From Rhizobium sp. Q54 (GTDB lineage Bacteria > Pseudomonadota > Alphaproteobacteria > UBA2966 > CAIVPW01): DNA of 64,000 nucleotides. The stretch spans positions 1 through 64,000 of the forward strand of contig CAMDCA010000002.1 in NCBI GenBank assembly GCA_945889645.1. The letters are read 5' to 3'. Position numbers and translations under genes: made by a program. The stretch's first letter is position 1, and each line of letters starts with the position of its first letter. Of this stretch, positions 1 through 64,000 are shown one piece after another. The notes below the pieces were generated by a model. That model was not told the DNA's origin. It did no database searches and saw nothing but the letters and a program-made list of their open reading frames with translations.

Positions 1-87
1 ATCTTCGTTCCTACGTCACTGCGATGAGACCAAAACCCTCCGCTAGCGGGAACCCTCAATCTGTCTCATTGGCGCTGACGGCGGACA
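1..87 (-). mobile_element. Probable terminal segment of an insertion sequence (body lies outside the window), interrupting nirB
   Basis: The NirB reading frame is normal up to ...MHTSDPD and then turns into unrelated sequence starting TGTCCGCCGTCAGCGCCAATGAGACAG (minus strand). Positions 14-30 and 63-80 form an imperfect inverted repeat (CGTCACTGCGATGAGAC / CGTCAGCGCCAATGAGAC) around a CCGCTAGCGG palindrome. Confidence 0.5.
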
Positions 88-909
88 GTCGGGGTCGGAG
101 GTGTGCATCGTCGCATCGACGACGATGCCGCGATTGACGGTGAGTCCGGCTTCCTTGGCGAGCGCTGCGTTGGGACGGATGCCGACCGCCATGACGACGA
201 GGTCGGCCGGAATGACGGTGCCGTCCTTCAGGCGAACGCCCTCGACCCGCTTCTCGCCGAGGATGGCTTCGGTGTCCGCCTTGGTGATGACCTTGATGCC
301 GCGCTCTTCGATGGTCTTGCGCAGCAGGTGACCGGCGGCGGGATCGAGCTGCCGTTCCATCAAGGTGGGCATGAGATGCACGACGGTGACGTCCATGCCC
401 TGCTCCGCCATGCCGGCGGCCGCTTCTAGGCCCAGGAGTCCACCGCCGATGACCACGGCTTTGCCGCGCGCCTTGGCGGCCAGCAGCATGGCGTGGACGT
501 CGTCGAGGTCGCGGTAGGTGAGAACGCCGGCGAGCTTGTGGCCGGGGACGGGAATGATGATCGGCGACGAGTCGGTGGCGATGATGAGCTTGTCGTACTC
601 AGCGGTGGTACCGTTTTCCGCGGTGACCGTGCGGGCAGCGCGGTCGATCTTGACGACCTTCATGCCCTTGTAGAGCAGCACGTCGTGGCGGATGTACCAG
701 CCGTCACCGTGGATGACGATGTCTTCGAACGTCTTTTCGCCCGAGAGCACCGGCGAGAGCATGATGCGGTCGTAGTTGACCCGCGGCTCGGCATTGAAAA
801 TCGTCACCGCATAGGCGCCCGGCGACGACTCGAACAGGCGTTCCAGAGCACGGCCCGGCGCCATGCCGTTGCCGATCACGACCAGTCTTTGACGCGTACT
901 CGCGGTCAT
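88..909 (-). pseudogene. nirB: Nitrite reductase large subunit, N-terminal FAD/NAD(P)H domain, C-terminally truncated
   Basis: RLVVIGNGMAPGRALERLFE, RVNYDRIMLSPVLSGEK and VIGGGLLGLEAAAGM are NirB/rubredoxin-reductase-like motifs. The frame leaves homology after TSDPD and no 4Fe-4S/siroheme domain is present. Confidence 0.7.
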
Positions 910-911
910 CA

Positions 912-1706
912 CTAGGCCGCCGCTGGTCGCCGCTGGCGCTCGTAGAGAAAGCGCAGAACGCGCGCACGCGCTCCAAGGTAGGTCGCGTTGTCGGTCAGCT
1001 TGAGGCGGTCGCGCGGCCGCGGCAGATCGACCGTCAGAACCTCGCCGATGGTGGCGCATGGACCGTTGGTCATCATGACGATGCGGTCCGACAGCAGGAC
1101 AGCTTCATCCACGTCGTGGGTGATCATGATGACCGTGTTGCCGAGGCGTGCTGCAATCTCCTGCACCGTGTCCTGCAGCTGGGCCCGCGTCAGCGCGTCG
1201 AGAGCACCGAACGGCTCGTCGAGCAGAAGCACCTTGGGCTCCATGCAGAGCGCGCGAGCGATGCCGACGCGCTGCTTCATGCCGCCGGAAATCTCGGCCG
1301 GGCGCTTTTGGGTTTCGTGCGCCATGTGCACCAGGTGCAAATGATGCATCGTCCAGTCGTGACGCTCGGCGCGCGACTTGGTCTTGCCGAACACCTTGTC
1401 CACCGCCAAGCGCACGTTGCCGTAGACCGTGAGCCACGGCAGCAGAGAGTGGTTCTGGAACACGACAGCGCGATCGGGGCCAGGCGTGGTGACGTGCTGG
1501 CCTTCGAGAACGACGCCACCGTGAGTGGCGGGCGTGAGGCCGGCGACGATGTTCAGCAGAGTCGACTTGCCGCAGCCGGAGTGGCCGATGATCGACACGA
1601 ACTCGCCCTTGGAGATGGACAGTGTCACCCCCTTGAGCACGTCGTTGCCGGCCGTGCCGCGCGCGAACGATTTGTCGATGTGCGAGATCTGCAGGTACGG
1701 GTTCAT
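912..1706 (-). CDS. Nitrate/sulfonate-type ABC transporter ATP-binding protein (NrtD/SsuB family)
   Basis: Walker A GHSGCGKST, signature EISGGMKQRVGIARAL, Walker B VLLLDEPFGALD; adjacent to NrtB- and NrtA-like genes. Confidence 0.9.
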   Translation of the reverse strand: MNPYLQISHIDKSFARGTAGNDVLKGVTLSISKGEFVSIIGHSGCGKSTLLNIVAGLTPATHGGVVLEGQHVTTPGPDRAVVFQNHSLLPWLTVYGNVRLAVDKVFGKTKSRAERHDWTMHHLHLVHMAHETQKRPAEISGGMKQRVGIARALCMEPKVLLLDEPFGALDALTRAQLQDTVQEIAARLGNTVIMITHDVDEAVLLSDRIVMMTNGPCATIGEVLTVDLPRPRDRLKLTDNATYLGARARVLRFLYERQRRPAAA

Positions 1707-1710
1707 TGTC

Positions 1711-2616
1711 CTAGCTCCGTGCCGTGCCGCGTGTGGCGAAGTAGCCGACGGCCGCGACGATACGGTCGAGGGCGAAGCCAACTAGGCCGATGTAGACCAG
1801 CGCAACGATGATGTCGGGCAGGCGTGACGAGTTCCACGCGTCCCAGATGAAGAAGCCGATACCGACGCCGCCGGTGAGCATCTCGGCGGCAACGATCCCA
1901 AGCCAGGCAAGACCGACGCCGATACGCAGGCCCGTGAAGATGTACGGCGCCGCCGCGGGAACCATGATCTTGGTGAAGTACTCGAAGTGGTTGAGCTGCA
2001 GCACCTGCGCAACGTTGCGGTAGTCCTGCGGAATGTTTCGGATACCGACTGCGGTATTGATGATGATCGGCCAGATCGCGGTGATGAAGATGACGAAGAT
2101 CGCCGCCGGCTGGCTGTTGCGGAACGCCGCAAGAGCGATCGGCAGCCAGGCGAGCGGCGGAATGGTGCGCAGAACCTGGAACAGCGGATCGAGGGCCCGC
2201 ATTGCCCAGGTCGACTGCCCCACCAGCGTGCCGAGCGTGATGCCAACGATGATGGCGAAGCCAAAGCCGATTGCGACACGTTGCAAGGATACGATGAGGC
2301 GGAAGCCAAGGCCGATGTCCTGCGGCCCGTAGTTGAACCACGGATCGAGGATCAGTTCCTTGCCTTCACGCCAGACCTGACTGGGCGGCGGCAATGTCGC
2401 GCCGGCGCCGGAACACAGGATTTCCCACACGATCAGCGTGAGGCCGATGCCGAGCAGAGGCGGGATGGTGCGCGCGGCAATACCCGGCAGCACCAGCATC
2501 ACCTTCTGCTTGAGGAACCGGCTCCGCGCTACGCCGAGCCGGACGACGTCTGCCGGCGGATGCGGGGGCGGAACTGGCGCCGGATCATGGCGCTCCGAAA
2601 GTGCGGGAACGCTCAT
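1711..2616 (-). CDS. nrtB: Nitrate ABC transporter permease (NrtB family)
   Basis: BPD-type inner-membrane permease with RTIPPLAWLPIALAAF...SQPAAIFVIFITAIWPIIINT, typical of NrtB/SsuC. Confidence 0.88.
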   Translation of the reverse strand: MSVPALSERHDPAPVPPPHPPADVVRLGVARSRFLKQKVMLVLPGIAARTIPPLLGIGLTLIVWEILCSGAGATLPPPSQVWREGKELILDPWFNYGPQDIGLGFRLIVSLQRVAIGFGFAIIVGITLGTLVGQSTWAMRALDPLFQVLRTIPPLAWLPIALAAFRNSQPAAIFVIFITAIWPIIINTAVGIRNIPQDYRNVAQVLQLNHFEYFTKIMVPAAAPYIFTGLRIGVGLAWLGIVAAEMLTGGVGIGFFIWDAWNSSRLPDIIVALVYIGLVGFALDRIVAAVGYFATRGTARS

Positions 2617-2618
2617 GG

Positions 2619-3944
2619 CTAGACGGCGACCTTCTTGATGTCGAGGCTCTTCAGATAGGCCATCGGGTTCTCGGGATCGAACACCTTGCCGTCGAACCAC
2701 TTCTCGACGCCACGCGAGGTGCTCGTCGGGATCTCGTTCTTAGGCACGTTGATCATGCCGGCGACCTCACGCCACATGTCCTCGCGGTTGACCTTGTCGA
2801 TGAGCGCCTTGGTGTCGAGCGTCGGCTCGAAGTAGCCCCAGCGGATGTCCTCGTGCAGGAACCAGCTGTCGTGGCTCTTGAACGGGTACGAGGCGTTGTT
2901 CGCCCAGAACTTCATGTACTGCTTGGTACCCTTTTCGACGCGGCCGTTGCCGTAGTTGACGTCGCCCATCAGACGGCCCTGGATGTCGGCGACCGGTACG
3001 TTGAACCACTGCCGGCGGCCGACGATCTCGGCGACCTTGGGGCGGTTCTCCATCTTTTCGCACCACTGCTGCGCTTCCATGACGGCGGCGAGGACCGCCT
3101 TGGCGGCGTTCGGGTACTTGTCGACCCACGCGGCGCGCATGGCGAATGCCTTCTCCGGGTGGAGCGGCCACAACTCGCCGGTCATGCACGCGGTGAAGCC
3201 GATCTTCTGGTTCACCAGCTGCTCGTTCCACGGCTCGCCGACGCAGAACGCCTCGGTGTTGCCGACCTTCATGTTGGCCACCATCTGTGGAGGCGGCACG
3301 GTGATAACCGCCGTTTCCTTGTCGGGATCGATGCCGCCGGCGGCGAGCCAATAGCGGATCCACAGGTCGTGGGTGCCACCAGGGAACGTCATGGCGATGT
3401 TGACCGCCTCGCCCTTGGCTTTCTTCGCCGCCAGAGCCGCCTTCAGGGGAGCCGAGTTCAGACCAATCTTGAGATTCTTGTATTCGTCGGCGACCGAGAT
3501 CGCCTGGCTGTCGAGGTTCAGGCGCGCCAGCACGTACAGCGGCACCGGGATGTTGTTCTGGGTCACTCTGCCAGTGGAGATCAGGTATGGCATGGGCGAC
3601 AGGATGTGCGCGCCGTCGATGCCGTTGCCTTCGGAGCCGAGCGCGATGTTGTCGCGCGTCGTGCCCCACGATGCCTGCTTGGAGACCTCGACATCGGGCA
3701 TGCCGTACTTCGCGAAGATGCCGTTCTCTTTGGCGATGACGAGGGCCGAAGCGTCCATCAGGGCGATGTAGCCAAGGATCGCCTTCGTGACCTCGGGACC
3801 TCTCGCCTGGGCGAACGCGCCGCCGGGGAACGCTGAGCGCGCGGCAGCAACCAATGCGATCGCGCCTGCGAGCTTGGCACCGCGCGTGACCAACGAACGG
3901 CGCGAGATCGCGCTGAAGTCATTTCGCATTCCGTGCTTGCGCAT
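2619..3944 (-). CDS. nrtA: Nitrate ABC transporter substrate-binding protein (NrtA/CmpA-like), Tat signal
   Basis: SRRSLVTRGAKLAGAIAL twin-arginine leader; WGTTRDNIALGSEGNGIDGAHILSPMPYLIS and FPGGTHDLWIRYWLAAGGIDPD are NrtA-like. Confidence 0.9.
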   Translation of the reverse strand: MRKHGMRNDFSAISRRSLVTRGAKLAGAIALVAAARSAFPGGAFAQARGPEVTKAILGYIALMDASALVIAKENGIFAKYGMPDVEVSKQASWGTTRDNIALGSEGNGIDGAHILSPMPYLISTGRVTQNNIPVPLYVLARLNLDSQAISVADEYKNLKIGLNSAPLKAALAAKKAKGEAVNIAMTFPGGTHDLWIRYWLAAGGIDPDKETAVITVPPPQMVANMKVGNTEAFCVGEPWNEQLVNQKIGFTACMTGELWPLHPEKAFAMRAAWVDKYPNAAKAVLAAVMEAQQWCEKMENRPKVAEIVGRRQWFNVPVADIQGRLMGDVNYGNGRVEKGTKQYMKFWANNASYPFKSHDSWFLHEDIRWGYFEPTLDTKALIDKVNREDMWREVAGMINVPKNEIPTSTSRGVEKWFDGKVFDPENPMAYLKSLDIKKVAV

Positions 3945-4031
3945 CGCTTCAAACTCCGTGTTCGCCCCCGGGGGGCACGATGAAATTCCGCCGCCGGTCC
4001 GCAGGCGCGAACGACTCGGCGCAGCAATGGA

Positions 4032-4071
4032 GGACCATCGTTGGTCCGTTTGGCTCCCCGATCGGGGGAGC
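4032..4071 (-). promoter_or_regulatory. Candidate ANTAR-type leader hairpins upstream of nrtA
   Basis: Minus strand GGACC-AACGAT-GGTCC (4047-4032) is a 5-bp stem with a hexaloop having A1 and G4. It is preceded by GCTCCCC-CGATC-GGGGAGC (4071-4053). Confidence 0.35.
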
Positions 4072-4390
4072 ATGCGCAATCGACTCACGACTTTCATTGC
4101 CGCGGGCCGGAACGCCCAGCCCTCTCATAGCAAGGGGGGTGCCACCGCCTTCGGAAGAGGAAGATCCAGCTAGATCAACGATCGGCGCCGTGCACGCACG
4201 CGGCGTTCCGTCACACCGTGCACAACAAATGTGCGCCGCGACTCGTCGAATGAGCGCGGCGTGTGCAGTTCAGGCGCCGGCGTCGCCGCGCGCGCGTGCG
4301 CGAATGGCGACGCCCTTCTCCAACGCAGCGACGATCGGCGCGCAGTCGGTCAGCGGGATGAAGCCCAACGTCAGCAAGCGCTTCTCATCG

Positions 4391-4621
4391 TTAGGATTTC
4401 AGGAGGTGGGCGATGGCGACGACGGACTGCGCCGCGTCGGCGAGGCGACGGCCCTGATCCATCGCCAGCTTGCGCAACGTGCGGCAGGCGAGGTCCTCGC
4501 TCATCTTGCGCTGCTCCATCAGGATGCCTTTTGCGCGCTCGATGACCTTGCGTTCGGCAAGCGTGCTGCGCGCTTCTTCAAGCTCGCGGCGCAGCGATTC
4601 GACTGGGACGGCGAGGGAGAG
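4391..4621 (-). pseudogene. nasT: Remnant of ANTAR-domain antiterminator NasT (receiver domain missing)
   Basis: Minus-strand frame reads VESLRRELEEARSTLAERKVIERAKGILMEQRKMSEDLACRTLRKLAMDQGRRLADAAQSVVAIAHLLKS*, a full ANTAR domain. In-frame TGA at 4624-4622, no start codon before the domain, and no receiver domain in any frame upstream. Confidence 0.72.
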
Positions 4622-4670
4622 TCACGCCGCCCCTCGGGGAGCGAGGACAGCCCGACCAAAACCTCGGTAT

Positions 4671-4702
4671 GCGCGCCCAAACCCGAAACCATTTGGGCGC
4701 GC
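4671..4702. repeat. Perfect 11-bp stem-loop (GCGCGCCCAAA / TTTGGGCGCGC, 10-nt loop)
   Basis: Direct reading of gcgcgcccaaacccgaaaccatttgggcgcgc. Confidence 0.8.
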
Positions 4703-5004
4703 GAAGGCTCGGCCGCTTGACGGCGCCCCCTCCGAAGAGAGGCCGAACCCGGCCGGCCACGCGTACGCCACGCCGCCAACGTCCGGAGGCGCCAGAACGT
4801 CGCCCCGGCCCCCGCACCGTCCCTTGGGAGGAAACGGCGGTGCGGCGGACCCATGAGCGGCATGTACGCGCCGCCGGCGACCTCTTGGCGCCTCCACGAC
4901 CGAAGATGTCGGCCTCTTGTTTCGGGGCACATCCGGAGGTGCAACAGACGTGTTAAAGCATGTAAAAGAGGGACAGGATTGGTACCTTCCTGCGGGGGAA
5001 TCTT

Positions 5005-5706
5005 GTGGCCGCGAAGATTCATGTCCTGATCGTTGAGGACGACGAGCTGGTTCGCTCCCTGCTCGATGCGTTCCTGCGCGAACGCGGCTACCGCATCAGT
5101 GCGGTTGGCAGCGGCGCCGCCATGCGCGGGGTACTGGCGCACGAGTCGATCGATATCCTGCTGCTCGACCTGGGCCTGCCGGACGAGGACGGCATCGCTT
5201 TGGCGCGTCAATTCCGCACGGTGCACCAGACGCCGATGATGATCCTGACCGCGCGCAGCACGCGCAACGATCGCATCGCCACGCTGGAGATCGGCGCCGA
5301 CGACTACCTGGTGAAGCCGTTCGATCCCCAGGAGCTGGCGCTGCGTATCAGTAATCTGGTGGCGCGCAACCGCGGCAGTGAGGTCGATGGGCGCGCCCCT
5401 GCCTTTGCCTTTGGCGGCTTCCGCTTCGACGTGCGCAACCACGCCCTGACCGATTCAAGCGGCAAGGCGGTCCAGCTGACGCCCGCCGAGTTCTCCATTC
5501 TGGCAGCCTTTGCCAAGGCGCCGGGCCGGGTGCTGAGCCGCGATTTCCTATTGGATGCCATCACGCGCGGTGGCGATGCACCGGGCGAACGAGTCGTCGA
5601 TGTGGTGGTCGGACGCCTGCGCAAGAAGATGGGCGACGATCCCCGCAACCCCTCCCTGATCAAGACCGTGACGGGGTTCGGCTACATGCTGCAGGCCGAC
5701 TCGTAG
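5005..5706 (+). CDS. OmpR/PhoB-family response regulator
   Basis: Receiver motifs VEDDELVRSLL, LLLDLGLPDEDG, LTARSTR, DYLVKPF plus C-terminal winged helix (LTPAEFSILAAFAKAPGRVLSRDFLLDAI). GTG start. Confidence 0.93.
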   Translation: MAAKIHVLIVEDDELVRSLLDAFLRERGYRISAVGSGAAMRGVLAHESIDILLLDLGLPDEDGIALARQFRTVHQTPMMILTARSTRNDRIATLEIGADDYLVKPFDPQELALRISNLVARNRGSEVDGRAPAFAFGGFRFDVRNHALTDSSGKAVQLTPAEFSILAAFAKAPGRVLSRDFLLDAITRGGDAPGERVVDVVVGRLRKKMGDDPRNPSLIKTVTGFGYMLQADS

Positions 5707-5710
5707 CGCG

Positions 5711-6277
5711 TTAGTCCTTGGCGCGCTCCGAATAGGAACCATCGACCGTCATTACGACGATGCGGGTGCCGACGTTGATGTGCGGCGGCACCAAGGTGCG
5801 CACGCCGTTGGACAGCACCGCCGGCTTGTAGGACGAAGCGGCTGTTTGGCCGCGTACCGTCGGCTCGGTCTCGACGACCTCGAGGGTGACGCGCTGGGGC
5901 AGTTCGTAGCCGACCGCGATGCCCTCGTGCAGGCTGACGAACACCTTCATCTCGGGCTGAAGATAGGCAGCCTGGTCGCCGATCAGGTCGGCGGGCAAAG
6001 TGACCTGCTCGTAGTTCTCGCTGTTCATGAAGTGAAAGCCGTCGCCATCGCCGAAGAGGAACGTGTGCTCCTTTTCCTCGACATGGGCGCGCTCGACCTG
6101 TTCGGTGGTGCGCCAGCGCTCCGAGACTTTGACGCCGTCGCTGAGGCGGCGGGCGTCGATCTGGGTCACCGGAGTGCCCTTACCAGGATGGATGTTCTCT
6201 GCCGTCAGGATGACGTAGAGCTTGCCCTCCAGATCGATGATGTTGCCCTTGCGAAGCGAACTGGCGATGACTTTCAC
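5711..6277 (-). CDS. efp: Elongation factor P
   Basis: [40 protein letters not shown]...; modifiable Lys in HPGKGTP conserved; GTG start. Confidence 0.95.
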
Positions 6278-6360
6278 GGATGGCCCCCGGCCCTTGGCAT
6301 TTCGGGGCCGCACGATACCGATCCTGGCGGCCTCCGCCAGTAGTTTCCGTGGCAGCACCA

Positions 6361-7407
6361 ATGAATGAGGCTTCCGGCACTCCGTCCCCCTGGTGGGAAC
6401 CGGGGCGGCACGCCGATCGCCGCCCGTTCCTGCTAGCGCGAGCCCGCATCGCCACCGCGGTGCGCCAGTTCTTCGCCGAGCGTGGATTCATCGAGGTGGA
6501 GACGGCGGCGCTTCAGGTATCGCCCGGCAACGAAACCCACCTGCACGCCTTTGCCACCGAGGCACAGGGAGCCGACGGCGCGCCCTTGCCCCTGTATCTG
6601 CATACCTCGCCGGAGTTCGCTTGCAAGAAGCTGCTCGCGGCGGGAGAGACGCGCGTGTTCAGTTTCGGGCACGTGTTCCGTAACCGTGAGCGCGGCCCCC
6701 TGCACCATCCCGAGTTCACGATGTTGGAGTGGTACCGGGCCGGCGAGCCCTACGACACCGTGATCGCCGACTGCATCGGCATCGTCCAGACCGCCGCCCG
6801 CGCGGCCCCGGCCGTTTCGCTGCGCTATCGCGAACACCGTGCCGACCCGTTCCAGGCCGCCGAACGGCTATCCGTGGCGGCCGCGTTCGAGCGCTTTGCC
6901 CACATCGACGTGATCGGCACTGCGGGGGATGGACGTGCGTTGGCTGAGGCCGCCCACACCGTGGGGGTGCGCACGGCGATCGACGACACGTGGAGCGACG
7001 TATTCAGCAAGCTGCTGGTCGCCAAAGTTGAGCCGAACCTTGGCCGGGGCCATCTCTCGGTCCTGGATGAGTATCCCTTGGCCGAAGCGGCCCTGGCGCG
7101 CCCCAAGCCGGGAGTTGCGGGAGTCGCGGAACGCTTCGAGCTCTATGCCTGCGGAGTCGAGCTCGCCAACGGCTTCGGCGAGCTCACCGACGCGAGCGAG
7201 CAGCGGCGGCGCTTCGAGACGGCGATGGCCGAGAAGCAGCGGCGCTATGGCGCACGCTACCCGATCGACGAGGATTTCCTCGCCGCCGTCGCGCAGATGC
7301 CGCCTGCCAGTGGGGTGGCGATGGGCTTCGATCGCGTGGTGATGCTGGCCACGGCGGCGACGCGCATCGAGGACGTGCTCTGGACCCCCGTCCCCGACCA
7401 TGCTTAA
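6361..7407 (+). CDS. epmA: EF-P--(R)-beta-lysine ligase EpmA (PoxA/GenX)
   Basis: Class II LysRS-like core: [72 protein letters not shown]; no N-terminal OB domain. Confidence 0.95.
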
Positions 7408-7416
7408 TGCCCGGCC

Positions 7417-8484
7417 ATGACCGCGCCGACCCGCTCCCTGCACAGCGTCGCCGACCTCGCCGCGGCTGACTTCGCGCCCGCGACGGCGGCGCTGGAAAGC
7501 GTCGCGGCGCGCTATGCGGTGGCGATCACGCCCGCCATGGCGGTGCTGATCGATCCCGCAGACCCCAACGACCCAATCGCGCGGCAGTTCGTGCCCTCGC
7601 CGTTTGAATTGGATGGCGGCGACGGCGAACTCGCCGACCCAATCGGCGACGACGCGCACAGTCCTGTCGGAGGTATCGTGCACCGCTACCCCGATCGCGT
7701 GCTGCTGAAGATCGTGCACGTGTGCGCGGTGTATTGCCGCTTCTGCTTCCGCCGCACCATGGTGGGGCCGGGCAAACGCAAGTCGCTGACCCCGGCCGAG
7801 TTGGAGGGCGCGCTCGACTACGTGCGCAGCCATCCGGAAGTCTGGGAAGTGATCCTGACCGGCGGTGATCCGCTGGTGCTGTCGCCGGAACGCCTGCGCC
7901 GCGTGCTGGCAGCGCTGCGCGATATCGAACACGTGAAGGTGGTGCGCATCCACACGCGCATTCCCGCGGTGGAGCCGAAGCGCGTGAACGCCGAACTCGT
8001 ACGTGCGCTGACTGCAGCGAACAAGGCAACCTACGTCGTTCTGCACGCCAACCATCCGCGCGAGATGACAGCCGCGGCGCGCGCTGCGTGCGGGCGGTTA
8101 ATCGACGCCGGGCTACCGATGCTGAGTCAGTCCGTGCTGCTGCGCGGCGTCAACGACGACGCCGACACGCTCGAAGAGCTGATGCGCGCGCTCGTCGAAA
8201 CGCGCATCAAGCCGTACTATCTGCACCACGCTGACCTCGCGCCCGGCACGGCGCACTTGCGCACTACGGTGGCCGAAGGCCAGGCCCTGGTGGGCGGCCT
8301 ATTGGGCCGCGCCTCCGGCCTGTGCCAGCCGAGCTACGTGCTCGACATTCCCGGCGGGTCGGGGAAGTCACCGATTGGGCCGGCATACTTGTCCGGCGAT
8401 CCCGATTCGGGAGGGTACCAAGTGCGCGATTGGAAGGGCAGCACCCACCCATACTGCGAAGCCAAGCCGCGCCGCCGCACGTAA
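7417..8484 (+). CDS. epmB: EF-P beta-lysylation protein EpmB (radical SAM lysine 2,3-aminomutase)
   Basis: CAVYCRFCFRRTMVG radical SAM CxxxCxxC motif, VILTGGDPLVL, SQSVLLRGVNDD; adjacent to epmA and efp. Confidence 0.94.
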   Translation: MTAPTRSLHSVADLAAADFAPATAALESVAARYAVAITPAMAVLIDPADPNDPIARQFVPSPFELDGGDGELADPIGDDAHSPVGGIVHRYPDRVLLKIVHVCAVYCRFCFRRTMVGPGKRKSLTPAELEGALDYVRSHPEVWEVILTGGDPLVLSPERLRRVLAALRDIEHVKVVRIHTRIPAVEPKRVNAELVRALTAANKATYVVLHANHPREMTAAARAACGRLIDAGLPMLSQSVLLRGVNDDADTLEELMRALVETRIKPYYLHHADLAPGTAHLRTTVAEGQALVGGLLGRASGLCQPSYVLDIPGGSGKSPIGPAYLSGDPDSGGYQVRDWKGSTHPYCEAKPRRRT

Positions 8485-8490
8485 GCGCCG

Positions 8491-9273
8491 TCAGGCCTCG
8501 TCGCGCGAACCGGTGATGCGCGGCTCGAGCTGTTCCGGCTTGCGATAGAGCCGAATGCGCCGCAGCCACAGCTTGAGCGCCTGCCAATGGATGAGCGCCA
8601 GCGCGCGTGCCGAGACCATCGGATAGCGCACGAACGCGGCCAGCACCGCGCCGCGCGTGAACGGAACCAGCGATCCGGCAATCGACGTTACGAGGGCACG
8701 CGCGCCGGCGCCATCGAAGTAGTGGATGTGCGCGCTGAATGCGGCGCCGCTGCACGCGATGCGGAACTGGTAGGCGCCCTCGCGCGGCAGAAACGGCGAG
8801 ACATGAAACGCCTTGTCGGTGCGCAGCACGTCGTCCGGCGCGATGGCCCGGTGATCAGCGTGAAACAGGACGTAGGCGTGGCGCTCGCCGAAGGTGTTGT
8901 TTACCTCGGCAATGAACGCGCGCAGATCGCCGGTGCGATCGAAGGCCAAGTAGAAGCACACGGGATTGAACACGTGACCCAGACATCGCGGCGCGCTGAC
9001 GAGCACGATGTCGCCGTCCGCCGCGGTCATCCCCCGCTCGCGCAGAAGGGTATGCACCCATGGCTCCAGCGGTGATCCATCGCCGGGGCCGAAATCGCAC
9101 TCCCACAGGCTCATCAGCGCTGCGCGGTTGGCGCCCGCCAACCAGCCGCGCGAAAGGTCGGAAAGGCGCGATAGGGGCGCAACCCAGGCGAACGTGCCGT
9201 AGACAAATCCGCGACTCGCCGGCGTGAGACGCTTGTGGGCGATCGTGGCACGAAGGACGGAAGCGCCTACCAC
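8491..9273 (-). CDS. DUF1365 family protein
   Basis: RLTPASRGFVYGTFAWVAPL, LVSAPRCLGHVFNPVCFYLAFDRTGDLRAFIAEVNNTFGERHAY; overlaps the FAD oxidoreductase gene. Confidence 0.85.
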   Translation of the reverse strand: MVGASVLRATIAHKRLTPASRGFVYGTFAWVAPLSRLSDLSRGWLAGANRAALMSLWECDFGPGDGSPLEPWVHTLLRERGMTAADGDIVLVSAPRCLGHVFNPVCFYLAFDRTGDLRAFIAEVNNTFGERHAYVLFHADHRAIAPDDVLRTDKAFHVSPFLPREGAYQFRIACSGAAFSAHIHYFDGAGARALVTSIAGSLVPFTRGAVLAAFVRYPMVSARALALIHWQALKLWLRRIRLYRKPEQLEPRITGSRDEA

Positions 9274-10517
9274 GGGACCGCCGACCCCAGCGCACCCGCA
9301 ACAGCAACGGCGCTTTGAACGCCGTCCTCGTGGAAGCCGTAGCCGAGATAGGCGCCTGCGAACCACGTGCGGTTCTGTCCCTGCCGCTGGCGCAGCACGG
9401 CCTGGGCTCGGAATGCACCAGCATCGAGGTACGGATGCATCATGGTCGCATCGTTGAGAATATGGTTGGGCTCGCGTTCAGGATTGAGCGTGGCAAATAC
9501 CGGCCGCGGCACGTGCAAGGACTGCAGCGCATCGAGCCAATACGTCGTGGTGATGCGCGGGCGTGCGTCCGTCCGTCCGTCGAGGACGTAGTTCCAGCAC
9601 GACCAGCAGGCACGGCGGCGCGGCATGAGACGGAGGTCAGCATGCACGACGACGCGGCTCGACTCGTAGCGGATGGCACCGAGGGCGCGCGATTCGTCGT
9701 CGGCCGCGTCGGCCAACAGGGCACGCGCCTCATCGGCGTGACAGGCAAGAACAACCTGATCGAAGACTTCGGTAGACCCATGGGCGTCTTCAATGGATAC
9801 GGCGTCGGCGGTCCGTTGGATCTTCCGCGCCGCAACCATGCGTACGCTGGGTCCGAGAGCCGCAGCCAGGGCCGCGACGTAACACCGGCTGCCGCCCACC
9901 AGCGTGCGCCACTGCGGCTGGTCGAACACGGTCAGCAAGCCGTGCTCGTCGAGGAACCGCAGGTAGGCGCGCGCCGGCACGCGGTGCATACCGGCGACGG
10001 GGGCGCTCCAGATGCAGGCCAACATCGGCAGCAGGTAGTAGCGGCGGAACCACGTGCCGACGCCGATGGTATCGAGCCACGCATCGAGGCCGACATCGTC
10101 TGCCAGGCCGTCGCGCACCGCCCGCGCTCCGGCTCGGTTGAATCGCACGATGTCACGCAACATGCCGAGGAATGCAGGCCGGCCAATGTTCCGCGCCTGG
10201 CCGAAGATCGAGAACGGGATGCGCGAGCCATATTCCAGCCAGCCACCGTCGATGGTGACGCCGAACGACATAGCGGCGGGCTGCACCGGGACACCGAGGT
10301 GCGTCAGCATGGCGCGGAAGGCTGGATAGTTGCGGTCGTTGCAGACCATGAAGCCGGTATCGACCGGCACTGTAACGCCCTCCACGATGACGTCGATGGT
10401 GCGGGCGTGTCCGCCGCAGCGCGCCTCCTTTTCGTAGAGGACGACATCGTGCGAGCGGCGCAGAAGGTAGGCGGCAGCGAGGCCCGCCACGCCGGCGCCG
10501 ATCACCGCGATCCGCAT
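9267..10517 (-). CDS. FAD-dependent amine oxidase-like oxidoreductase
   Basis: MRIAVIGAGVAGLAAAYLLRRSHDVVLYEKEARCGGHARTIDV dinucleotide-binding motif; usual partner of DUF1365. Confidence 0.88.
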   Translation of the reverse strand: MRIAVIGAGVAGLAAAYLLRRSHDVVLYEKEARCGGHARTIDVIVEGVTVPVDTGFMVCNDRNYPAFRAMLTHLGVPVQPAAMSFGVTIDGGWLEYGSRIPFSIFGQARNIGRPAFLGMLRDIVRFNRAGARAVRDGLADDVGLDAWLDTIGVGTWFRRYYLLPMLACIWSAPVAGMHRVPARAYLRFLDEHGLLTVFDQPQWRTLVGGSRCYVAALAAALGPSVRMVAARKIQRTADAVSIEDAHGSTEVFDQVVLACHADEARALLADAADDESRALGAIRYESSRVVVHADLRLMPRRRACWSCWNYVLDGRTDARPRITTTYWLDALQSLHVPRPVFATLNPEREPNHILNDATMMHPYLDAGAFRAQAVLRQRQGQNRTWFAGAYLGYGFHEDGVQSAVAVAGALGSAVPW

Positions 10518-10536
10518 GGGCCTAGGTCAAAACACA

Positions 10537-10571
10537 ACAGCCGCCGACACCCTTCGGGTGCCGGCGGCTGT
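10537..10571 (-). terminator. Rho-independent terminator for the minus-strand gene at 10618-11094
   Basis: acagccgccgacacccttcgggtgccggcggctgt: about 16-bp stem with one mismatch and short loop, followed on the minus strand by TGTGTTTTG. Confidence 0.8.
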
Positions 10572-10617
10572 GCGTCGATCCGTTGACAGTGGACGCTGCC
10601 TGCGAGCCGCCGGCCGA

Positions 10618-11094
10618 CTAAAGCGTCAGGGCCCTGAGCTGCGTGATGGCGGCCGAACCCATTTCGGTCGGCGCGATGAGGATGTTGTCCTCATCGGACA
10701 GGAAAATGCTGGCCCAGACCTGCTTGCCGTCCTTGCCGTCGAACATCTTCAAGTCGAACTTGAAGTTGTGGTCGCCGGCGGTGACCGCTCCGATGATCAC
10801 GAAGCGCACCTTCAACGCCGCGGCTGCTTCCTGCGGCACCAGCGTCTTGTTGGCAAACGCCTCGACCGAAGCGTCGTCCGCAACGCGGATGGTCGCCTCT
10901 TTGCTGATCGACTTGGCGATGTTGGTCCAATAGGTCGCCGCCGCGTGTACGCCTTCGTCGTTAACTCCGGTTAGGAGCACGGCGACGGAGCGATCCGTCG
11001 CAACCTGGGCCTGCGCGGTTGTAACCACGAACGAAAGCGCAAGCGCGGCCAATACGGCGGCGCGGCGCAGCATCTGAAAGAGGATTGTTTGCAT
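10618..11094 (-). CDS. Hypothetical secreted protein
   Basis: N-terminal signal peptide (LRRAAVLAALALSFVVTTAQAQ) and coding-like composition; family not recognised. Confidence 0.65.
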   Translation of the reverse strand: MQTILFQMLRRAAVLAALALSFVVTTAQAQVATDRSVAVLLTGVNDEGVHAAATYWTNIAKSISKEATIRVADDASVEAFANKTLVPQEAAAALKVRFVIIGAVTAGDHNFKFDLKMFDGKDGKQVWASIFLSDEDNILIAPTEMGSAAITQLRALTL

Positions 11095-11708
11095 GGGCGC
11101 GGATGGTTCCGGAACCGCCGCGCCAAGTCAAGGCCCGGCTGGCCCACACGAATACGTGTATCGCGCCCCGCGGCGCGCAGGCAGTGCCTGCCGCGCGGCA
11201 AATTCTCCCGCGCTCAGCTTTCGCTTCGGAGCCCGCCCTTGAGCGCCAGATTCCCGCCACCGCGGTGCGGCCTCGGCCTTGCACCCGCCCGCGCACGACC
11301 GTTGCGCGAGTTGCATTGGGATGCGCCTGCGCAGCGAAGGCTAAGCCCAGAGCCGAACATGCGGTGAGACAGCTTCGGCCATCACCGTCGAAAAGGGGTC
11401 GGGGGCGCCTGACCGTGCTGCACGACGACAGATCGGGCGACACCGCGCCCCTCCACGCCAGCGTCGCGCCGCGTTTGGACTCATCCCTGGACTTCGACAG
11501 CGGCCTGGATTTCCACCACCACAGCACGGGTCAAACCTGGGGTCTCTGGGCGTGACGACGGGAGGGAGAGCCTCCGGCTTCGGCTCCCCGCGCGCGGCTG
11601 CGCCGTCCACGATTCGCCTTTTTTCCAGGATGGAGTGCGGTTAGGCTCGGGTTCGCGGGGCCCCACCCGACCGGCCAGCTATTGAGGCGCGGGGTTTACA
11701 AGGTTGGA

Positions 11709-13217
11709 ATGAGCGAGCCGGAGAAGGCTGATGGCCGCCCCTTTGGTGCGCGGTTCATGAGCGGGTTGGCGCTCGCCTTGGCGCGCGCCGCCGCATTTGT
11801 TGCGACCAGCACGCTGAACGAGCCTCGGCAAGGCAACGGCCGTGCCTTGGTGTGGCTGATCGGCTCCCTAGCGGCGAACGTCGCCATCGCGCTGATCTAC
11901 TTCGCCGTCAGCGTTCCGGTCGCCAAACTCTTCGGCGCCTTTGGGGTCTTCCCGTCTCCGTTCTGGCCCGGCGCCGGCATTGCCCTGTTCTCCGTCGTGC
12001 TGATGGGTTGGACCGTCGCGCCGGGCATCTTCCTTGGCTCCGCGCTGGCGAACGGCGTGCTGTTCGCTGCGGCGCCCGAGTCGGCATTCCTGATCTCGAT
12101 CACCAACATGCTGGGGCCAGTGATCGGCGGTGTGCTGTTGCGCCGCACCATGCCGCCGCGGCAGCCCGTGTTCCTTCTCGCCGATGTAGCGCGTCTGAGC
12201 TTGTACGGCGTGCTGCTGCATTCGGCCATCACGGCGTTCGGCGGCACGGTCGCCGGGGTGGCATTCGACGGCGTCGGCGCGCGCTGGCCGGCGGTGTTCC
12301 TGGGCTGGATGCTGTCCGATTCGGCCGGGGTCATGATGATCGGCGTGCCCGCGTTGCTGTGGTGGATCGACCGGCGCGCCATCGAGCGCCGGCTGCTGCC
12401 GCAGATGGTGGGAATCTCACTCATAGCGCTTCTGCTGGGCTCCTCGCGCTTCCTGTTGCCGAGCGAGCTGGAGCCGCCGCTTGGCATCCCCGTCATGGTC
12501 GCGATGTGCATCAGCTGGGCCGTCGTGCGGTTCTATCCGCGCGACGCCATGACGCTGTTCGCGCTGGTGCTGTTCCTGCTCGTCGTCGGTACGGTCTTCG
12601 ATCCGGCTCCGCTGATCGACTACGCGGGCTCCAACGTCGTCGGCGCGGCAGGTCTCGCCATCATCTTCGGCATGTTCAACGTGCTGCTGATCGGCTCGAT
12701 CATGGAGGAACGCGCCCTCGCAGTGCGGCGCGTCTCCCAAGACATCGTTACCGGCCTACCCAACCGCGCCACATTCTTGTCGGAAGCGGCGCGCGAGCTG
12801 GGCCGCGCCCAGAACTACAACCGTCCTCTATCGGTGGTGACGTTCGACATCGACGGCTTCCGATCGGTCAACTCGCGGCACGGCAGCATCGTCGGAGACG
12901 CCGTGCTGAACGCGATCGGCGGGCACGCGCGCGCCTGGCTGCGGCCGCTCGACGTCCTGGCGCGCATCGGTGACGACGAATTCGCCATCATGATGATCGA
13001 GACTGATCAAAAGGGAGCAACGGCTCTCGCCGAACAGCTGCGCATCACCATCGCCAGCACGCCGATCGAGATCAACGGCGCCGTTGTAGAGGTGACGGTC
13101 AGCGTCGGAGTGACCGGCAGACGCTCGGGCGACACCATCGATTCGGTGCTCGACCGCGCCAACGCTTCGCGCCACGTCGCGCAGCAGGCTGGCCGCAACC
13201 GGGTCGCTGCCGCCTAG
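11709..13217 (+). CDS. Multi-pass membrane (MASE1-like) GGDEF-domain protein with GDDEF signature
   Basis: N-terminal hydrophobic segments (VFPSPFWPGAGIALFSVVL...), then DIVTGLPNRATFLSEA...VVTFDIDGFRSVN...RPLDVLARIGDDEFAIMMIE...SVGVTG...AGRNRVAAA. Confidence 0.88.
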   Translation: MSEPEKADGRPFGARFMSGLALALARAAAFVATSTLNEPRQGNGRALVWLIGSLAANVAIALIYFAVSVPVAKLFGAFGVFPSPFWPGAGIALFSVVLMGWTVAPGIFLGSALANGVLFAAAPESAFLISITNMLGPVIGGVLLRRTMPPRQPVFLLADVARLSLYGVLLHSAITAFGGTVAGVAFDGVGARWPAVFLGWMLSDSAGVMMIGVPALLWWIDRRAIERRLLPQMVGISLIALLLGSSRFLLPSELEPPLGIPVMVAMCISWAVVRFYPRDAMTLFALVLFLLVVGTVFDPAPLIDYAGSNVVGAAGLAIIFGMFNVLLIGSIMEERALAVRRVSQDIVTGLPNRATFLSEAARELGRAQNYNRPLSVVTFDIDGFRSVNSRHGSIVGDAVLNAIGGHARAWLRPLDVLARIGDDEFAIMMIETDQKGATALAEQLRITIASTPIEINGAVVEVTVSVGVTGRRSGDTIDSVLDRANASRHVAQQAGRNRVAAA

Positions 13218-13229
13218 GAGCGGATCGCC

Positions 13230-13575
13230 ATGACGTTGTTTGTCGCCGATGCCGGTTTTGGCCGCGGCGTCTTCTCCGAATCGGCCGATTCGGCGCGGCG
13301 AGCTCATCGAGCGCGCACCGGTGGTCGTGTTCCCCATGCCGGAGGTACCGGACCTGTCGCGCACCGCGCTTTATGACTATTGGTAGGCGTGGGGTGCCGA
13401 CGACCAGAGCGGTGCCGTCGGGCTCGGCTACGGGTCGGTCTACAACCACTCGTTCACCCCCAACGCGACCTACACCAAGAAAATCGATGCGGCGGTGGTC
13501 GAGTTCGCCGCACAGCGCGACATCGCGGCGGGCGAGCGTGCCGCGGTACACGAGGCGCTGGATCAGGTGGTTCGG
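13230..13575 (+). pseudogene. SET-domain protein pseudogene (one frameshift, one in-frame stop)
   Basis: MTLFVADAGFGRGVFSES, then one-base shift near 13283, then RRGELIERAPVVVFPMPEVPDLSRTALYDYW*AWGADDQSGAVGLGYGSVYNHSFTPNATYTKKIDAAVVEFAAQRDIAAGE. NHSFTPN is the SET signature. TAG at 13384-13386. Confidence 0.8.
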
Positions 13576-13642
13576 ACGCAGTGTCGAGTCAGTTCGCCAT
13601 CGCGCCGCGCCTGCGTTAGGGTGCAACGTCCTGTCGCCCGCC

Positions 13643-14146
13643 ATGCATCCCTCCAACCGACCCTCCCTGATCGCCGTACCGCTGACCGCGGCGGCGTTTG
13701 CGCCGTTCGGCGACGTCATCGAGGGTCCGGCCCAGCCAGGACGGGCCGACGACCTCGCGAAGGTATTGGTGGGCGCCGACGGCCGTCCGCAGGTCAGCGT
13801 GCTGCGGGCCGAGAAGGGCGCATCGCTTCCCTTAACGGTCGAGCAAATGGAACGGCACCCGCTCGGCACACAAGCGTTCGTTCCAGTGAACGGCGGGCGG
13901 TTCTACGTCGTCGTCGCGCCGGCGGGGGTGTTCGATCCAGCGGCAATCCGCGCCTTCGTCACCAACGGCCGCCAAGGAATCAACTATCGGCCCGGCACCT
14001 GGCACCACGGCTTCCTAGCCGCTCGCGCCGGCGACGACTTCATCATCATCGAGCGTGCCGGGCCTGGCGCCAACATCGATCTTGCCAAGCTCACGACGCC
14101 GCTGATGGTCACGGAAATAGTTCGCCCTACCTCAAACGGGCAATAG
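13643..14146 (+). CDS. allA: Ureidoglycolate lyase
   Basis: VPLTAAAFAPFGDVIEG, MERHPLGTQAFVPVNGGRFYVVVAP, GINYRPGTWHHGFLA. Confidence 0.88.
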   Translation: MHPSNRPSLIAVPLTAAAFAPFGDVIEGPAQPGRADDLAKVLVGADGRPQVSVLRAEKGASLPLTVEQMERHPLGTQAFVPVNGGRFYVVVAPAGVFDPAAIRAFVTNGRQGINYRPGTWHHGFLAARAGDDFIIIERAGPGANIDLAKLTTPLMVTEIVRPTSNGQ

Positions 14147-14276
14147 CGTGGCCTCGGCCGCTCTGTTGGTCCGACGTCGCGCCAAGCCCTCGTCGCGACT
14201 GCACACAGCACGGGGCGCCGCGGCTTCACGGCACCGGCTTGCTGTTGTTCGGCGATCCGGCGCGCCGCCGCCGCAC

Positions 14277-16082
14277 CTAAGCCGCGGGCTGCGCGCGCTG
14301 GGCCTCGTCGGGAATCCGATCCGGCGATTCGGGGTGCTGCAGGGCCCAGGCGCGCGCGAATGCGCCCGACGACGTGATCAGGACCGACGGCGCTCCCTGC
14401 TCAACGATCTCGCCATCCTCGACAACGATGACGCGGTCCATCGCCCGCAAGGTCGAAAGACGGTGCGCGATGGCGATCACGGTGCGCCCGGACATCAGGC
14501 GCCACAGGGCGTCTTGCAGCGCGAGCTCGGTCTCGGTATCGAGCGAAGATGTTGCCTCGTCGAGCACCAAAATGGGCGCATCCTTTAGGAACGCCCGCGC
14601 CACGGCGATGCGTTGCTTCTCGCCGCCCGAGAGCTTGACTCCCTTTTCGCCGACGACGGCGTCGTAGGCGCCGGGTCGCGCCAAGATGAACTCGTGGCAG
14701 CCGGCGGCGTGCGCGGCGCGCTCCGTCGCCGCATCGTCGGCACCGGGGCGGCCGTAGCGAATGTTGTCGCGAATCGAGCGGTGGAACATCTCGGTCGCTT
14801 GCGGCACCTCACCGATCGCTGCGGCGATGCTCGCCTGGGTCAGGGCGTTGATGTCCTGGCCGTCAATCAGGATGCGGCCGCTACTCACCAGGTGGCGGCG
14901 CGTCAGCACCTTCACCAGCGTACTCTTGCCGGCCCCCGAACGGCCGACCAGGCCGACCCGCTCGCCCGCGCGCACCTCCAGGTTCAGGCCGGCAAAGACG
15001 CGGCGCCCATCGGGATAGGCGAACCCGACGTTCTCGAAGCAGATCGCCCCGCCGCGCACCTGCAGTGGCTGGGCGCCAGCGGGATCGGGAATGTCGTGAT
15101 CGCGGGCCAACGAATCGAGCGACTCCTTCAGATCGCCGACATGCTCGAACATGTTCAGCGCCTCGTCGCCAAGTTGCGCGATCTGCAGGCCGATCTGCAC
15201 GCCGACGGTGAGGATGGTGACGATTTCGCCGGTGGTCATCGTGCCGGCGATCACCGATTGCAACGCGATCCACGAAATCGCCGCAAGGAACCCAACCGAC
15301 AGAATGAGTTGCACGACACGCATGCCGGTCATGGCCACGCGCACGTCGCGCGCGCGGTGGTACTCCTCCAAGCTGGCGGGCTCAAGCCCGGCCTGCTCGC
15401 GGTCCCACGCACCGAACGAGCGCACGACGTCCGCGTTGGTGATGGTGTCGGCAATGCGGCCGGTGACGCGCGAACGGGCCTTTGCCGTGCGGCCAACCAG
15501 ATCGACGACATAGCGAGCCATCGGCACGGTCAGCGCGACGAACACAACCGCGAAGGCGAGGAAGGCCAGCGCATACCCGCGCGACACGGTGCCGAGCGTC
15601 AGGCAGCCGACCGCCATGAAGGTGGCGATGCGGAAGAAGGGCAGCGCCGATTCGAACAGGCCCGGCATCGACTGGCCGCCGCGCCGGATGCGCTGGTTGA
15701 TGGCGCCGGCGAAGTTGTCGTTGAAGAATCGCGTCGACTGTCCAAGCGTGTGGGCGAACAACACACGATCCACGATCACCCGCATCTTGGGCATCGTGAA
15801 CGCATTGGCGAATGTGTACATGCGCGTCAGCAGCGGCCCGCCCAGCCAGGCGGCGACAAGCAAGGCGAACCAGTTCGGGATCAGCTCGTACGCACCCCGG
15901 TTCATGACATCGATCAGCTTGCCGACCGCCAATGGCGACAGAGCCTGCAAGCCGTGGCCGAAGATGGTGAGGCCGAGCATGATGGCCGCGCGCACCGGCA
16001 CCTGGCGCGTCACCCACCAGGTGAACGCAAATGGCGTGCGAGGAAACGGGGGCTCCCCCGGCGAAGGTATGCGGGTGGTCAT
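14277..16082 (-). CDS. ABC exporter, fused permease and ATP-binding domains
   Basis: N-terminal TM domain plus Walker [11 protein letters not shown], signature [15 protein letters not shown], Walker [13 protein letters not shown]. Confidence 0.93.
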
Positions 16083-16398
16083 GGCGCGGGGAATCAGCCT
16101 CTCAGCGGAGGCGACACTCCGCGGGTCTCAGGTCCCGCATGGATGTAGAGCGGCCCTGACTGTGGTCGAGCCAGGAGCCGTCCCCAGCCGATCATATTTC
16201 GCGTCCGGCAGCGCCGCCACGACCGGCCTCGATCAAACAGGGTCCGGGCCATTTTTTGCGAGTCATTCGCATTTGTGCAGCGACGGGTGGGGCACTATGG
16301 TGCGCCCCGGGCGGGCCGCGACCCTAAAGATCGTTGACAGCCCAGGGTTCGGCGGTATTCTCCGCGCGCTCAAAAACAGTTTGGATTGGCGGGTTCTC

Positions 16399-16908
16399 AT
16401 GTTCGCGGTCGTTCGCACCGGCGGCAAGCAATACAAGGTTTCGCCCGATGACATCATCGTCGTCGAGCGCTTGGCCGGTGATGCCGGTTCCACCATTGAG
16501 TTGGACGACATCTTGATGGTGTCGGACGGCAGCAAGACGTCGGTCGGCACCCCGACTGTGGCAGGCGCCAAGATCGCCGCCACCGTGGTGGACCAGGCGC
16601 GCGCCGAAAAGATCGTCGTGCTCAAGTTCAAGCGCCGTCAGCGCTATCGCCGCACGATGGGCCATCGGCAGAACATCACCGTGCTGCGCGTGATGGAAAT
16701 CAGCGCCCCCGGCATGACCACGGCCAAGGCCGAGGCGAAGCCGAAGCACGTGCCGAAGGTTGTCGAGGCATCGGACGCCGAGGGCGCGGTCGAAGCCGCT
16801 CCGAAGAAGGCCAAGGGCAAGACTGCCGGCAAGACCAAGACCGCAAAGGCCGCGGGTGGCGCCAAGAAGAAGGCCGCCTCCAAGGGCAAGTCCAAGAAGG
16901 AATCCTAA
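16399..16908 (+). CDS. rplU: 50S ribosomal protein L21 with Lys/Ala-rich C-terminal extension
   Basis: [30 protein letters not shown]...[23 protein letters not shown], then ...[34 protein letters not shown]. Confidence 0.96.
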
Positions 16909-16911
16909 GCG

Positions 16912-17175
16912 ATGGCACATAAGAAAGCCGGCGGCAGCACCCGCAACGGCCGCGACTCCGCCGGCAAGCGCCTTGGCGTGAAGAAGTTCGGCGGCGAGAA
17001 CGTCATCTCGGGCAACATCTTGGTGCGCCAGCGCGGCACCGAGTACCACCCGGGCTCGAACGTCGGCATCGGCCGCGACCACACGTTGTTCGCCACCGCC
17101 GAAGGCCAGGTGAAGTTCCGCGTCACCACCGGGGGCCGGCGCATCATCTCGATCGACCCCGCCAAGAGCGAGTAG
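16912..17175 (+). CDS. rpmA: 50S ribosomal protein L27
   Basis: [29 protein letters not shown]... Confidence 0.98.
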
Positions 17176-17190
17176 TCGGTCCCGCGTTCC

Positions 17191-17217
17191 TTCCCCGCGC
17201 CGCGTAAGCGCGGGGAA
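17191..17217 (+). terminator. Stem-loop downstream of rpmA
   Basis: ttccccgcgc-cgcgtaa-gcgcggggaa, 10-bp perfect stem. Confidence 0.55.
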
Positions 17218-17231
17218 TTCCACGCCCGACA

Positions 17232-17855
17232 ATGCTCGACGCCCTGATCGCCTGGTGCGCGACCTGGATCGTGCCCGCCATCGCCGCCGCCGGCTATCCC
17301 GGCGTCGTCGCGCTGATGGCGATCGAGTCGGCATGCATCCCGCTACCATCTGAAATCATCATGCCGTTCGCCGGCTACCTAGTGTCGACCGGCCGCTTCA
17401 CGCTGATCGGTGCTGCTACTGCCGGCGCATTGGGCTGCAATATCGGCTCCGCCCTCGCCTATTGGGTCGGAGCCCGCGGTGGCCGCCCAATGGTCGAAAA
17501 GTGGGGCCGCTACATCCTGCTCAGCCCGCACGACATGGCCCTGGCCGATCGTTTCTTCGCCCGCTGGGGTGGCCCGGCCGTGTTCATCGCGCGGCTGTTG
17601 CCAGTGGTGCGGACGTTCATCGCCCTGCTGGCCGGCATCGCCCGCATGCCGCAGGTACCGTTCCACCTCTACACGTTCGTCGGATCGTGGATCTGGTGCT
17701 ACGCGCTGGCATACATCGGCTACGCGCTGGGCGAGCGCTGGAACGCCAACTCAGGCTTCCGTGCCATCCTGCACCAGCTCGACTATCTCATCGTCGGCCT
17801 CGGCGTTGCGATCGTCGCCTGGTGGGTTTGGCGCCACCTGCGGCGCACGCGCTAG
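17232..17855 (+). CDS. DedA family membrane protein
   Basis: IESACIPLPSEIIMPFAGYL, GARGGRPMVEKWGRYILLSPHD, FIARLLPVVRTFIALLAGIARMP. Confidence 0.93.
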   Translation: MLDALIAWCATWIVPAIAAAGYPGVVALMAIESACIPLPSEIIMPFAGYLVSTGRFTLIGAATAGALGCNIGSALAYWVGARGGRPMVEKWGRYILLSPHDMALADRFFARWGGPAVFIARLLPVVRTFIALLAGIARMPQVPFHLYTFVGSWIWCYALAYIGYALGERWNANSGFRAILHQLDYLIVGLGVAIVAWWVWRHLRRTR

Positions 17856-17861
17856 CAGCGG

Positions 17862-18995
17862 CTAGGCCACCAGGTTGGTGGTCGCCTTCAAGCGGCGGGC
17901 GAGGATAGCAGCCAGATTCAGATTGATGCGCGCCAGCACCGCCGCATCGACACCCTTGGCCGCAAGGAACTGTTGCGGCCGGATGCGGATCATCTCGCCG
18001 TTGGACAGCGCCACGACGTCCGCCGTGCGCCCTTCACCCAACAACATGCTCATCTCGCCCAGGAGATCGCCGGGGCCCAACGTCGTGACGATGGTCTTGC
18101 GTCCCATCGGGCTGGTCTTCACCACGTGCACGAAGCCGGCCCGCAGCAAATAGACGTCGATGCCGCGCGCCGGCGCGTCGATGATCTGGTCGCCGGCATT
18201 GAACTCCACCCGCGCCGCATCCTCCAGAAATGTCTCGATGTCCGGGTTGCCGACACCCTTGAACAACGGCATCTCGCGCAGCGGCGGCGCGGTGTCCATG
18301 GTGTCGTGCGGATCGATCGGCGCGTCGGTGGCGGGAATGTCGGCCTCGACCGGGCCCTCGACCATTTCTCGGAAGAAACGGGCGGCGGCCGGGACATGCG
18401 CCTGTCCGCGCTGCAACAGCACCGGCAGCACGCGCGAGCGAATGCTGGCGAGGTAATCGAGGTCGTGCACGACCAGGCACATCGGCACACCAACTCCGCC
18501 GCGCGGATACAGGAAGTGCGGCGCGTGACAACGGAAGCCGAGCCGCTCGTAAAGTGGAACGGTTTCGGGGTCGCAGTCGATGAACACGAACCACGGCGCC
18601 GAGAACTTGGCCAGATAGTCGATGACCGCACCGATCAGTTCGGCAAACACCGCGCTCTTGCGGTGGGCGCGCGCCACGGCTGCTTTGCGCACAACGAACA
18701 CGTTTTGCTTGGAGAACGCCGCCGCCACCGGGCCGACCGCCAGAGCCTTGACCCGCACAGGATCGAGTTCGGCGCCACCCCACCAATCCACCGTGACGGT
18801 GCCAGCCGGCTGGTGGCCGTCGTACGCCACCAGCACCATGGCTTGGGCGTCTGCGGGTTCGGTCAGGCCGCGGCCAGCAGTGACCCCGGGAATGTCGTAG
18901 CCAAGGTCTCCGACCAGCACGCTATGGCGGAGATGGAAGGCATCCCGCCGCGATTCGTCCGTACGCGCAGGTTCGATTCGAAACGCGCCCGCCAT
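17862..18995 (-). CDS. GNAT-like (FeeM/autoinducer-synthase-like) domain fused to C-terminal cyclic-nucleotide-binding domain
   Basis: N-terminus RRDAFHLRHSVLVGDLGY ... VVRKAAVARAHRKSAVFAELIGAVIDYL ... FIDCDPETVPLYERLGF. C-terminus PLFKGVGNPDIETFLEDAARVEFNAGDQIIDAPARGIDVYLLRAGFVHVVKTSPMGRKTIVTTLGPGDLLGEMSMLLGEGRTADVVAL (cNMP fold). Confidence 0.82.
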   Translation of the reverse strand: MAGAFRIEPARTDESRRDAFHLRHSVLVGDLGYDIPGVTAGRGLTEPADAQAMVLVAYDGHQPAGTVTVDWWGGAELDPVRVKALAVGPVAAAFSKQNVFVVRKAAVARAHRKSAVFAELIGAVIDYLAKFSAPWFVFIDCDPETVPLYERLGFRCHAPHFLYPRGGVGVPMCLVVHDLDYLASIRSRVLPVLLQRGQAHVPAAARFFREMVEGPVEADIPATDAPIDPHDTMDTAPPLREMPLFKGVGNPDIETFLEDAARVEFNAGDQIIDAPARGIDVYLLRAGFVHVVKTSPMGRKTIVTTLGPGDLLGEMSMLLGEGRTADVVALSNGEMIRIRPQQFLAAKGVDAAVLARINLNLAAILARRLKATTNLVA

Positions 18996-19232
18996 GTTCC
19001 ATCCCCCTCGTGGCGCAAGCCTATCACGCTGCCGCAGAGGCGCGGCAGGGCTGGCCTTTCGCCCCGGCCTCGGGCCTGGGCGCCCTGCTTGGCTTCCGGC
19101 GCCTGCGCCGTAGCAGCCCTGCGACCCCGGCCATCGCCGAACACTACGCACTCCATCCCTACGGCGGGTCGGCGGAATCCCCGCCCCGGCGACGCATTGC
19201 CTTTCCGGGCCGTTGGACGCATGTAAGCGTCC

Positions 19233-20282
19233 ATGAAATTCCTCGACCAAGCCAAGGTGTCCGTGCGCGCCGGCAAGGGCGGCCCCGGCTGCCTGAGCTT
19301 CTTGCGCGCCCGGAACCTCGAATTCGGCGGGCCCAACGGCGGCAATGGCGGCCGCGGCGGGGACGTCTGGGCCGAGTGTGTCGAGGGCCTGAATACCCTC
19401 ATCGACTACCGCTATCGCCAACATTTCCTGGCCCAGAACGGTCGGCCCGGCGAGGGCGTGCTGCGCTCCGGCGCCAATGGCCAGGACATTGTGCTGTCGG
19501 TGCCGCCCGGCACCGAGATCATCGACGCCGAGACCGATGCGGTCCTGTTTGCCCTGCTCGAACCCGGCCAGCGCGCCATGCTGTGCAAGGGCGGCGACGG
19601 CGGCATGGGCAATGCCCATTACAAGACGGCGACCAACCGCGCGCCGCGCAAGACCACGCCGGGATTTCCCGGCGAGGAGCGCGAGCTGCTGCTGCGCCTC
19701 AAGCTGATCGCCGATGCAGGCCTCGTCGGGCTGCCCAACGCCGGCAAATCGACGTTCCTCGCGACGGTGTCGCGCGCCAAGCCCAAGGTTGCGGACTATC
19801 CGTTCACGACGCTGCACCCCGGCCTTGGCGTCGTGCGCCTGGGCGAGCGCGAACTCGTGCTCGCCGACCTCCCGGGATTGATCGAAGGCGCGCACGAAGG
19901 CATCGGCCTCGGCGATCGTTTCCTGGGCCACGTCGAGCGCTGCCGCGTGCTGCTGCACTTGGTGGACGCGACCCAGGACAACGTCGCGGCCGCCTGGCGC
20001 ACCGTGCGCAAAGAGATTGAAGCCTACGGCGGCGACTCCGCGCCCTTGGTGGACAAGCCGGAGATCGTCGCACTGAGCAAGTGCGACGCATTGACCGAGG
20101 ACGTCGTGCGCACCAAGCGCGCCGCACTCAAGCGTGCCTCCAAGCAGGACGTCCTTGTCTTGTCCGCCGTCAGCGGCCTCGGCATGACCGACGCGCTCAA
20201 CCAACTGTTCGACATCGTGCGTCCGGCGGCAAGCACCCTCGCCGCAACGGAGGACGATCAGCCGGCGAGTTGGACTCCGTGA
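19233..20282 (+). CDS. obgE: GTPase ObgE/CgtA
   Basis: [69 protein letters not shown]. Confidence 0.97.
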
Positions 20283-21421
20283 GCTCGTCTCTCGCCAATT
20301 GCCGCCGGGTCGTCGTCAAGATCGGCTCGTCGCTTCTCGTCGATGGTGCCAGCGGACGGCTGCGCGTCGCGTGGCTCGGCGCGCTCGCCGCGGACATCGC
20401 GCGCTGCCAGGAGCGCGGCCAGGAGACGGTGTTGGTGTCGTCCGGCGCCATTGCATTGGGCCGCCGCGCCCTGGGCCTCGCCTCCGGTGCGCTGCGCCTG
20501 GAAGAGAAGCAGGCGGCCGCTGCATCCGGGCAGATCCGCCTGGCGCACGCCTACCAGGACGCGCTGGGCAAGTTCGGCATCGGCGCCGCACAGGTTCTGC
20601 TCACCGGCGACGATACCGAATCGCGCCGCCGTTACCTCAACGCCAAAAGCACGCTGACGACGCTGCTCGGCCTCAAGGCCGTGCCGGTCATCAACGAGAA
20701 TGACACGGTGGCGACCGAAGAAATCCGCTACGGCGACAACGACCGCCTGGCCGCGCGCGTAGCGCAGATGGTGTCGGCGGACTGCTTGGTGCTGCTCACC
20801 GACATCGACGGTTTGTACGACTCCGATCCGTCCGCCAATTCCGACGCGAAGCTAATTCCCGAAGTGCGCGAGATCACGCCGGCAATCGAGTCGATGGCCG
20901 GCACGACGCGTTCGGTCGATATGGGTACCGGCGGCATGGTGACCAAGATCGCCGCGGCCAAGATCGCCATGGCGGCGGGCTGCCGCATGGTCCTGACCGA
21001 CGGACGCGTCGAAGGACCGCTGGCCCGGGTCGAGGCGGGCGGACGCTGCACCTGGTTCCTGCCCAGCGCCAATCCGCGCACGGCGCGCAAGAATTGGATA
21101 GCCAGCGGCCTCAAGCCGTCCGGCACCCTGGTGCTGGACGACGGCGCCGTGCGCGCCCTGGCGCGCGGTAAGAGCCTGCTACCCGCAGGCATTAGCGCCA
21201 TCAAGGGCGACTTCCAGCGCGGCGATGCAGTGATCCTGCAGGACGGGGCCGGAACCGAGGTCGGCCGTGGCCTGTCGGCCTACTCAGCCGCCGATGCCCG
21301 CCGCATCCTGGGGCACAAAAGCGGTGAAATCGAAGGGTTGCTGGGCTACCGTGGCCGGGATGAGATGGTCCATCGTGACGATCTCGTCGTCACCCAAGCA
21401 TTGCTACCCACTGGGGTCTGA
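20279..21421 (+). CDS. proB: Glutamate 5-kinase with PUA domain
   Basis: [56 protein letters not shown]. Start overlaps the obgE stop (GTGA). Confidence 0.96.
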
Positions 21422-22711
21422 ATGACGCCGCTTTCCGCGCGCACAGAGCAGTTTGAGGACGTGACGGCGATGATGCGCGCCATGGGCGCCCGCGCGCGCC
21501 AGGCAGCGGGCCCACTGTCGCGCGCCACCGCCAAGGCGAAGAAGCGCGCCCTCGAGGTCTCGGCGTCGCGCGTGCTCGCCGAGGCGTCCAGCATCCTGCG
21601 CGCCAATGCCCTCGACCTCGCCGAGGCACGCGGCGACAAGCTGTCGCCCGCCATGATCGACCGCCTGATGCTCGACCAGAAGCGCATCGAGAGCATCGCC
21701 AAGGGCCTGCGCGACGTGGCCGCCCTACCCGATCCGGTCGGTGAGGTGATGTCCGAGTGGACCCGCCCGAACGGCATGCGCATCGCGCGCGTACGCGTGC
21801 CCCTCGGCGTCGTTGGTGTCATCTACGAGTCGCGCCCGAACGTCACCGCGGACGCCGCGGCGTTGTGCCTGATGGCGGGCAATCCCGTCATCCTGCGCGG
21901 CGGTTCCGAGAGCCTGCATTCCAACCGCACCCTGTACGACTGTCTGGTCGAGGGCCTGCGCGACGCCGGACTGCCCGAAGCCGCCATCCAGTTGGTGCCG
22001 ACGCGCGATCGCGCCGCGGTCGGCGAGATTCTGACCATGGTCGAGTTCATCGACGTCGTCGTGCCGCGCGGCGGCCGCAGTCTGGTCGAGCGCGTGCAGC
22101 GCGAAAGCCGCGTGCCGGTTTTCGCGCACCTGGAAGGCATCTGCCATACCTACATCCATGCCGCCGCCGACAAGGACATGGCGCGCAAGGTGACGATGAA
22201 CGCCAAGATGCGCCGCACTGGCGTTTGCGGCGCCACCGAAACGCTGCTGTGCGACCGCGTCGTGGCCGAGACGCATCTGCCGCAGATCCTCGACGACTTG
22301 GCGCGGGCCGGATGCGAGCTGCGCGGCGACACCACCGCGCAGTCGATCGACAAGCGCGTCGTGCCTGCCAGCGAACAGGATTGGCGCACGGAGTATCTCG
22401 ACGCAATTTTGTCGGTGCGCGTGGTAGACGGACTCGATCAGGCGATCGAGCACATCAACACTTACGGGTCACATCACACCGACTGCATCGTCACCGCGGA
22501 TGCGCGCGCCGCTGAACGATTCCTCGCAGAGGTCGACTCGGCGATCGTGCTGCACAACGCATCGACGCAATTCGCCGATGGCGGCGAGTTCGGCTTTGGT
22601 GCCGAGATCGGCATCTCGACCGGACGTCTGCACGCGCGCGGGCCGGTCGGCGTCGAGCAGCTCACCACCTACAAGTATCTGGTGCGCGGCACGGGTCAGG
22701 TCCGGCCTTGA
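21422..22711 (+). CDS. proA: Gamma-glutamyl phosphate reductase
   Basis: [52 protein letters not shown]. Confidence 0.97.
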
Positions 22712-23349
22712 ACGACGCAATCGACGGCGCCGGCCATCTGCCGGCTACGGCGCCGGCCCGGGTCGGAATCGTGGGCGGGTCCTTCAATCCGGCCCACTCC
22801 GGCCACCTGCACATCAGCCAGCTCGCCCTCGACATCCTGGCGCTGGACGCGGTGTGGTGGCTGGTCTCGCCGCAGAACCCGCTCAAGGCCTCCACCGACA
22901 TGGGGCCATTGCAGGACCGCGTCGCCGAGGCGCGCGCCCTCGCCGCCCCCGAACCACGCATCTTCGTGAGCGACATCGAGCGCCTGCTCGGCACCCGGTA
23001 CAGCGTCGACACCCTGAACGCGCTACTCGAGCGCTATTCCGGCACGCGCTGGGTGTGGATCATGGGGGCCGACAACCTATCTGAGGTGCATCGCTGGAAG
23101 GACTGGACCCGGTTATTCGAGTTGGTGCCGGTTGCGGTGTTCGACCGCCCTTCCTATTCTTTCCAGGCATTGCAGGGCCCGGCCGCGCGCCAATTCCAGC
23201 AGCATCGTGTGTCCCGCGGCGACGCCAGCGCGCTCGCCGACTTGACGCCGCCCGCCTGGATGTTCCTGTGGAGTTCGTTCGACCCGGCCTCGGCCACCGC
23301 CATCCGGGATGCCCAAGGGCCCACCAAGGCCACCCAGACCAGGGAGTAG
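22708..23349 (+). CDS. nadD: Nicotinate-nucleotide adenylyltransferase
   Basis: [50 protein letters not shown]. Confidence 0.95.
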
Positions 23350-23355
23350 ACCGCC

Positions 23356-24192
23356 ATCGCCGCCACCAAGAAGCCCGCCCGCAAAGCCGCACCCCGCGCC
23401 AAGTCCGCCACCAAGGCAAGGCCGAAGGGCGACCCCAAGACCAAGCTCAAGGTGAAGGCGAGAGCCGCCGCCACCGGTCGGTCCAGGCCGCCTGCCAAGG
23501 CGCACGCCAAGGCACCGGCAAAGGCCAAGCCGCGGACAAAATCGCCGGCAAGATCTTCGGCAAAATCTTCGGCCAAGACGAAGCCGCCAGCGAAGAAGCC
23601 CGTGCGGCGGGCCAATACCGTGCGGGCCAATACCAAGACCTTGACCAAGGGCAAGACTAAGACCTTGACCAAGGGCAGGGCCACGACCCGCCCGAAGTCT
23701 CCGGCCAAGTCGAGATCCCTGGCCCGGTCGAAGACCTTGCGCAGTCCGGTCGTCGCCAAGACCCGCAAGGCCGCGCCCAGGGCGCCGGCACCGGCGGTTA
23801 AGGTCGACCGCCGCATGCTCGACGTCGCCTTGAAGTCGTTGGACGACGACCAGGCGGTTGACGTCTCGACCATCCCGCTCGCTGGCAAGTCCAGCATCGC
23901 CGACTTCATGGTTGTCGCCTCGGGCCGCTCGCAGCGTCAGGTCGGCGCAATGGCGGACCATCTGGTGCAGCGCCTGAAGGCAGCCGGCTATCGCGGCATC
24001 ACCATCGAGGGCATGCCTCAGTGTGACTGGGTTCTGGTCGATGCCGGCGACGTCATCGTCCACCTGTTCCGGCCCGAAGTGCGGTCGTTCTACGGCTTGG
24101 AGAAGATGTGGTCGGCCGAGTTCGCCGAGCAGAGGGGCCAGGACGATAGGGACGATGAGCTGGCGCCCGAGCCGGACGCCGCGATCGGCTAG
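23356..24192 (+). CDS. rsfS: Ribosomal silencing factor RsfS with long Lys/Ala-rich N-terminal extension; probable ATC start (GTG 23452 alternative)
   Basis: C-terminal SLDDDQAVDVSTIPLAGKSSIADFMVVASGRSQRQVGAMADHL...FYGLEKMWS. Frame stays open to 23350 with IAATKKPARKAAPRAKSATK; GGGAG 9 nt before ATC. Confidence 0.88.
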   Translation: MAATKKPARKAAPRAKSATKARPKGDPKTKLKVKARAAATGRSRPPAKAHAKAPAKAKPRTKSPARSSAKSSAKTKPPAKKPVRRANTVRANTKTLTKGKTKTLTKGRATTRPKSPAKSRSLARSKTLRSPVVAKTRKAAPRAPAPAVKVDRRMLDVALKSLDDDQAVDVSTIPLAGKSSIADFMVVASGRSQRQVGAMADHLVQRLKAAGYRGITIEGMPQCDWVLVDAGDVIVHLFRPEVRSFYGLEKMWSAEFAEQRGQDDRDDELAPEPDAAIG

Positions 24193-24237
24193 CACCCGCC
24201 CCGGTGGGGACGGCAGTACACAGCTGTTGTGCTATAA

Positions 24238-25839
24238 ATGCCTGAAATGATAAAGGAATCCATGCACCGTCGGCCTGTGGTCCTGTGCGTCCTGGACGGC
24301 TGGGGCCATCGCCTTGAGGCGCGTGACAACGCCATCGCCATCGCCCGGACCCCGGTCTACGACCGGCTGATGCGGACCAACCCGGTTGCCTACCTCGCCA
24401 CCTCGGCCGAGGAAGTCGGGCTGCCTCACGGCCAGATGGGCAACTCGGAGGTCGGGCACATGAACCTCGGGGCCGGCCGCACCGTCATGCAGGTGCTGCC
24501 GCGCATCGATGACGACGCCGGCCGCGGCTACCCGGAGAACGCGTCCCTCAAGAAATTCATCGCCGCGGTCAAGGCGAGCAGGGGCGCGTGCCACGTCATG
24601 GGCCTGCTGTCGCCTGGCGGCGTGCATTCGCACATGCAGCACTTCGCGCCGATGGTGAAGAGCATCGCGATGCAGGGCGTTGCGGTGATCCTGCACCTGT
24701 TCCTCGACGGCCGCGATTCGCCGCCCAAGAGCGCGCTCGAATACCTGCGCGACTTCGAGCAGCAGCTCAGCGGCGTCGGCGGCGTGCGTTACGCCACCGT
24801 GTCGGGTCGCTTCTACACCATGGACCGCGACAAGCGCTGGGACCGCGTGGCGCAGGGCTATGCCGCGATTGTCACTGGCCGCGGCGTCATCGCCGCCGAC
24901 GCGCAGAAGGCGATCGAGAACGCCTACGCCCGCGGCGAGACCGACGAGTTCGTCGAGCCGACCGTGCTGGCCGGCTATGGCGGCATGACGGATGGCGACG
25001 GTCTGCTGATGCTGAATTTCCGCGCCGACCGCGCGCGCGAGATCCTCAGCGCGCTGGTCGATCCCGGCTTCACCGGATTCGCGCGCGAGCGCACCGTGAC
25101 GTTCACTGCGGCCGCCGGCATGACGGACTACTCCGACGCCCTAAGCGAGCGGCTGATCACGCTGTATCCGCAGCCGCGTCTGCACAACACCGTCGGCGAA
25201 CTCGTTTCACGGTCCGGCGGACGGCAGCTGCGCATTGCCGAGACCGAGAAGTACGCGCACGTGACGTTCTTCTTCAACGGCGGCGAAGAGACCGTGTTCA
25301 CCGGCGAAGACCGCATGATGGTGCCGTCGCCGAAGGTCACCACGTATGACCAGAAGCCGGAGATGTCGGCCAACGAAGTCACCGATCGCCTGGTCGAGGC
25401 GATCTTGGGCGGCACCTACGACTTCATCCTGGTGAACTACGCCAACGCCGACATGGTCGGGCACACCGGCATCATGGCGGCCGCCGTGCGCGCGGTCGAG
25501 ACGATCGACGCGTGTCTAGCGCGGCTGGAGACGGCCGTGATCCAGGCCGGCGGCGTGATGTTCATTACCGCCGACCACGGCAACATCGAGTTGATGAAGG
25601 ACGATACGACGGGCCAGCCGCACACCGCCCACACGACGTTCCCGGTTCCGGCGATTCTGGTCAACGCGCCCTCCGGGGTCACCAAAATGGACAACGGCCG
25701 CCTGGCCGACGTCGCGCCGACGCTGTTGCCCTTCCTTGGCCTCACGCAGCCGCGTGAGATGGACGGGCATTCGCTGCTCCACGTCGCCGAGGAATCGCAG
25801 GCCGCGCGGCGAGATCGCGCCACCGCCGGGCGGCGGTGA
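24238..25839 (+). CDS. gpmI: 2,3-bisphosphoglycerate-independent phosphoglycerate mutase
   Basis: VVLCVLDGWGHRLEARDNAIAIA, MGNSEVGHMNLGAGRTVMQ, FITADHGNIELM. Confidence 0.97.
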   Translation: MPEMIKESMHRRPVVLCVLDGWGHRLEARDNAIAIARTPVYDRLMRTNPVAYLATSAEEVGLPHGQMGNSEVGHMNLGAGRTVMQVLPRIDDDAGRGYPENASLKKFIAAVKASRGACHVMGLLSPGGVHSHMQHFAPMVKSIAMQGVAVILHLFLDGRDSPPKSALEYLRDFEQQLSGVGGVRYATVSGRFYTMDRDKRWDRVAQGYAAIVTGRGVIAADAQKAIENAYARGETDEFVEPTVLAGYGGMTDGDGLLMLNFRADRAREILSALVDPGFTGFARERTVTFTAAAGMTDYSDALSERLITLYPQPRLHNTVGELVSRSGGRQLRIAETEKYAHVTFFFNGGEETVFTGEDRMMVPSPKVTTYDQKPEMSANEVTDRLVEAILGGTYDFILVNYANADMVGHTGIMAAAVRAVETIDACLARLETAVIQAGGVMFITADHGNIELMKDDTTGQPHTAHTTFPVPAILVNAPSGVTKMDNGRLADVAPTLLPFLGLTQPREMDGHSLLHVAEESQAARRDRATAGRR

Positions 25840-25856
25840 AGGGCGCGCCCGTCCCG

Positions 25857-26432
25857 CTACAGAAGGGAAACCGCATCGTCGGGCAATTCAATCTGCCCGG
25901 CGCCGAGGCCAACGAGAGCAGGTCGTTTCGTAGCGGCGTGAAAGTTCAGGTCGCTCGTAACGAAAACATCGCGCTTGTTGAAAACGTGCGTCCACATCGA
26001 CTGCACGTCGCACTTGGCGTTGCGCCACCGGGTGTCAGATGTGGCGGATGGATCCAGGCCCCGCGCACGGCAGTAGCGGTCCCACTCAAATTCGACGGTG
26101 GGGAATAGGACATCATGAATGTCCTTTTCGAGAGCCTCCATCGGGCCATCGTCGGCCCAGATGCAGTGGTCCCAAAAGGTAATGTCCCAGTAGGCCAAGG
26201 GCGCAAGAATCTCGAGATGACCAAGGCCCAGACGCTCAAGGCGCTGCTGGAACGCGTCGATGCCGACCATTTCGCCACTGCTTCGGCCCGTCTCGGACGC
26301 AGCTATGGCAACAACCGCTACAACTGCTTGTCCAGTGAGATGCGCTTCCGCCAGACGCCGCACCGCACTTTCGGCGGGTCGATGATCTTCGACAGCGATA
26401 ACGCAGTTGGTGTCGAGCGTGAAGGACCGCAC
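25857..26432 (-). CDS. PIN-domain-like protein
   Basis: SFTLDTNCVIAVEDHRPAESAVRRLAEAH near the N-terminus and VFVTSDLNFHAATKRPALVGLGAGQI near the C-terminus. Confidence 0.7.
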   Translation of the reverse strand: MRSFTLDTNCVIAVEDHRPAESAVRRLAEAHLTGQAVVAVVAIAASETGRSSGEMVGIDAFQQRLERLGLGHLEILAPLAYWDITFWDHCIWADDGPMEALEKDIHDVLFPTVEFEWDRYCRARGLDPSATSDTRWRNAKCDVQSMWTHVFNKRDVFVTSDLNFHAATKRPALVGLGAGQIELPDDAVSLL

Positions 26433-26486
26433 GGCAAACGGTAGCCGATGATAGGTTTTCTGTCTCTCGCGGGAGTTCGGAGGAGC

Positions 26487-27629
26487 GTGAAGCCTCAAAT
26501 CACTTCGATGGCCCTCGCAGCGCTATTGGTGCTTCCGGTTTGCGCGCACGCGCAAGGCGGCGCCACGCCGCTGCAGCAACTCGAGGAACTCGAGCGCGCC
26601 CTCGAACAGGGCCGGCTGCGCCAACAGGAACTTGCGCGCACAGCAGCGCGGCTCGCGCAGGAACTCGGCACGGTGCGTGCCCAGCTCGTCACCGCGGCCG
26701 ACGCGGTGCAGCAGCAGGAAACGCGCATCGCCACCAGCACGGCGCGGCTCGAAACGCTGCGCGGGGAGGAAGCCGCGCGTGAGCAGGCGTGGACGCACGA
26801 CCAGGCCAACCTCGGCCAAGTCCTGGCGAGCCTGGCGCGCCTGTCGCGTCAGCCGCCCGCCACCATGGTGGCGGGCAAGGACGCGGCGCTCGATCTCGTG
26901 CGGTCGTCGCTGCTGCTCGCCGCCGTCGTCCCGAGTCTGGAGGAGCGCGCGCGCGACGCCGTCGGCGCGATCACCAAGCTGCGCGCCCTGCGCGAGGAGA
27001 TCACCGGCGAGCAGGCCAGCCTGGCCGATGCCCGAGTCAAACTGGAAACCGAGCGTCAGCGGCTCACCCGCCTATTGGCGCAAAAGGCCGCCGAGCAAGC
27101 GCGCAACCTGACCGCGGTGACTGCCGAGCGCGACCGTCTCGCCAAGCTCGGCAACGAGGCACAAGACCTGCGCGAGCTGCTGGGCAAGCTCGATGCCGAG
27201 CCTGGGCTGGACGACGGACCGCCCGACGGGACGCGCCCCTTTGCCGAGGCGCGCGGGCGCCTGCCGCTGCCGGCTCGCGGCAAAGTGATCCGCAGTTGGG
27301 GCGAGGTCGACCCGCTCGGCTTCCCCGCCCGCGGACTGACCGTCGAAATCGTCGAAGATGCGCAGATTGTGGCGCCTTACGACGGGCGCATCGTCTTCGC
27401 CGACACCTTCCGCTCCTACGGCCAACTCTTGATAATCAGCCACGGCGGGGGCTACCATACGTTAATAGCCGGACTGCATCGGATCGACGGTCAGGTAGGC
27501 CAATGGTTGTTGGCCGGAGAGCCTGTCGGGCAGGCGAGTCACGGTGAGAACGGCAAATCCACGCTTTATGTAGAGCTCCGCCGCAACGGCGAGCCGATCA
27601 ACCCATTGCCGTGGTTGGCGGCACGGTAG
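26487..27629 (+). CDS. EnvC-like murein hydrolase activator (M23/LytM domain, coiled coil)
   Basis: Signal peptide, long coiled coil, then GKVIRSWGEVDPLGFPARGLTVEIVEDAQIVAPYDGRIVFADTFRSYGQLLIISHGGGYHTLIAGL. Confidence 0.9.
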   Translation: MKPQITSMALAALLVLPVCAHAQGGATPLQQLEELERALEQGRLRQQELARTAARLAQELGTVRAQLVTAADAVQQQETRIATSTARLETLRGEEAAREQAWTHDQANLGQVLASLARLSRQPPATMVAGKDAALDLVRSSLLLAAVVPSLEERARDAVGAITKLRALREEITGEQASLADARVKLETERQRLTRLLAQKAAEQARNLTAVTAERDRLAKLGNEAQDLRELLGKLDAEPGLDDGPPDGTRPFAEARGRLPLPARGKVIRSWGEVDPLGFPARGLTVEIVEDAQIVAPYDGRIVFADTFRSYGQLLIISHGGGYHTLIAGLHRIDGQVGQWLLAGEPVGQASHGENGKSTLYVELRRNGEPINPLPWLAAR

Positions 27630-27649
27630 GCCAAAAGAGGGCAGTCAAC

Positions 27650-28885
27650 ATGATCAGGTCAGCGTTCGTCGCTTCGGTCGCCTCTGCAATGTTGTGGGCG
27701 GCCGTTCCGGCCACGGTTCAGGCCGCCGAGCCAACCGCCTACCAGCAGCTCAACCTATTCGGCAACGTGTTCGAGCTGGTGCGCGCTCGCTACGTCGGCC
27801 CGGTCGATGAGCAGAAGCTCATCTACTCGGCCATCAACGGCATGCTCGCCGCTCTCGACCCGCACTCGGCCTTCATGGCCGCAACCGAATACAAGGACAT
27901 GCAGGAGCGCACGTCCGGTGAGTTCGGTGGCCTTGGCCTCGAAGTGCGCATGGAAGACGGCCTGGTGAGGGTCTCGCGCCCGATGGAAGAGTCGCCGGCA
28001 CTGCGCGCCGGCGTAAAGGCGGGCGACACCATCACCCACATCGACGGAACCCCGGTCCTCGGCCTGACCTTGAACGAGGCGGTCGAGAAGATGCGCGGCC
28101 GCGTCAACACGCCGATCGACCTGACCATCACCCGCGACGGCGCCACCGCTCCGATCGTCGTGCGCGTGACGCGCGACATTATCCGCCAGCCGTCCGTGCG
28201 CTTCCGCGCCGAGGGCAACGCAGTCTATATCCTCATCACCTCGTTCTCCGAACAGACCGAATCCGGCGTGCGCCGCGCCATGAGCGAAGTGCGCGCGACG
28301 CTCGGCGACAAGTTCGAGGGCGTCATCCTCGACCTGCGCAACAACCCGGGCGGCCTTCTGGAGCAGTCGGTTGCCGTCGTCGATGCATTCCTGGAGCGCG
28401 GTGAGGTCGTTTCGACCCGCGGCCGCGATCCGGGCAACGTGCAGCGCTACACGGCACGCCGCGGCGATCTGGCCGAGGGCAGGCCGATCATCGTCATCAC
28501 CAACAACGGTTCGGCCTCGGCATCCGAGATCGTCGCCGGCGCCCTGCAGGACCACAAGCGCGCCATCATCCTGGGCACCACGACCTTCGGTAAGGGCTCG
28601 GTGCAGACCATCATGCCGATGGGCGACCAGGGCGCCATGCGCCTCACCACCTCGCGCTACTACACGCCGTCGGGCCGTTCCATCCAGGGCACCGGCGTGA
28701 CGCCGGATGTCGTCGTCGAGCAGGCGCGCATCCAGCCGCTGTCGGAAGCCAATGCGCAGATCGCGGCCGCCGCGCCGCCGACCGCCGGCCGGGGTGCGAC
28801 GACGCCGCCGGACTACCAGCTGGCGCGCGCGGTCGACCTTCTCCACACGCTGTCGATTTATCAGAGGTCGCCGATCACGAACTAA
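27650..28885 (+). CDS. ctpA: S41 family carboxy-terminal processing peptidase
   Basis: PDZ domain and NNGSASASEIVAGALQDHKRAIILGTTTFGKGSVQT catalytic Ser/Lys motifs. Confidence 0.95.
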   Translation: MIRSAFVASVASAMLWAAVPATVQAAEPTAYQQLNLFGNVFELVRARYVGPVDEQKLIYSAINGMLAALDPHSAFMAATEYKDMQERTSGEFGGLGLEVRMEDGLVRVSRPMEESPALRAGVKAGDTITHIDGTPVLGLTLNEAVEKMRGRVNTPIDLTITRDGATAPIVVRVTRDIIRQPSVRFRAEGNAVYILITSFSEQTESGVRRAMSEVRATLGDKFEGVILDLRNNPGGLLEQSVAVVDAFLERGEVVSTRGRDPGNVQRYTARRGDLAEGRPIIVITNNGSASASEIVAGALQDHKRAIILGTTTFGKGSVQTIMPMGDQGAMRLTTSRYYTPSGRSIQGTGVTPDVVVEQARIQPLSEANAQIAAAAPPTAGRGATTPPDYQLARAVDLLHTLSIYQRSPITN

Positions 28886-28930
28886 CGGACGCGGTTCGGC
28901 GAACCACATTTCAGGTTGGGAATTTTCCAC

Positions 28931-30217
28931 ATGGTGATGTCCAAGGTTGGAGCCGCGCGCACGTGGCGCGCGGGCGTTGGGGGAGTTGTCGCGGCAGCGA
29001 CACTGGCGCTGCTGACGGCCGACACGCTGGCGGCGGATGCCAAGACCTACACGCAGCTCAACCTGTTCGGTGACACGTACGACCGCGTGCGCCGCGCCTA
29101 CGTGGAAGCAATCCCGGACGAGTACCTGGTGCGCTCGGCCATCAACGGCCTGCTGACGGCGCTGGATCCTCAGTCGATGTTCCTGACGCCCGAGGCGTAC
29201 AAGAATCTCCTCGCCAACAAGGTGCGGACCTACGACGGCCTCGGCCTTGAGATCACCATGTCCGAGGGCGTGGCGCGCATCGTCGCTCCGATCGACGGCG
29301 GCCCGGCCGCGACCGCCGGCCTGCGCACCGACGACATGATCGTCGATATCAACGGCACGCCGGTGTTCGGTATGAACCTGACCGAGACCATCCAGGCGCT
29401 GCAGGGCACGCCGGGAACCGTCGCCGACCTGGTGGTCGTGCGCCAGGGCACGGATCCGTTCCGCTTGGCGCTGACGCGCCAGAGCGTGCCGGAGCCGAAG
29501 GTCACCGCGCGCCTGCGCGGCAACGAGGTGTACGTCCGCCTGCCCTACTTCACGCCGGGCGTGCTGGCCGAGCTGACCAAGGCCATCAACGACCTCGCCA
29601 CCAAACTGGGCGAAAACTTCGAGGGCGTCGTGCTCGACCTGCGTAACACGCCGGGCGGCTCGCAAGAAGCCGCCATCCAGGTCGCTGACGCGTTCCTCGT
29701 CGATGGCCCGATCGCGTCCATCAAGGGCAAGGCCGAAGGCGACTCCAAGCAGTTCAATGCCACGGCAGGCGACATCCTCAACGGCCGGCCGCTGGTCGTC
29801 GTGGTCGACGGCGGCACCGCCGGCCCAGCCGAGATCGTCGCCGGCGCGCTGCGCGATCGCACCCGCGCCATCGTCCTCGGCACCACCACCTTCAAGCGCG
29901 GCTCGGCCCAAAGCCTCGTGCCGATGGGCGAGTTCGGCTACGTCCAGCTCACCACCGGCTACTACCTGACGCCCAAGGGCACCTCCATCCAGGAAGCCGG
30001 CATCGAGCCGGAGACCGTGGTCGAGCCGGCCCGCGTCATCCTGCCCGAAGACCGCTTCCCGCGCCGTACCGAGGCGACCCTGCGCGGCGCCCTCGACATT
30101 CCGGCTGGTGGCCCGGTCGCGGCGCAAGCCGAACGCTCGGAAGAGGACTACCAGCTCGCGCGCGCGTTCGACCTGTTGCACGCACTTGCCCTGGTCCGGC
30201 AGTTCGCCGCGAACTAA
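28931..30217 (+). CDS. S41 peptidase paralog lacking catalytic Ser and Lys (predicted pseudo-peptidase)
   Basis: Aligns throughout with the upstream CtpA (YTQLNLFGDTYDRVRRAYVEAI...LVRSAINGLLTALDPQSMF), but has DGGTAGPAEIVAGAL and TTTFKRGSAQS at the catalytic positions. Confidence 0.92.
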   Translation: MVMSKVGAARTWRAGVGGVVAAATLALLTADTLAADAKTYTQLNLFGDTYDRVRRAYVEAIPDEYLVRSAINGLLTALDPQSMFLTPEAYKNLLANKVRTYDGLGLEITMSEGVARIVAPIDGGPAATAGLRTDDMIVDINGTPVFGMNLTETIQALQGTPGTVADLVVVRQGTDPFRLALTRQSVPEPKVTARLRGNEVYVRLPYFTPGVLAELTKAINDLATKLGENFEGVVLDLRNTPGGSQEAAIQVADAFLVDGPIASIKGKAEGDSKQFNATAGDILNGRPLVVVVDGGTAGPAEIVAGALRDRTRAIVLGTTTFKRGSAQSLVPMGEFGYVQLTTGYYLTPKGTSIQEAGIEPETVVEPARVILPEDRFPRRTEATLRGALDIPAGGPVAAQAERSEEDYQLARAFDLLHALALVRQFAAN

Positions 30218-30300
30218 ACAGCTCACCCGCGCTAGGCTGCTGCCGCGCGCGCGCGCCGGCCGCAGCCGGCGCGTGTGCCTGACGCGCCGATAGGCCCCTC

Positions 30301-31791
30301 ATGGCGCGCAAGAAGGCTCCCGAGCCGGAACCCGAAGAAGAAGCTATTCCCGTCGAGGCCGAGGTCGAGGTCGAGGCCGACGACGAGGCGCAGCTTGCGG
30401 TGGACGACGAGGACGCAGTCGTCGCCGACGACGATACCGACTCGCCCGAGGACGACGAGCCCGCCGACGATGATGCCGGGGATGCCGACGATCATCCCAA
30501 CATCAGCCAGTTCTTTGGCGGCGGCGGCGGCGGCGGCGGAGGCGACGACGACGACGCCGCCGAGATCGGCGTCACCGACGACGACTACGAGGACGAGGAC
30601 GAGGACGAAGGCACGCCGTTCTACAAGCGGCCGATCCTGCTCGCGTCGCTCGGCCTCCTCCTGCTGATCGGCGTAGCCGTCGGCTGGACCTGGGTCAGCT
30701 TCGACCACGACGCCTTCGACGCCGCCAACGCACCGCCGACCCTGGTCGCGGCCTTGGCACCACCCGCTCGTCCAGCCGCGAGCGAAGGCGTAGCAGCGGA
30801 GGGCGGGGCCCCGGCCGCGCCCGCGGCCGCCGCAGTTCCCGAAGGCGCTACTGCGCCGCGCCCAGCAGCCCCCGCGGCCACACCCCCCGCGACGGCGGCA
30901 GGCACCGCTGCCCGACCGACAACGCCCGCGGCGCCGGCCGCTCCCACTCCCGAGGCAGCGCCGGCCGCTCCTGCGGCGACCGTCGCCCTGGTGCCCGCCC
31001 CGGACCCCGCCTTGGTCGCTCCCGGCGAGAACGGCCCGCTCCCCATCATCGGCGAGGACGGACGCCAGCCGTGGCGCGTGTACGCCCGGCCATTCGCCTT
31101 GCCGCCCGAGATGCCAAAGATCGCCATCGTCATCGGCGGCATGGGTCTGTCGCGCGCCGCTACGCTGGCCGCCATCCAACAGTTGCCGCCGGATGTCACC
31201 CTGGCGTTTGCGCCGTATGCCCCCAACCTTGAGGCGCAGATTGCCGAGGCCCGCGCGGCCGGCCACGAGGTCGTCCTGCAGCTGCCAATGGAACCGCTCG
31301 GCTACCCGGCCAACGACCCCGGCCCGCACACGCTGCTCGCCAACGCGACGGCCGTGGACAACCTGGCTCGGCTGCACTGGCTGCTGTCGCGCTTCACCGG
31401 CTACATCGGCGTGACCAACTACATGGGCGCCAAGCTCAGCGCGTCGGCGGATGCACTGAAGCCAATCCTGGCCGACCTCAACGCCCGCGGCCTGATGTTC
31501 CTCGACGCGCGCGAGACGACCAACAGCGTCGCCGCCACCCTGGCGCAAGAGATCAACATGCCGCGCGCCATCAACAACCGCTTCCTCGATGCCGAGGCGT
31601 CGCGCACCGCGGTGGATGCCCGTCTGCTCGAACTGGAGCGCATCGCCCTGCAGCAGGGTGGTGCCATCGGCATCGGCTACGCCTATCCGGTCACCATCGA
31701 GCGCGTCGCGGCCTGGATTCGCACCCTGCGCGACAAGAACGTTGCCCTGGCGCCGCTCTCGGCGCTGGCACGTACGACCCCGACCAACTGA
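30301..31791 (+). CDS. Divergent polysaccharide deacetylase (YibQ-like) with acidic low-complexity N-terminus, one TM helix and Pro/Ala-rich linker
   Basis: MPKIAIVIGGMGLSRAATLAAIQQLPPDVTLAFAPYAPNLEAQIAEARAAGHEVVLQLPMEPLGYPANDPGPHTLL. N-terminal D/E-rich plus Gly9 tract. Confidence 0.9.
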   Translation: MARKKAPEPEPEEEAIPVEAEVEVEADDEAQLAVDDEDAVVADDDTDSPEDDEPADDDAGDADDHPNISQFFGGGGGGGGGDDDDAAEIGVTDDDYEDEDEDEGTPFYKRPILLASLGLLLLIGVAVGWTWVSFDHDAFDAANAPPTLVAALAPPARPAASEGVAAEGGAPAAPAAAAVPEGATAPRPAAPAATPPATAAGTAARPTTPAAPAAPTPEAAPAAPAATVALVPAPDPALVAPGENGPLPIIGEDGRQPWRVYARPFALPPEMPKIAIVIGGMGLSRAATLAAIQQLPPDVTLAFAPYAPNLEAQIAEARAAGHEVVLQLPMEPLGYPANDPGPHTLLANATAVDNLARLHWLLSRFTGYIGVTNYMGAKLSASADALKPILADLNARGLMFLDARETTNSVAATLAQEINMPRAINNRFLDAEASRTAVDARLLELERIALQQGGAIGIGYAYPVTIERVAAWIRTLRDKNVALAPLSALARTTPTN

Positions 31792-31792
31792 C

Positions 31793-32299
31793 GTGAGCCG
31801 GCCGCCGGCGTCCGAGCGGGACCTGCTGCACGTGCGCGCCCTGCCCTACCGCATGGGCGTCGGCATCATGCTGCTGAACGCGGACGGTGCCGTCCTGATC
31901 GGCCACCGCGTCGACATGAAAAGCGAGGCCTGGCAGATGCCGCAGGGCGGCATCGACGCCGGCGAGACCCCCGAACAGGCACTGTGGCGCGAGCTGCAGG
32001 AAGAGGTCGGCACGGCGAAGGCCACCATCCTAGCCCGCGCCCGCGACTGGATTTCCTACGACTTCCCGGCCGAGCTGCAGGCCCGCGTGTGGGACGGCCG
32101 CTTCCGCGGCCAGAGCCAGATGTGGTTCCTGCTACGCTTCACCGGCGTCGATGCAGACCTTGCCCTCGATACCCACGAGCGCGAGTTCAGTGAGACCCGC
32201 TGGGTGGCGACCGCGGAATTGCCCGACATGGTGGTCGGCTTCAAGCGCGATACTTACCGCAGCGTCCTGACCGAATTCGCGGCGCATTTGCGTAGCTGA
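31793..32299 (+). CDS. rppH: RNA pyrophosphohydrolase
   Basis: YRMGVGIMLLNADGAVLIGHR, WQMPQGGIDAGETPEQALWRELQEEVG (Nudix box), YDFPAELQ. Confidence 0.95.
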   Translation: MSRPPASERDLLHVRALPYRMGVGIMLLNADGAVLIGHRVDMKSEAWQMPQGGIDAGETPEQALWRELQEEVGTAKATILARARDWISYDFPAELQARVWDGRFRGQSQMWFLLRFTGVDADLALDTHEREFSETRWVATAELPDMVVGFKRDTYRSVLTEFAAHLRS

Positions 32300-32357
32300 T
32301 CTACGCAGTTCCCACGATGGTCCGGACGAGCGCTACGCGCCACAGTGGCAAGGTCGA

Positions 32358-33599
32358 ATGACCGCCGCCCCTCGCCCCGGCCGCCAACACGAACCGCTTG
32401 CCCGCACCCTCGGAATCGCCTCGCTGGTTCTGTACGGGCTCGGAACCATCATCGGCGCCGGCATCTATGTGCTGGTCGGCGAGGTCGCCAGTGAAGCGGG
32501 AGCGGCGACGCCGTTGGCCTTTGTTCTGGCCGGCGTGCTTGCCAGCCTGACCGGCCTTTCCTACGCGGAGTTGGTCGGCCGGCACCCTGCAGCCGAAGGA
32601 TCCGTGGCCTTCGTCCATCATGCTTTCGGCTCGCGGCTCCTCTCGCTGGTGACGGGCATCGCCTTTGCCGCTGTCACCATCGTCGCCTCCGCCTCCATCA
32701 CCCTGGGCGGAGCGGCCTATGTCACGCGCTGGATCGACCTGCCGCAGCCGGTTATCGGCGGCGCGGTCGTCGTCGTGTTCACGGCCATCGCCTGCCTGCG
32801 CGTCACGGAAAGCGTGCGGGTAGCGGCGCTGTTCAGCGCTGTCGAGGTCGTCGGCCTGCTAGTGGTGATCGCGGTGGGATCGCCTTCGCTATCCGACATC
32901 GGCCCTGAGCTGGCTGCGATGATTCCAGGATCAACGGACGGCTGGCTTGGTCTCGGCGCCGGCACCTTCATCGCCTTCTTCGCGTACATCGGTTTCGAAG
33001 GCATGGCCAACATGGCCGAGGAAACCGCCGACGTCGGACGCACGCTGCCGCGCGCAATCCTCGTCGCCATCGCCATCGCCGGCATCCTGTATGGCGTCGT
33101 CTCGCTCATTGCCGTCCTGGCCGTGGAGCCCGAGGAACTGGCAGGAAATCCGGCACCCTTGATCCCAGTGCTGGAGCGCTACGCGCCGCAGATGATCGGC
33201 ACCTTCGTCGCCGTCGCAGTGGTTGCCACCCTCAACGGCGTCCTGATCGGCATCGTCGTGGCGTCGCGCCTGGCATACGGGATGGCCCGCCGTGGCCATT
33301 GGTGGGCCTGGTTCGGCCAGGTGAATGCAACGACGCGGACGCCCATCCACGCGACCGCCGTGGTGGGCGCGATCGTCTTCGCCTTGGTGGTTCTTGTGCC
33401 GTTTCAAGCGCTTGTCAGCATCACGAGCGCCCTGACGCTGGGGGTATTCGCGGCGGTCAATGCGTCGCTGTGGCAGTTGAAGCGGCGCGATCCGCGCCCC
33501 GCCGGAGTCACGACAATCGTGCCGCCGTGGGTACCGGTCGCCGGTGGCGCCGCCTGTGTGGCGCTGATGGCTGCGAGCGCGCTGCACTGGCTCTACTAG
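32358..33599 (+). CDS. APC-family amino acid permease
   Basis: GLGTIIGAGIYVLVGEVASEAG...; FIAFFAYIGFEGMANMAEETADVGRTLPRAI. Confidence 0.92.
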   Translation: MTAAPRPGRQHEPLARTLGIASLVLYGLGTIIGAGIYVLVGEVASEAGAATPLAFVLAGVLASLTGLSYAELVGRHPAAEGSVAFVHHAFGSRLLSLVTGIAFAAVTIVASASITLGGAAYVTRWIDLPQPVIGGAVVVVFTAIACLRVTESVRVAALFSAVEVVGLLVVIAVGSPSLSDIGPELAAMIPGSTDGWLGLGAGTFIAFFAYIGFEGMANMAEETADVGRTLPRAILVAIAIAGILYGVVSLIAVLAVEPEELAGNPAPLIPVLERYAPQMIGTFVAVAVVATLNGVLIGIVVASRLAYGMARRGHWWAWFGQVNATTRTPIHATAVVGAIVFALVVLVPFQALVSITSALTLGVFAAVNASLWQLKRRDPRPAGVTTIVPPWVPVAGGAACVALMAASALHWLY

Positions 33600-33655
33600 G
33601 GGCGCGGCTGCATACTCCGGCGGTTCACCATCCGCACAACTGCATCGGAGTGTTC

Positions 33656-34288
33656 ATGGCCAAAGCAACCCGTCGCTCTCCCAAGCGCGCTGCAAAGAAG
33701 GCTCCCGCACGCAAGGCCGCTGCCAAGTCGGTACGCAAGACCGTCGCCAAAACCGTCCGCAAGGTCGCCGCGAAGGCAAAGCGCACGGTAGCCTCGGCAA
33801 AGCGGAAGGTAGCCGCGATGGCGAAGCGCAAACCCGCCGCCAAGGCCGCCCGCGCCCCGGCCCGCAAGGCGATGCGTCCTGGAGCGCGCAAGACCAAGCG
33901 CGCCGCCCCCGGCCGTCACGTGCCGACCCCCAACCTGCACGGTTGGATCACCCACACCGACATCACCAGCGCCGATCCGGCGGCGACCAAGGCCTGGTGC
34001 CAGAGCGTGCTGGGCTGGAAGTTCATGGGCAGCATGCCAACGCCCGGTGGCGAGTATCATTTGTTCGCCTACTCGGACAAAGGCGGCGGCGGCCTCCAGC
34101 AAACCAGCGGAGGGCAGCCCCCGGCGTCCACGCCGTTCGTCCACGTCGACAACGCCCAGGCGGCATTCGACAAGGCGGTCGCCGCCGGCGCCGAGATCAT
34201 CGAATCTCCCCGCAAGGTGATGGAGGGCGTCACCACCGCCGTGGTCCGCGCCCCCGGCGGCGTGGTGATCGGCTTCGCCGGCCCGTAG
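33656..34288 (+). CDS. VOC/glyoxalase-family protein with N-terminal histone-H1-like Lys/Ala-rich domain
   Basis: MAKATRRSPKRAAKKAPARKAAAKSVRKTVAKTVRKVAAKAKRTVASAKRKVAAMAKRKPAAKAARAPARKAMRPGARKTKRAA followed by HGWITHTDITSADPAATKAWCQSVLGWKF... Confidence 0.88.
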   Translation: MAKATRRSPKRAAKKAPARKAAAKSVRKTVAKTVRKVAAKAKRTVASAKRKVAAMAKRKPAAKAARAPARKAMRPGARKTKRAAPGRHVPTPNLHGWITHTDITSADPAATKAWCQSVLGWKFMGSMPTPGGEYHLFAYSDKGGGGLQQTSGGQPPASTPFVHVDNAQAAFDKAVAAGAEIIESPRKVMEGVTTAVVRAPGGVVIGFAGP

Positions 34289-34426
34289 CTACAGGTCCAC
34301 ACGGCCGTCGCGCCATGGCGGCGGCCGTTGTCCGGGGCAATGCTGCGGATAGATTTCGCGGCATGGGCCGCCGTCCCAAGGTGGCCGCGCGATCCGTCTG
34401 GGATCGCCTCACCTTTGGGAGGGCAA

Positions 34427-34918
34427 ATGAGAAACCTAATCGCCGCCGCTGCGGCCGCTATCGCGCTGGCCGGCCTGTCGATGTCGTCGCACGCCGAGGG
34501 CAACCTTGCCGCCGGACCACCGACCGACCTCAGCGTGACTATCACCACGACGCCGAATGGCCCGGTCGTGACACCGGCCGCGTTCGACATGGTGACGGGC
34601 AAGTATTACCGGCTCAACGTCACCTTCGACGGCCCGGACACCGATCCGGATTGGCGCTTGGAGGTCAACGAGCTCCTAGCCAACTCGCACGTGCGGGTGA
34701 TGACCATCGCGGGCATCGAGATCCACCTCCAGGGCATGCCGTTCCGCGCCGTCGAGTTCGACGGCCACGGCACCATGCAGGTCAGCTTTGTGGTGATCCG
34801 GCCGGGCAACTATCCGTACATCGTCGGCGACAATCCCGGCGCGATGGGCTTGCCGGTCGGCACCCCCGGACAGGCCGACCCGAGCCGCCGCGCCATCGGC
34901 ATGTTCAACGTGAAGTGA
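34427..34918 (+). CDS. Hypothetical secreted protein
   Basis: Signal peptide MRNLIAAAAAAIALAGLSMSSHAEG; single-domain beta-rich-looking body; family not recognised. Confidence 0.7.
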   Translation: MRNLIAAAAAAIALAGLSMSSHAEGNLAAGPPTDLSVTITTTPNGPVVTPAAFDMVTGKYYRLNVTFDGPDTDPDWRLEVNELLANSHVRVMTIAGIEIHLQGMPFRAVEFDGHGTMQVSFVVIRPGNYPYIVGDNPGAMGLPVGTPGQADPSRRAIGMFNVK

Positions 34919-34963
34919 CGCTGCGCCGCAGCGTCATCGCGAGGCGCGCAGCGCCGCGGCGAT
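34916..34963. repeat. Dispersed palindromic (REP-like) repeat element
   Basis: TGACGCTG-CGCCG-CAGCGTCA followed by ATCGC-GA-GGCGC-GCA-GCGCC-GCG-GCGAT; resembles the cgtcatNgcgagg...gcgNNgcggcNatccag repeats of alphaproteobacteria. Confidence 0.55.
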
Positions 34964-34992
34964 CCAGAGGCAGCGCGCGACTGCGGCGCGAA

Positions 34993-35016
34993 ATGGCCGG
35001 GCGCGAGCCCGGCCAT
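34993..35016 (-). terminator. Stem-loop downstream of atpC
   Basis: atggccgggc-gcga-gcccggccat, perfect 10-bp stem with GNRA-type loop. Confidence 0.6.
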
Positions 35017-35036
35017 GCTACTCCGCGCGCTAGGAA

Positions 35037-35441
35037 CTAGCGGGCGGCGGCCGTCAGCATCTCGCGCAGCACGGCGACGGCCGTCGAGGCCTTGTGCTGG
35101 TCGAGGTCGGTCTTGGCGTCAGCCAAGTCCTCTTCGGCGTCCTTGATGCGCTTCTCGATGGCGGCACGGTCGAGGGACGCCACTTCGACGGCGTCGTCGG
35201 CCAGCACGGTGCAGCGGTCGGCCGACACTTCGCAGATGCCGCCCGAAATGAAGATGCGCTCCGGTGCGCCGGTGCCCTTGTAGACCTCGATCACGCCCGG
35301 CCGGATGGTCGAGATGATCGGGGCGTGGCCGGGCAGGACGCCGAAGTCGCCTTCGGAACCCGGCACGACGACCATATCGGCGTCCTCGGAGCGCAGCTGG
35401 CGCTCCGGGCTGACGAGGTCGAACTTGACGCGGTCGGCCAC
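35037..35441 (-). CDS. atpC: ATP synthase F1 epsilon subunit
   Basis: VKFDLVSPERQLRSEDADMVVVPGSEGDFGVLPGHAPIIS. Confidence 0.97.
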   Translation of the reverse strand: MADRVKFDLVSPERQLRSEDADMVVVPGSEGDFGVLPGHAPIISTIRPGVIEVYKGTGAPERIFISGGICEVSADRCTVLADDAVEVASLDRAAIEKRIKDAEEDLADAKTDLDQHKASTAVAVLREMLTAAAR

Positions 35442-35450
35442 GGACGAGCC

Positions 35451-36935
<1,485 letters not shown>

Positions 36936-37817
36936 TCAGATCGCCTCGGCGCCCGAGATGATTTCGATCAGTTCCTTGGTGATGTTCGCCTGGCGCGCGC
37001 GGTTGTAGACCAGCGTCAGCCTGGCGATCATGTCGCCGGCGTTGCGCGTCGCCGAGTCCATGGCGTTCATCTGCGCACCCTGGAAGCTGGCGTTGTTCTC
37101 CAGCATCGCATTGAGCACTTGCACCGCTAGGTTGCGCGGCAGCAGTTCCGCCAGAATCTCGCCCTCGTCCGGCTCGGCCTCGTACGACGCGTCGCCCTCA
37201 AGCTTGGTGCCGCCACCCTCCGGGATCGCGACCGGAATGAGCTGCTTCTCGGTTGGCACCTGCGAGATGACCGACTTGAACGTGTTGTAGAAGATCACGC
37301 AGCGATCGAACTCGCCGCCGTCGAGCATCGTCGTGATCTGTTCGGCGATCCCCTGCGCGTCGGCGTAGGTGATCTTGCGCATCTTCGAGGTGTCGACCTG
37401 GCCGACGAAGCGCGCGCCGTGGTCACGGCGCAGCGCATCGCGGCCCTTGCGGCCGACCGGCATGATCTTGACCGTCTTGCCGTCGGCCAGGAGCGCGTTG
37501 ATGCGCCGGCGCGCCGTGCGCACCAGACTCGAATTCAACGCGCCGCACAAACCGCGGTCCGACGTCACGATGACCACCAGGACCGTCTGATCCTTGCCGG
37601 TCCCGATGAGCAGCTTCGGCATGTCGTCCGAGCGCGGCACGCCGGCCGCGACCGATGCCATCACGCGCGACATGTGCTGGGCGAATGGCCGCGCCGCCTC
37701 AGCCCATTCCTGGGCGCGGCGCAGCTTTGACGCCGCCACCATCTTGGTGGCCGAGGTGATCTTGCGCGTCGACTTCACGCTGTCGATGCGCTTGCGTAGG
37801 TCCTTAAGGCTCGGCAT
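36936..37817 (-). CDS. atpG: ATP synthase F1 gamma subunit
   Basis: MPSLKDLRKRIDSVKSTRKITSATKMVAASKLRRAQ; C-terminal ITKELIEIISGAEAI. Confidence 0.98.
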   Translation of the reverse strand: MPSLKDLRKRIDSVKSTRKITSATKMVAASKLRRAQEWAEAARPFAQHMSRVMASVAAGVPRSDDMPKLLIGTGKDQTVLVVIVTSDRGLCGALNSSLVRTARRRINALLADGKTVKIMPVGRKGRDALRRDHGARFVGQVDTSKMRKITYADAQGIAEQITTMLDGGEFDRCVIFYNTFKSVISQVPTEKQLIPVAIPEGGGTKLEGDASYEAEPDEGEILAELLPRNLAVQVLNAMLENNASFQGAQMNAMDSATRNAGDMIARLTLVYNRARQANITKELIEIISGAEAI

Positions 37818-37849
37818 CCCCGCCCGCCGTTCTCTCTACCGGTCCGCGC

Positions 37850-39381
<1,532 letters not shown>

Positions 39382-39385
<4 letters not shown>

Positions 39386-39942
39386 GCGACCTCTTTCATG
39401 GCGTTTTGCAGATTGAACAGTTTCGTACGCAGCGACGAATCGACCATCGTGGAGCCGAGCCGCACGATGAGACCGCCGAGAATTGCCGGATCGACCTTGG
39501 TCGACAGGCGCACTTCGCGCCCGGCGACCTTGGCCAGGCTGCTGCGCACCGCGTCGACCTGAGCGGCCGCCAGCGGCTTGGCCGATGTAACCTCGGCCGC
39601 GACCTCGCCCTTGTGGTGCGACACTAGGACGCGGAAGCCGCGGATAATTTCAGGCAGTTGGAACAGACGCCGGTTGCGCGCCGTCAAACCGACCAGCTTG
39701 GCCGCTAGGCCACCGATCTGGGCGCGTGCCAGCACCGCGGCGAGGGCCTTGGCCTGCTCGTCGCGGGCGACCACCGGGCTCTTGATGAGCCGCGCCAGAT
39801 CGGGGCTGCTGTCAATCATCGCGGCGACCTGATCCAAGGCCGCCATGGTCTGATCGATTTGCTTCTCGCCCGCGGCGAGATCGAACAGCGCGGTCGCGTA
39901 CCGACCGGCGAGTCCGGAGACGAGGCTCGATACTGCGGTCAA
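39382..39942 (-). CDS. atpH: ATP synthase F1 delta subunit (start approximate; possible TTG at 39942)
   Basis: [29 protein letters not shown]...; [32 protein letters not shown]. Confidence 0.95.
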
Positions 39943-40170
39943 CGGATGCGCCCTGGGCTCTCTGGTGCGTGGGGAAGCAGCGTCGCAGCGACGCCCATAA
40001 CCCACTGAAAACAATAGAAAATTTGTCGGCCCCGACCCCTGCCGACCAGGCAGCGGATACCTAACACAGTCCTACGGGGCGGCGCAACCCGAGGGACTGT
40101 CGCAGGTACAGCGGTCTAAGCCCATCGTTGGGAGGGAAGGACATCTCCCTCACGTGGCGAGCGGAGTCCG

Positions 40171-40198
40171 GCATACCCACCACGCAGCGTGGGTATGC
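40171..40198. terminator. Stem-loop, 10-bp perfect stem downstream of the FMN reductase gene
   Basis: gcatacccac-cacgcagc-gtgggtatgc; no clear U-tract. Confidence 0.4.
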
Positions 40199-40219
40199 AC
40201 GAATGGTCGCAGGCGCGAG

Positions 40220-40843
40220 CTACGCAGCCTTCCCCAGCGCGACCTGATTCCGCGCCGTGCGCAGCGCGTTCGCCCACCACAGCAACTCGGTGATTGCAGC
40301 GTCGGCTTGGCCCTTGAGACGCTGGTTATCGTTGTAGAGCGCCGGATCGACCGGCGCCGTCAGCTTCATCGTCGCGAGGTAGGATTCAAGTGGAAGGTGA
40401 ATGCCGGTGCGAATCGGCGCCATCTTCAACTCGTTGGCGACCTGCCGCAGCTGCTCGACGGCGCGCGCACCACCGGCACCGCCGTAGGACAGGAACGTCA
40501 CCGGCTTCTGGTTGACCTCGGTGTAGACCCAATCGAGCGCATTCTTGAGCACGGCCGGGTAGCCGCGGTTGTACTCGGGCGTGACGATGACGTAGGCGTC
40601 GGCCTCGGCGAGCTTTGCGCCCCATGCGTTGGCAGCAACGTTGGCGCGCTTGCCGGCGGCCGGCGGGATCGCCTCGTTGAAGAACGGCAGCGGCCAGTCG
40701 CGCAGGTCGAGCAGCTCGACCGCCACGCCGGGCTGCTTGGCGAACTCATCGGCGATCCAGCGCGCGGGCTTGTCGCCATAGCGTCCGTCGCGGGTCGAAC
40801 CAAGAATGACTTGGATCTTCAAAGGCTTGCTGGCGCTGGTCAT
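40220..40843 (-). CDS. NAD(P)H-dependent FMN reductase family
   Basis: KIQVILGSTRDGRYGDKPARWI; VTPEYNRGYPAVLKNALDWVY. Confidence 0.92.
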   Translation of the reverse strand: MTSASKPLKIQVILGSTRDGRYGDKPARWIADEFAKQPGVAVELLDLRDWPLPFFNEAIPPAAGKRANVAANAWGAKLAEADAYVIVTPEYNRGYPAVLKNALDWVYTEVNQKPVTFLSYGGAGGARAVEQLRQVANELKMAPIRTGIHLPLESYLATMKLTAPVDPALYNDNQRLKGQADAAITELLWWANALRTARNQVALGKAA

Positions 40844-40888
40844 GGTTCTTGTCCGTCCTCTGGTATACACTGGTAACCTTCACTATCT

Positions 40889-41350
40889 ATGGAACCACAT
40901 AGGCACGTGCAAGGAGGCACCTTGATTTCACCTAGGCACATGGACGCCGGGAATTGCCCGGCGGTCCGCGAAGTTCTCAGCCGCGTCGGCGACAAATGGA
41001 GCGTGCTGGTGATCGCGCGGCTCGGCGACGAGCCGAAGCGCTTCAGCGAGCTCAAGCGCAAGGTGGAGGGCATCTCCCAGCGCATGCTGACGCTCACGCT
41101 GCGCGGGCTGGAGCGCGACGGCATGCTGACGCGCACGGTGCATCCGACTCTGCCGCCCAGCGTCGAGTACGCACTCACGCCGCTGGGCCGCACCCTGCTG
41201 GAGCCGATCCAGGGCCTCGCCAAATGGGCCGAGACCAATCGCCTCGCCATCCAAGAGGCGCGGGCGCGATTCGATGCGACACAGGAGCCGGCCGCGGCCG
41301 GGGCCGCGCCGAATCGTACGGACGCGACGCGCGAGCGTCCGCGACCCTAG
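40889..41350 (+). CDS. HxlR-family transcriptional regulator
   Basis: [78 protein letters not shown]; divergent from the FMN reductase. Confidence 0.95.
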
Positions 41351-43554
41351 AGGAACGAATACGGGTCGATGTCGACCTGCAGGCGAACACCGGACGGCGC
41401 CGTGACGCGGCGAATCCAGTCGCGCACCACCGCCTGCACATTCGCGCTTCGCTGCGCGCGCAACAGCAGCCGGAAGCGATGGCGGCCGCGGAGTAGTGCC
41501 AGCGGCGCCGGCGCCGGGCCGAGCACCGACACATCCGTCAGGCGCGGTGCCGCGCGCGCCAGATCGCGTGCGTAGCTCTCGACGCGGCTGGGATTGGTGC
41601 CGGAAACGATCAGCGCGACCAAGCGGCCGAATGGCGGCCAGCCGCCGCGGCGGCGGTCCTCGGCTTCGCGCGCAAGGAACCCCGCGCGATCGCCTTGGAT
41701 CAGCGCCCGCATAACCGGATGCTTAGGTGCGTAAGTCTGCAGGTAGACCGTGCCGGGACGCTCGGCGCGGCCGGCACGCCCCGCTACCTGACTGAGGAGC
41801 TGGAAGGTGCGCTCGGCGGCGCGCAGGTCACCGCCATCCAAACCGAGATCGGCATCCACCACGGCGACCACGGTCAGCAACGGGAAGTGGTGCCCTTTGG
41901 CGACGATCTGCGTGCCGATGAGGATGTCGACCTTCCGCTCGGCCATCGCGCGCACCAGCGTTGCGGCCGCCGCCGGTCCGGTCATCGTATCGCTCGCCAT
42001 CACCGCCGCGCGCGCTTCGGGGAACAGGCGCGTCACTTCTTCGGCCACGCGCTCGACGCCGGGGCCGCAGGCGGCGAGTGAGTCCAGCGTGCCGCATTCC
42101 GGACAGGCCTTTGGCATCTCGACCCGGTGTCCGCAGTGATGACACTCCAGCCGCCCGGCATAGCGATGCTCGACCAGCCACGCCTTGCAGTTCGGACATT
42201 CCATGCGGTGCCCACACGTGCGGCACAGGGTGAGCGGTGCATAGCCTCGGCGGTTGAGGAACAGCATCGCCTGGCTGCCCTCGGCCAACGCCGCCGTCAC
42301 CGCATCGACGACCATCGGCGATAGCCACGCACCGCGCGGCGGCGGCGCGGCCACCATGTCCACCGCGACGATCTTCGGCATCTGCGCCGCCGCATGGCGT
42401 TCGGGCAGATGCAGCACTGTGTAGCGGCCGGACTCGACGTTGGTCATCGTCTCCAGCGACGGCGTCGCCGACACCAGCACCACCGGCAGCGCGGCCAGGT
42501 GGCCGAGCGCCACCGCCATGTCGCGCGCGTTGTAGATGACGCCTTCCTCTTGCTTGTAAGAACCGTCGTGCTCCTCATCGACGACGACGAGGCCCAGGTC
42601 GCGGTAGGGGAGGAACAGCGACGACCGCGCACCGACGACAACGCGCGCGCGTCCCTCCGCTACCGCGCGCCACGTACTGCGCCGGCGACCCTGCGATAGT
42701 TCGGAGTGCCATTCAGCCGGCGCGCCGCCGAAGCGCGTACGAAAGCGATCGAGCCATTGTCCAGTCAGCGCGATCTCCGGCACCAGCACCAACGCCTGCC
42801 TGCCCTGCGCGAGCGTCTCGGCAACCGCGTCGAGATAGACCTCGGTCTTACCCGATCCGGTGACGCCGTCGAGCACCGTGACCGAGAAGGAACGATCGCG
42901 CACCCGCGCGCGAAGTTGCGCCGCGGCGGCGGCCTGGTCGGGCGACAGCGACACGTCACCGGTGGGATGAAGATCCGCCGGACCGGACTCGACGGCGAGC
43001 GGTACGGATCGTAACAAGCCATCGTCGGCCATCTTGCGCACGACGCCGCTGCTGACGCGGGCGCCGCGCGCGATATCGGCCTGGCTGCGCGCCACGCCGT
43101 CCACCAACAGATCGGCGATGCGCTTGCGCGCATCAGTGCGCATCGCGTCGGAATTTGCGAGCACGTAGCCGGGGCGCGCGTCCGGCGCCTGCAGCGCGGC
43201 CGGGGCGCTCATCAGCAGGCGCAGCACCGCCCCCGGCGGCGAGACCGTGTAGTTGGCGACCCACGACAAGAACGCGCGCGTCGCTTCGGGGACCTGCGGC
43301 AGATCGATGCGTGCGGCAACGGCGCGCACCTTTTCGGCAGCGATGTCGCTGCTGCCTGCGCCCCACACCACTCCGGCGACGCGTCGCGGTCCGAGCGGTA
43401 CGTGCACATAGTCACCGGCGGCAAGCGTGAGCCCGTCCGGGACGACGTAATCGTACACACTGCCGAGCGGCAGCGGCAACAACACTCCGACACGCGTGCC
43501 CGACACAAAAATATTATCGAGGCGCGCTGGCGCGCTGGCAGGGGCCGGGGGCAT
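41347..43554 (-). CDS. priA: Primosomal protein N' (replication restart helicase)
   Basis: [36 protein letters not shown], zinc-binding [13 protein letters not shown]...CHHCGH...CPECG. Confidence 0.97.
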
Positions 43555-43625
43555 CGCCTACACTCTGCCGGTACGCGCGACGTGTCACAAGTTGCGCTGA
43601 GGATTGCGCGGAAATCGAACGCAGG

Positions 43626-44408
43626 ATGCACAGCGGCAAGCCTATCGGCCAGGAAGACACCGGAGCGACCCCGGCCGATCCTGCGCGTGACGGCGGCCCG
43701 GCCCCTGCCCCGGCGCCGTCGGACAAGATTTCCGCCACCGACGTCACGGCTTTCCTGCGCCGCAACCCGAACTTCCTGAACGACCAGCCGCAGCTGCTGG
43801 AGACCCTGACGCCGCCGGCCGAGCGCAATGGCCGGCGCGTGCTCGACATGCAGCGCTTCGTCATCGACCGCCTGCAGCGCACCATCGCGACGGTGCGGGC
43901 GCGCGAGACCGAGCTGGTCTCCTCCATGCGCTCCAGCCGGTCGAGCACGGCGCGCGTCCATGCCGCGGTGCTGACACTGTGCGAAACCGGCGCGCTGGAA
44001 AACCTCACCGAGATCATCAGCAACGACCTGCCGACCGTCCTGGAGATCGACGTTGTCATGCTCGCCGTCGAGGCGGAGCAGGACCAGCTCGGCTCCCTGC
44101 GTTCGACGCCCGGCGTGGTGCTGATCCCGCGCGGCACGGTGGACAGGCTGGTCGGCGTGGGCCGCGACGTTCTACTCACGTGCGCGCCGACCGCAGCCGA
44201 GACCGAGTTGTTCGGCGGCGCCGCTACGCTGGTGAAGTCTGCGGCACTGCTGCGCCTGCGCTTGGGACGGCCGGGCCGCCCGGCGCTCCTGGCGCTCGGC
44301 AGCCGCGATCCCGCGCGCTTGGCGCCCGGGCAAGGCACCGACATGCTGACCTTCCTCGCCGAGGCTCTGGGCCGCCGCCTGCGCGAATGGCTGGACTACG
44401 CCCTGTAG
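43626..44408 (+). CDS. DUF484 family protein
   Basis: DVTAFLRRNPNFLNDQPQLLETLTPP...RRVLDMQRFVIDRLQR; directly upstream of xerC. Confidence 0.9.
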   Translation: MHSGKPIGQEDTGATPADPARDGGPAPAPAPSDKISATDVTAFLRRNPNFLNDQPQLLETLTPPAERNGRRVLDMQRFVIDRLQRTIATVRARETELVSSMRSSRSSTARVHAAVLTLCETGALENLTEIISNDLPTVLEIDVVMLAVEAEQDQLGSLRSTPGVVLIPRGTVDRLVGVGRDVLLTCAPTAAETELFGGAATLVKSAALLRLRLGRPGRPALLALGSRDPARLAPGQGTDMLTFLAEALGRRLREWLDYAL

Positions 44409-44431
44409 AGCCCCTGCTCGCCGGCGCCGAC

Positions 44432-45343
44432 GTGCGCGCGGCCGTCACCGAATGGTCGATCTGGCTCGCGTCTGAGCGCCGCGCGTCGGCCAATACGCTC
44501 GCGGCGTACCAACGCGACTTGGCCGCGTTCTTCACGTTCCTGTCCGGTCACCTGGGCAGCCCCGCGACGCTCGCCAACCTCGGCCAACTGCGCACTGCCG
44601 ACATCCGCGCCTACCTCGCGCACCGCCGCAGCGAGGGATTGCAGAGCGCGTCCTTGGCGCGCGCATTGTCCGCCGTGCGCGGGTTCTTCCGCTTCCTGGG
44701 CCGCCGCGATCTGGTGCACAACCCGGCGGTCACCAGCGTGCAGTCGCCCAAACTGCCGCGCGCCGTCCCCAAGCCGCTGACGGTGGAGGCAGCCCGGGCC
44801 GCCCTCGGCGAGGTCGCGACGGCGCCGAGTGGCGAGGAGTGGGTCGGCCTGCGCGACGTGGCGCTGCTCACCTTGCTGTACGGCTGCGGCCTGCGTATCG
44901 CCGAGGGCCTGAGCCTACGCCGCGCGCACGCGCCGCTCGGCACCAGCCTGGTCATCACCGGCAAGGGCAACAAGCAGCGCCTGGTGCCCGTGCTGCCGGT
45001 GGTGCGCGCCGCGGTCGATCAGTACGTTGCCGCCTGCCCACACGATCTTCCCGCCGACGGGCCACTGTTTGTCGGCGCGCGCGGCAAGCAACTGCAGCCG
45101 GCCATCGTGCAGAAGCGCATGCGCCAGATGCGCGCGGCACTCGACTTGCCGGACACCGCAACGCCGCACGCCCTGCGCCACAGCTTTGCGACCCATCTGC
45201 TCTCGGCCGGCGGCGACCTGCGCACGATCCAGGAGCTGCTGGGGCACGCGTCCCTATCGACGACCCAGCGCTACACCGACGTCGATGCCGAACGCCTGCG
45301 CGAGGTCTACGACAAAGCGCATCCGCGCGCCCGCGCGCGCTAG
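44432..45343 (+). CDS. xerC: Tyrosine recombinase XerC
   Basis: SANTLAAYQRDLAAFFTFL; LLYGCGLRIAEGLSL; PHALRHSFATHLLSAGGDLRTIQELLGHASLSTTQRYTDVD. Confidence 0.95.
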   Translation: MRAAVTEWSIWLASERRASANTLAAYQRDLAAFFTFLSGHLGSPATLANLGQLRTADIRAYLAHRRSEGLQSASLARALSAVRGFFRFLGRRDLVHNPAVTSVQSPKLPRAVPKPLTVEAARAALGEVATAPSGEEWVGLRDVALLTLLYGCGLRIAEGLSLRRAHAPLGTSLVITGKGNKQRLVPVLPVVRAAVDQYVAACPHDLPADGPLFVGARGKQLQPAIVQKRMRQMRAALDLPDTATPHALRHSFATHLLSAGGDLRTIQELLGHASLSTTQRYTDVDAERLREVYDKAHPRARAR

Positions 45344-46128
45344 CGCGTCAGCAGCGCCACGAGCGCGTCGCGCGACCGTGCCACGCACGCGCGGCCCTCG
45401 CCGATGCTGTCGTATGCACGGTCGAACTGGAACGGGCCGACGTCGCCGAGTTCCGGCACCAGCAGGACGTCAGCGGGTTCGGACGCCAACCGCGCGCGGG
45501 TGATCTGCACCTGCATGATCGTCACGGATCGCGCCAAAGCGTCGAAGTACGACGGCATCCCCGCCTTGGCCGGAACCATGCGCGAGCTGTTGACGTCCAC
45601 GGCGATGACGACGTCGGCACCGAGTGCGCGGCACAGGGACACCGGCACCGGATTGACCAGGCCGCCGTCCAGCAGCCAGCGGCCTTCGCGCGCGCACGGC
45701 AGGAAGAGTCCCGGCAAGCCGATCGAGGCGCGCACCGCGTCGCCAATCGGGCCGGACCGCAGCCACACCTCTTCGCCGTTCTCGACGTCGGTGGCGACGG
45801 CGGCGAACGGCGTGGCAAGCGTCTCAATGTCTCCGGTGCAGCGGAGCTGGTCGAGGAAGGCGCGGATCTTGGCGCCGTCGATGAGGCCGCCGCGGGCGAT
45901 GCGCAGGTCGAGCATCTTCACGCCATCGCGCCACGTCATCTTCTCGGCGCGGGCGCGCAGCGCATCCAGCCGGCCGGTGACGTAGACCGCGCCCACCAGC
46001 GCGCCGATCGACGTGCCACAGACGATGTCGGGCCGGATGCCGAGTTCGGTCAGCGCGTCGATGGTGCCGAGGTGCGCCCAGCCGCGCGCCGACCCGCCGC
46101 CGAGCGCCAACCCGAGGCGGAGACGGGC
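45340..46128 (-). CDS. Patatin-like phospholipase (RssA-like)
   Basis: [42 protein letters not shown] (GXSXG); DGGLVNPVP. Confidence 0.92.
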   Translation of the reverse strand, partial: ARLRLGLALGGGSARGWAHLGTIDALTELGIRPDIVCGTSIGALVGAVYVTGRLDALRARAEKMTWRDGVKMLDLRIARGGLIDGAKIRAFLDQLRCTGDIETLATPFAAVATDVENGEEVWLRSGPIGDAVRASIGLPGLFLPCAREGRWLLDGGLVNPVPVSLCRALGADVVIAVDVNSSRMVPAKAGMPSYFDALARSVTIMQVQITRARLASEPADVLLVPELGDVGPFQFDRAYDSIGEGRACVARSRDALVALLTR

Positions 46129-46138
46129 CATCGTTCGA

Positions 46139-47545
46139 TCAGAGGTGGAGGACGCGGCCGGCAACGTCGAGAGCGGCTTCCTTCATTGCCTCGGACAACG
46201 TCGGGTGAGCGTGACAGGTGCGCGCGATGTCCGCGGCCGTGCCGCCCAATTCCATCGCCAGCACCGCCTCGTGGATCAGCGTGCCGGCCTCGGCGCCGAT
46301 GATATGCACGCCAAGCACGCGGTCGGTGGCCTTGTCGGCCAGTATCTTGATGAAGCCGTCGGTATACCCGTTGGCGCGCGCCCGCGGCGTGGCTGTGAAC
46401 GGAAACCTGCCGGCCGCGTAGGCGACGCCGTCCTGCTTCAGCGTTTCTTCGCTGCGGCCGACCGAAGCGATCTCGGGCCACGTGTACACAACGCCCGGCA
46501 CCTTGTCGTAGTCGATGTGGGTGTCATGGCCGGCGATGGTCTCGACGCATACGACGCCGTCTTCGGATGCCTTGTGCGCCAGCATCGGGCCGGCGATGCA
46601 GTCACCGATGGCAAAGATGCCCGGCACGGTGGTGGCGAACGTCTTGTCCACCGTGATGAAGCCGCGGTCGAGTTTGACGCCGAGGGCTTCGAGGCCGAGG
46701 GCGGCGGTGTTCGGTCGCCGTCCCACCGCAACCAGAACGACGTCAGTCTCCAGTTCCTCTGCGTCGCCTCCGGCCGCCGGTGCAAGCGACACCGACACGC
46801 CGGACGCGCCAGCCTGGGCACCGGTGATCTTGGTTGAAAGGCGGAACGTCAGGCCCTGGCGGCCGAGCAGGCGCTGCGCCAGCGTCGCAACCTCCTGGTC
46901 CATGCCGGGCAGTATGCGGTCGAGGTACTCGACCACCGTCACCTCGGTGCCCAACCGCGCCCACACTGAGCCGAGCTCGAGGCCGATGTAGCCGGCGCCG
47001 ACCACGACCATGCGCTCCGGCACGGCGGACAACGTCAGCGCACCGGTCGAGGACACGATGCGTTGCTCGTCGATGATGACTCCCGGCACCGTGGCCGGGT
47101 TCGATCCGGTGGCGATGATGATGCGCTTGGCCTGCACGCTCTGCGTGGCGCTCGCCGCGTCGGTCACTTCGACGGCGCCTGGGGCGGCGATGCGGCCGGT
47201 GCCGCGCACGTGGGCGATCTTGTGCTTCTTGAACAGGAAGGCGATGCCCTTGGTGTTCTGGTCCACCACCTTGTCCTTGCGCGCCATCATCGTGGCGAGG
47301 TCGAACGACACGTTCGGCGCGACGATGCCATGCGCGGCGAGTCCGTGCCCGGCTTCGGCGTACAGGTGCGACGACTGCAGCAGCGCCTTGGACGGAATAC
47401 AGCCGACGTTGAGGCAGGTGCCGCCGAGGCGCTCGCGCGATTCGACCACCGCCACCGACATGCCCAACTGCGCGGCGCGAATCGCCGCGACGTAGCCGCC
47501 CGGTCCTGCACCGATCACCGCCAGGTCGTACCAACCGTCCGCCAT
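46139..47545 (-). CDS. lpdA: Dihydrolipoyl dehydrogenase
   Basis: GAGPGGYVAAIRAAQLGMSVAVVESRERLGGTCLNVGCIPSKALL. Confidence 0.97.
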   Translation of the reverse strand: MADGWYDLAVIGAGPGGYVAAIRAAQLGMSVAVVESRERLGGTCLNVGCIPSKALLQSSHLYAEAGHGLAAHGIVAPNVSFDLATMMARKDKVVDQNTKGIAFLFKKHKIAHVRGTGRIAAPGAVEVTDAASATQSVQAKRIIIATGSNPATVPGVIIDEQRIVSSTGALTLSAVPERMVVVGAGYIGLELGSVWARLGTEVTVVEYLDRILPGMDQEVATLAQRLLGRQGLTFRLSTKITGAQAGASGVSVSLAPAAGGDAEELETDVVLVAVGRRPNTAALGLEALGVKLDRGFITVDKTFATTVPGIFAIGDCIAGPMLAHKASEDGVVCVETIAGHDTHIDYDKVPGVVYTWPEIASVGRSEETLKQDGVAYAAGRFPFTATPRARANGYTDGFIKILADKATDRVLGVHIIGAEAGTLIHEAVLAMELGGTAADIARTCHAHPTLSEAMKEAALDVAGRVLHL

Positions 47546-47664
47546 CCAATCCTCCCGCCACGCGTTCCAAATCCGCGCGCCAAATCCGCGCGGAGTTATA
47601 CGGCCCTATGCGCTCCTGCGCGCGGCGCCTTGGCGCTTGCCTCGGGCCCGCGGCGGTCGCGGAT

Positions 47665-47718
47665 TTACGCGAACTGCGCGCCGCGCATTTACGCGGCAGT
47701 TACGCAGCAGTTACGCAG
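47665..47718. repeat. Iterated TTACGC motif (4 copies) including a perfect 11-bp tandem repeat CAGTTACGCAG
   Basis: TTACGC at 47665, 47689, 47700 and 47711; cagttacgcag x2 at 47697-47718. Confidence 0.75.
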
Positions 47719-47934
47719 ATCACGGTTCCGTGAATGGGTCCTCAGGTACGCTTCGTATTGATCGAGCACGCGGGTATCCTTTGTCCAGGCCGCTTTCTGC
47801 TACCAGCCATGGGGCTGCCGGGCCGAAGTCAACACGAATTGTATGAAACGTCAGGTTGGCGGGCCGGCATCGCAGCGCGCTGATGGCGCCATGAATCCTT
47901 GGTGGCGCGGCGCCCTGATGCGGCGCTCGAAAAC

Positions 47935-47964
47935 CAATAGGCGCGCCCGAGGGCGCGCCTATTG
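47935..47964 (-). terminator. Strong rho-independent terminator for the minus-strand gene 47995-48306
   Basis: caataggcgcgcc-cgag-ggcgcgcctattg, 13-bp perfect stem, followed on the minus strand by GTTTTCG. Confidence 0.8.
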
Positions 47965-47994
47965 CCGTTCGATGTCGCCGGTCGCGGTGGGCGA

Positions 47995-48306
47995 TTAGCG
48001 GACGAGCTTCGAGACCGTGTTGACCGCGGTCGCGCCGGTGCCCGTCGTCTCGTAGGTGACGGTGACGGTCATGCCCGGCGAGACGCCGACCAGCATATCG
48101 GTCGCGCCCGTTCCCGGACCCGGAACCGTCAGCGTGATGGTTTGCGCGTCGATGCCGGCCGGAGCATTGACCTGACCGGCGGCATTGGTCTGCACGACGA
48201 TGACGCGGTTGTTGATCGACTTGATGAAACCCTTGACCTCGGCCGCACCGGCAGTGCCGGCAAACGCAATCAACGCAACCGCGGTAGCAGCAAACAACTT
48301 CTTCAT
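47995..48306 (-). CDS. Small secreted hypothetical protein
   Basis: MKKLFAATAVALIAFAGTAGAAEVKGFIKSINNRVIVVQTNAAGQ...; signal peptide, purine-rich upstream region and own terminator. Confidence 0.72.
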   Translation of the reverse strand: MKKLFAATAVALIAFAGTAGAAEVKGFIKSINNRVIVVQTNAAGQVNAPAGIDAQTITLTVPGPGTGATDMLVGVSPGMTVTVTYETTGTGATAVNTVSKLVR

Positions 48307-48436
48307 TGGCGTCCTCCCAGGAGAATTGGACGCCAAAGCATGACGTGCCTGCGGCTTCCGGGCAACAGGCGCCCGGAAAGCCGCATCAAAGGCCGAGAAG
48401 AACGCCTCTGAGGCCGGACTGAGGTCCGCCGTGTGG

Positions 48437-49357
48437 CTAGTTCGCGCGGCGGCGCGGCCGGGCGCTGCGGGTCGGCGGCAGGCGCCCCAACAGCAGATTG
48501 ACCAGCGTCGCACCGATATTGGTCAAGGAGTCCGCGACGGCGATCCCGGCCGAGCGCATGGCTTCCTTCTTGCCCTCGGCCGTACCCGCACCACCGGAAA
48601 TGATGGCGCCGGCGTGGCCCATCCGTTTGCCCGGAGGGGCCGTGGCGCCAGCGATGAAGCCGGCCATCGGCTTCTTGATGCGGCTGCGGCGAATGAAGGC
48701 CGCTGCCTCTTCTTCGAACGAGCCGCCGATCTCGCCGATCATAATGATGGCTTCGGTGCCCGGGTCGGCGAGGAACAGCTCGAGGATGTCGACGAACGGG
48801 CTGCCGTTGACCGGGTCTCCGCCGATGCCAACGCAGGTTGACTGGCCAAAACCGGCCTTCGTCGTCTGCTCGACCGCCTCGTAGGTCAGCGTGCCGGACT
48901 TGGACACGATGCCGACCTTGCCCGGCATGTGGATGTGGCCCGGCATGATGCCGATCTTGCACGCGCCCGGCGTGATCAGGCCGGCGGTATTGGGTCCGAT
49001 GAGGCGAGTCTTGGAGCCCGTCAGCGCGCGCTTCACGCGCACCATGTCGAGCACCGGAATGCCTTCGGTGATGCACACCGCGAGTTCGAGGCCCGCGTCG
49101 GCCGCTTCGAGCACCGCGTCGGCAGCGAACGGCGGCGGTACGAAAATTCCGGTGGCGGTTGCGCCGGTGGCCTCCACTGCTTCGGCGACGGTGTCGAACA
49201 CCGGCAGGCCGAGATGCTTGGTGCCGCCCTTGCCCGGCGTGACACCGCCGACGACCTTGGTGCCGTAGGCCAGCGCCTGCTCGGTATGGAACGTGCCCTG
49301 GGCGCCGGTGATGCCCTGGACAATGACGCGCGTATCGGAGTCGATGAGGATCGACAT
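48437..49357 (-). CDS. sucD: Succinyl-CoA synthetase alpha subunit
   Basis: [62 protein letters not shown] active-site His. Confidence 0.97.
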
Positions 49358-50526
49358 CAGGCAACTCCCCGCGTCGCGGAGACGATTTTCTCGGCGGCGT
49401 CGGCGAGGCCGTCGGCCGCAATGATCGACAGTTTCGAGTCGGCCAGGATGCGGCGGCCTTCCTCGACGTTGGTGCCTTCGAGCCGCACGACCAGCGGCAC
49501 CTTCATCTGCACTTCCTTGGTCGCGGCGACGACGCCTTCGGCGATGATGTCGCAGCGATTGATGCCGGCGAAGATGTTGACGAGGATGCCCTTCACGTTG
49601 GGGTCCGCGAGGATGATGTTGAACGCCTCGACCACGCGCTCCTTGGGCGCCCCGCCGCCGATGTCCAGGAAGTTGGCAGGCTCACCGCCGTGGTGCTTGA
49701 TCAGGTCCATGGTCGCCATGGCGAGGCCGGCGCCGTTGACCAGGCAGCCGATGTCGCCGTCGAGCTTCACGTAGTTGATCGAGGCGCGCTGGGCGCGCAA
49801 CTCCGCCGCGTTCTCTTCCGTCTCATCGCGCATCGCGTTGATGGCCGATTGGCGGTAGAGCGCGCTGTCGTCGATGGTGATCTTGGCATCGAGGGCAATG
49901 ACGTTGCCGTCCTTGGTGACGGCGAGCGGATTGATCTCGATGAGGCTCGCGTCGCACTCCATGTAGGCCTTGTAGGCGGCCATCATCAGCGGCACGCCGG
50001 TCTTCAGCTCACTGCCCTTGAGGCCGAGCGCGAAGGCAAGCTTGCGGGCGTGGAACGGCTGCATGCCGGTGATCGGATCGATCGACACGCGCACCAATTT
50101 TTCGGGTGAATGCGCGGCGACTTCCTCGATGTCCATGCCGCCTTCGGTCGAGCCCATCAGCGTGACGCGGCTGGTGGCGCGGTCGAGCAGCACCGAGAAG
50201 TACAGCTCGCGGGCGATGTCGGCGCCCTGTTCGATGTAGACCCGGTGCACGTCCTTGCCCTTCGGGCCGGTCTGGCGCGTCACCAGGTTCATGCCGAGGA
50301 TCTGGTGCGCCGCCTTGGCTGCGTCCTGGGGGCTGCGCGTGACCTTCACGCCACCACCCTTGCCGCGGCCGCCGGCGTGGATCTGCGCCTTGACCACCCA
50401 GACGGGTCCGCCGACTTCGCTGACGGCGCGTTCGATATCGCCCGCAGCCAGCACGACGCTGCCTCTTGGCACCGGCACGCCCGCGCGGGCGAGCAGCGCC
50501 TTAGCCTGATATTCGTGGAGATTCAT
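49357..50526 (-). CDS. sucC: Succinyl-CoA synthetase beta subunit
   Basis: [69 protein letters not shown]. Confidence 0.97.
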
Positions 50527-50582
50527 CGGTTCCCCAAACTGTGAGGGCGCCCGTTATAGGGCAGGCTTCGACGCCCTGGCAA

Positions 50583-51836
<1,254 letters not shown>

Positions 51837-51869
51837 TCACCACCCATCGGGCCAAACGGACATTTTTCC

Positions 51870-53789
51870 ATGGCGGAACAAACACTCGCCTTCCAAGCGG
51901 AAGTCACCAAGCTCCTGCACATCGTCGCCAACTCGCTGTACAGCCGGAAGGAAGTCTTCCTGCGCGAGTTGATTTCGAATGCATCGGACGCCTGCGACCG
52001 GCTGCGCTATGAGGCCATCACGAGTCCCGCCCTGGCGGCGGGCGATTCCGAGTTCCGCGTCGTACTGCGGCCTGACGAGAAGGCGCGCACCCTGACGATC
52101 TGGGACAACGGTATCGGCATGACGCGCCAGGACCTGATCGACAACCTCGGCACCATTGCGCGCTCCGGCTCGGCTGCATTCGCCGAACAGCTGGCGGCGC
52201 GGAAAAGCGACGGCGCGGAAAAAACGGATGACGTGTCGCTGATCGGCCAGTTCGGCGTCGGCTTCTATTCGGCGTTCATCGTCTCCGACAAGGTCGAGGT
52301 CATCAGCCGCCGCGCCGGACAAGCGGACGCGTGGCGCTGGACGTCGGACGGCCAGGGCACTTTCACGATCGTCGAGGCGGAGCGCAACGGCCGCGGCACG
52401 ACCATCGTGCTGCATGTGCGCAAGGACCAAGAGGAGTTCCTGCAGCCGGGCACGCTGCGCCGCGTGGTCAAGGCCCACTCGGACCACATTGGCTTGCCGG
52501 TGACGCTCGCGGCCAAGGACGGCGAGGCCAAGGACGAGGAGGTCCTGAATGCTGCCTCCGCCTTGTGGACGCGGCCGCGCAAGGAAGTCACCGAGGAGCA
52601 GTACCGCGAGTTCTACCAGCACGTCGCGCACGCGTTCGACGACCCGTGGATGACCATTCACGCCAAGGCCGAAGGGCGCCTCGAATACACGACCCTGCTG
52701 TTCGTGCCGACCATGCGGCCGGCCGACCTGTTCCACTCCGAGCGCAAGGCGCCGGTGCGCCTCTACGTGCGCCGCGTGTTCGTCACGGACGACGCCAAGG
52801 CGCTGCTGCCGTCGTACCTGCGCTTCCTGCGCGGCGTGGTGGATACCGAAGACATCGCCCTCAACGTCAGCCGCGAGATGCTGCAGCACGATCCGGTGCT
52901 GGCGCGCATCGGCTCGGCGCTGGTGACGCGCGTGCTGTCCGAGCTGGAGAAGAAGGCCGAGAAGGAGCCGGAGGAGTACGCCAAGTTCTGGGCGACATTC
53001 GGGCCGGTCGTGAAGGAAGGCCTGTACGAGGATTCGACCAAGCGCGACCAACTCCTGAAGCTCGCCCGATTCCACTCCGTCGCGCCGGAGGCGCGCAAGG
53101 GAGAGGGCGCGGGCGACAAGCTGGTGTCGCTGGCAGAGTACGTCGGCCGTCTGAAGGACAAGCAGGACTCGATCTACTTCATCACCGGCGACGACGCCGC
53201 GGCCCTGAAGTCGAGCCCGCAAATCGAAGGGTTCCTCGCGCGCGGCTACGAGGTGCTGCTGCTGTCCGATCCGGTCGATGAGTTCTGGGTGACGGCCGTC
53301 GGCCCCTATGAAGGCAAAAAATTCGTTTCAGCGTCTCAAGGCGCCGCCGACCTCGGTGCCGCGCCGCCGAGTGCCGAAAAGAAGGAAGCCGCCGACTCCG
53401 GCGAACTGGCAGTGCTGATCGCCCTGTTGAAGCAGAACCTTGGCGAGGCAGTGCAGGACGTGCGCGCCAGCGAGCGCCTGACCGACAGCGCGGTGTGCTT
53501 GGTTGCCGGCGCCAACGATTTGCCGCGCCACCTCGCCCGCATGCTGCGCGCCCAGGGGCAGATTCAGGCGACCCCGGCCGGAGTCTTGGAGATCAACCCA
53601 AGCCACGCGCTGATCCGCGGTCTTGCCAAGCTGTCGATGAACGCGGGCGCGCGCGGCCGCTTGGACGACCTCGGCCGTTTGCTGCTGGACCAGGCGCGCA
53701 TCCGCGAAGGCGAGTTGCCCAACGACATCGCGGCGTTTGCGCGCCGTATGGCGGAAGTCATGACTGAAGCCGTCAGCGCCAAGGCATAA
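51870..53789 (+). CDS. htpG: Molecular chaperone HtpG
   Basis: LAFQAEVTKLLHIVANSLYSRKEVFLRELISNASDACDRLRYEA; IGQFGVGFYSAFIV. Confidence 0.97.
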   Translation: MAEQTLAFQAEVTKLLHIVANSLYSRKEVFLRELISNASDACDRLRYEAITSPALAAGDSEFRVVLRPDEKARTLTIWDNGIGMTRQDLIDNLGTIARSGSAAFAEQLAARKSDGAEKTDDVSLIGQFGVGFYSAFIVSDKVEVISRRAGQADAWRWTSDGQGTFTIVEAERNGRGTTIVLHVRKDQEEFLQPGTLRRVVKAHSDHIGLPVTLAAKDGEAKDEEVLNAASALWTRPRKEVTEEQYREFYQHVAHAFDDPWMTIHAKAEGRLEYTTLLFVPTMRPADLFHSERKAPVRLYVRRVFVTDDAKALLPSYLRFLRGVVDTEDIALNVSREMLQHDPVLARIGSALVTRVLSELEKKAEKEPEEYAKFWATFGPVVKEGLYEDSTKRDQLLKLARFHSVAPEARKGEGAGDKLVSLAEYVGRLKDKQDSIYFITGDDAAALKSSPQIEGFLARGYEVLLLSDPVDEFWVTAVGPYEGKKFVSASQGAADLGAAPPSAEKKEAADSGELAVLIALLKQNLGEAVQDVRASERLTDSAVCLVAGANDLPRHLARMLRAQGQIQATPAGVLEINPSHALIRGLAKLSMNAGARGRLDDLGRLLLDQARIREGELPNDIAAFARRMAEVMTEAVSAKA

Positions 53790-53799
53790 GCGAGGCCCC

Positions 53800-54270
53800 G
53801 TGGAAAAGCGCACCGCCGGCATCCTGCTCTACCGCCGCAAGGCGAAGGTGATCGAGGTTCTGCTGGTGCACCCCGGCGGGCCGTTCTGGGCGCACAAGGA
53901 CGACGGCGCGTGGTCAATCCCGAAGGGCCTCTACGGTCCCGAGGAAGAACCGCTGGCAGCCGCCAAGCGCGAGTTCGCCGAAGAGACCGGCGGCACGTTC
54001 ACCGGCACGCCGCACCCGCTCGGCACGTTCCGCCAGCCGAGCGGCAAGGCGCTGTCGGCATGGTGCGTCGAAGGCGACTTCGACCCGCGGAAGCTCGTCA
54101 GCAACACCTGCATGGTCGAATGGCCGCCGCACTCCGGCAAACAAATCGAGATACCCGAGGTCGATCGCGGCGCGTGGTTCACGACGGACAAGGCAACCGT
54201 GAAGATTCACCTCGGACAGAAGCCAGTGCTGCGGGCACTGCTCGCACACCTCGGCGAAAGCGGGTCGTGA
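53800..54270 (+). CDS. NUDIX domain protein
   Basis: TAGILLYRRKAKVIEVLLVHPGGPFWAHKDDGAWSIPKGLYGPEEEPLAAAKREFAEETGG. Confidence 0.92.
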   Translation: MEKRTAGILLYRRKAKVIEVLLVHPGGPFWAHKDDGAWSIPKGLYGPEEEPLAAAKREFAEETGGTFTGTPHPLGTFRQPSGKALSAWCVEGDFDPRKLVSNTCMVEWPPHSGKQIEIPEVDRGAWFTTDKATVKIHLGQKPVLRALLAHLGESGS

Positions 54271-54806
54271 CGGCGTACGTCGCGCTGCTGCGCGCCGTCA
54301 ACGTCGGCGGGCGCGGCAAGGTGGCGATGGCCGACTTGCGCGCGCTGGCGACCGACCTTGGCCTCACCAACGCCCGCACGTTGCTGAACAGCGGCAACCT
54401 GGTGTTCGAGGCCGACGGTACCGCCGACAAGATCGCAGCGCGGCTGGAAGCGGAGACCACCGAGCGCCTGGGCGTGACCACCGACTTCCTGGTGCGCAGC
54501 GGCCAGGAGTGGCGCGCGGCGATCGCCGCCAATCCGTTCGCCACCGCCGCGACGGACGATCCGGGTCACCTGCTGCTGATGCCACTGAAGGACGCGCCCA
54601 CCGCCGCTGCCGTGAAAGCGCTGCAGGCCGCGATCAAGGGGCGCGAGGTCGTCCACGCCAAGGGCAAGAACCTGTTTGCCGTGTACCCCGACGGCGTCGG
54701 CCGCTCGAAGCTCACGACGGCGCTGATCGAAGGCACGCTCGGCACCCGCGGCACGGCGCGCAACTGGAACACGGTGTTGAAGCTGGCGGCGCTGCTCGGC
54801 GCCTAG
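54267..54806 (+). CDS. DUF1697 family protein
   Basis: YVALLRAVNVGGRGKVAMADLRALATDLGLTNARTLLNSGNLVF; GTG start overlaps the NUDIX stop. Confidence 0.92.
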   Translation: MTAYVALLRAVNVGGRGKVAMADLRALATDLGLTNARTLLNSGNLVFEADGTADKIAARLEAETTERLGVTTDFLVRSGQEWRAAIAANPFATAATDDPGHLLLMPLKDAPTAAAVKALQAAIKGREVVHAKGKNLFAVYPDGVGRSKLTTALIEGTLGTRGTARNWNTVLKLAALLGA

Positions 54807-54812
54807 GCGCTA

Positions 54813-55580
54813 CTAGGTGCCGTCGTGCACCTTGGCCTTCACGGCGCCGAGGATCGGGCCCTGGTTGGGCATCTGGACGATGGCGGCGCAGTACGAGGCG
54901 CCGGGCGACAGCTGGCCCGCGGGCAGCGGGAAGGTCGCGGGCTTTCCGTCCCACTTGGTCAGGTGCAGCATGGTTTGCACCACGTTGCCGTAGCTGATGG
55001 TCTTGCCGGCGTTCTCGCCGCGCGCGATCGGCACGACCTTGGCATCGGCGAACAACACCAGCCAGATGTCAGCCTCGACGCGGAAGTCGCCGGGCTTGGT
55101 GGCCTCGACGCGCAGGATCGGCTCACCGTTCTCGGCGTAGTCGAAGCGCACGTCGGCGCCGCCGGCCATGGCCGGAGCGCGCGCCTGTTCGATTGCCGCC
55201 TCGACCGCCATGCGATCCGATGCGACCGCTTCGAAACGTCCGTTGACGACGATCTGCGGCGTGTAGACCGATTGCATGCGCAGCGGGCGCATGTAGTTGC
55301 GCTGGCGCGCGGTGGTCGCGGGCGTGGCAAAGGTGTCGGCCCAGCCCAGGTAGTCCCAGTAATCGACGTGGAAGCCGAGGACGATGAAGTTCTCGCGCTC
55401 CTGGCGCGCGACCAGCTCGAGCAGGAACGCGTCGGCCGGCGGGCACTGGCTGCAGCCCTGCGAGGTGAACAACTCCACCACCGTCACCGGCATGTTGGCA
55501 CGCTGCGCCAGCGCGGGCGCCGCCGCGAACAAGGCGAGCGCGCCCGCCAGGACCGGCACAAGAAAGAACCAACGTGACAT
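54813..55580 (-). CDS. DUF1223 secreted thioredoxin-like protein
   Basis: VVELFTSQGCSQCPPADAFLLELVARQERENFIVLGFHVDYWDYLGWADTFA. Confidence 0.92.
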   Translation of the reverse strand: MSRWFFLVPVLAGALALFAAAPALAQRANMPVTVVELFTSQGCSQCPPADAFLLELVARQERENFIVLGFHVDYWDYLGWADTFATPATTARQRNYMRPLRMQSVYTPQIVVNGRFEAVASDRMAVEAAIEQARAPAMAGGADVRFDYAENGEPILRVEATKPGDFRVEADIWLVLFADAKVVPIARGENAGKTISYGNVVQTMLHLTKWDGKPATFPLPAGQLSPGASYCAAIVQMPNQGPILGAVKAKVHDGT

Positions 55581-55659
55581 GAGTTTCAATCGTGCCGCCG
55601 TGAACACTGCCCGGGCCAATCACTTGTGGGTGACGCGGCAAAGGGCCGCGCACGCCATT

Positions 55660-58368
<2,709 letters not shown>

Positions 58369-58483
58369 TTCCGCACCCCCGTGCGGGTGGAAGCGGCTGC
58401 GCCCGAAGGCGGCCGCGGTTCGAAGTGCGGCGATACTACAAGAATTGGTGCGGCGCGGGCTTTCGGCTAGGGTCGCGCCACCG

Positions 58484-59113
58484 ATGACCGCTGCCACGTT
58501 CGCCGCAACCTTTGAGGCCCGGGGTCTCACCTGCATTCGCGGCGAGCGCGTCGTTTTCGAGAACCTGGCGTTCTCGGTGGCGCCGGGCGGCGCGCTGCTG
58601 TTGCGCGGCGCGAACGGAACCGGCAAGTCGAGCCTGCTGCGCATCTGCGCCGGGTTCCTGCAGCCGGCCGGCGGCGAGCTGCGGTGGAATGCCGCCCCCG
58701 TCGCCGGCGACCTCGACGCCCACCGCGCCCGCCTCGCCTATGTCGGGCATCTCGATGCCGTGAAGCCGGCCTTCACCGTCGCCGAGAACGTCGCCTTCTG
58801 GCTGAAGCTCAGTGGCGCTGGCACCCGCGCCGAGACCGCGCTGTCCGCCCTCGGCCTCGGACACCTCGCCTCCCTACCGGCCGCCTACCTGTCGGCCGGT
58901 CAGCGGCGGCGGCTCAACCTCGCGCGCCTGGCCGGCAGCGCTGCGCCGCTGTGGCTGCTCGACGAGCCCACGTCTTCGCTGGACGACGCGTCCTCGCACG
59001 CGTTGCTGACGCTAATCGAGGCGCATCGCGCCGGCGGCGGCATGGCGGTGATCGCGACGCACCAGGATCTGGCGCTGACCAAGGCCGAGACGCTGCGGAT
59101 CGGCGCGCAATGA
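58484..59113 (+). CDS. ccmA: Heme exporter ATP-binding protein CcmA
   Basis: [59 protein letters not shown]. Confidence 0.95.
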
Positions 59114-59120
59114 GCACGGC

Positions 59121-59786
59121 ATGAACGTCTTTGGCGCCATCGTCGCGCGCGACACCCGCCTGGCCCTGCGCCAAGGCGGCGGCAGCTACTGGACGCTGCT
59201 GTTCTTCGTCCTGACCGTGACGATGTTCCCGCTCGGCGTCGGCCCCGACCTCGCGCTGCTGTCGCGCATCGGCGCCGGCGTGCTGTGGGTCACCGCCCTG
59301 CTCGCGGCGATGCTGTCGCTGGACCGCATGTTCCAGGCCGACTTCGAGGACGGCAGCTTAGAGCTGCTGTCGCTCGCGCCCCTGCCGCTCGAACTCACGG
59401 TCTTGGCCAAGGCCGCGGCGCATTGGCTGACCACCGGACTTCCGGTCACCGTTCTTGCGCCGTTGCTGGCGCTGATGCTGGCCGTCGATCCGGCTGCTTT
59501 CCCGGTCCTGATGCTCGCCATGCTGATCGGTACCCCGATCCTCAGCCTGATCGGCAGCATTGGCGCAGCACTTACGGTGGGAATTCGCCGAGGCGGCGTT
59601 CTGCTGTCCCTGCTGGTGATGCCGTTGTACGTGCCGGCTCTGATTTTCGGTGTACTTGCCGTCCAGGCAGCGCTGGACGGCCTGACTCCCCGGCCGCACC
59701 TGTTGCTGCTCGGGGCCGACTTCTTGGTCGCACTGGCCATCACCCCCTGGCTCGCCGCCGCGGCACTTCGCCTCAATCTGGAGTAA
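59121..59786 (+). CDS. ccmB: Heme exporter membrane protein CcmB
   Basis: FGAIVARDTRLALRQGGGSYWTLLFFVLTVTMFPLGVGPD; position in the ccm operon. Confidence 0.95.
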   Translation: MNVFGAIVARDTRLALRQGGGSYWTLLFFVLTVTMFPLGVGPDLALLSRIGAGVLWVTALLAAMLSLDRMFQADFEDGSLELLSLAPLPLELTVLAKAAAHWLTTGLPVTVLAPLLALMLAVDPAAFPVLMLAMLIGTPILSLIGSIGAALTVGIRRGGVLLSLLVMPLYVPALIFGVLAVQAALDGLTPRPHLLLLGADFLVALAITPWLAAAALRLNLE

Positions 59787-59916
59787 CTGCGCCGAGATTG
59801 GCGCGGCTGGCGCGTTCGGTGCTAAATCCCTGGGCCTTGGCCCTGGTCCTTGGGGGTCCGGGCTTGGCGGCTCATGGCCCTGAGAACCACCCTGATCGGC
59901 TTGAAGGTCAACCGGC

Positions 59917-60633
59917 ATGGCTAATCTGCATTGGCTGGCGAACCCTGGACGTTTCCTCCGCATTGCGGCGGTCGTCCTGCCGTGGCTAGCGGCGGCCACC
60001 GCCGTCCTGCTGGCCGTTGGCCTGTGGCTGGCGTTGCGCGCCCCCCAGGATGCGACCCAGGGCGCCCCGGCCAAGATCATGTACATGCACGTGCCGAGCG
60101 CGATCCTGAGCATGACGATCTTCGGCGCCATGGCCTTCGCCAGCGCCATCGCCTTGATCTGGCGTCATCCGCTCGCCGACATCGCCGCCAAGGCGTCGGC
60201 GGCGATCGGCGCCGGCTTCACCGCCTCCTGCCTGATCACCGGCTCGCTGTGGGGCCGCCCGAGCTGGGGTACGTTCTGGGTGTGGGACGCGCGCCTGACG
60301 TCCGAGCTGATCCTGTTCTTCATCTACCTCGGCTACATCGCCATCTGGCAGGCAATCGAGGATCCGCAGCGCGCCAGCCGCGCCGCCGCGATCGTCGCGC
60401 TCGCCGGCTCCGTCAACCTGCCGATCATTCATTACTCTGTGGTGTGGTGGAACACGCTGCACCAGCCGCCAGGCCTGATGCAGGGCCGCACCGATCCATC
60501 GATGGCGGTGCCGCTGCTGACGCTGATGGGCGCCTTCTTCTTGTTCTACGTCACGCTGCTGCTGTGGCGCATGGAGCGCGAGATCGTCGGCCGCAAGATT
60601 CGCCAGTTCCGCCTCCTGCGGGCACAGGCCTAG
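59917..60633 (+). CDS. ccmC: Heme transporter CcmC
   Basis: KIMYMHVPSAILSM; SLWGRPSWGTFWVWDARLTSELILFFIYLGY (WWD motif). Confidence 0.97.
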   Translation: MANLHWLANPGRFLRIAAVVLPWLAAATAVLLAVGLWLALRAPQDATQGAPAKIMYMHVPSAILSMTIFGAMAFASAIALIWRHPLADIAAKASAAIGAGFTASCLITGSLWGRPSWGTFWVWDARLTSELILFFIYLGYIAIWQAIEDPQRASRAAAIVALAGSVNLPIIHYSVVWWNTLHQPPGLMQGRTDPSMAVPLLTLMGAFFLFYVTLLLWRMEREIVGRKIRQFRLLRAQA

Positions 60634-60638
60634 CGCCG

Positions 60639-60872
60639 ATGGCCGAGTATTTCGCCATGGGCGGGTTTGCCTGGTTCATCTGGCCGGCCTATGTCGTGAC
60701 GCTGGGATTCATGCTCGGCATCACCGTCTCCACATTGCGCGGGCTCAAGGCCGATCGCCGCACGCTCGCCGAGCTGGAGAAAGGCGCGCCGCATCGGCAG
60801 CGCCGGCAGGCCGCCGCCGGCATGACCGCCGCACAGGCCGATGCACCCCAAGGAGTTGCCCGTGACGCGTAA
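60639..60872 (+). CDS. ccmD: Heme exporter protein CcmD
   Basis: MAEYFAMGGFAWFIWPAYVVTLGFMLGITVSTLRGLKAD; position. Confidence 0.93.
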   Translation: MAEYFAMGGFAWFIWPAYVVTLGFMLGITVSTLRGLKADRRTLAELEKGAPHRQRRQAAAGMTAAQADAPQGVARDA

Positions 60873-61299
60873 GCGCCAACGCCTGATTCTGGTACTGAGC
60901 GGGCTCGCCGCGCTCGGTCTCGCCACCGGATTGACGCTGTACGCCCTACGCGACAACTTGGTGTTTTTCTACAGTCCGACCCAGGTCGTGCAGCACGAAG
61001 TGCCGGTCGAGAATCGCAACATCCGCATCGGTGGCCTGGTCGCCGATGGATCGGTGCAGCGCCCGGCCGCCAACACCATCCACTTCGCCATCACTGACAT
61101 GGTGAACACGGTGAACGTCACCTACACCGGCCTGGTGCCCAATCTGTTCAAGGAAGGCCAAGGCGTCGTCGCCGAAGGCCGCCTCGGTCCCGACGGCACC
61201 TTCCTCGCCAGCCAGGTGCTGGCCAAGCACGACGAGACCTACATGCCTAAGGAAGTGATCGACGCCCTCAAGGCGTCCGGGCAGTGGAAGGGTAACTGA
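60862..61299 (+). CDS. ccmE: Cytochrome c maturation protein CcmE (start may be 60841)
   Basis: TRKRQRLILVLSGLAALGLATGLTLYALRDNLVFFYSPTQV; FAITDMVNTVNVTYTGLVPNLFKEGQGVVAEG. Confidence 0.95.
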   Translation: MTRKRQRLILVLSGLAALGLATGLTLYALRDNLVFFYSPTQVVQHEVPVENRNIRIGGLVADGSVQRPAANTIHFAITDMVNTVNVTYTGLVPNLFKEGQGVVAEGRLGPDGTFLASQVLAKHDETYMPKEVIDALKASGQWKGN

Positions 61300-61403
61300 T
61301 GTCTGTCCGGAGGTTCGGAGCGCGGCCGCCCTTCGACTGCTGTGATGCGACCGCTCGCTGCGCTCGCGGGCGCGCGTCCCGCGCGACGGAAGGGAACTCT
61401 TAG
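61299..61403 (+). CDS. Candidate 34-aa small ORF between ccmE and ccmF (MSVRRFGARPPFDCCDATARCARGRASRATEGNS)
   Basis: ATG shares a base with the ccmE TGA; TAG at 61401-61403 abuts the ccmF GTG at 61404; absent from the supplied ORF track because of length. Confidence 0.35.
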   Translation: MSVRRFGARPPFDCCDATARCARGRASRATEGNS

Positions 61404-63395
61404 GTGGTCGCTGAGCTCGGACATTTCGCGCTGATCGTCGCGTTCGTCATCGCCGCCGTGCAGGCGACCGTGCCGCTGGTCGGCGCCCATCGCGGCGACG
61501 ACAACTGGATCGCCGTCGCGCGCCCGGCGGCGCTGACGCAGTTCTTGATGGCGGCGGTGGCGTTCTTCGCGCTGATGTGGTGCTTTGTACACTCCGACTT
61601 CTCGGTGTACGCGGTCTACAACAGCTCGCACTCGCTGAAGCCACTGGTCTACAAAATCGCCGGCGTGTGGGGAAACCACGAGGGCTCGCTGCTCTTGTGG
61701 ATTCTGATCCTGTCCGGCTTCGGCGCCGCGGTGGCGGCCTTCGGCAACAACCTGCCGCCCGCGCTCAAGGCGCGCGTCCTGTCCGTCCAGGGCATGATCG
61801 GCGTCGGCTTCCTCGCCTTCATCCTATTCACCTCGAACCCGTTCGCGCGTGTGTTCCCGGCGCCGGAAGAAGGCATGGGACTGAACCCGCTGCTGCAGGA
61901 CTTCGGCCTCGCCATCCATCCGCCGTTCCTCTACCTCGGCTACGTCGGCTTCTCGATGGCGTTTTCCTTCGCCGTCGCGGCGTTGATCGAGGGCCGCGTC
62001 GATCCGGCCTGGGCGCGCTGGGTGCGGCCGTGGACCCTGGCGGCGTGGTGTTTCCTGACGGTCGGCATCACGCTCGGCTCGTGGTGGGCGTACTACGAGC
62101 TTGGCTGGGGCGGCTTCTGGTTCTGGGATCCGGTCGAGAACGCGTCGTTCATGCCGTGGCTTGCCGGCACCGCGCTGCTGCACTCGGCCATCGTCGTCGA
62201 GCGGCGTGACACACTGAAGGCGTGGACCATCCTGCTCGCCATCCTGACGTTCTCGCTCAGCCTGCTCGGCACGTTCATCGTGCGCTCCGGCGTGCTGACC
62301 AGCGTGCACGCGTTCGCCACCGATCCAGCGCGCGGCCTGTTCATCCTGGCGTTCCTGGTCGCCGTCATCGGCGGCTCGCTGGCGCTGTTCGCCGTACGCG
62401 CACCGGCGCTAAAGCCGGGCGGCTTGTTCGCTCCGGTCAGCCGCGAAGGCGCGCTGGTGCTGAACAACCTGCTGCTCGCTACGGCGTGCGCCACCGTGCT
62501 GCTCGGCACGCTGTATCCGCTGTTCCTCGACGCCCTGACCGGCGACAAGGTTTCGGTCGGCCCGCCGTTCTTCCAGGCGACCTTCGTGCCGATCATGCTG
62601 CCGCTGCTCGGCGCCATGGTGGTTGGTCCCATGCTGCCGTGGAAGCGCGCTGACCTGGGCCCGGCCCTGGAGCGCCTGCGCTTCACCTTCATTGCCGCTG
62701 GCTTTGCGGGACTCGTCGTCTACGCCCTGGTCAGCGGCACGTCGTTGACCGCGGCGGGCGGGATCGCGCTCGCCACGTGGATCATACTGGGCGGCATGAC
62801 GCCGCTGGCGCAGCGCGTGTTCCGCCGCGGCGCCGGTGGCGCCGACCGCCTGCGCGCCTTGCCGCGCTCGGCCGTCGGCATGTCGCTGGCGCATGCAGGA
62901 ATCGGCGTCGTCGTGCTTGGCCTGACCGCGCTGCTGACGTGGCAGACCGAGAAGGACCAGGTCCTGCGCGTCGGCCAGTCGATGGACGTCGCCGGGTACA
63001 CGCTGACGCTGCGCAGCGTCGGCCCGCACCCGGGCGCCAACTACATCGCGTCGCGCGCAGTGTTCGACGTCGCCAAGGGCGGTGCCGTCATAAAGACAGC
63101 GCTGCCCGAGAAGCGCGCGTACGTGGACTCGACCCAGGTGACGACCGAAGCGGCCATCGAGCCGACCCTGTTCGGTGACCTCTACGTTGTACTGGGCGAC
63201 GCGGACGGAACCGGCGGTTACGCCATCCGCGCCTACTTCAAGCCGTTCGTCCACCTGCTGTGGCTGGGCGCCGCGCTGATGGTGCTGGGCGGCGTGGTGT
63301 CGCTGTCGGATCGCCGCCACCGCGTCGGCGCACCAGCGAAGAGCCGCACGCCGGGCGCCGCCGTTGCCGCTCCGCCGGCGCGCGCCGCGACCTGA
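61404..63395 (+). CDS. ccmF: Heme lyase CcmF/NrfE family
   Basis: GVWGNHEGSLLLWILILSGFGA; LGWGGFWFWDPVENASFMPWLAGTALLHS. Confidence 0.97.
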   Translation: MVAELGHFALIVAFVIAAVQATVPLVGAHRGDDNWIAVARPAALTQFLMAAVAFFALMWCFVHSDFSVYAVYNSSHSLKPLVYKIAGVWGNHEGSLLLWILILSGFGAAVAAFGNNLPPALKARVLSVQGMIGVGFLAFILFTSNPFARVFPAPEEGMGLNPLLQDFGLAIHPPFLYLGYVGFSMAFSFAVAALIEGRVDPAWARWVRPWTLAAWCFLTVGITLGSWWAYYELGWGGFWFWDPVENASFMPWLAGTALLHSAIVVERRDTLKAWTILLAILTFSLSLLGTFIVRSGVLTSVHAFATDPARGLFILAFLVAVIGGSLALFAVRAPALKPGGLFAPVSREGALVLNNLLLATACATVLLGTLYPLFLDALTGDKVSVGPPFFQATFVPIMLPLLGAMVVGPMLPWKRADLGPALERLRFTFIAAGFAGLVVYALVSGTSLTAAGGIALATWIILGGMTPLAQRVFRRGAGGADRLRALPRSAVGMSLAHAGIGVVVLGLTALLTWQTEKDQVLRVGQSMDVAGYTLTLRSVGPHPGANYIASRAVFDVAKGGAVIKTALPEKRAYVDSTQVTTEAAIEPTLFGDLYVVLGDADGTGGYAIRAYFKPFVHLLWLGAALMVLGGVVSLSDRRHRVGAPAKSRTPGAAVAAPPARAAT

Positions 63396-63398
63396 TCG

Positions 63399-63947
63399 AT
63401 GCGTCCCGCGCTGGTCGTTCCGGTCGCTCTGTTCGCCGTCGTCGCGGTGGCGTTGGCCGTTGGCCTTGGCCTTAAGCCGCGCGAAATTCCCTCCGCGCTG
63501 ATCGGCCAGCCGGTGCCCGCCTTTGCGCTCGACCCGGTCGAGAACTTCGGCCCTGGCCTGTCGAATGAAGACCTGCGCGGCCAGGTCACCATCGTCAACG
63601 TGTTCGCCTCGTGGTGCGTGCCGTGCCGCGCCGAGCACCAGCTGTGGGTCGATGTCGCCAAGACCGGCCTGCCGATCTTCGGCCTCAACTACAAGGACAC
63701 GCCCGCCAACGCCTCGGCGTGGCTGGCGCAGCTCGGCAATCCGTACCAGCGCACCGGCGCCGATCGGCAAGGCCGCGTCGGCATCGACTTCGGCGTCTAC
63801 GGCGTGCCGGAGACGTTCGTCATCGACCACAACGGCATCATCCAGCTCAAGTTCATCGGACCGGTCGACCGCGTGGCGCTGGAAACGCAGATCCTGCCCA
63901 AGGTGCGCGCGCTGCAGGCGCTGGTCCAGCCGGCGCCGGCACGATGA
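63399..63947 (+). CDS. ccmG: Thiol:disulfide interchange protein DsbE/CcmG
   Basis: FALDPVENFGPGLSNEDLRGQVTIVNVFASWCVPCRAEH; GVYGVPETFVIDHNGII. Confidence 0.95.
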   Translation: MRPALVVPVALFAVVAVALAVGLGLKPREIPSALIGQPVPAFALDPVENFGPGLSNEDLRGQVTIVNVFASWCVPCRAEHQLWVDVAKTGLPIFGLNYKDTPANASAWLAQLGNPYQRTGADRQGRVGIDFGVYGVPETFVIDHNGIIQLKFIGPVDRVALETQILPKVRALQALVQPAPAR

Positions 63948-64000
63948 TCGGATTGCGGCGCGCGGCGCTGGCCGCACTGTTCGTTGCCGGCTGCGCCGTG
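63944..64000 (+). CDS. ccmH: Start of CcmH/CycL (truncated by window end)
   Basis: ATG overlapping the ccmG stop, MIGLRRAALAALFVAGCAV signal-peptide-like; expected next gene in the ccm operon. Confidence 0.65.
   Translation, partial: MIGLRRAALAALFVAGCAV

Follow-up and report, generated by a model that had tools for sequence, protein, structure and literature searches.

A putative cyclic-nucleotide-gated N-acyltransferase of the OlsB/FeeM/LuxI lineage with a C-terminal CRP-like domain

Most of what is known of cAMP action in bacteria concerns transcription factors of the CRP type, along with a few gated enzymes (Pat, cNMP-GGDEF and cNMP-EAL proteins) and channels. Mycobacterial Pat (Rv0998/MSMEG_5458), a type III GNAT, carries a fused cAMP-binding domain and its activity is gated by cAMP (PMC5861322, PMC8556138); none of the types in the five-type scheme of GNATs has a C-terminal sensor (PMC8556138). 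Fused cNMP domains also gate the bacterial enzymes XC_0249 (cNMP-GGDEF; PMC3770947) and, reportedly, Bd1971 (cNMP-EAL; PMC6717892), while FeeM-type synthases use long-chain acyl-ACP as donor (PMC8762209). In the open-access literature that we searched, no paper pairs an OlsB/FeeM/LuxI-type domain with a C-terminal cyclic-nucleotide-binding domain (CNBD), and none describes the function of a GNAT-then-CNBD family. Judged by sequence, what appears new in the protein described here is the C-terminal cNMP sensor on a GNAT of the FeeM/OlsB/LuxI lineage, cAMP-responsive GNATs with an N-terminal sensor being known already.

The protein is encoded in a stretch of 64,000 nucleotides of the genome deposited as Rhizobium sp. 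Q54 (contig CAMDCA010000002.1), hereafter called the window. An earlier note on this DNA had delimited an ORF at 17862–18995 and described its product as a FeeM/autoinducer-synthase-like N-terminal GNAT followed by a C-terminal cNMP/CAP-like sensor, the reverse of the order found in mycobacterial Pat. The ORF is real and all the peptides quoted from it are found in a 377-residue protein; its coding strand, which had been left unstated, is the minus strand (18995→17862). Its features are the following:

17862..18995, minus strand: whole gene, 377 codons plus stop, with the ATG at 18995 (orthologs with identical start and end).
18438..18995, minus strand: N-terminal acyltransferase domain (GNAT; FeeM/OlsB/LuxI lineage), residues 1–186 (Pfam FeeM, OlsB/LuxI profile comparison, alignment column counts).
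18288..18437, minus strand: linker, residues 187–236, with S187 and F208 invariant in the family (33-member alignment); the fastest-evolving part.
17865..18287, minus strand: CRP-like cyclic-nucleotide-binding domain, residues 237–377, with the C-helix at its end (Pfam cNMP_binding, alignment with E. coli CRP).
18024..18059, minus strand: phosphate-binding cassette G313-E314 ... R323-T324-A325 (G71, E72, R82 and S83 of CRP).
17877..17882, minus strand: T372-T373 in the C-helix (T127/S128 of CRP; S/T at each position in 27 of 31 family members).
18996..19012, minus strand: Shine-Dalgarno-like GAGGGGG 5' of the ATG (upstream sequences of the window gene and two orthologs).

Two orthologs (L031 and L032), 68–70% identical to the window protein, share its first and last residues and its location beside obgE; both come from lake metagenome genomes deposited under the same name, 'Rhizobium sp. 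Q54'. A longer ORF of 780 residues is an artefact, a read-through antisense to obgE, and the orthologs back the start at Met 18995. A purine-rich, Shine-Dalgarno-like stretch precedes the start codon in all three genes, and neither a sigma-70-like promoter nor a terminator was detected around the gene in the window. The acyltransferase and sensor domains are both under purifying selection, with a dN/dS of about 0.20–0.24 in each and a higher value in the linker (window protein versus the two orthologs). The shared ends of the orthologs, this constraint, the Shine-Dalgarno-like stretch and the existence of some 30 more distant proteins that share the two-domain order end to end indicate that the two-domain gene is more than a chance arrangement.

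The fusion is thus real, as had been proposed, but it is not peculiar to the source genome. Full-length relatives, paralogs included, are found in its genus and family too, and the same order and length recur in 25 of 385 Alphaproteobacteria genomes (18 of 276 genera), a patchy distribution that spreads across many families of the class. In a phylum-wide sample, which includes same-class genomes and in which few candidates were scored per genome, the only match was in the source genome, which on that account is a weak negative; the plasmid and viral collections that we searched yielded no relatives of the fused protein, and the gene is absent beside obgE in three genomes compared (G003, G006 and G007). 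In the full-length tree, a single long branch with full support unites the window protein, the two orthologs and L112. When the N-terminal domains were analysed together with 22 unfused relatives, all the fused proteins fell on one side of a branch, with weak support (78/33); this best tree thus favors, albeit weakly, a single origin over a separate fusion event leading to the window clade. Three proteins of 468–483 residues (L124, L125 and L126) have a FeeM-like domain at their C-terminus, after about 250 residues of unknown type.

The assignment of the C-terminal half is borne out by Pfam, in which cNMP_binding (PF00027) matches residues 263–345 with 61.7 bits (cut-off 27.5), and the Pfam domain order is indeed the reverse of that of Pat. 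In an alignment with CRP of E. coli MG1655, residues G71, E72, R82, S83, T127 and S128, which we take to be the cAMP contacts (T127 and S128 contacting the base), correspond to G313, E314, R323, T324, T372 and T373, so that the window protein has compatible residues at all six positions compared. The cyclic-nucleotide phosphate cassette, which the earlier note had suggested looking for, is intact, with E314 and R323 in the places of E72 and R82. It is also kept across the family (E in 30/31 members, R in 30/31, S/T next to the R in 30/31), as are S/T at the two C-helix positions (27/31 each). The protein ends four residues after T373, directly past the C-helix, and no C-terminal HTH domain of the CRP/FNR type is present in it. 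Since the cGMP sensor XC_0249 instead uses N145/E146 for guanine (PMC3770947), the T-T pair leans, by analogy, towards cAMP rather than cGMP. The source genome encodes seven class III cyclase domains and several further cNMP proteins. Finally, L112 (6082–7773) is the closest relative outside the genus, its N-domain being 38% identical to that of the window protein. Of the cAMP contacts in its CNBD only one glycine is left, and yet it has retained its acyltransferase domain, a hint that selection acts on the enzyme.

In the N-terminal half, FeeM (PF21926) is the sole acyltransferase model of Pfam that scores above its own cut-off (30.9 bits against 27, residues 49–175; 33.0 bits with the N-domain alone), next to weak matches to ordinary Acetyltransf families. 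The N-domains of the family match either FeeM (16/32) or Acetyltransf_5 (16/32). Profile comparison of the N-domain gave OlsB at 98.9% (E 2e-17) and LuxI at 96.9% (E 2e-10); among the profiles tested, the acyltransferase half is thus nearest to OlsB, the ornithine-lipid N-acyltransferase, with LuxI second. These matches uphold the FeeM/autoinducer-synthase likeness seen in the earlier note. The family members nonetheless lie far below the cut-off of the NCBIfam OlsB model (NF052554, 350 bits), the best of them (L033) reaching 31.9 bits and the window protein having no match at E ≤ 0.01. The source genome contains a single FeeM-type domain, that of the window protein, and no OlsB-type Acetyltransf_5 match.

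The label autoinducer-synthase-like, which the earlier note had also used, holds as far as remote homology is concerned. A cAMP-controlled synthase of the LuxI type, with an acyl-homoserine lactone as its product, would agree with that homology and with the presence of AHL synthases among the profile and fold matches, yet this identity is very improbable: besides the closer OlsB profile, Autoind_synth (PF00765) has no match in the window protein up to E 10, although it strongly matches five true LuxI proteins of the same class, and both the E-x-x-R motif and R68 are missing. We name the catalytic roles here (R23, D49, R68 and E-x-x-R) after those that we assume for EsaI-type enzymes. All of the 5 LuxI and 8 OlsB proteins that we examined have the E-x-x-R motif after the fourth strand, but the family lacks it throughout, with no acidic residue in column 101 of any of the 33 members; its counterpart in the window protein is V101-V-R-K104, V101 and K104 being those of the window clade. 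At position 68, R is found in 28 of 33 members and has been lost in the window clade (T68 in the window protein). Because the E is non-acidic in 33/33 members and R68 is lost in this clade, the chemistry of LuxI and OlsB is not transferable: clear as the GNAT lineage is, the catalytic details must differ from those of LuxI and OlsB.

The same losses are what a pseudo-enzyme would display, i.e. a non-catalytic GNAT whose binding of acyl-ACP or of a partner is controlled by cAMP. We consider this quite improbable, given that the window protein keeps R23, E46, D49, Y149, R155 and D178, that four of these are nearly or fully invariant in the family (R23 in 32/32, D49 in 32/33, R155 and D178 each in 33/33), that dN/dS is equally low in the GNAT domain, and that it is the sensor which decays in L112.

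A further possibility is a cAMP-gated GNAT that depends on acetyl-CoA and has proteins or a metabolite as its substrates, in other words a Pat with swapped domains rather than a long-chain acyltransferase. The weak Acetyltransf matches would fit it, as would a Y-E-x-x-G-F-R motif (from Y149) similar to that of ordinary GNATs and the fact that SACOL1063, YjcF and other acetyl-CoA GNATs head the matches of both the N-domain profile and the model. Acetyl-CoA GNATs possess, however, a CoA P-loop of the form R/Q-x-x-G-x-G/A (PMC8556138). This motif is not found in register in the family; the one match among 33 members is out of register, and the window protein has none. By analogy with OlsB, the missing in-register P-loop argues for a phosphopantetheine donor that lacks the CoA diphosphate. 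With FeeM alone above its cut-off among acyltransferase models, OlsB the closest profile tested and the Pat model confined to the CNBD, we regard the acetyl-CoA enzyme as unlikely.

Structure prediction and fold search, which had been suggested as a check, agreed with the fold and stopped short of the acyl pocket. AlphaFold was run on the whole protein and on the N-domain with a three-sequence alignment only, and the resulting pLDDT values (37.8 and 44.5, respectively) are too low to see a pocket. The order of strands and helices in the low-confidence model fits a GNAT followed by a CNBD. A PDB fold search with the N-domain model retrieved GNATs at TM < 0.5; acetyl-CoA enzymes came out best, and FeeM (2g0b) and an AHL synthase, BjaI, were also among the matches. 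The models support a GNAT-like topology only, and acyl-ACP and acetyl-CoA enzymes are not separable by them.

The gene neighbourhoods differ between loci. In the window, the gene is divergent from obgE, in a rplU-rpmA-obgE-proB-proA-nadD neighbourhood, and faces a convergent gene for a VTT/DedA-family membrane protein (17232–17855, plus strand) that has no counterpart at L031 and L032. With obgE divergent, the VTT/DedA gene missing at the ortholog loci and the gene itself patchy beside obgE, there is no conserved operon at this locus. Elsewhere in the window, a 511-residue protein (11682–13217, plus strand) resembles, by eye, a MASE1-type membrane sensor with a GGDEF domain. In at least 10 loci, nrdJ, the gene for class II ribonucleotide reductase, is immediately upstream of the fused gene and aspS is downstream of it; L040, L094, L097, L103, L104, L107 and L108 are among them. 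We considered this linkage as a functional clue and discarded it: it is recurrent, but the flanking genes are unrelated housekeeping genes, and we read the site as one of stable insertion. In a subgroup comprising L017, L096 and L098, a gene for a heme-oxygenase-like, iron-containing redox enzyme (Haem_oxygenas_2, PF14518) lies directly upstream. Two paralog loci, L035 (6091–8998) and L036 (5841–8726), hold a compact cluster between ubiB and pntA that consists of a CNBD-only gene, a FeeM-CNBD paralog and an MFS transporter gene. The paralog overlaps the transporter gene by 4 bp in both; it also overlaps the CNBD-only gene by 4 bp in L035, whereas a 13-bp gap lies between these two in L036. The transporter overlap at these two loci is in keeping with a small-molecule product. 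No common pathway emerges across the neighbourhoods compared.

The reading that we favor, with a probability of about 0.5, is that the protein is a cyclic-nucleotide-gated N-acyltransferase of the OlsB/FeeM/LuxI lineage. Against it speak the non-acidic E column and the loss of R68, the motif from Y149 with its likeness to ordinary GNATs, the acetyl-CoA GNATs at the head of the fold matches, the low confidence of the models and the decayed sensor of L112. It is supported by FeeM and cNMP matches that exceed the curated cut-offs, the OlsB/LuxI profile match, the compatible CRP positions, the occurrence of the family in 25/385 genomes, the dN/dS of about 0.2 in both domains and the seven cyclase domains; the two domains and their order, their conservation in the family, the cAMP pocket at the sequence level, the constraint on both domains and the cyclases of the genome are established. 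In such an enzyme, (i) the CRP-like domain would bind cAMP, or possibly cGMP; (ii) the protein would probably dimerize along the C-helix as CRP does; (iii) binding of the cyclic nucleotide would reposition the linker and switch the N-terminal GNAT, both the gating and its sign being presumptive; (iv) the acyl donor would, by analogy with OlsB, FeeM and LuxI, most likely be acyl-ACP (or a longer acyl-CoA); (v) the acceptor would be the amine of a small molecule. Of the earlier suggestion of a second-messenger-gated acyltransferase making a signal or lipid, the domains and pocket residues stand; that it makes a signal is not assertable, OlsB being the nearer profile and the E-x-x-R being absent from the family and R68 from the window clade. 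We advance only tentatively, and as rather doubtful, the view that these proteins are second-messenger-gated lipid or signal synthases, in which cAMP at a CRP-type C-terminal dimer would directly switch acyl transfer from acyl-ACP to a small amine on or off, so that the cAMP pool would govern the output of an exported acylated molecule with no transcriptional step. If the favored reading is true, cAMP would be tied directly to a membrane-lipid or signal output, and the family, whose function is undescribed in the open-access literature searched, offers a concrete target for assays.

How does this protein compare with known systems? OlsB (L-ornithine N-alpha-acyltransferase; Acetyltransf_5/NF052554) shares its GNAT lineage with the window protein across some 140 residues, and both have a degenerate P-loop region, the first R and the D-x-x-D region; OlsB, however, has no C-terminal CNBD, and its E-L-G-R is missing in the window protein. 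FeeM, the N-acyl amino acid synthase whose Pfam cut-off (PF21926) the window protein passes and whose structure 2g0b is among the fold matches, lacks a sensor domain. Pat has its sensor at the N-terminus and its GNAT at the C-terminus, whereas the window protein has them reversed; its GNAT is of a different lineage, and the CNBD is the one part of the window protein to which the Pat model aligns. The C-helix of E. coli CRP ends in R-R-L-Q-V-T-S and that of the window protein in R-R-L-K-A-T-T, but CRP carries an HTH DNA-binding domain, whereas the window protein has an enzyme domain in front and no HTH. Finally, the effector domains of XC_0249 and Bd1971 make or break c-di-GMP and yield no acyl product, unlike what we propose for the window protein.
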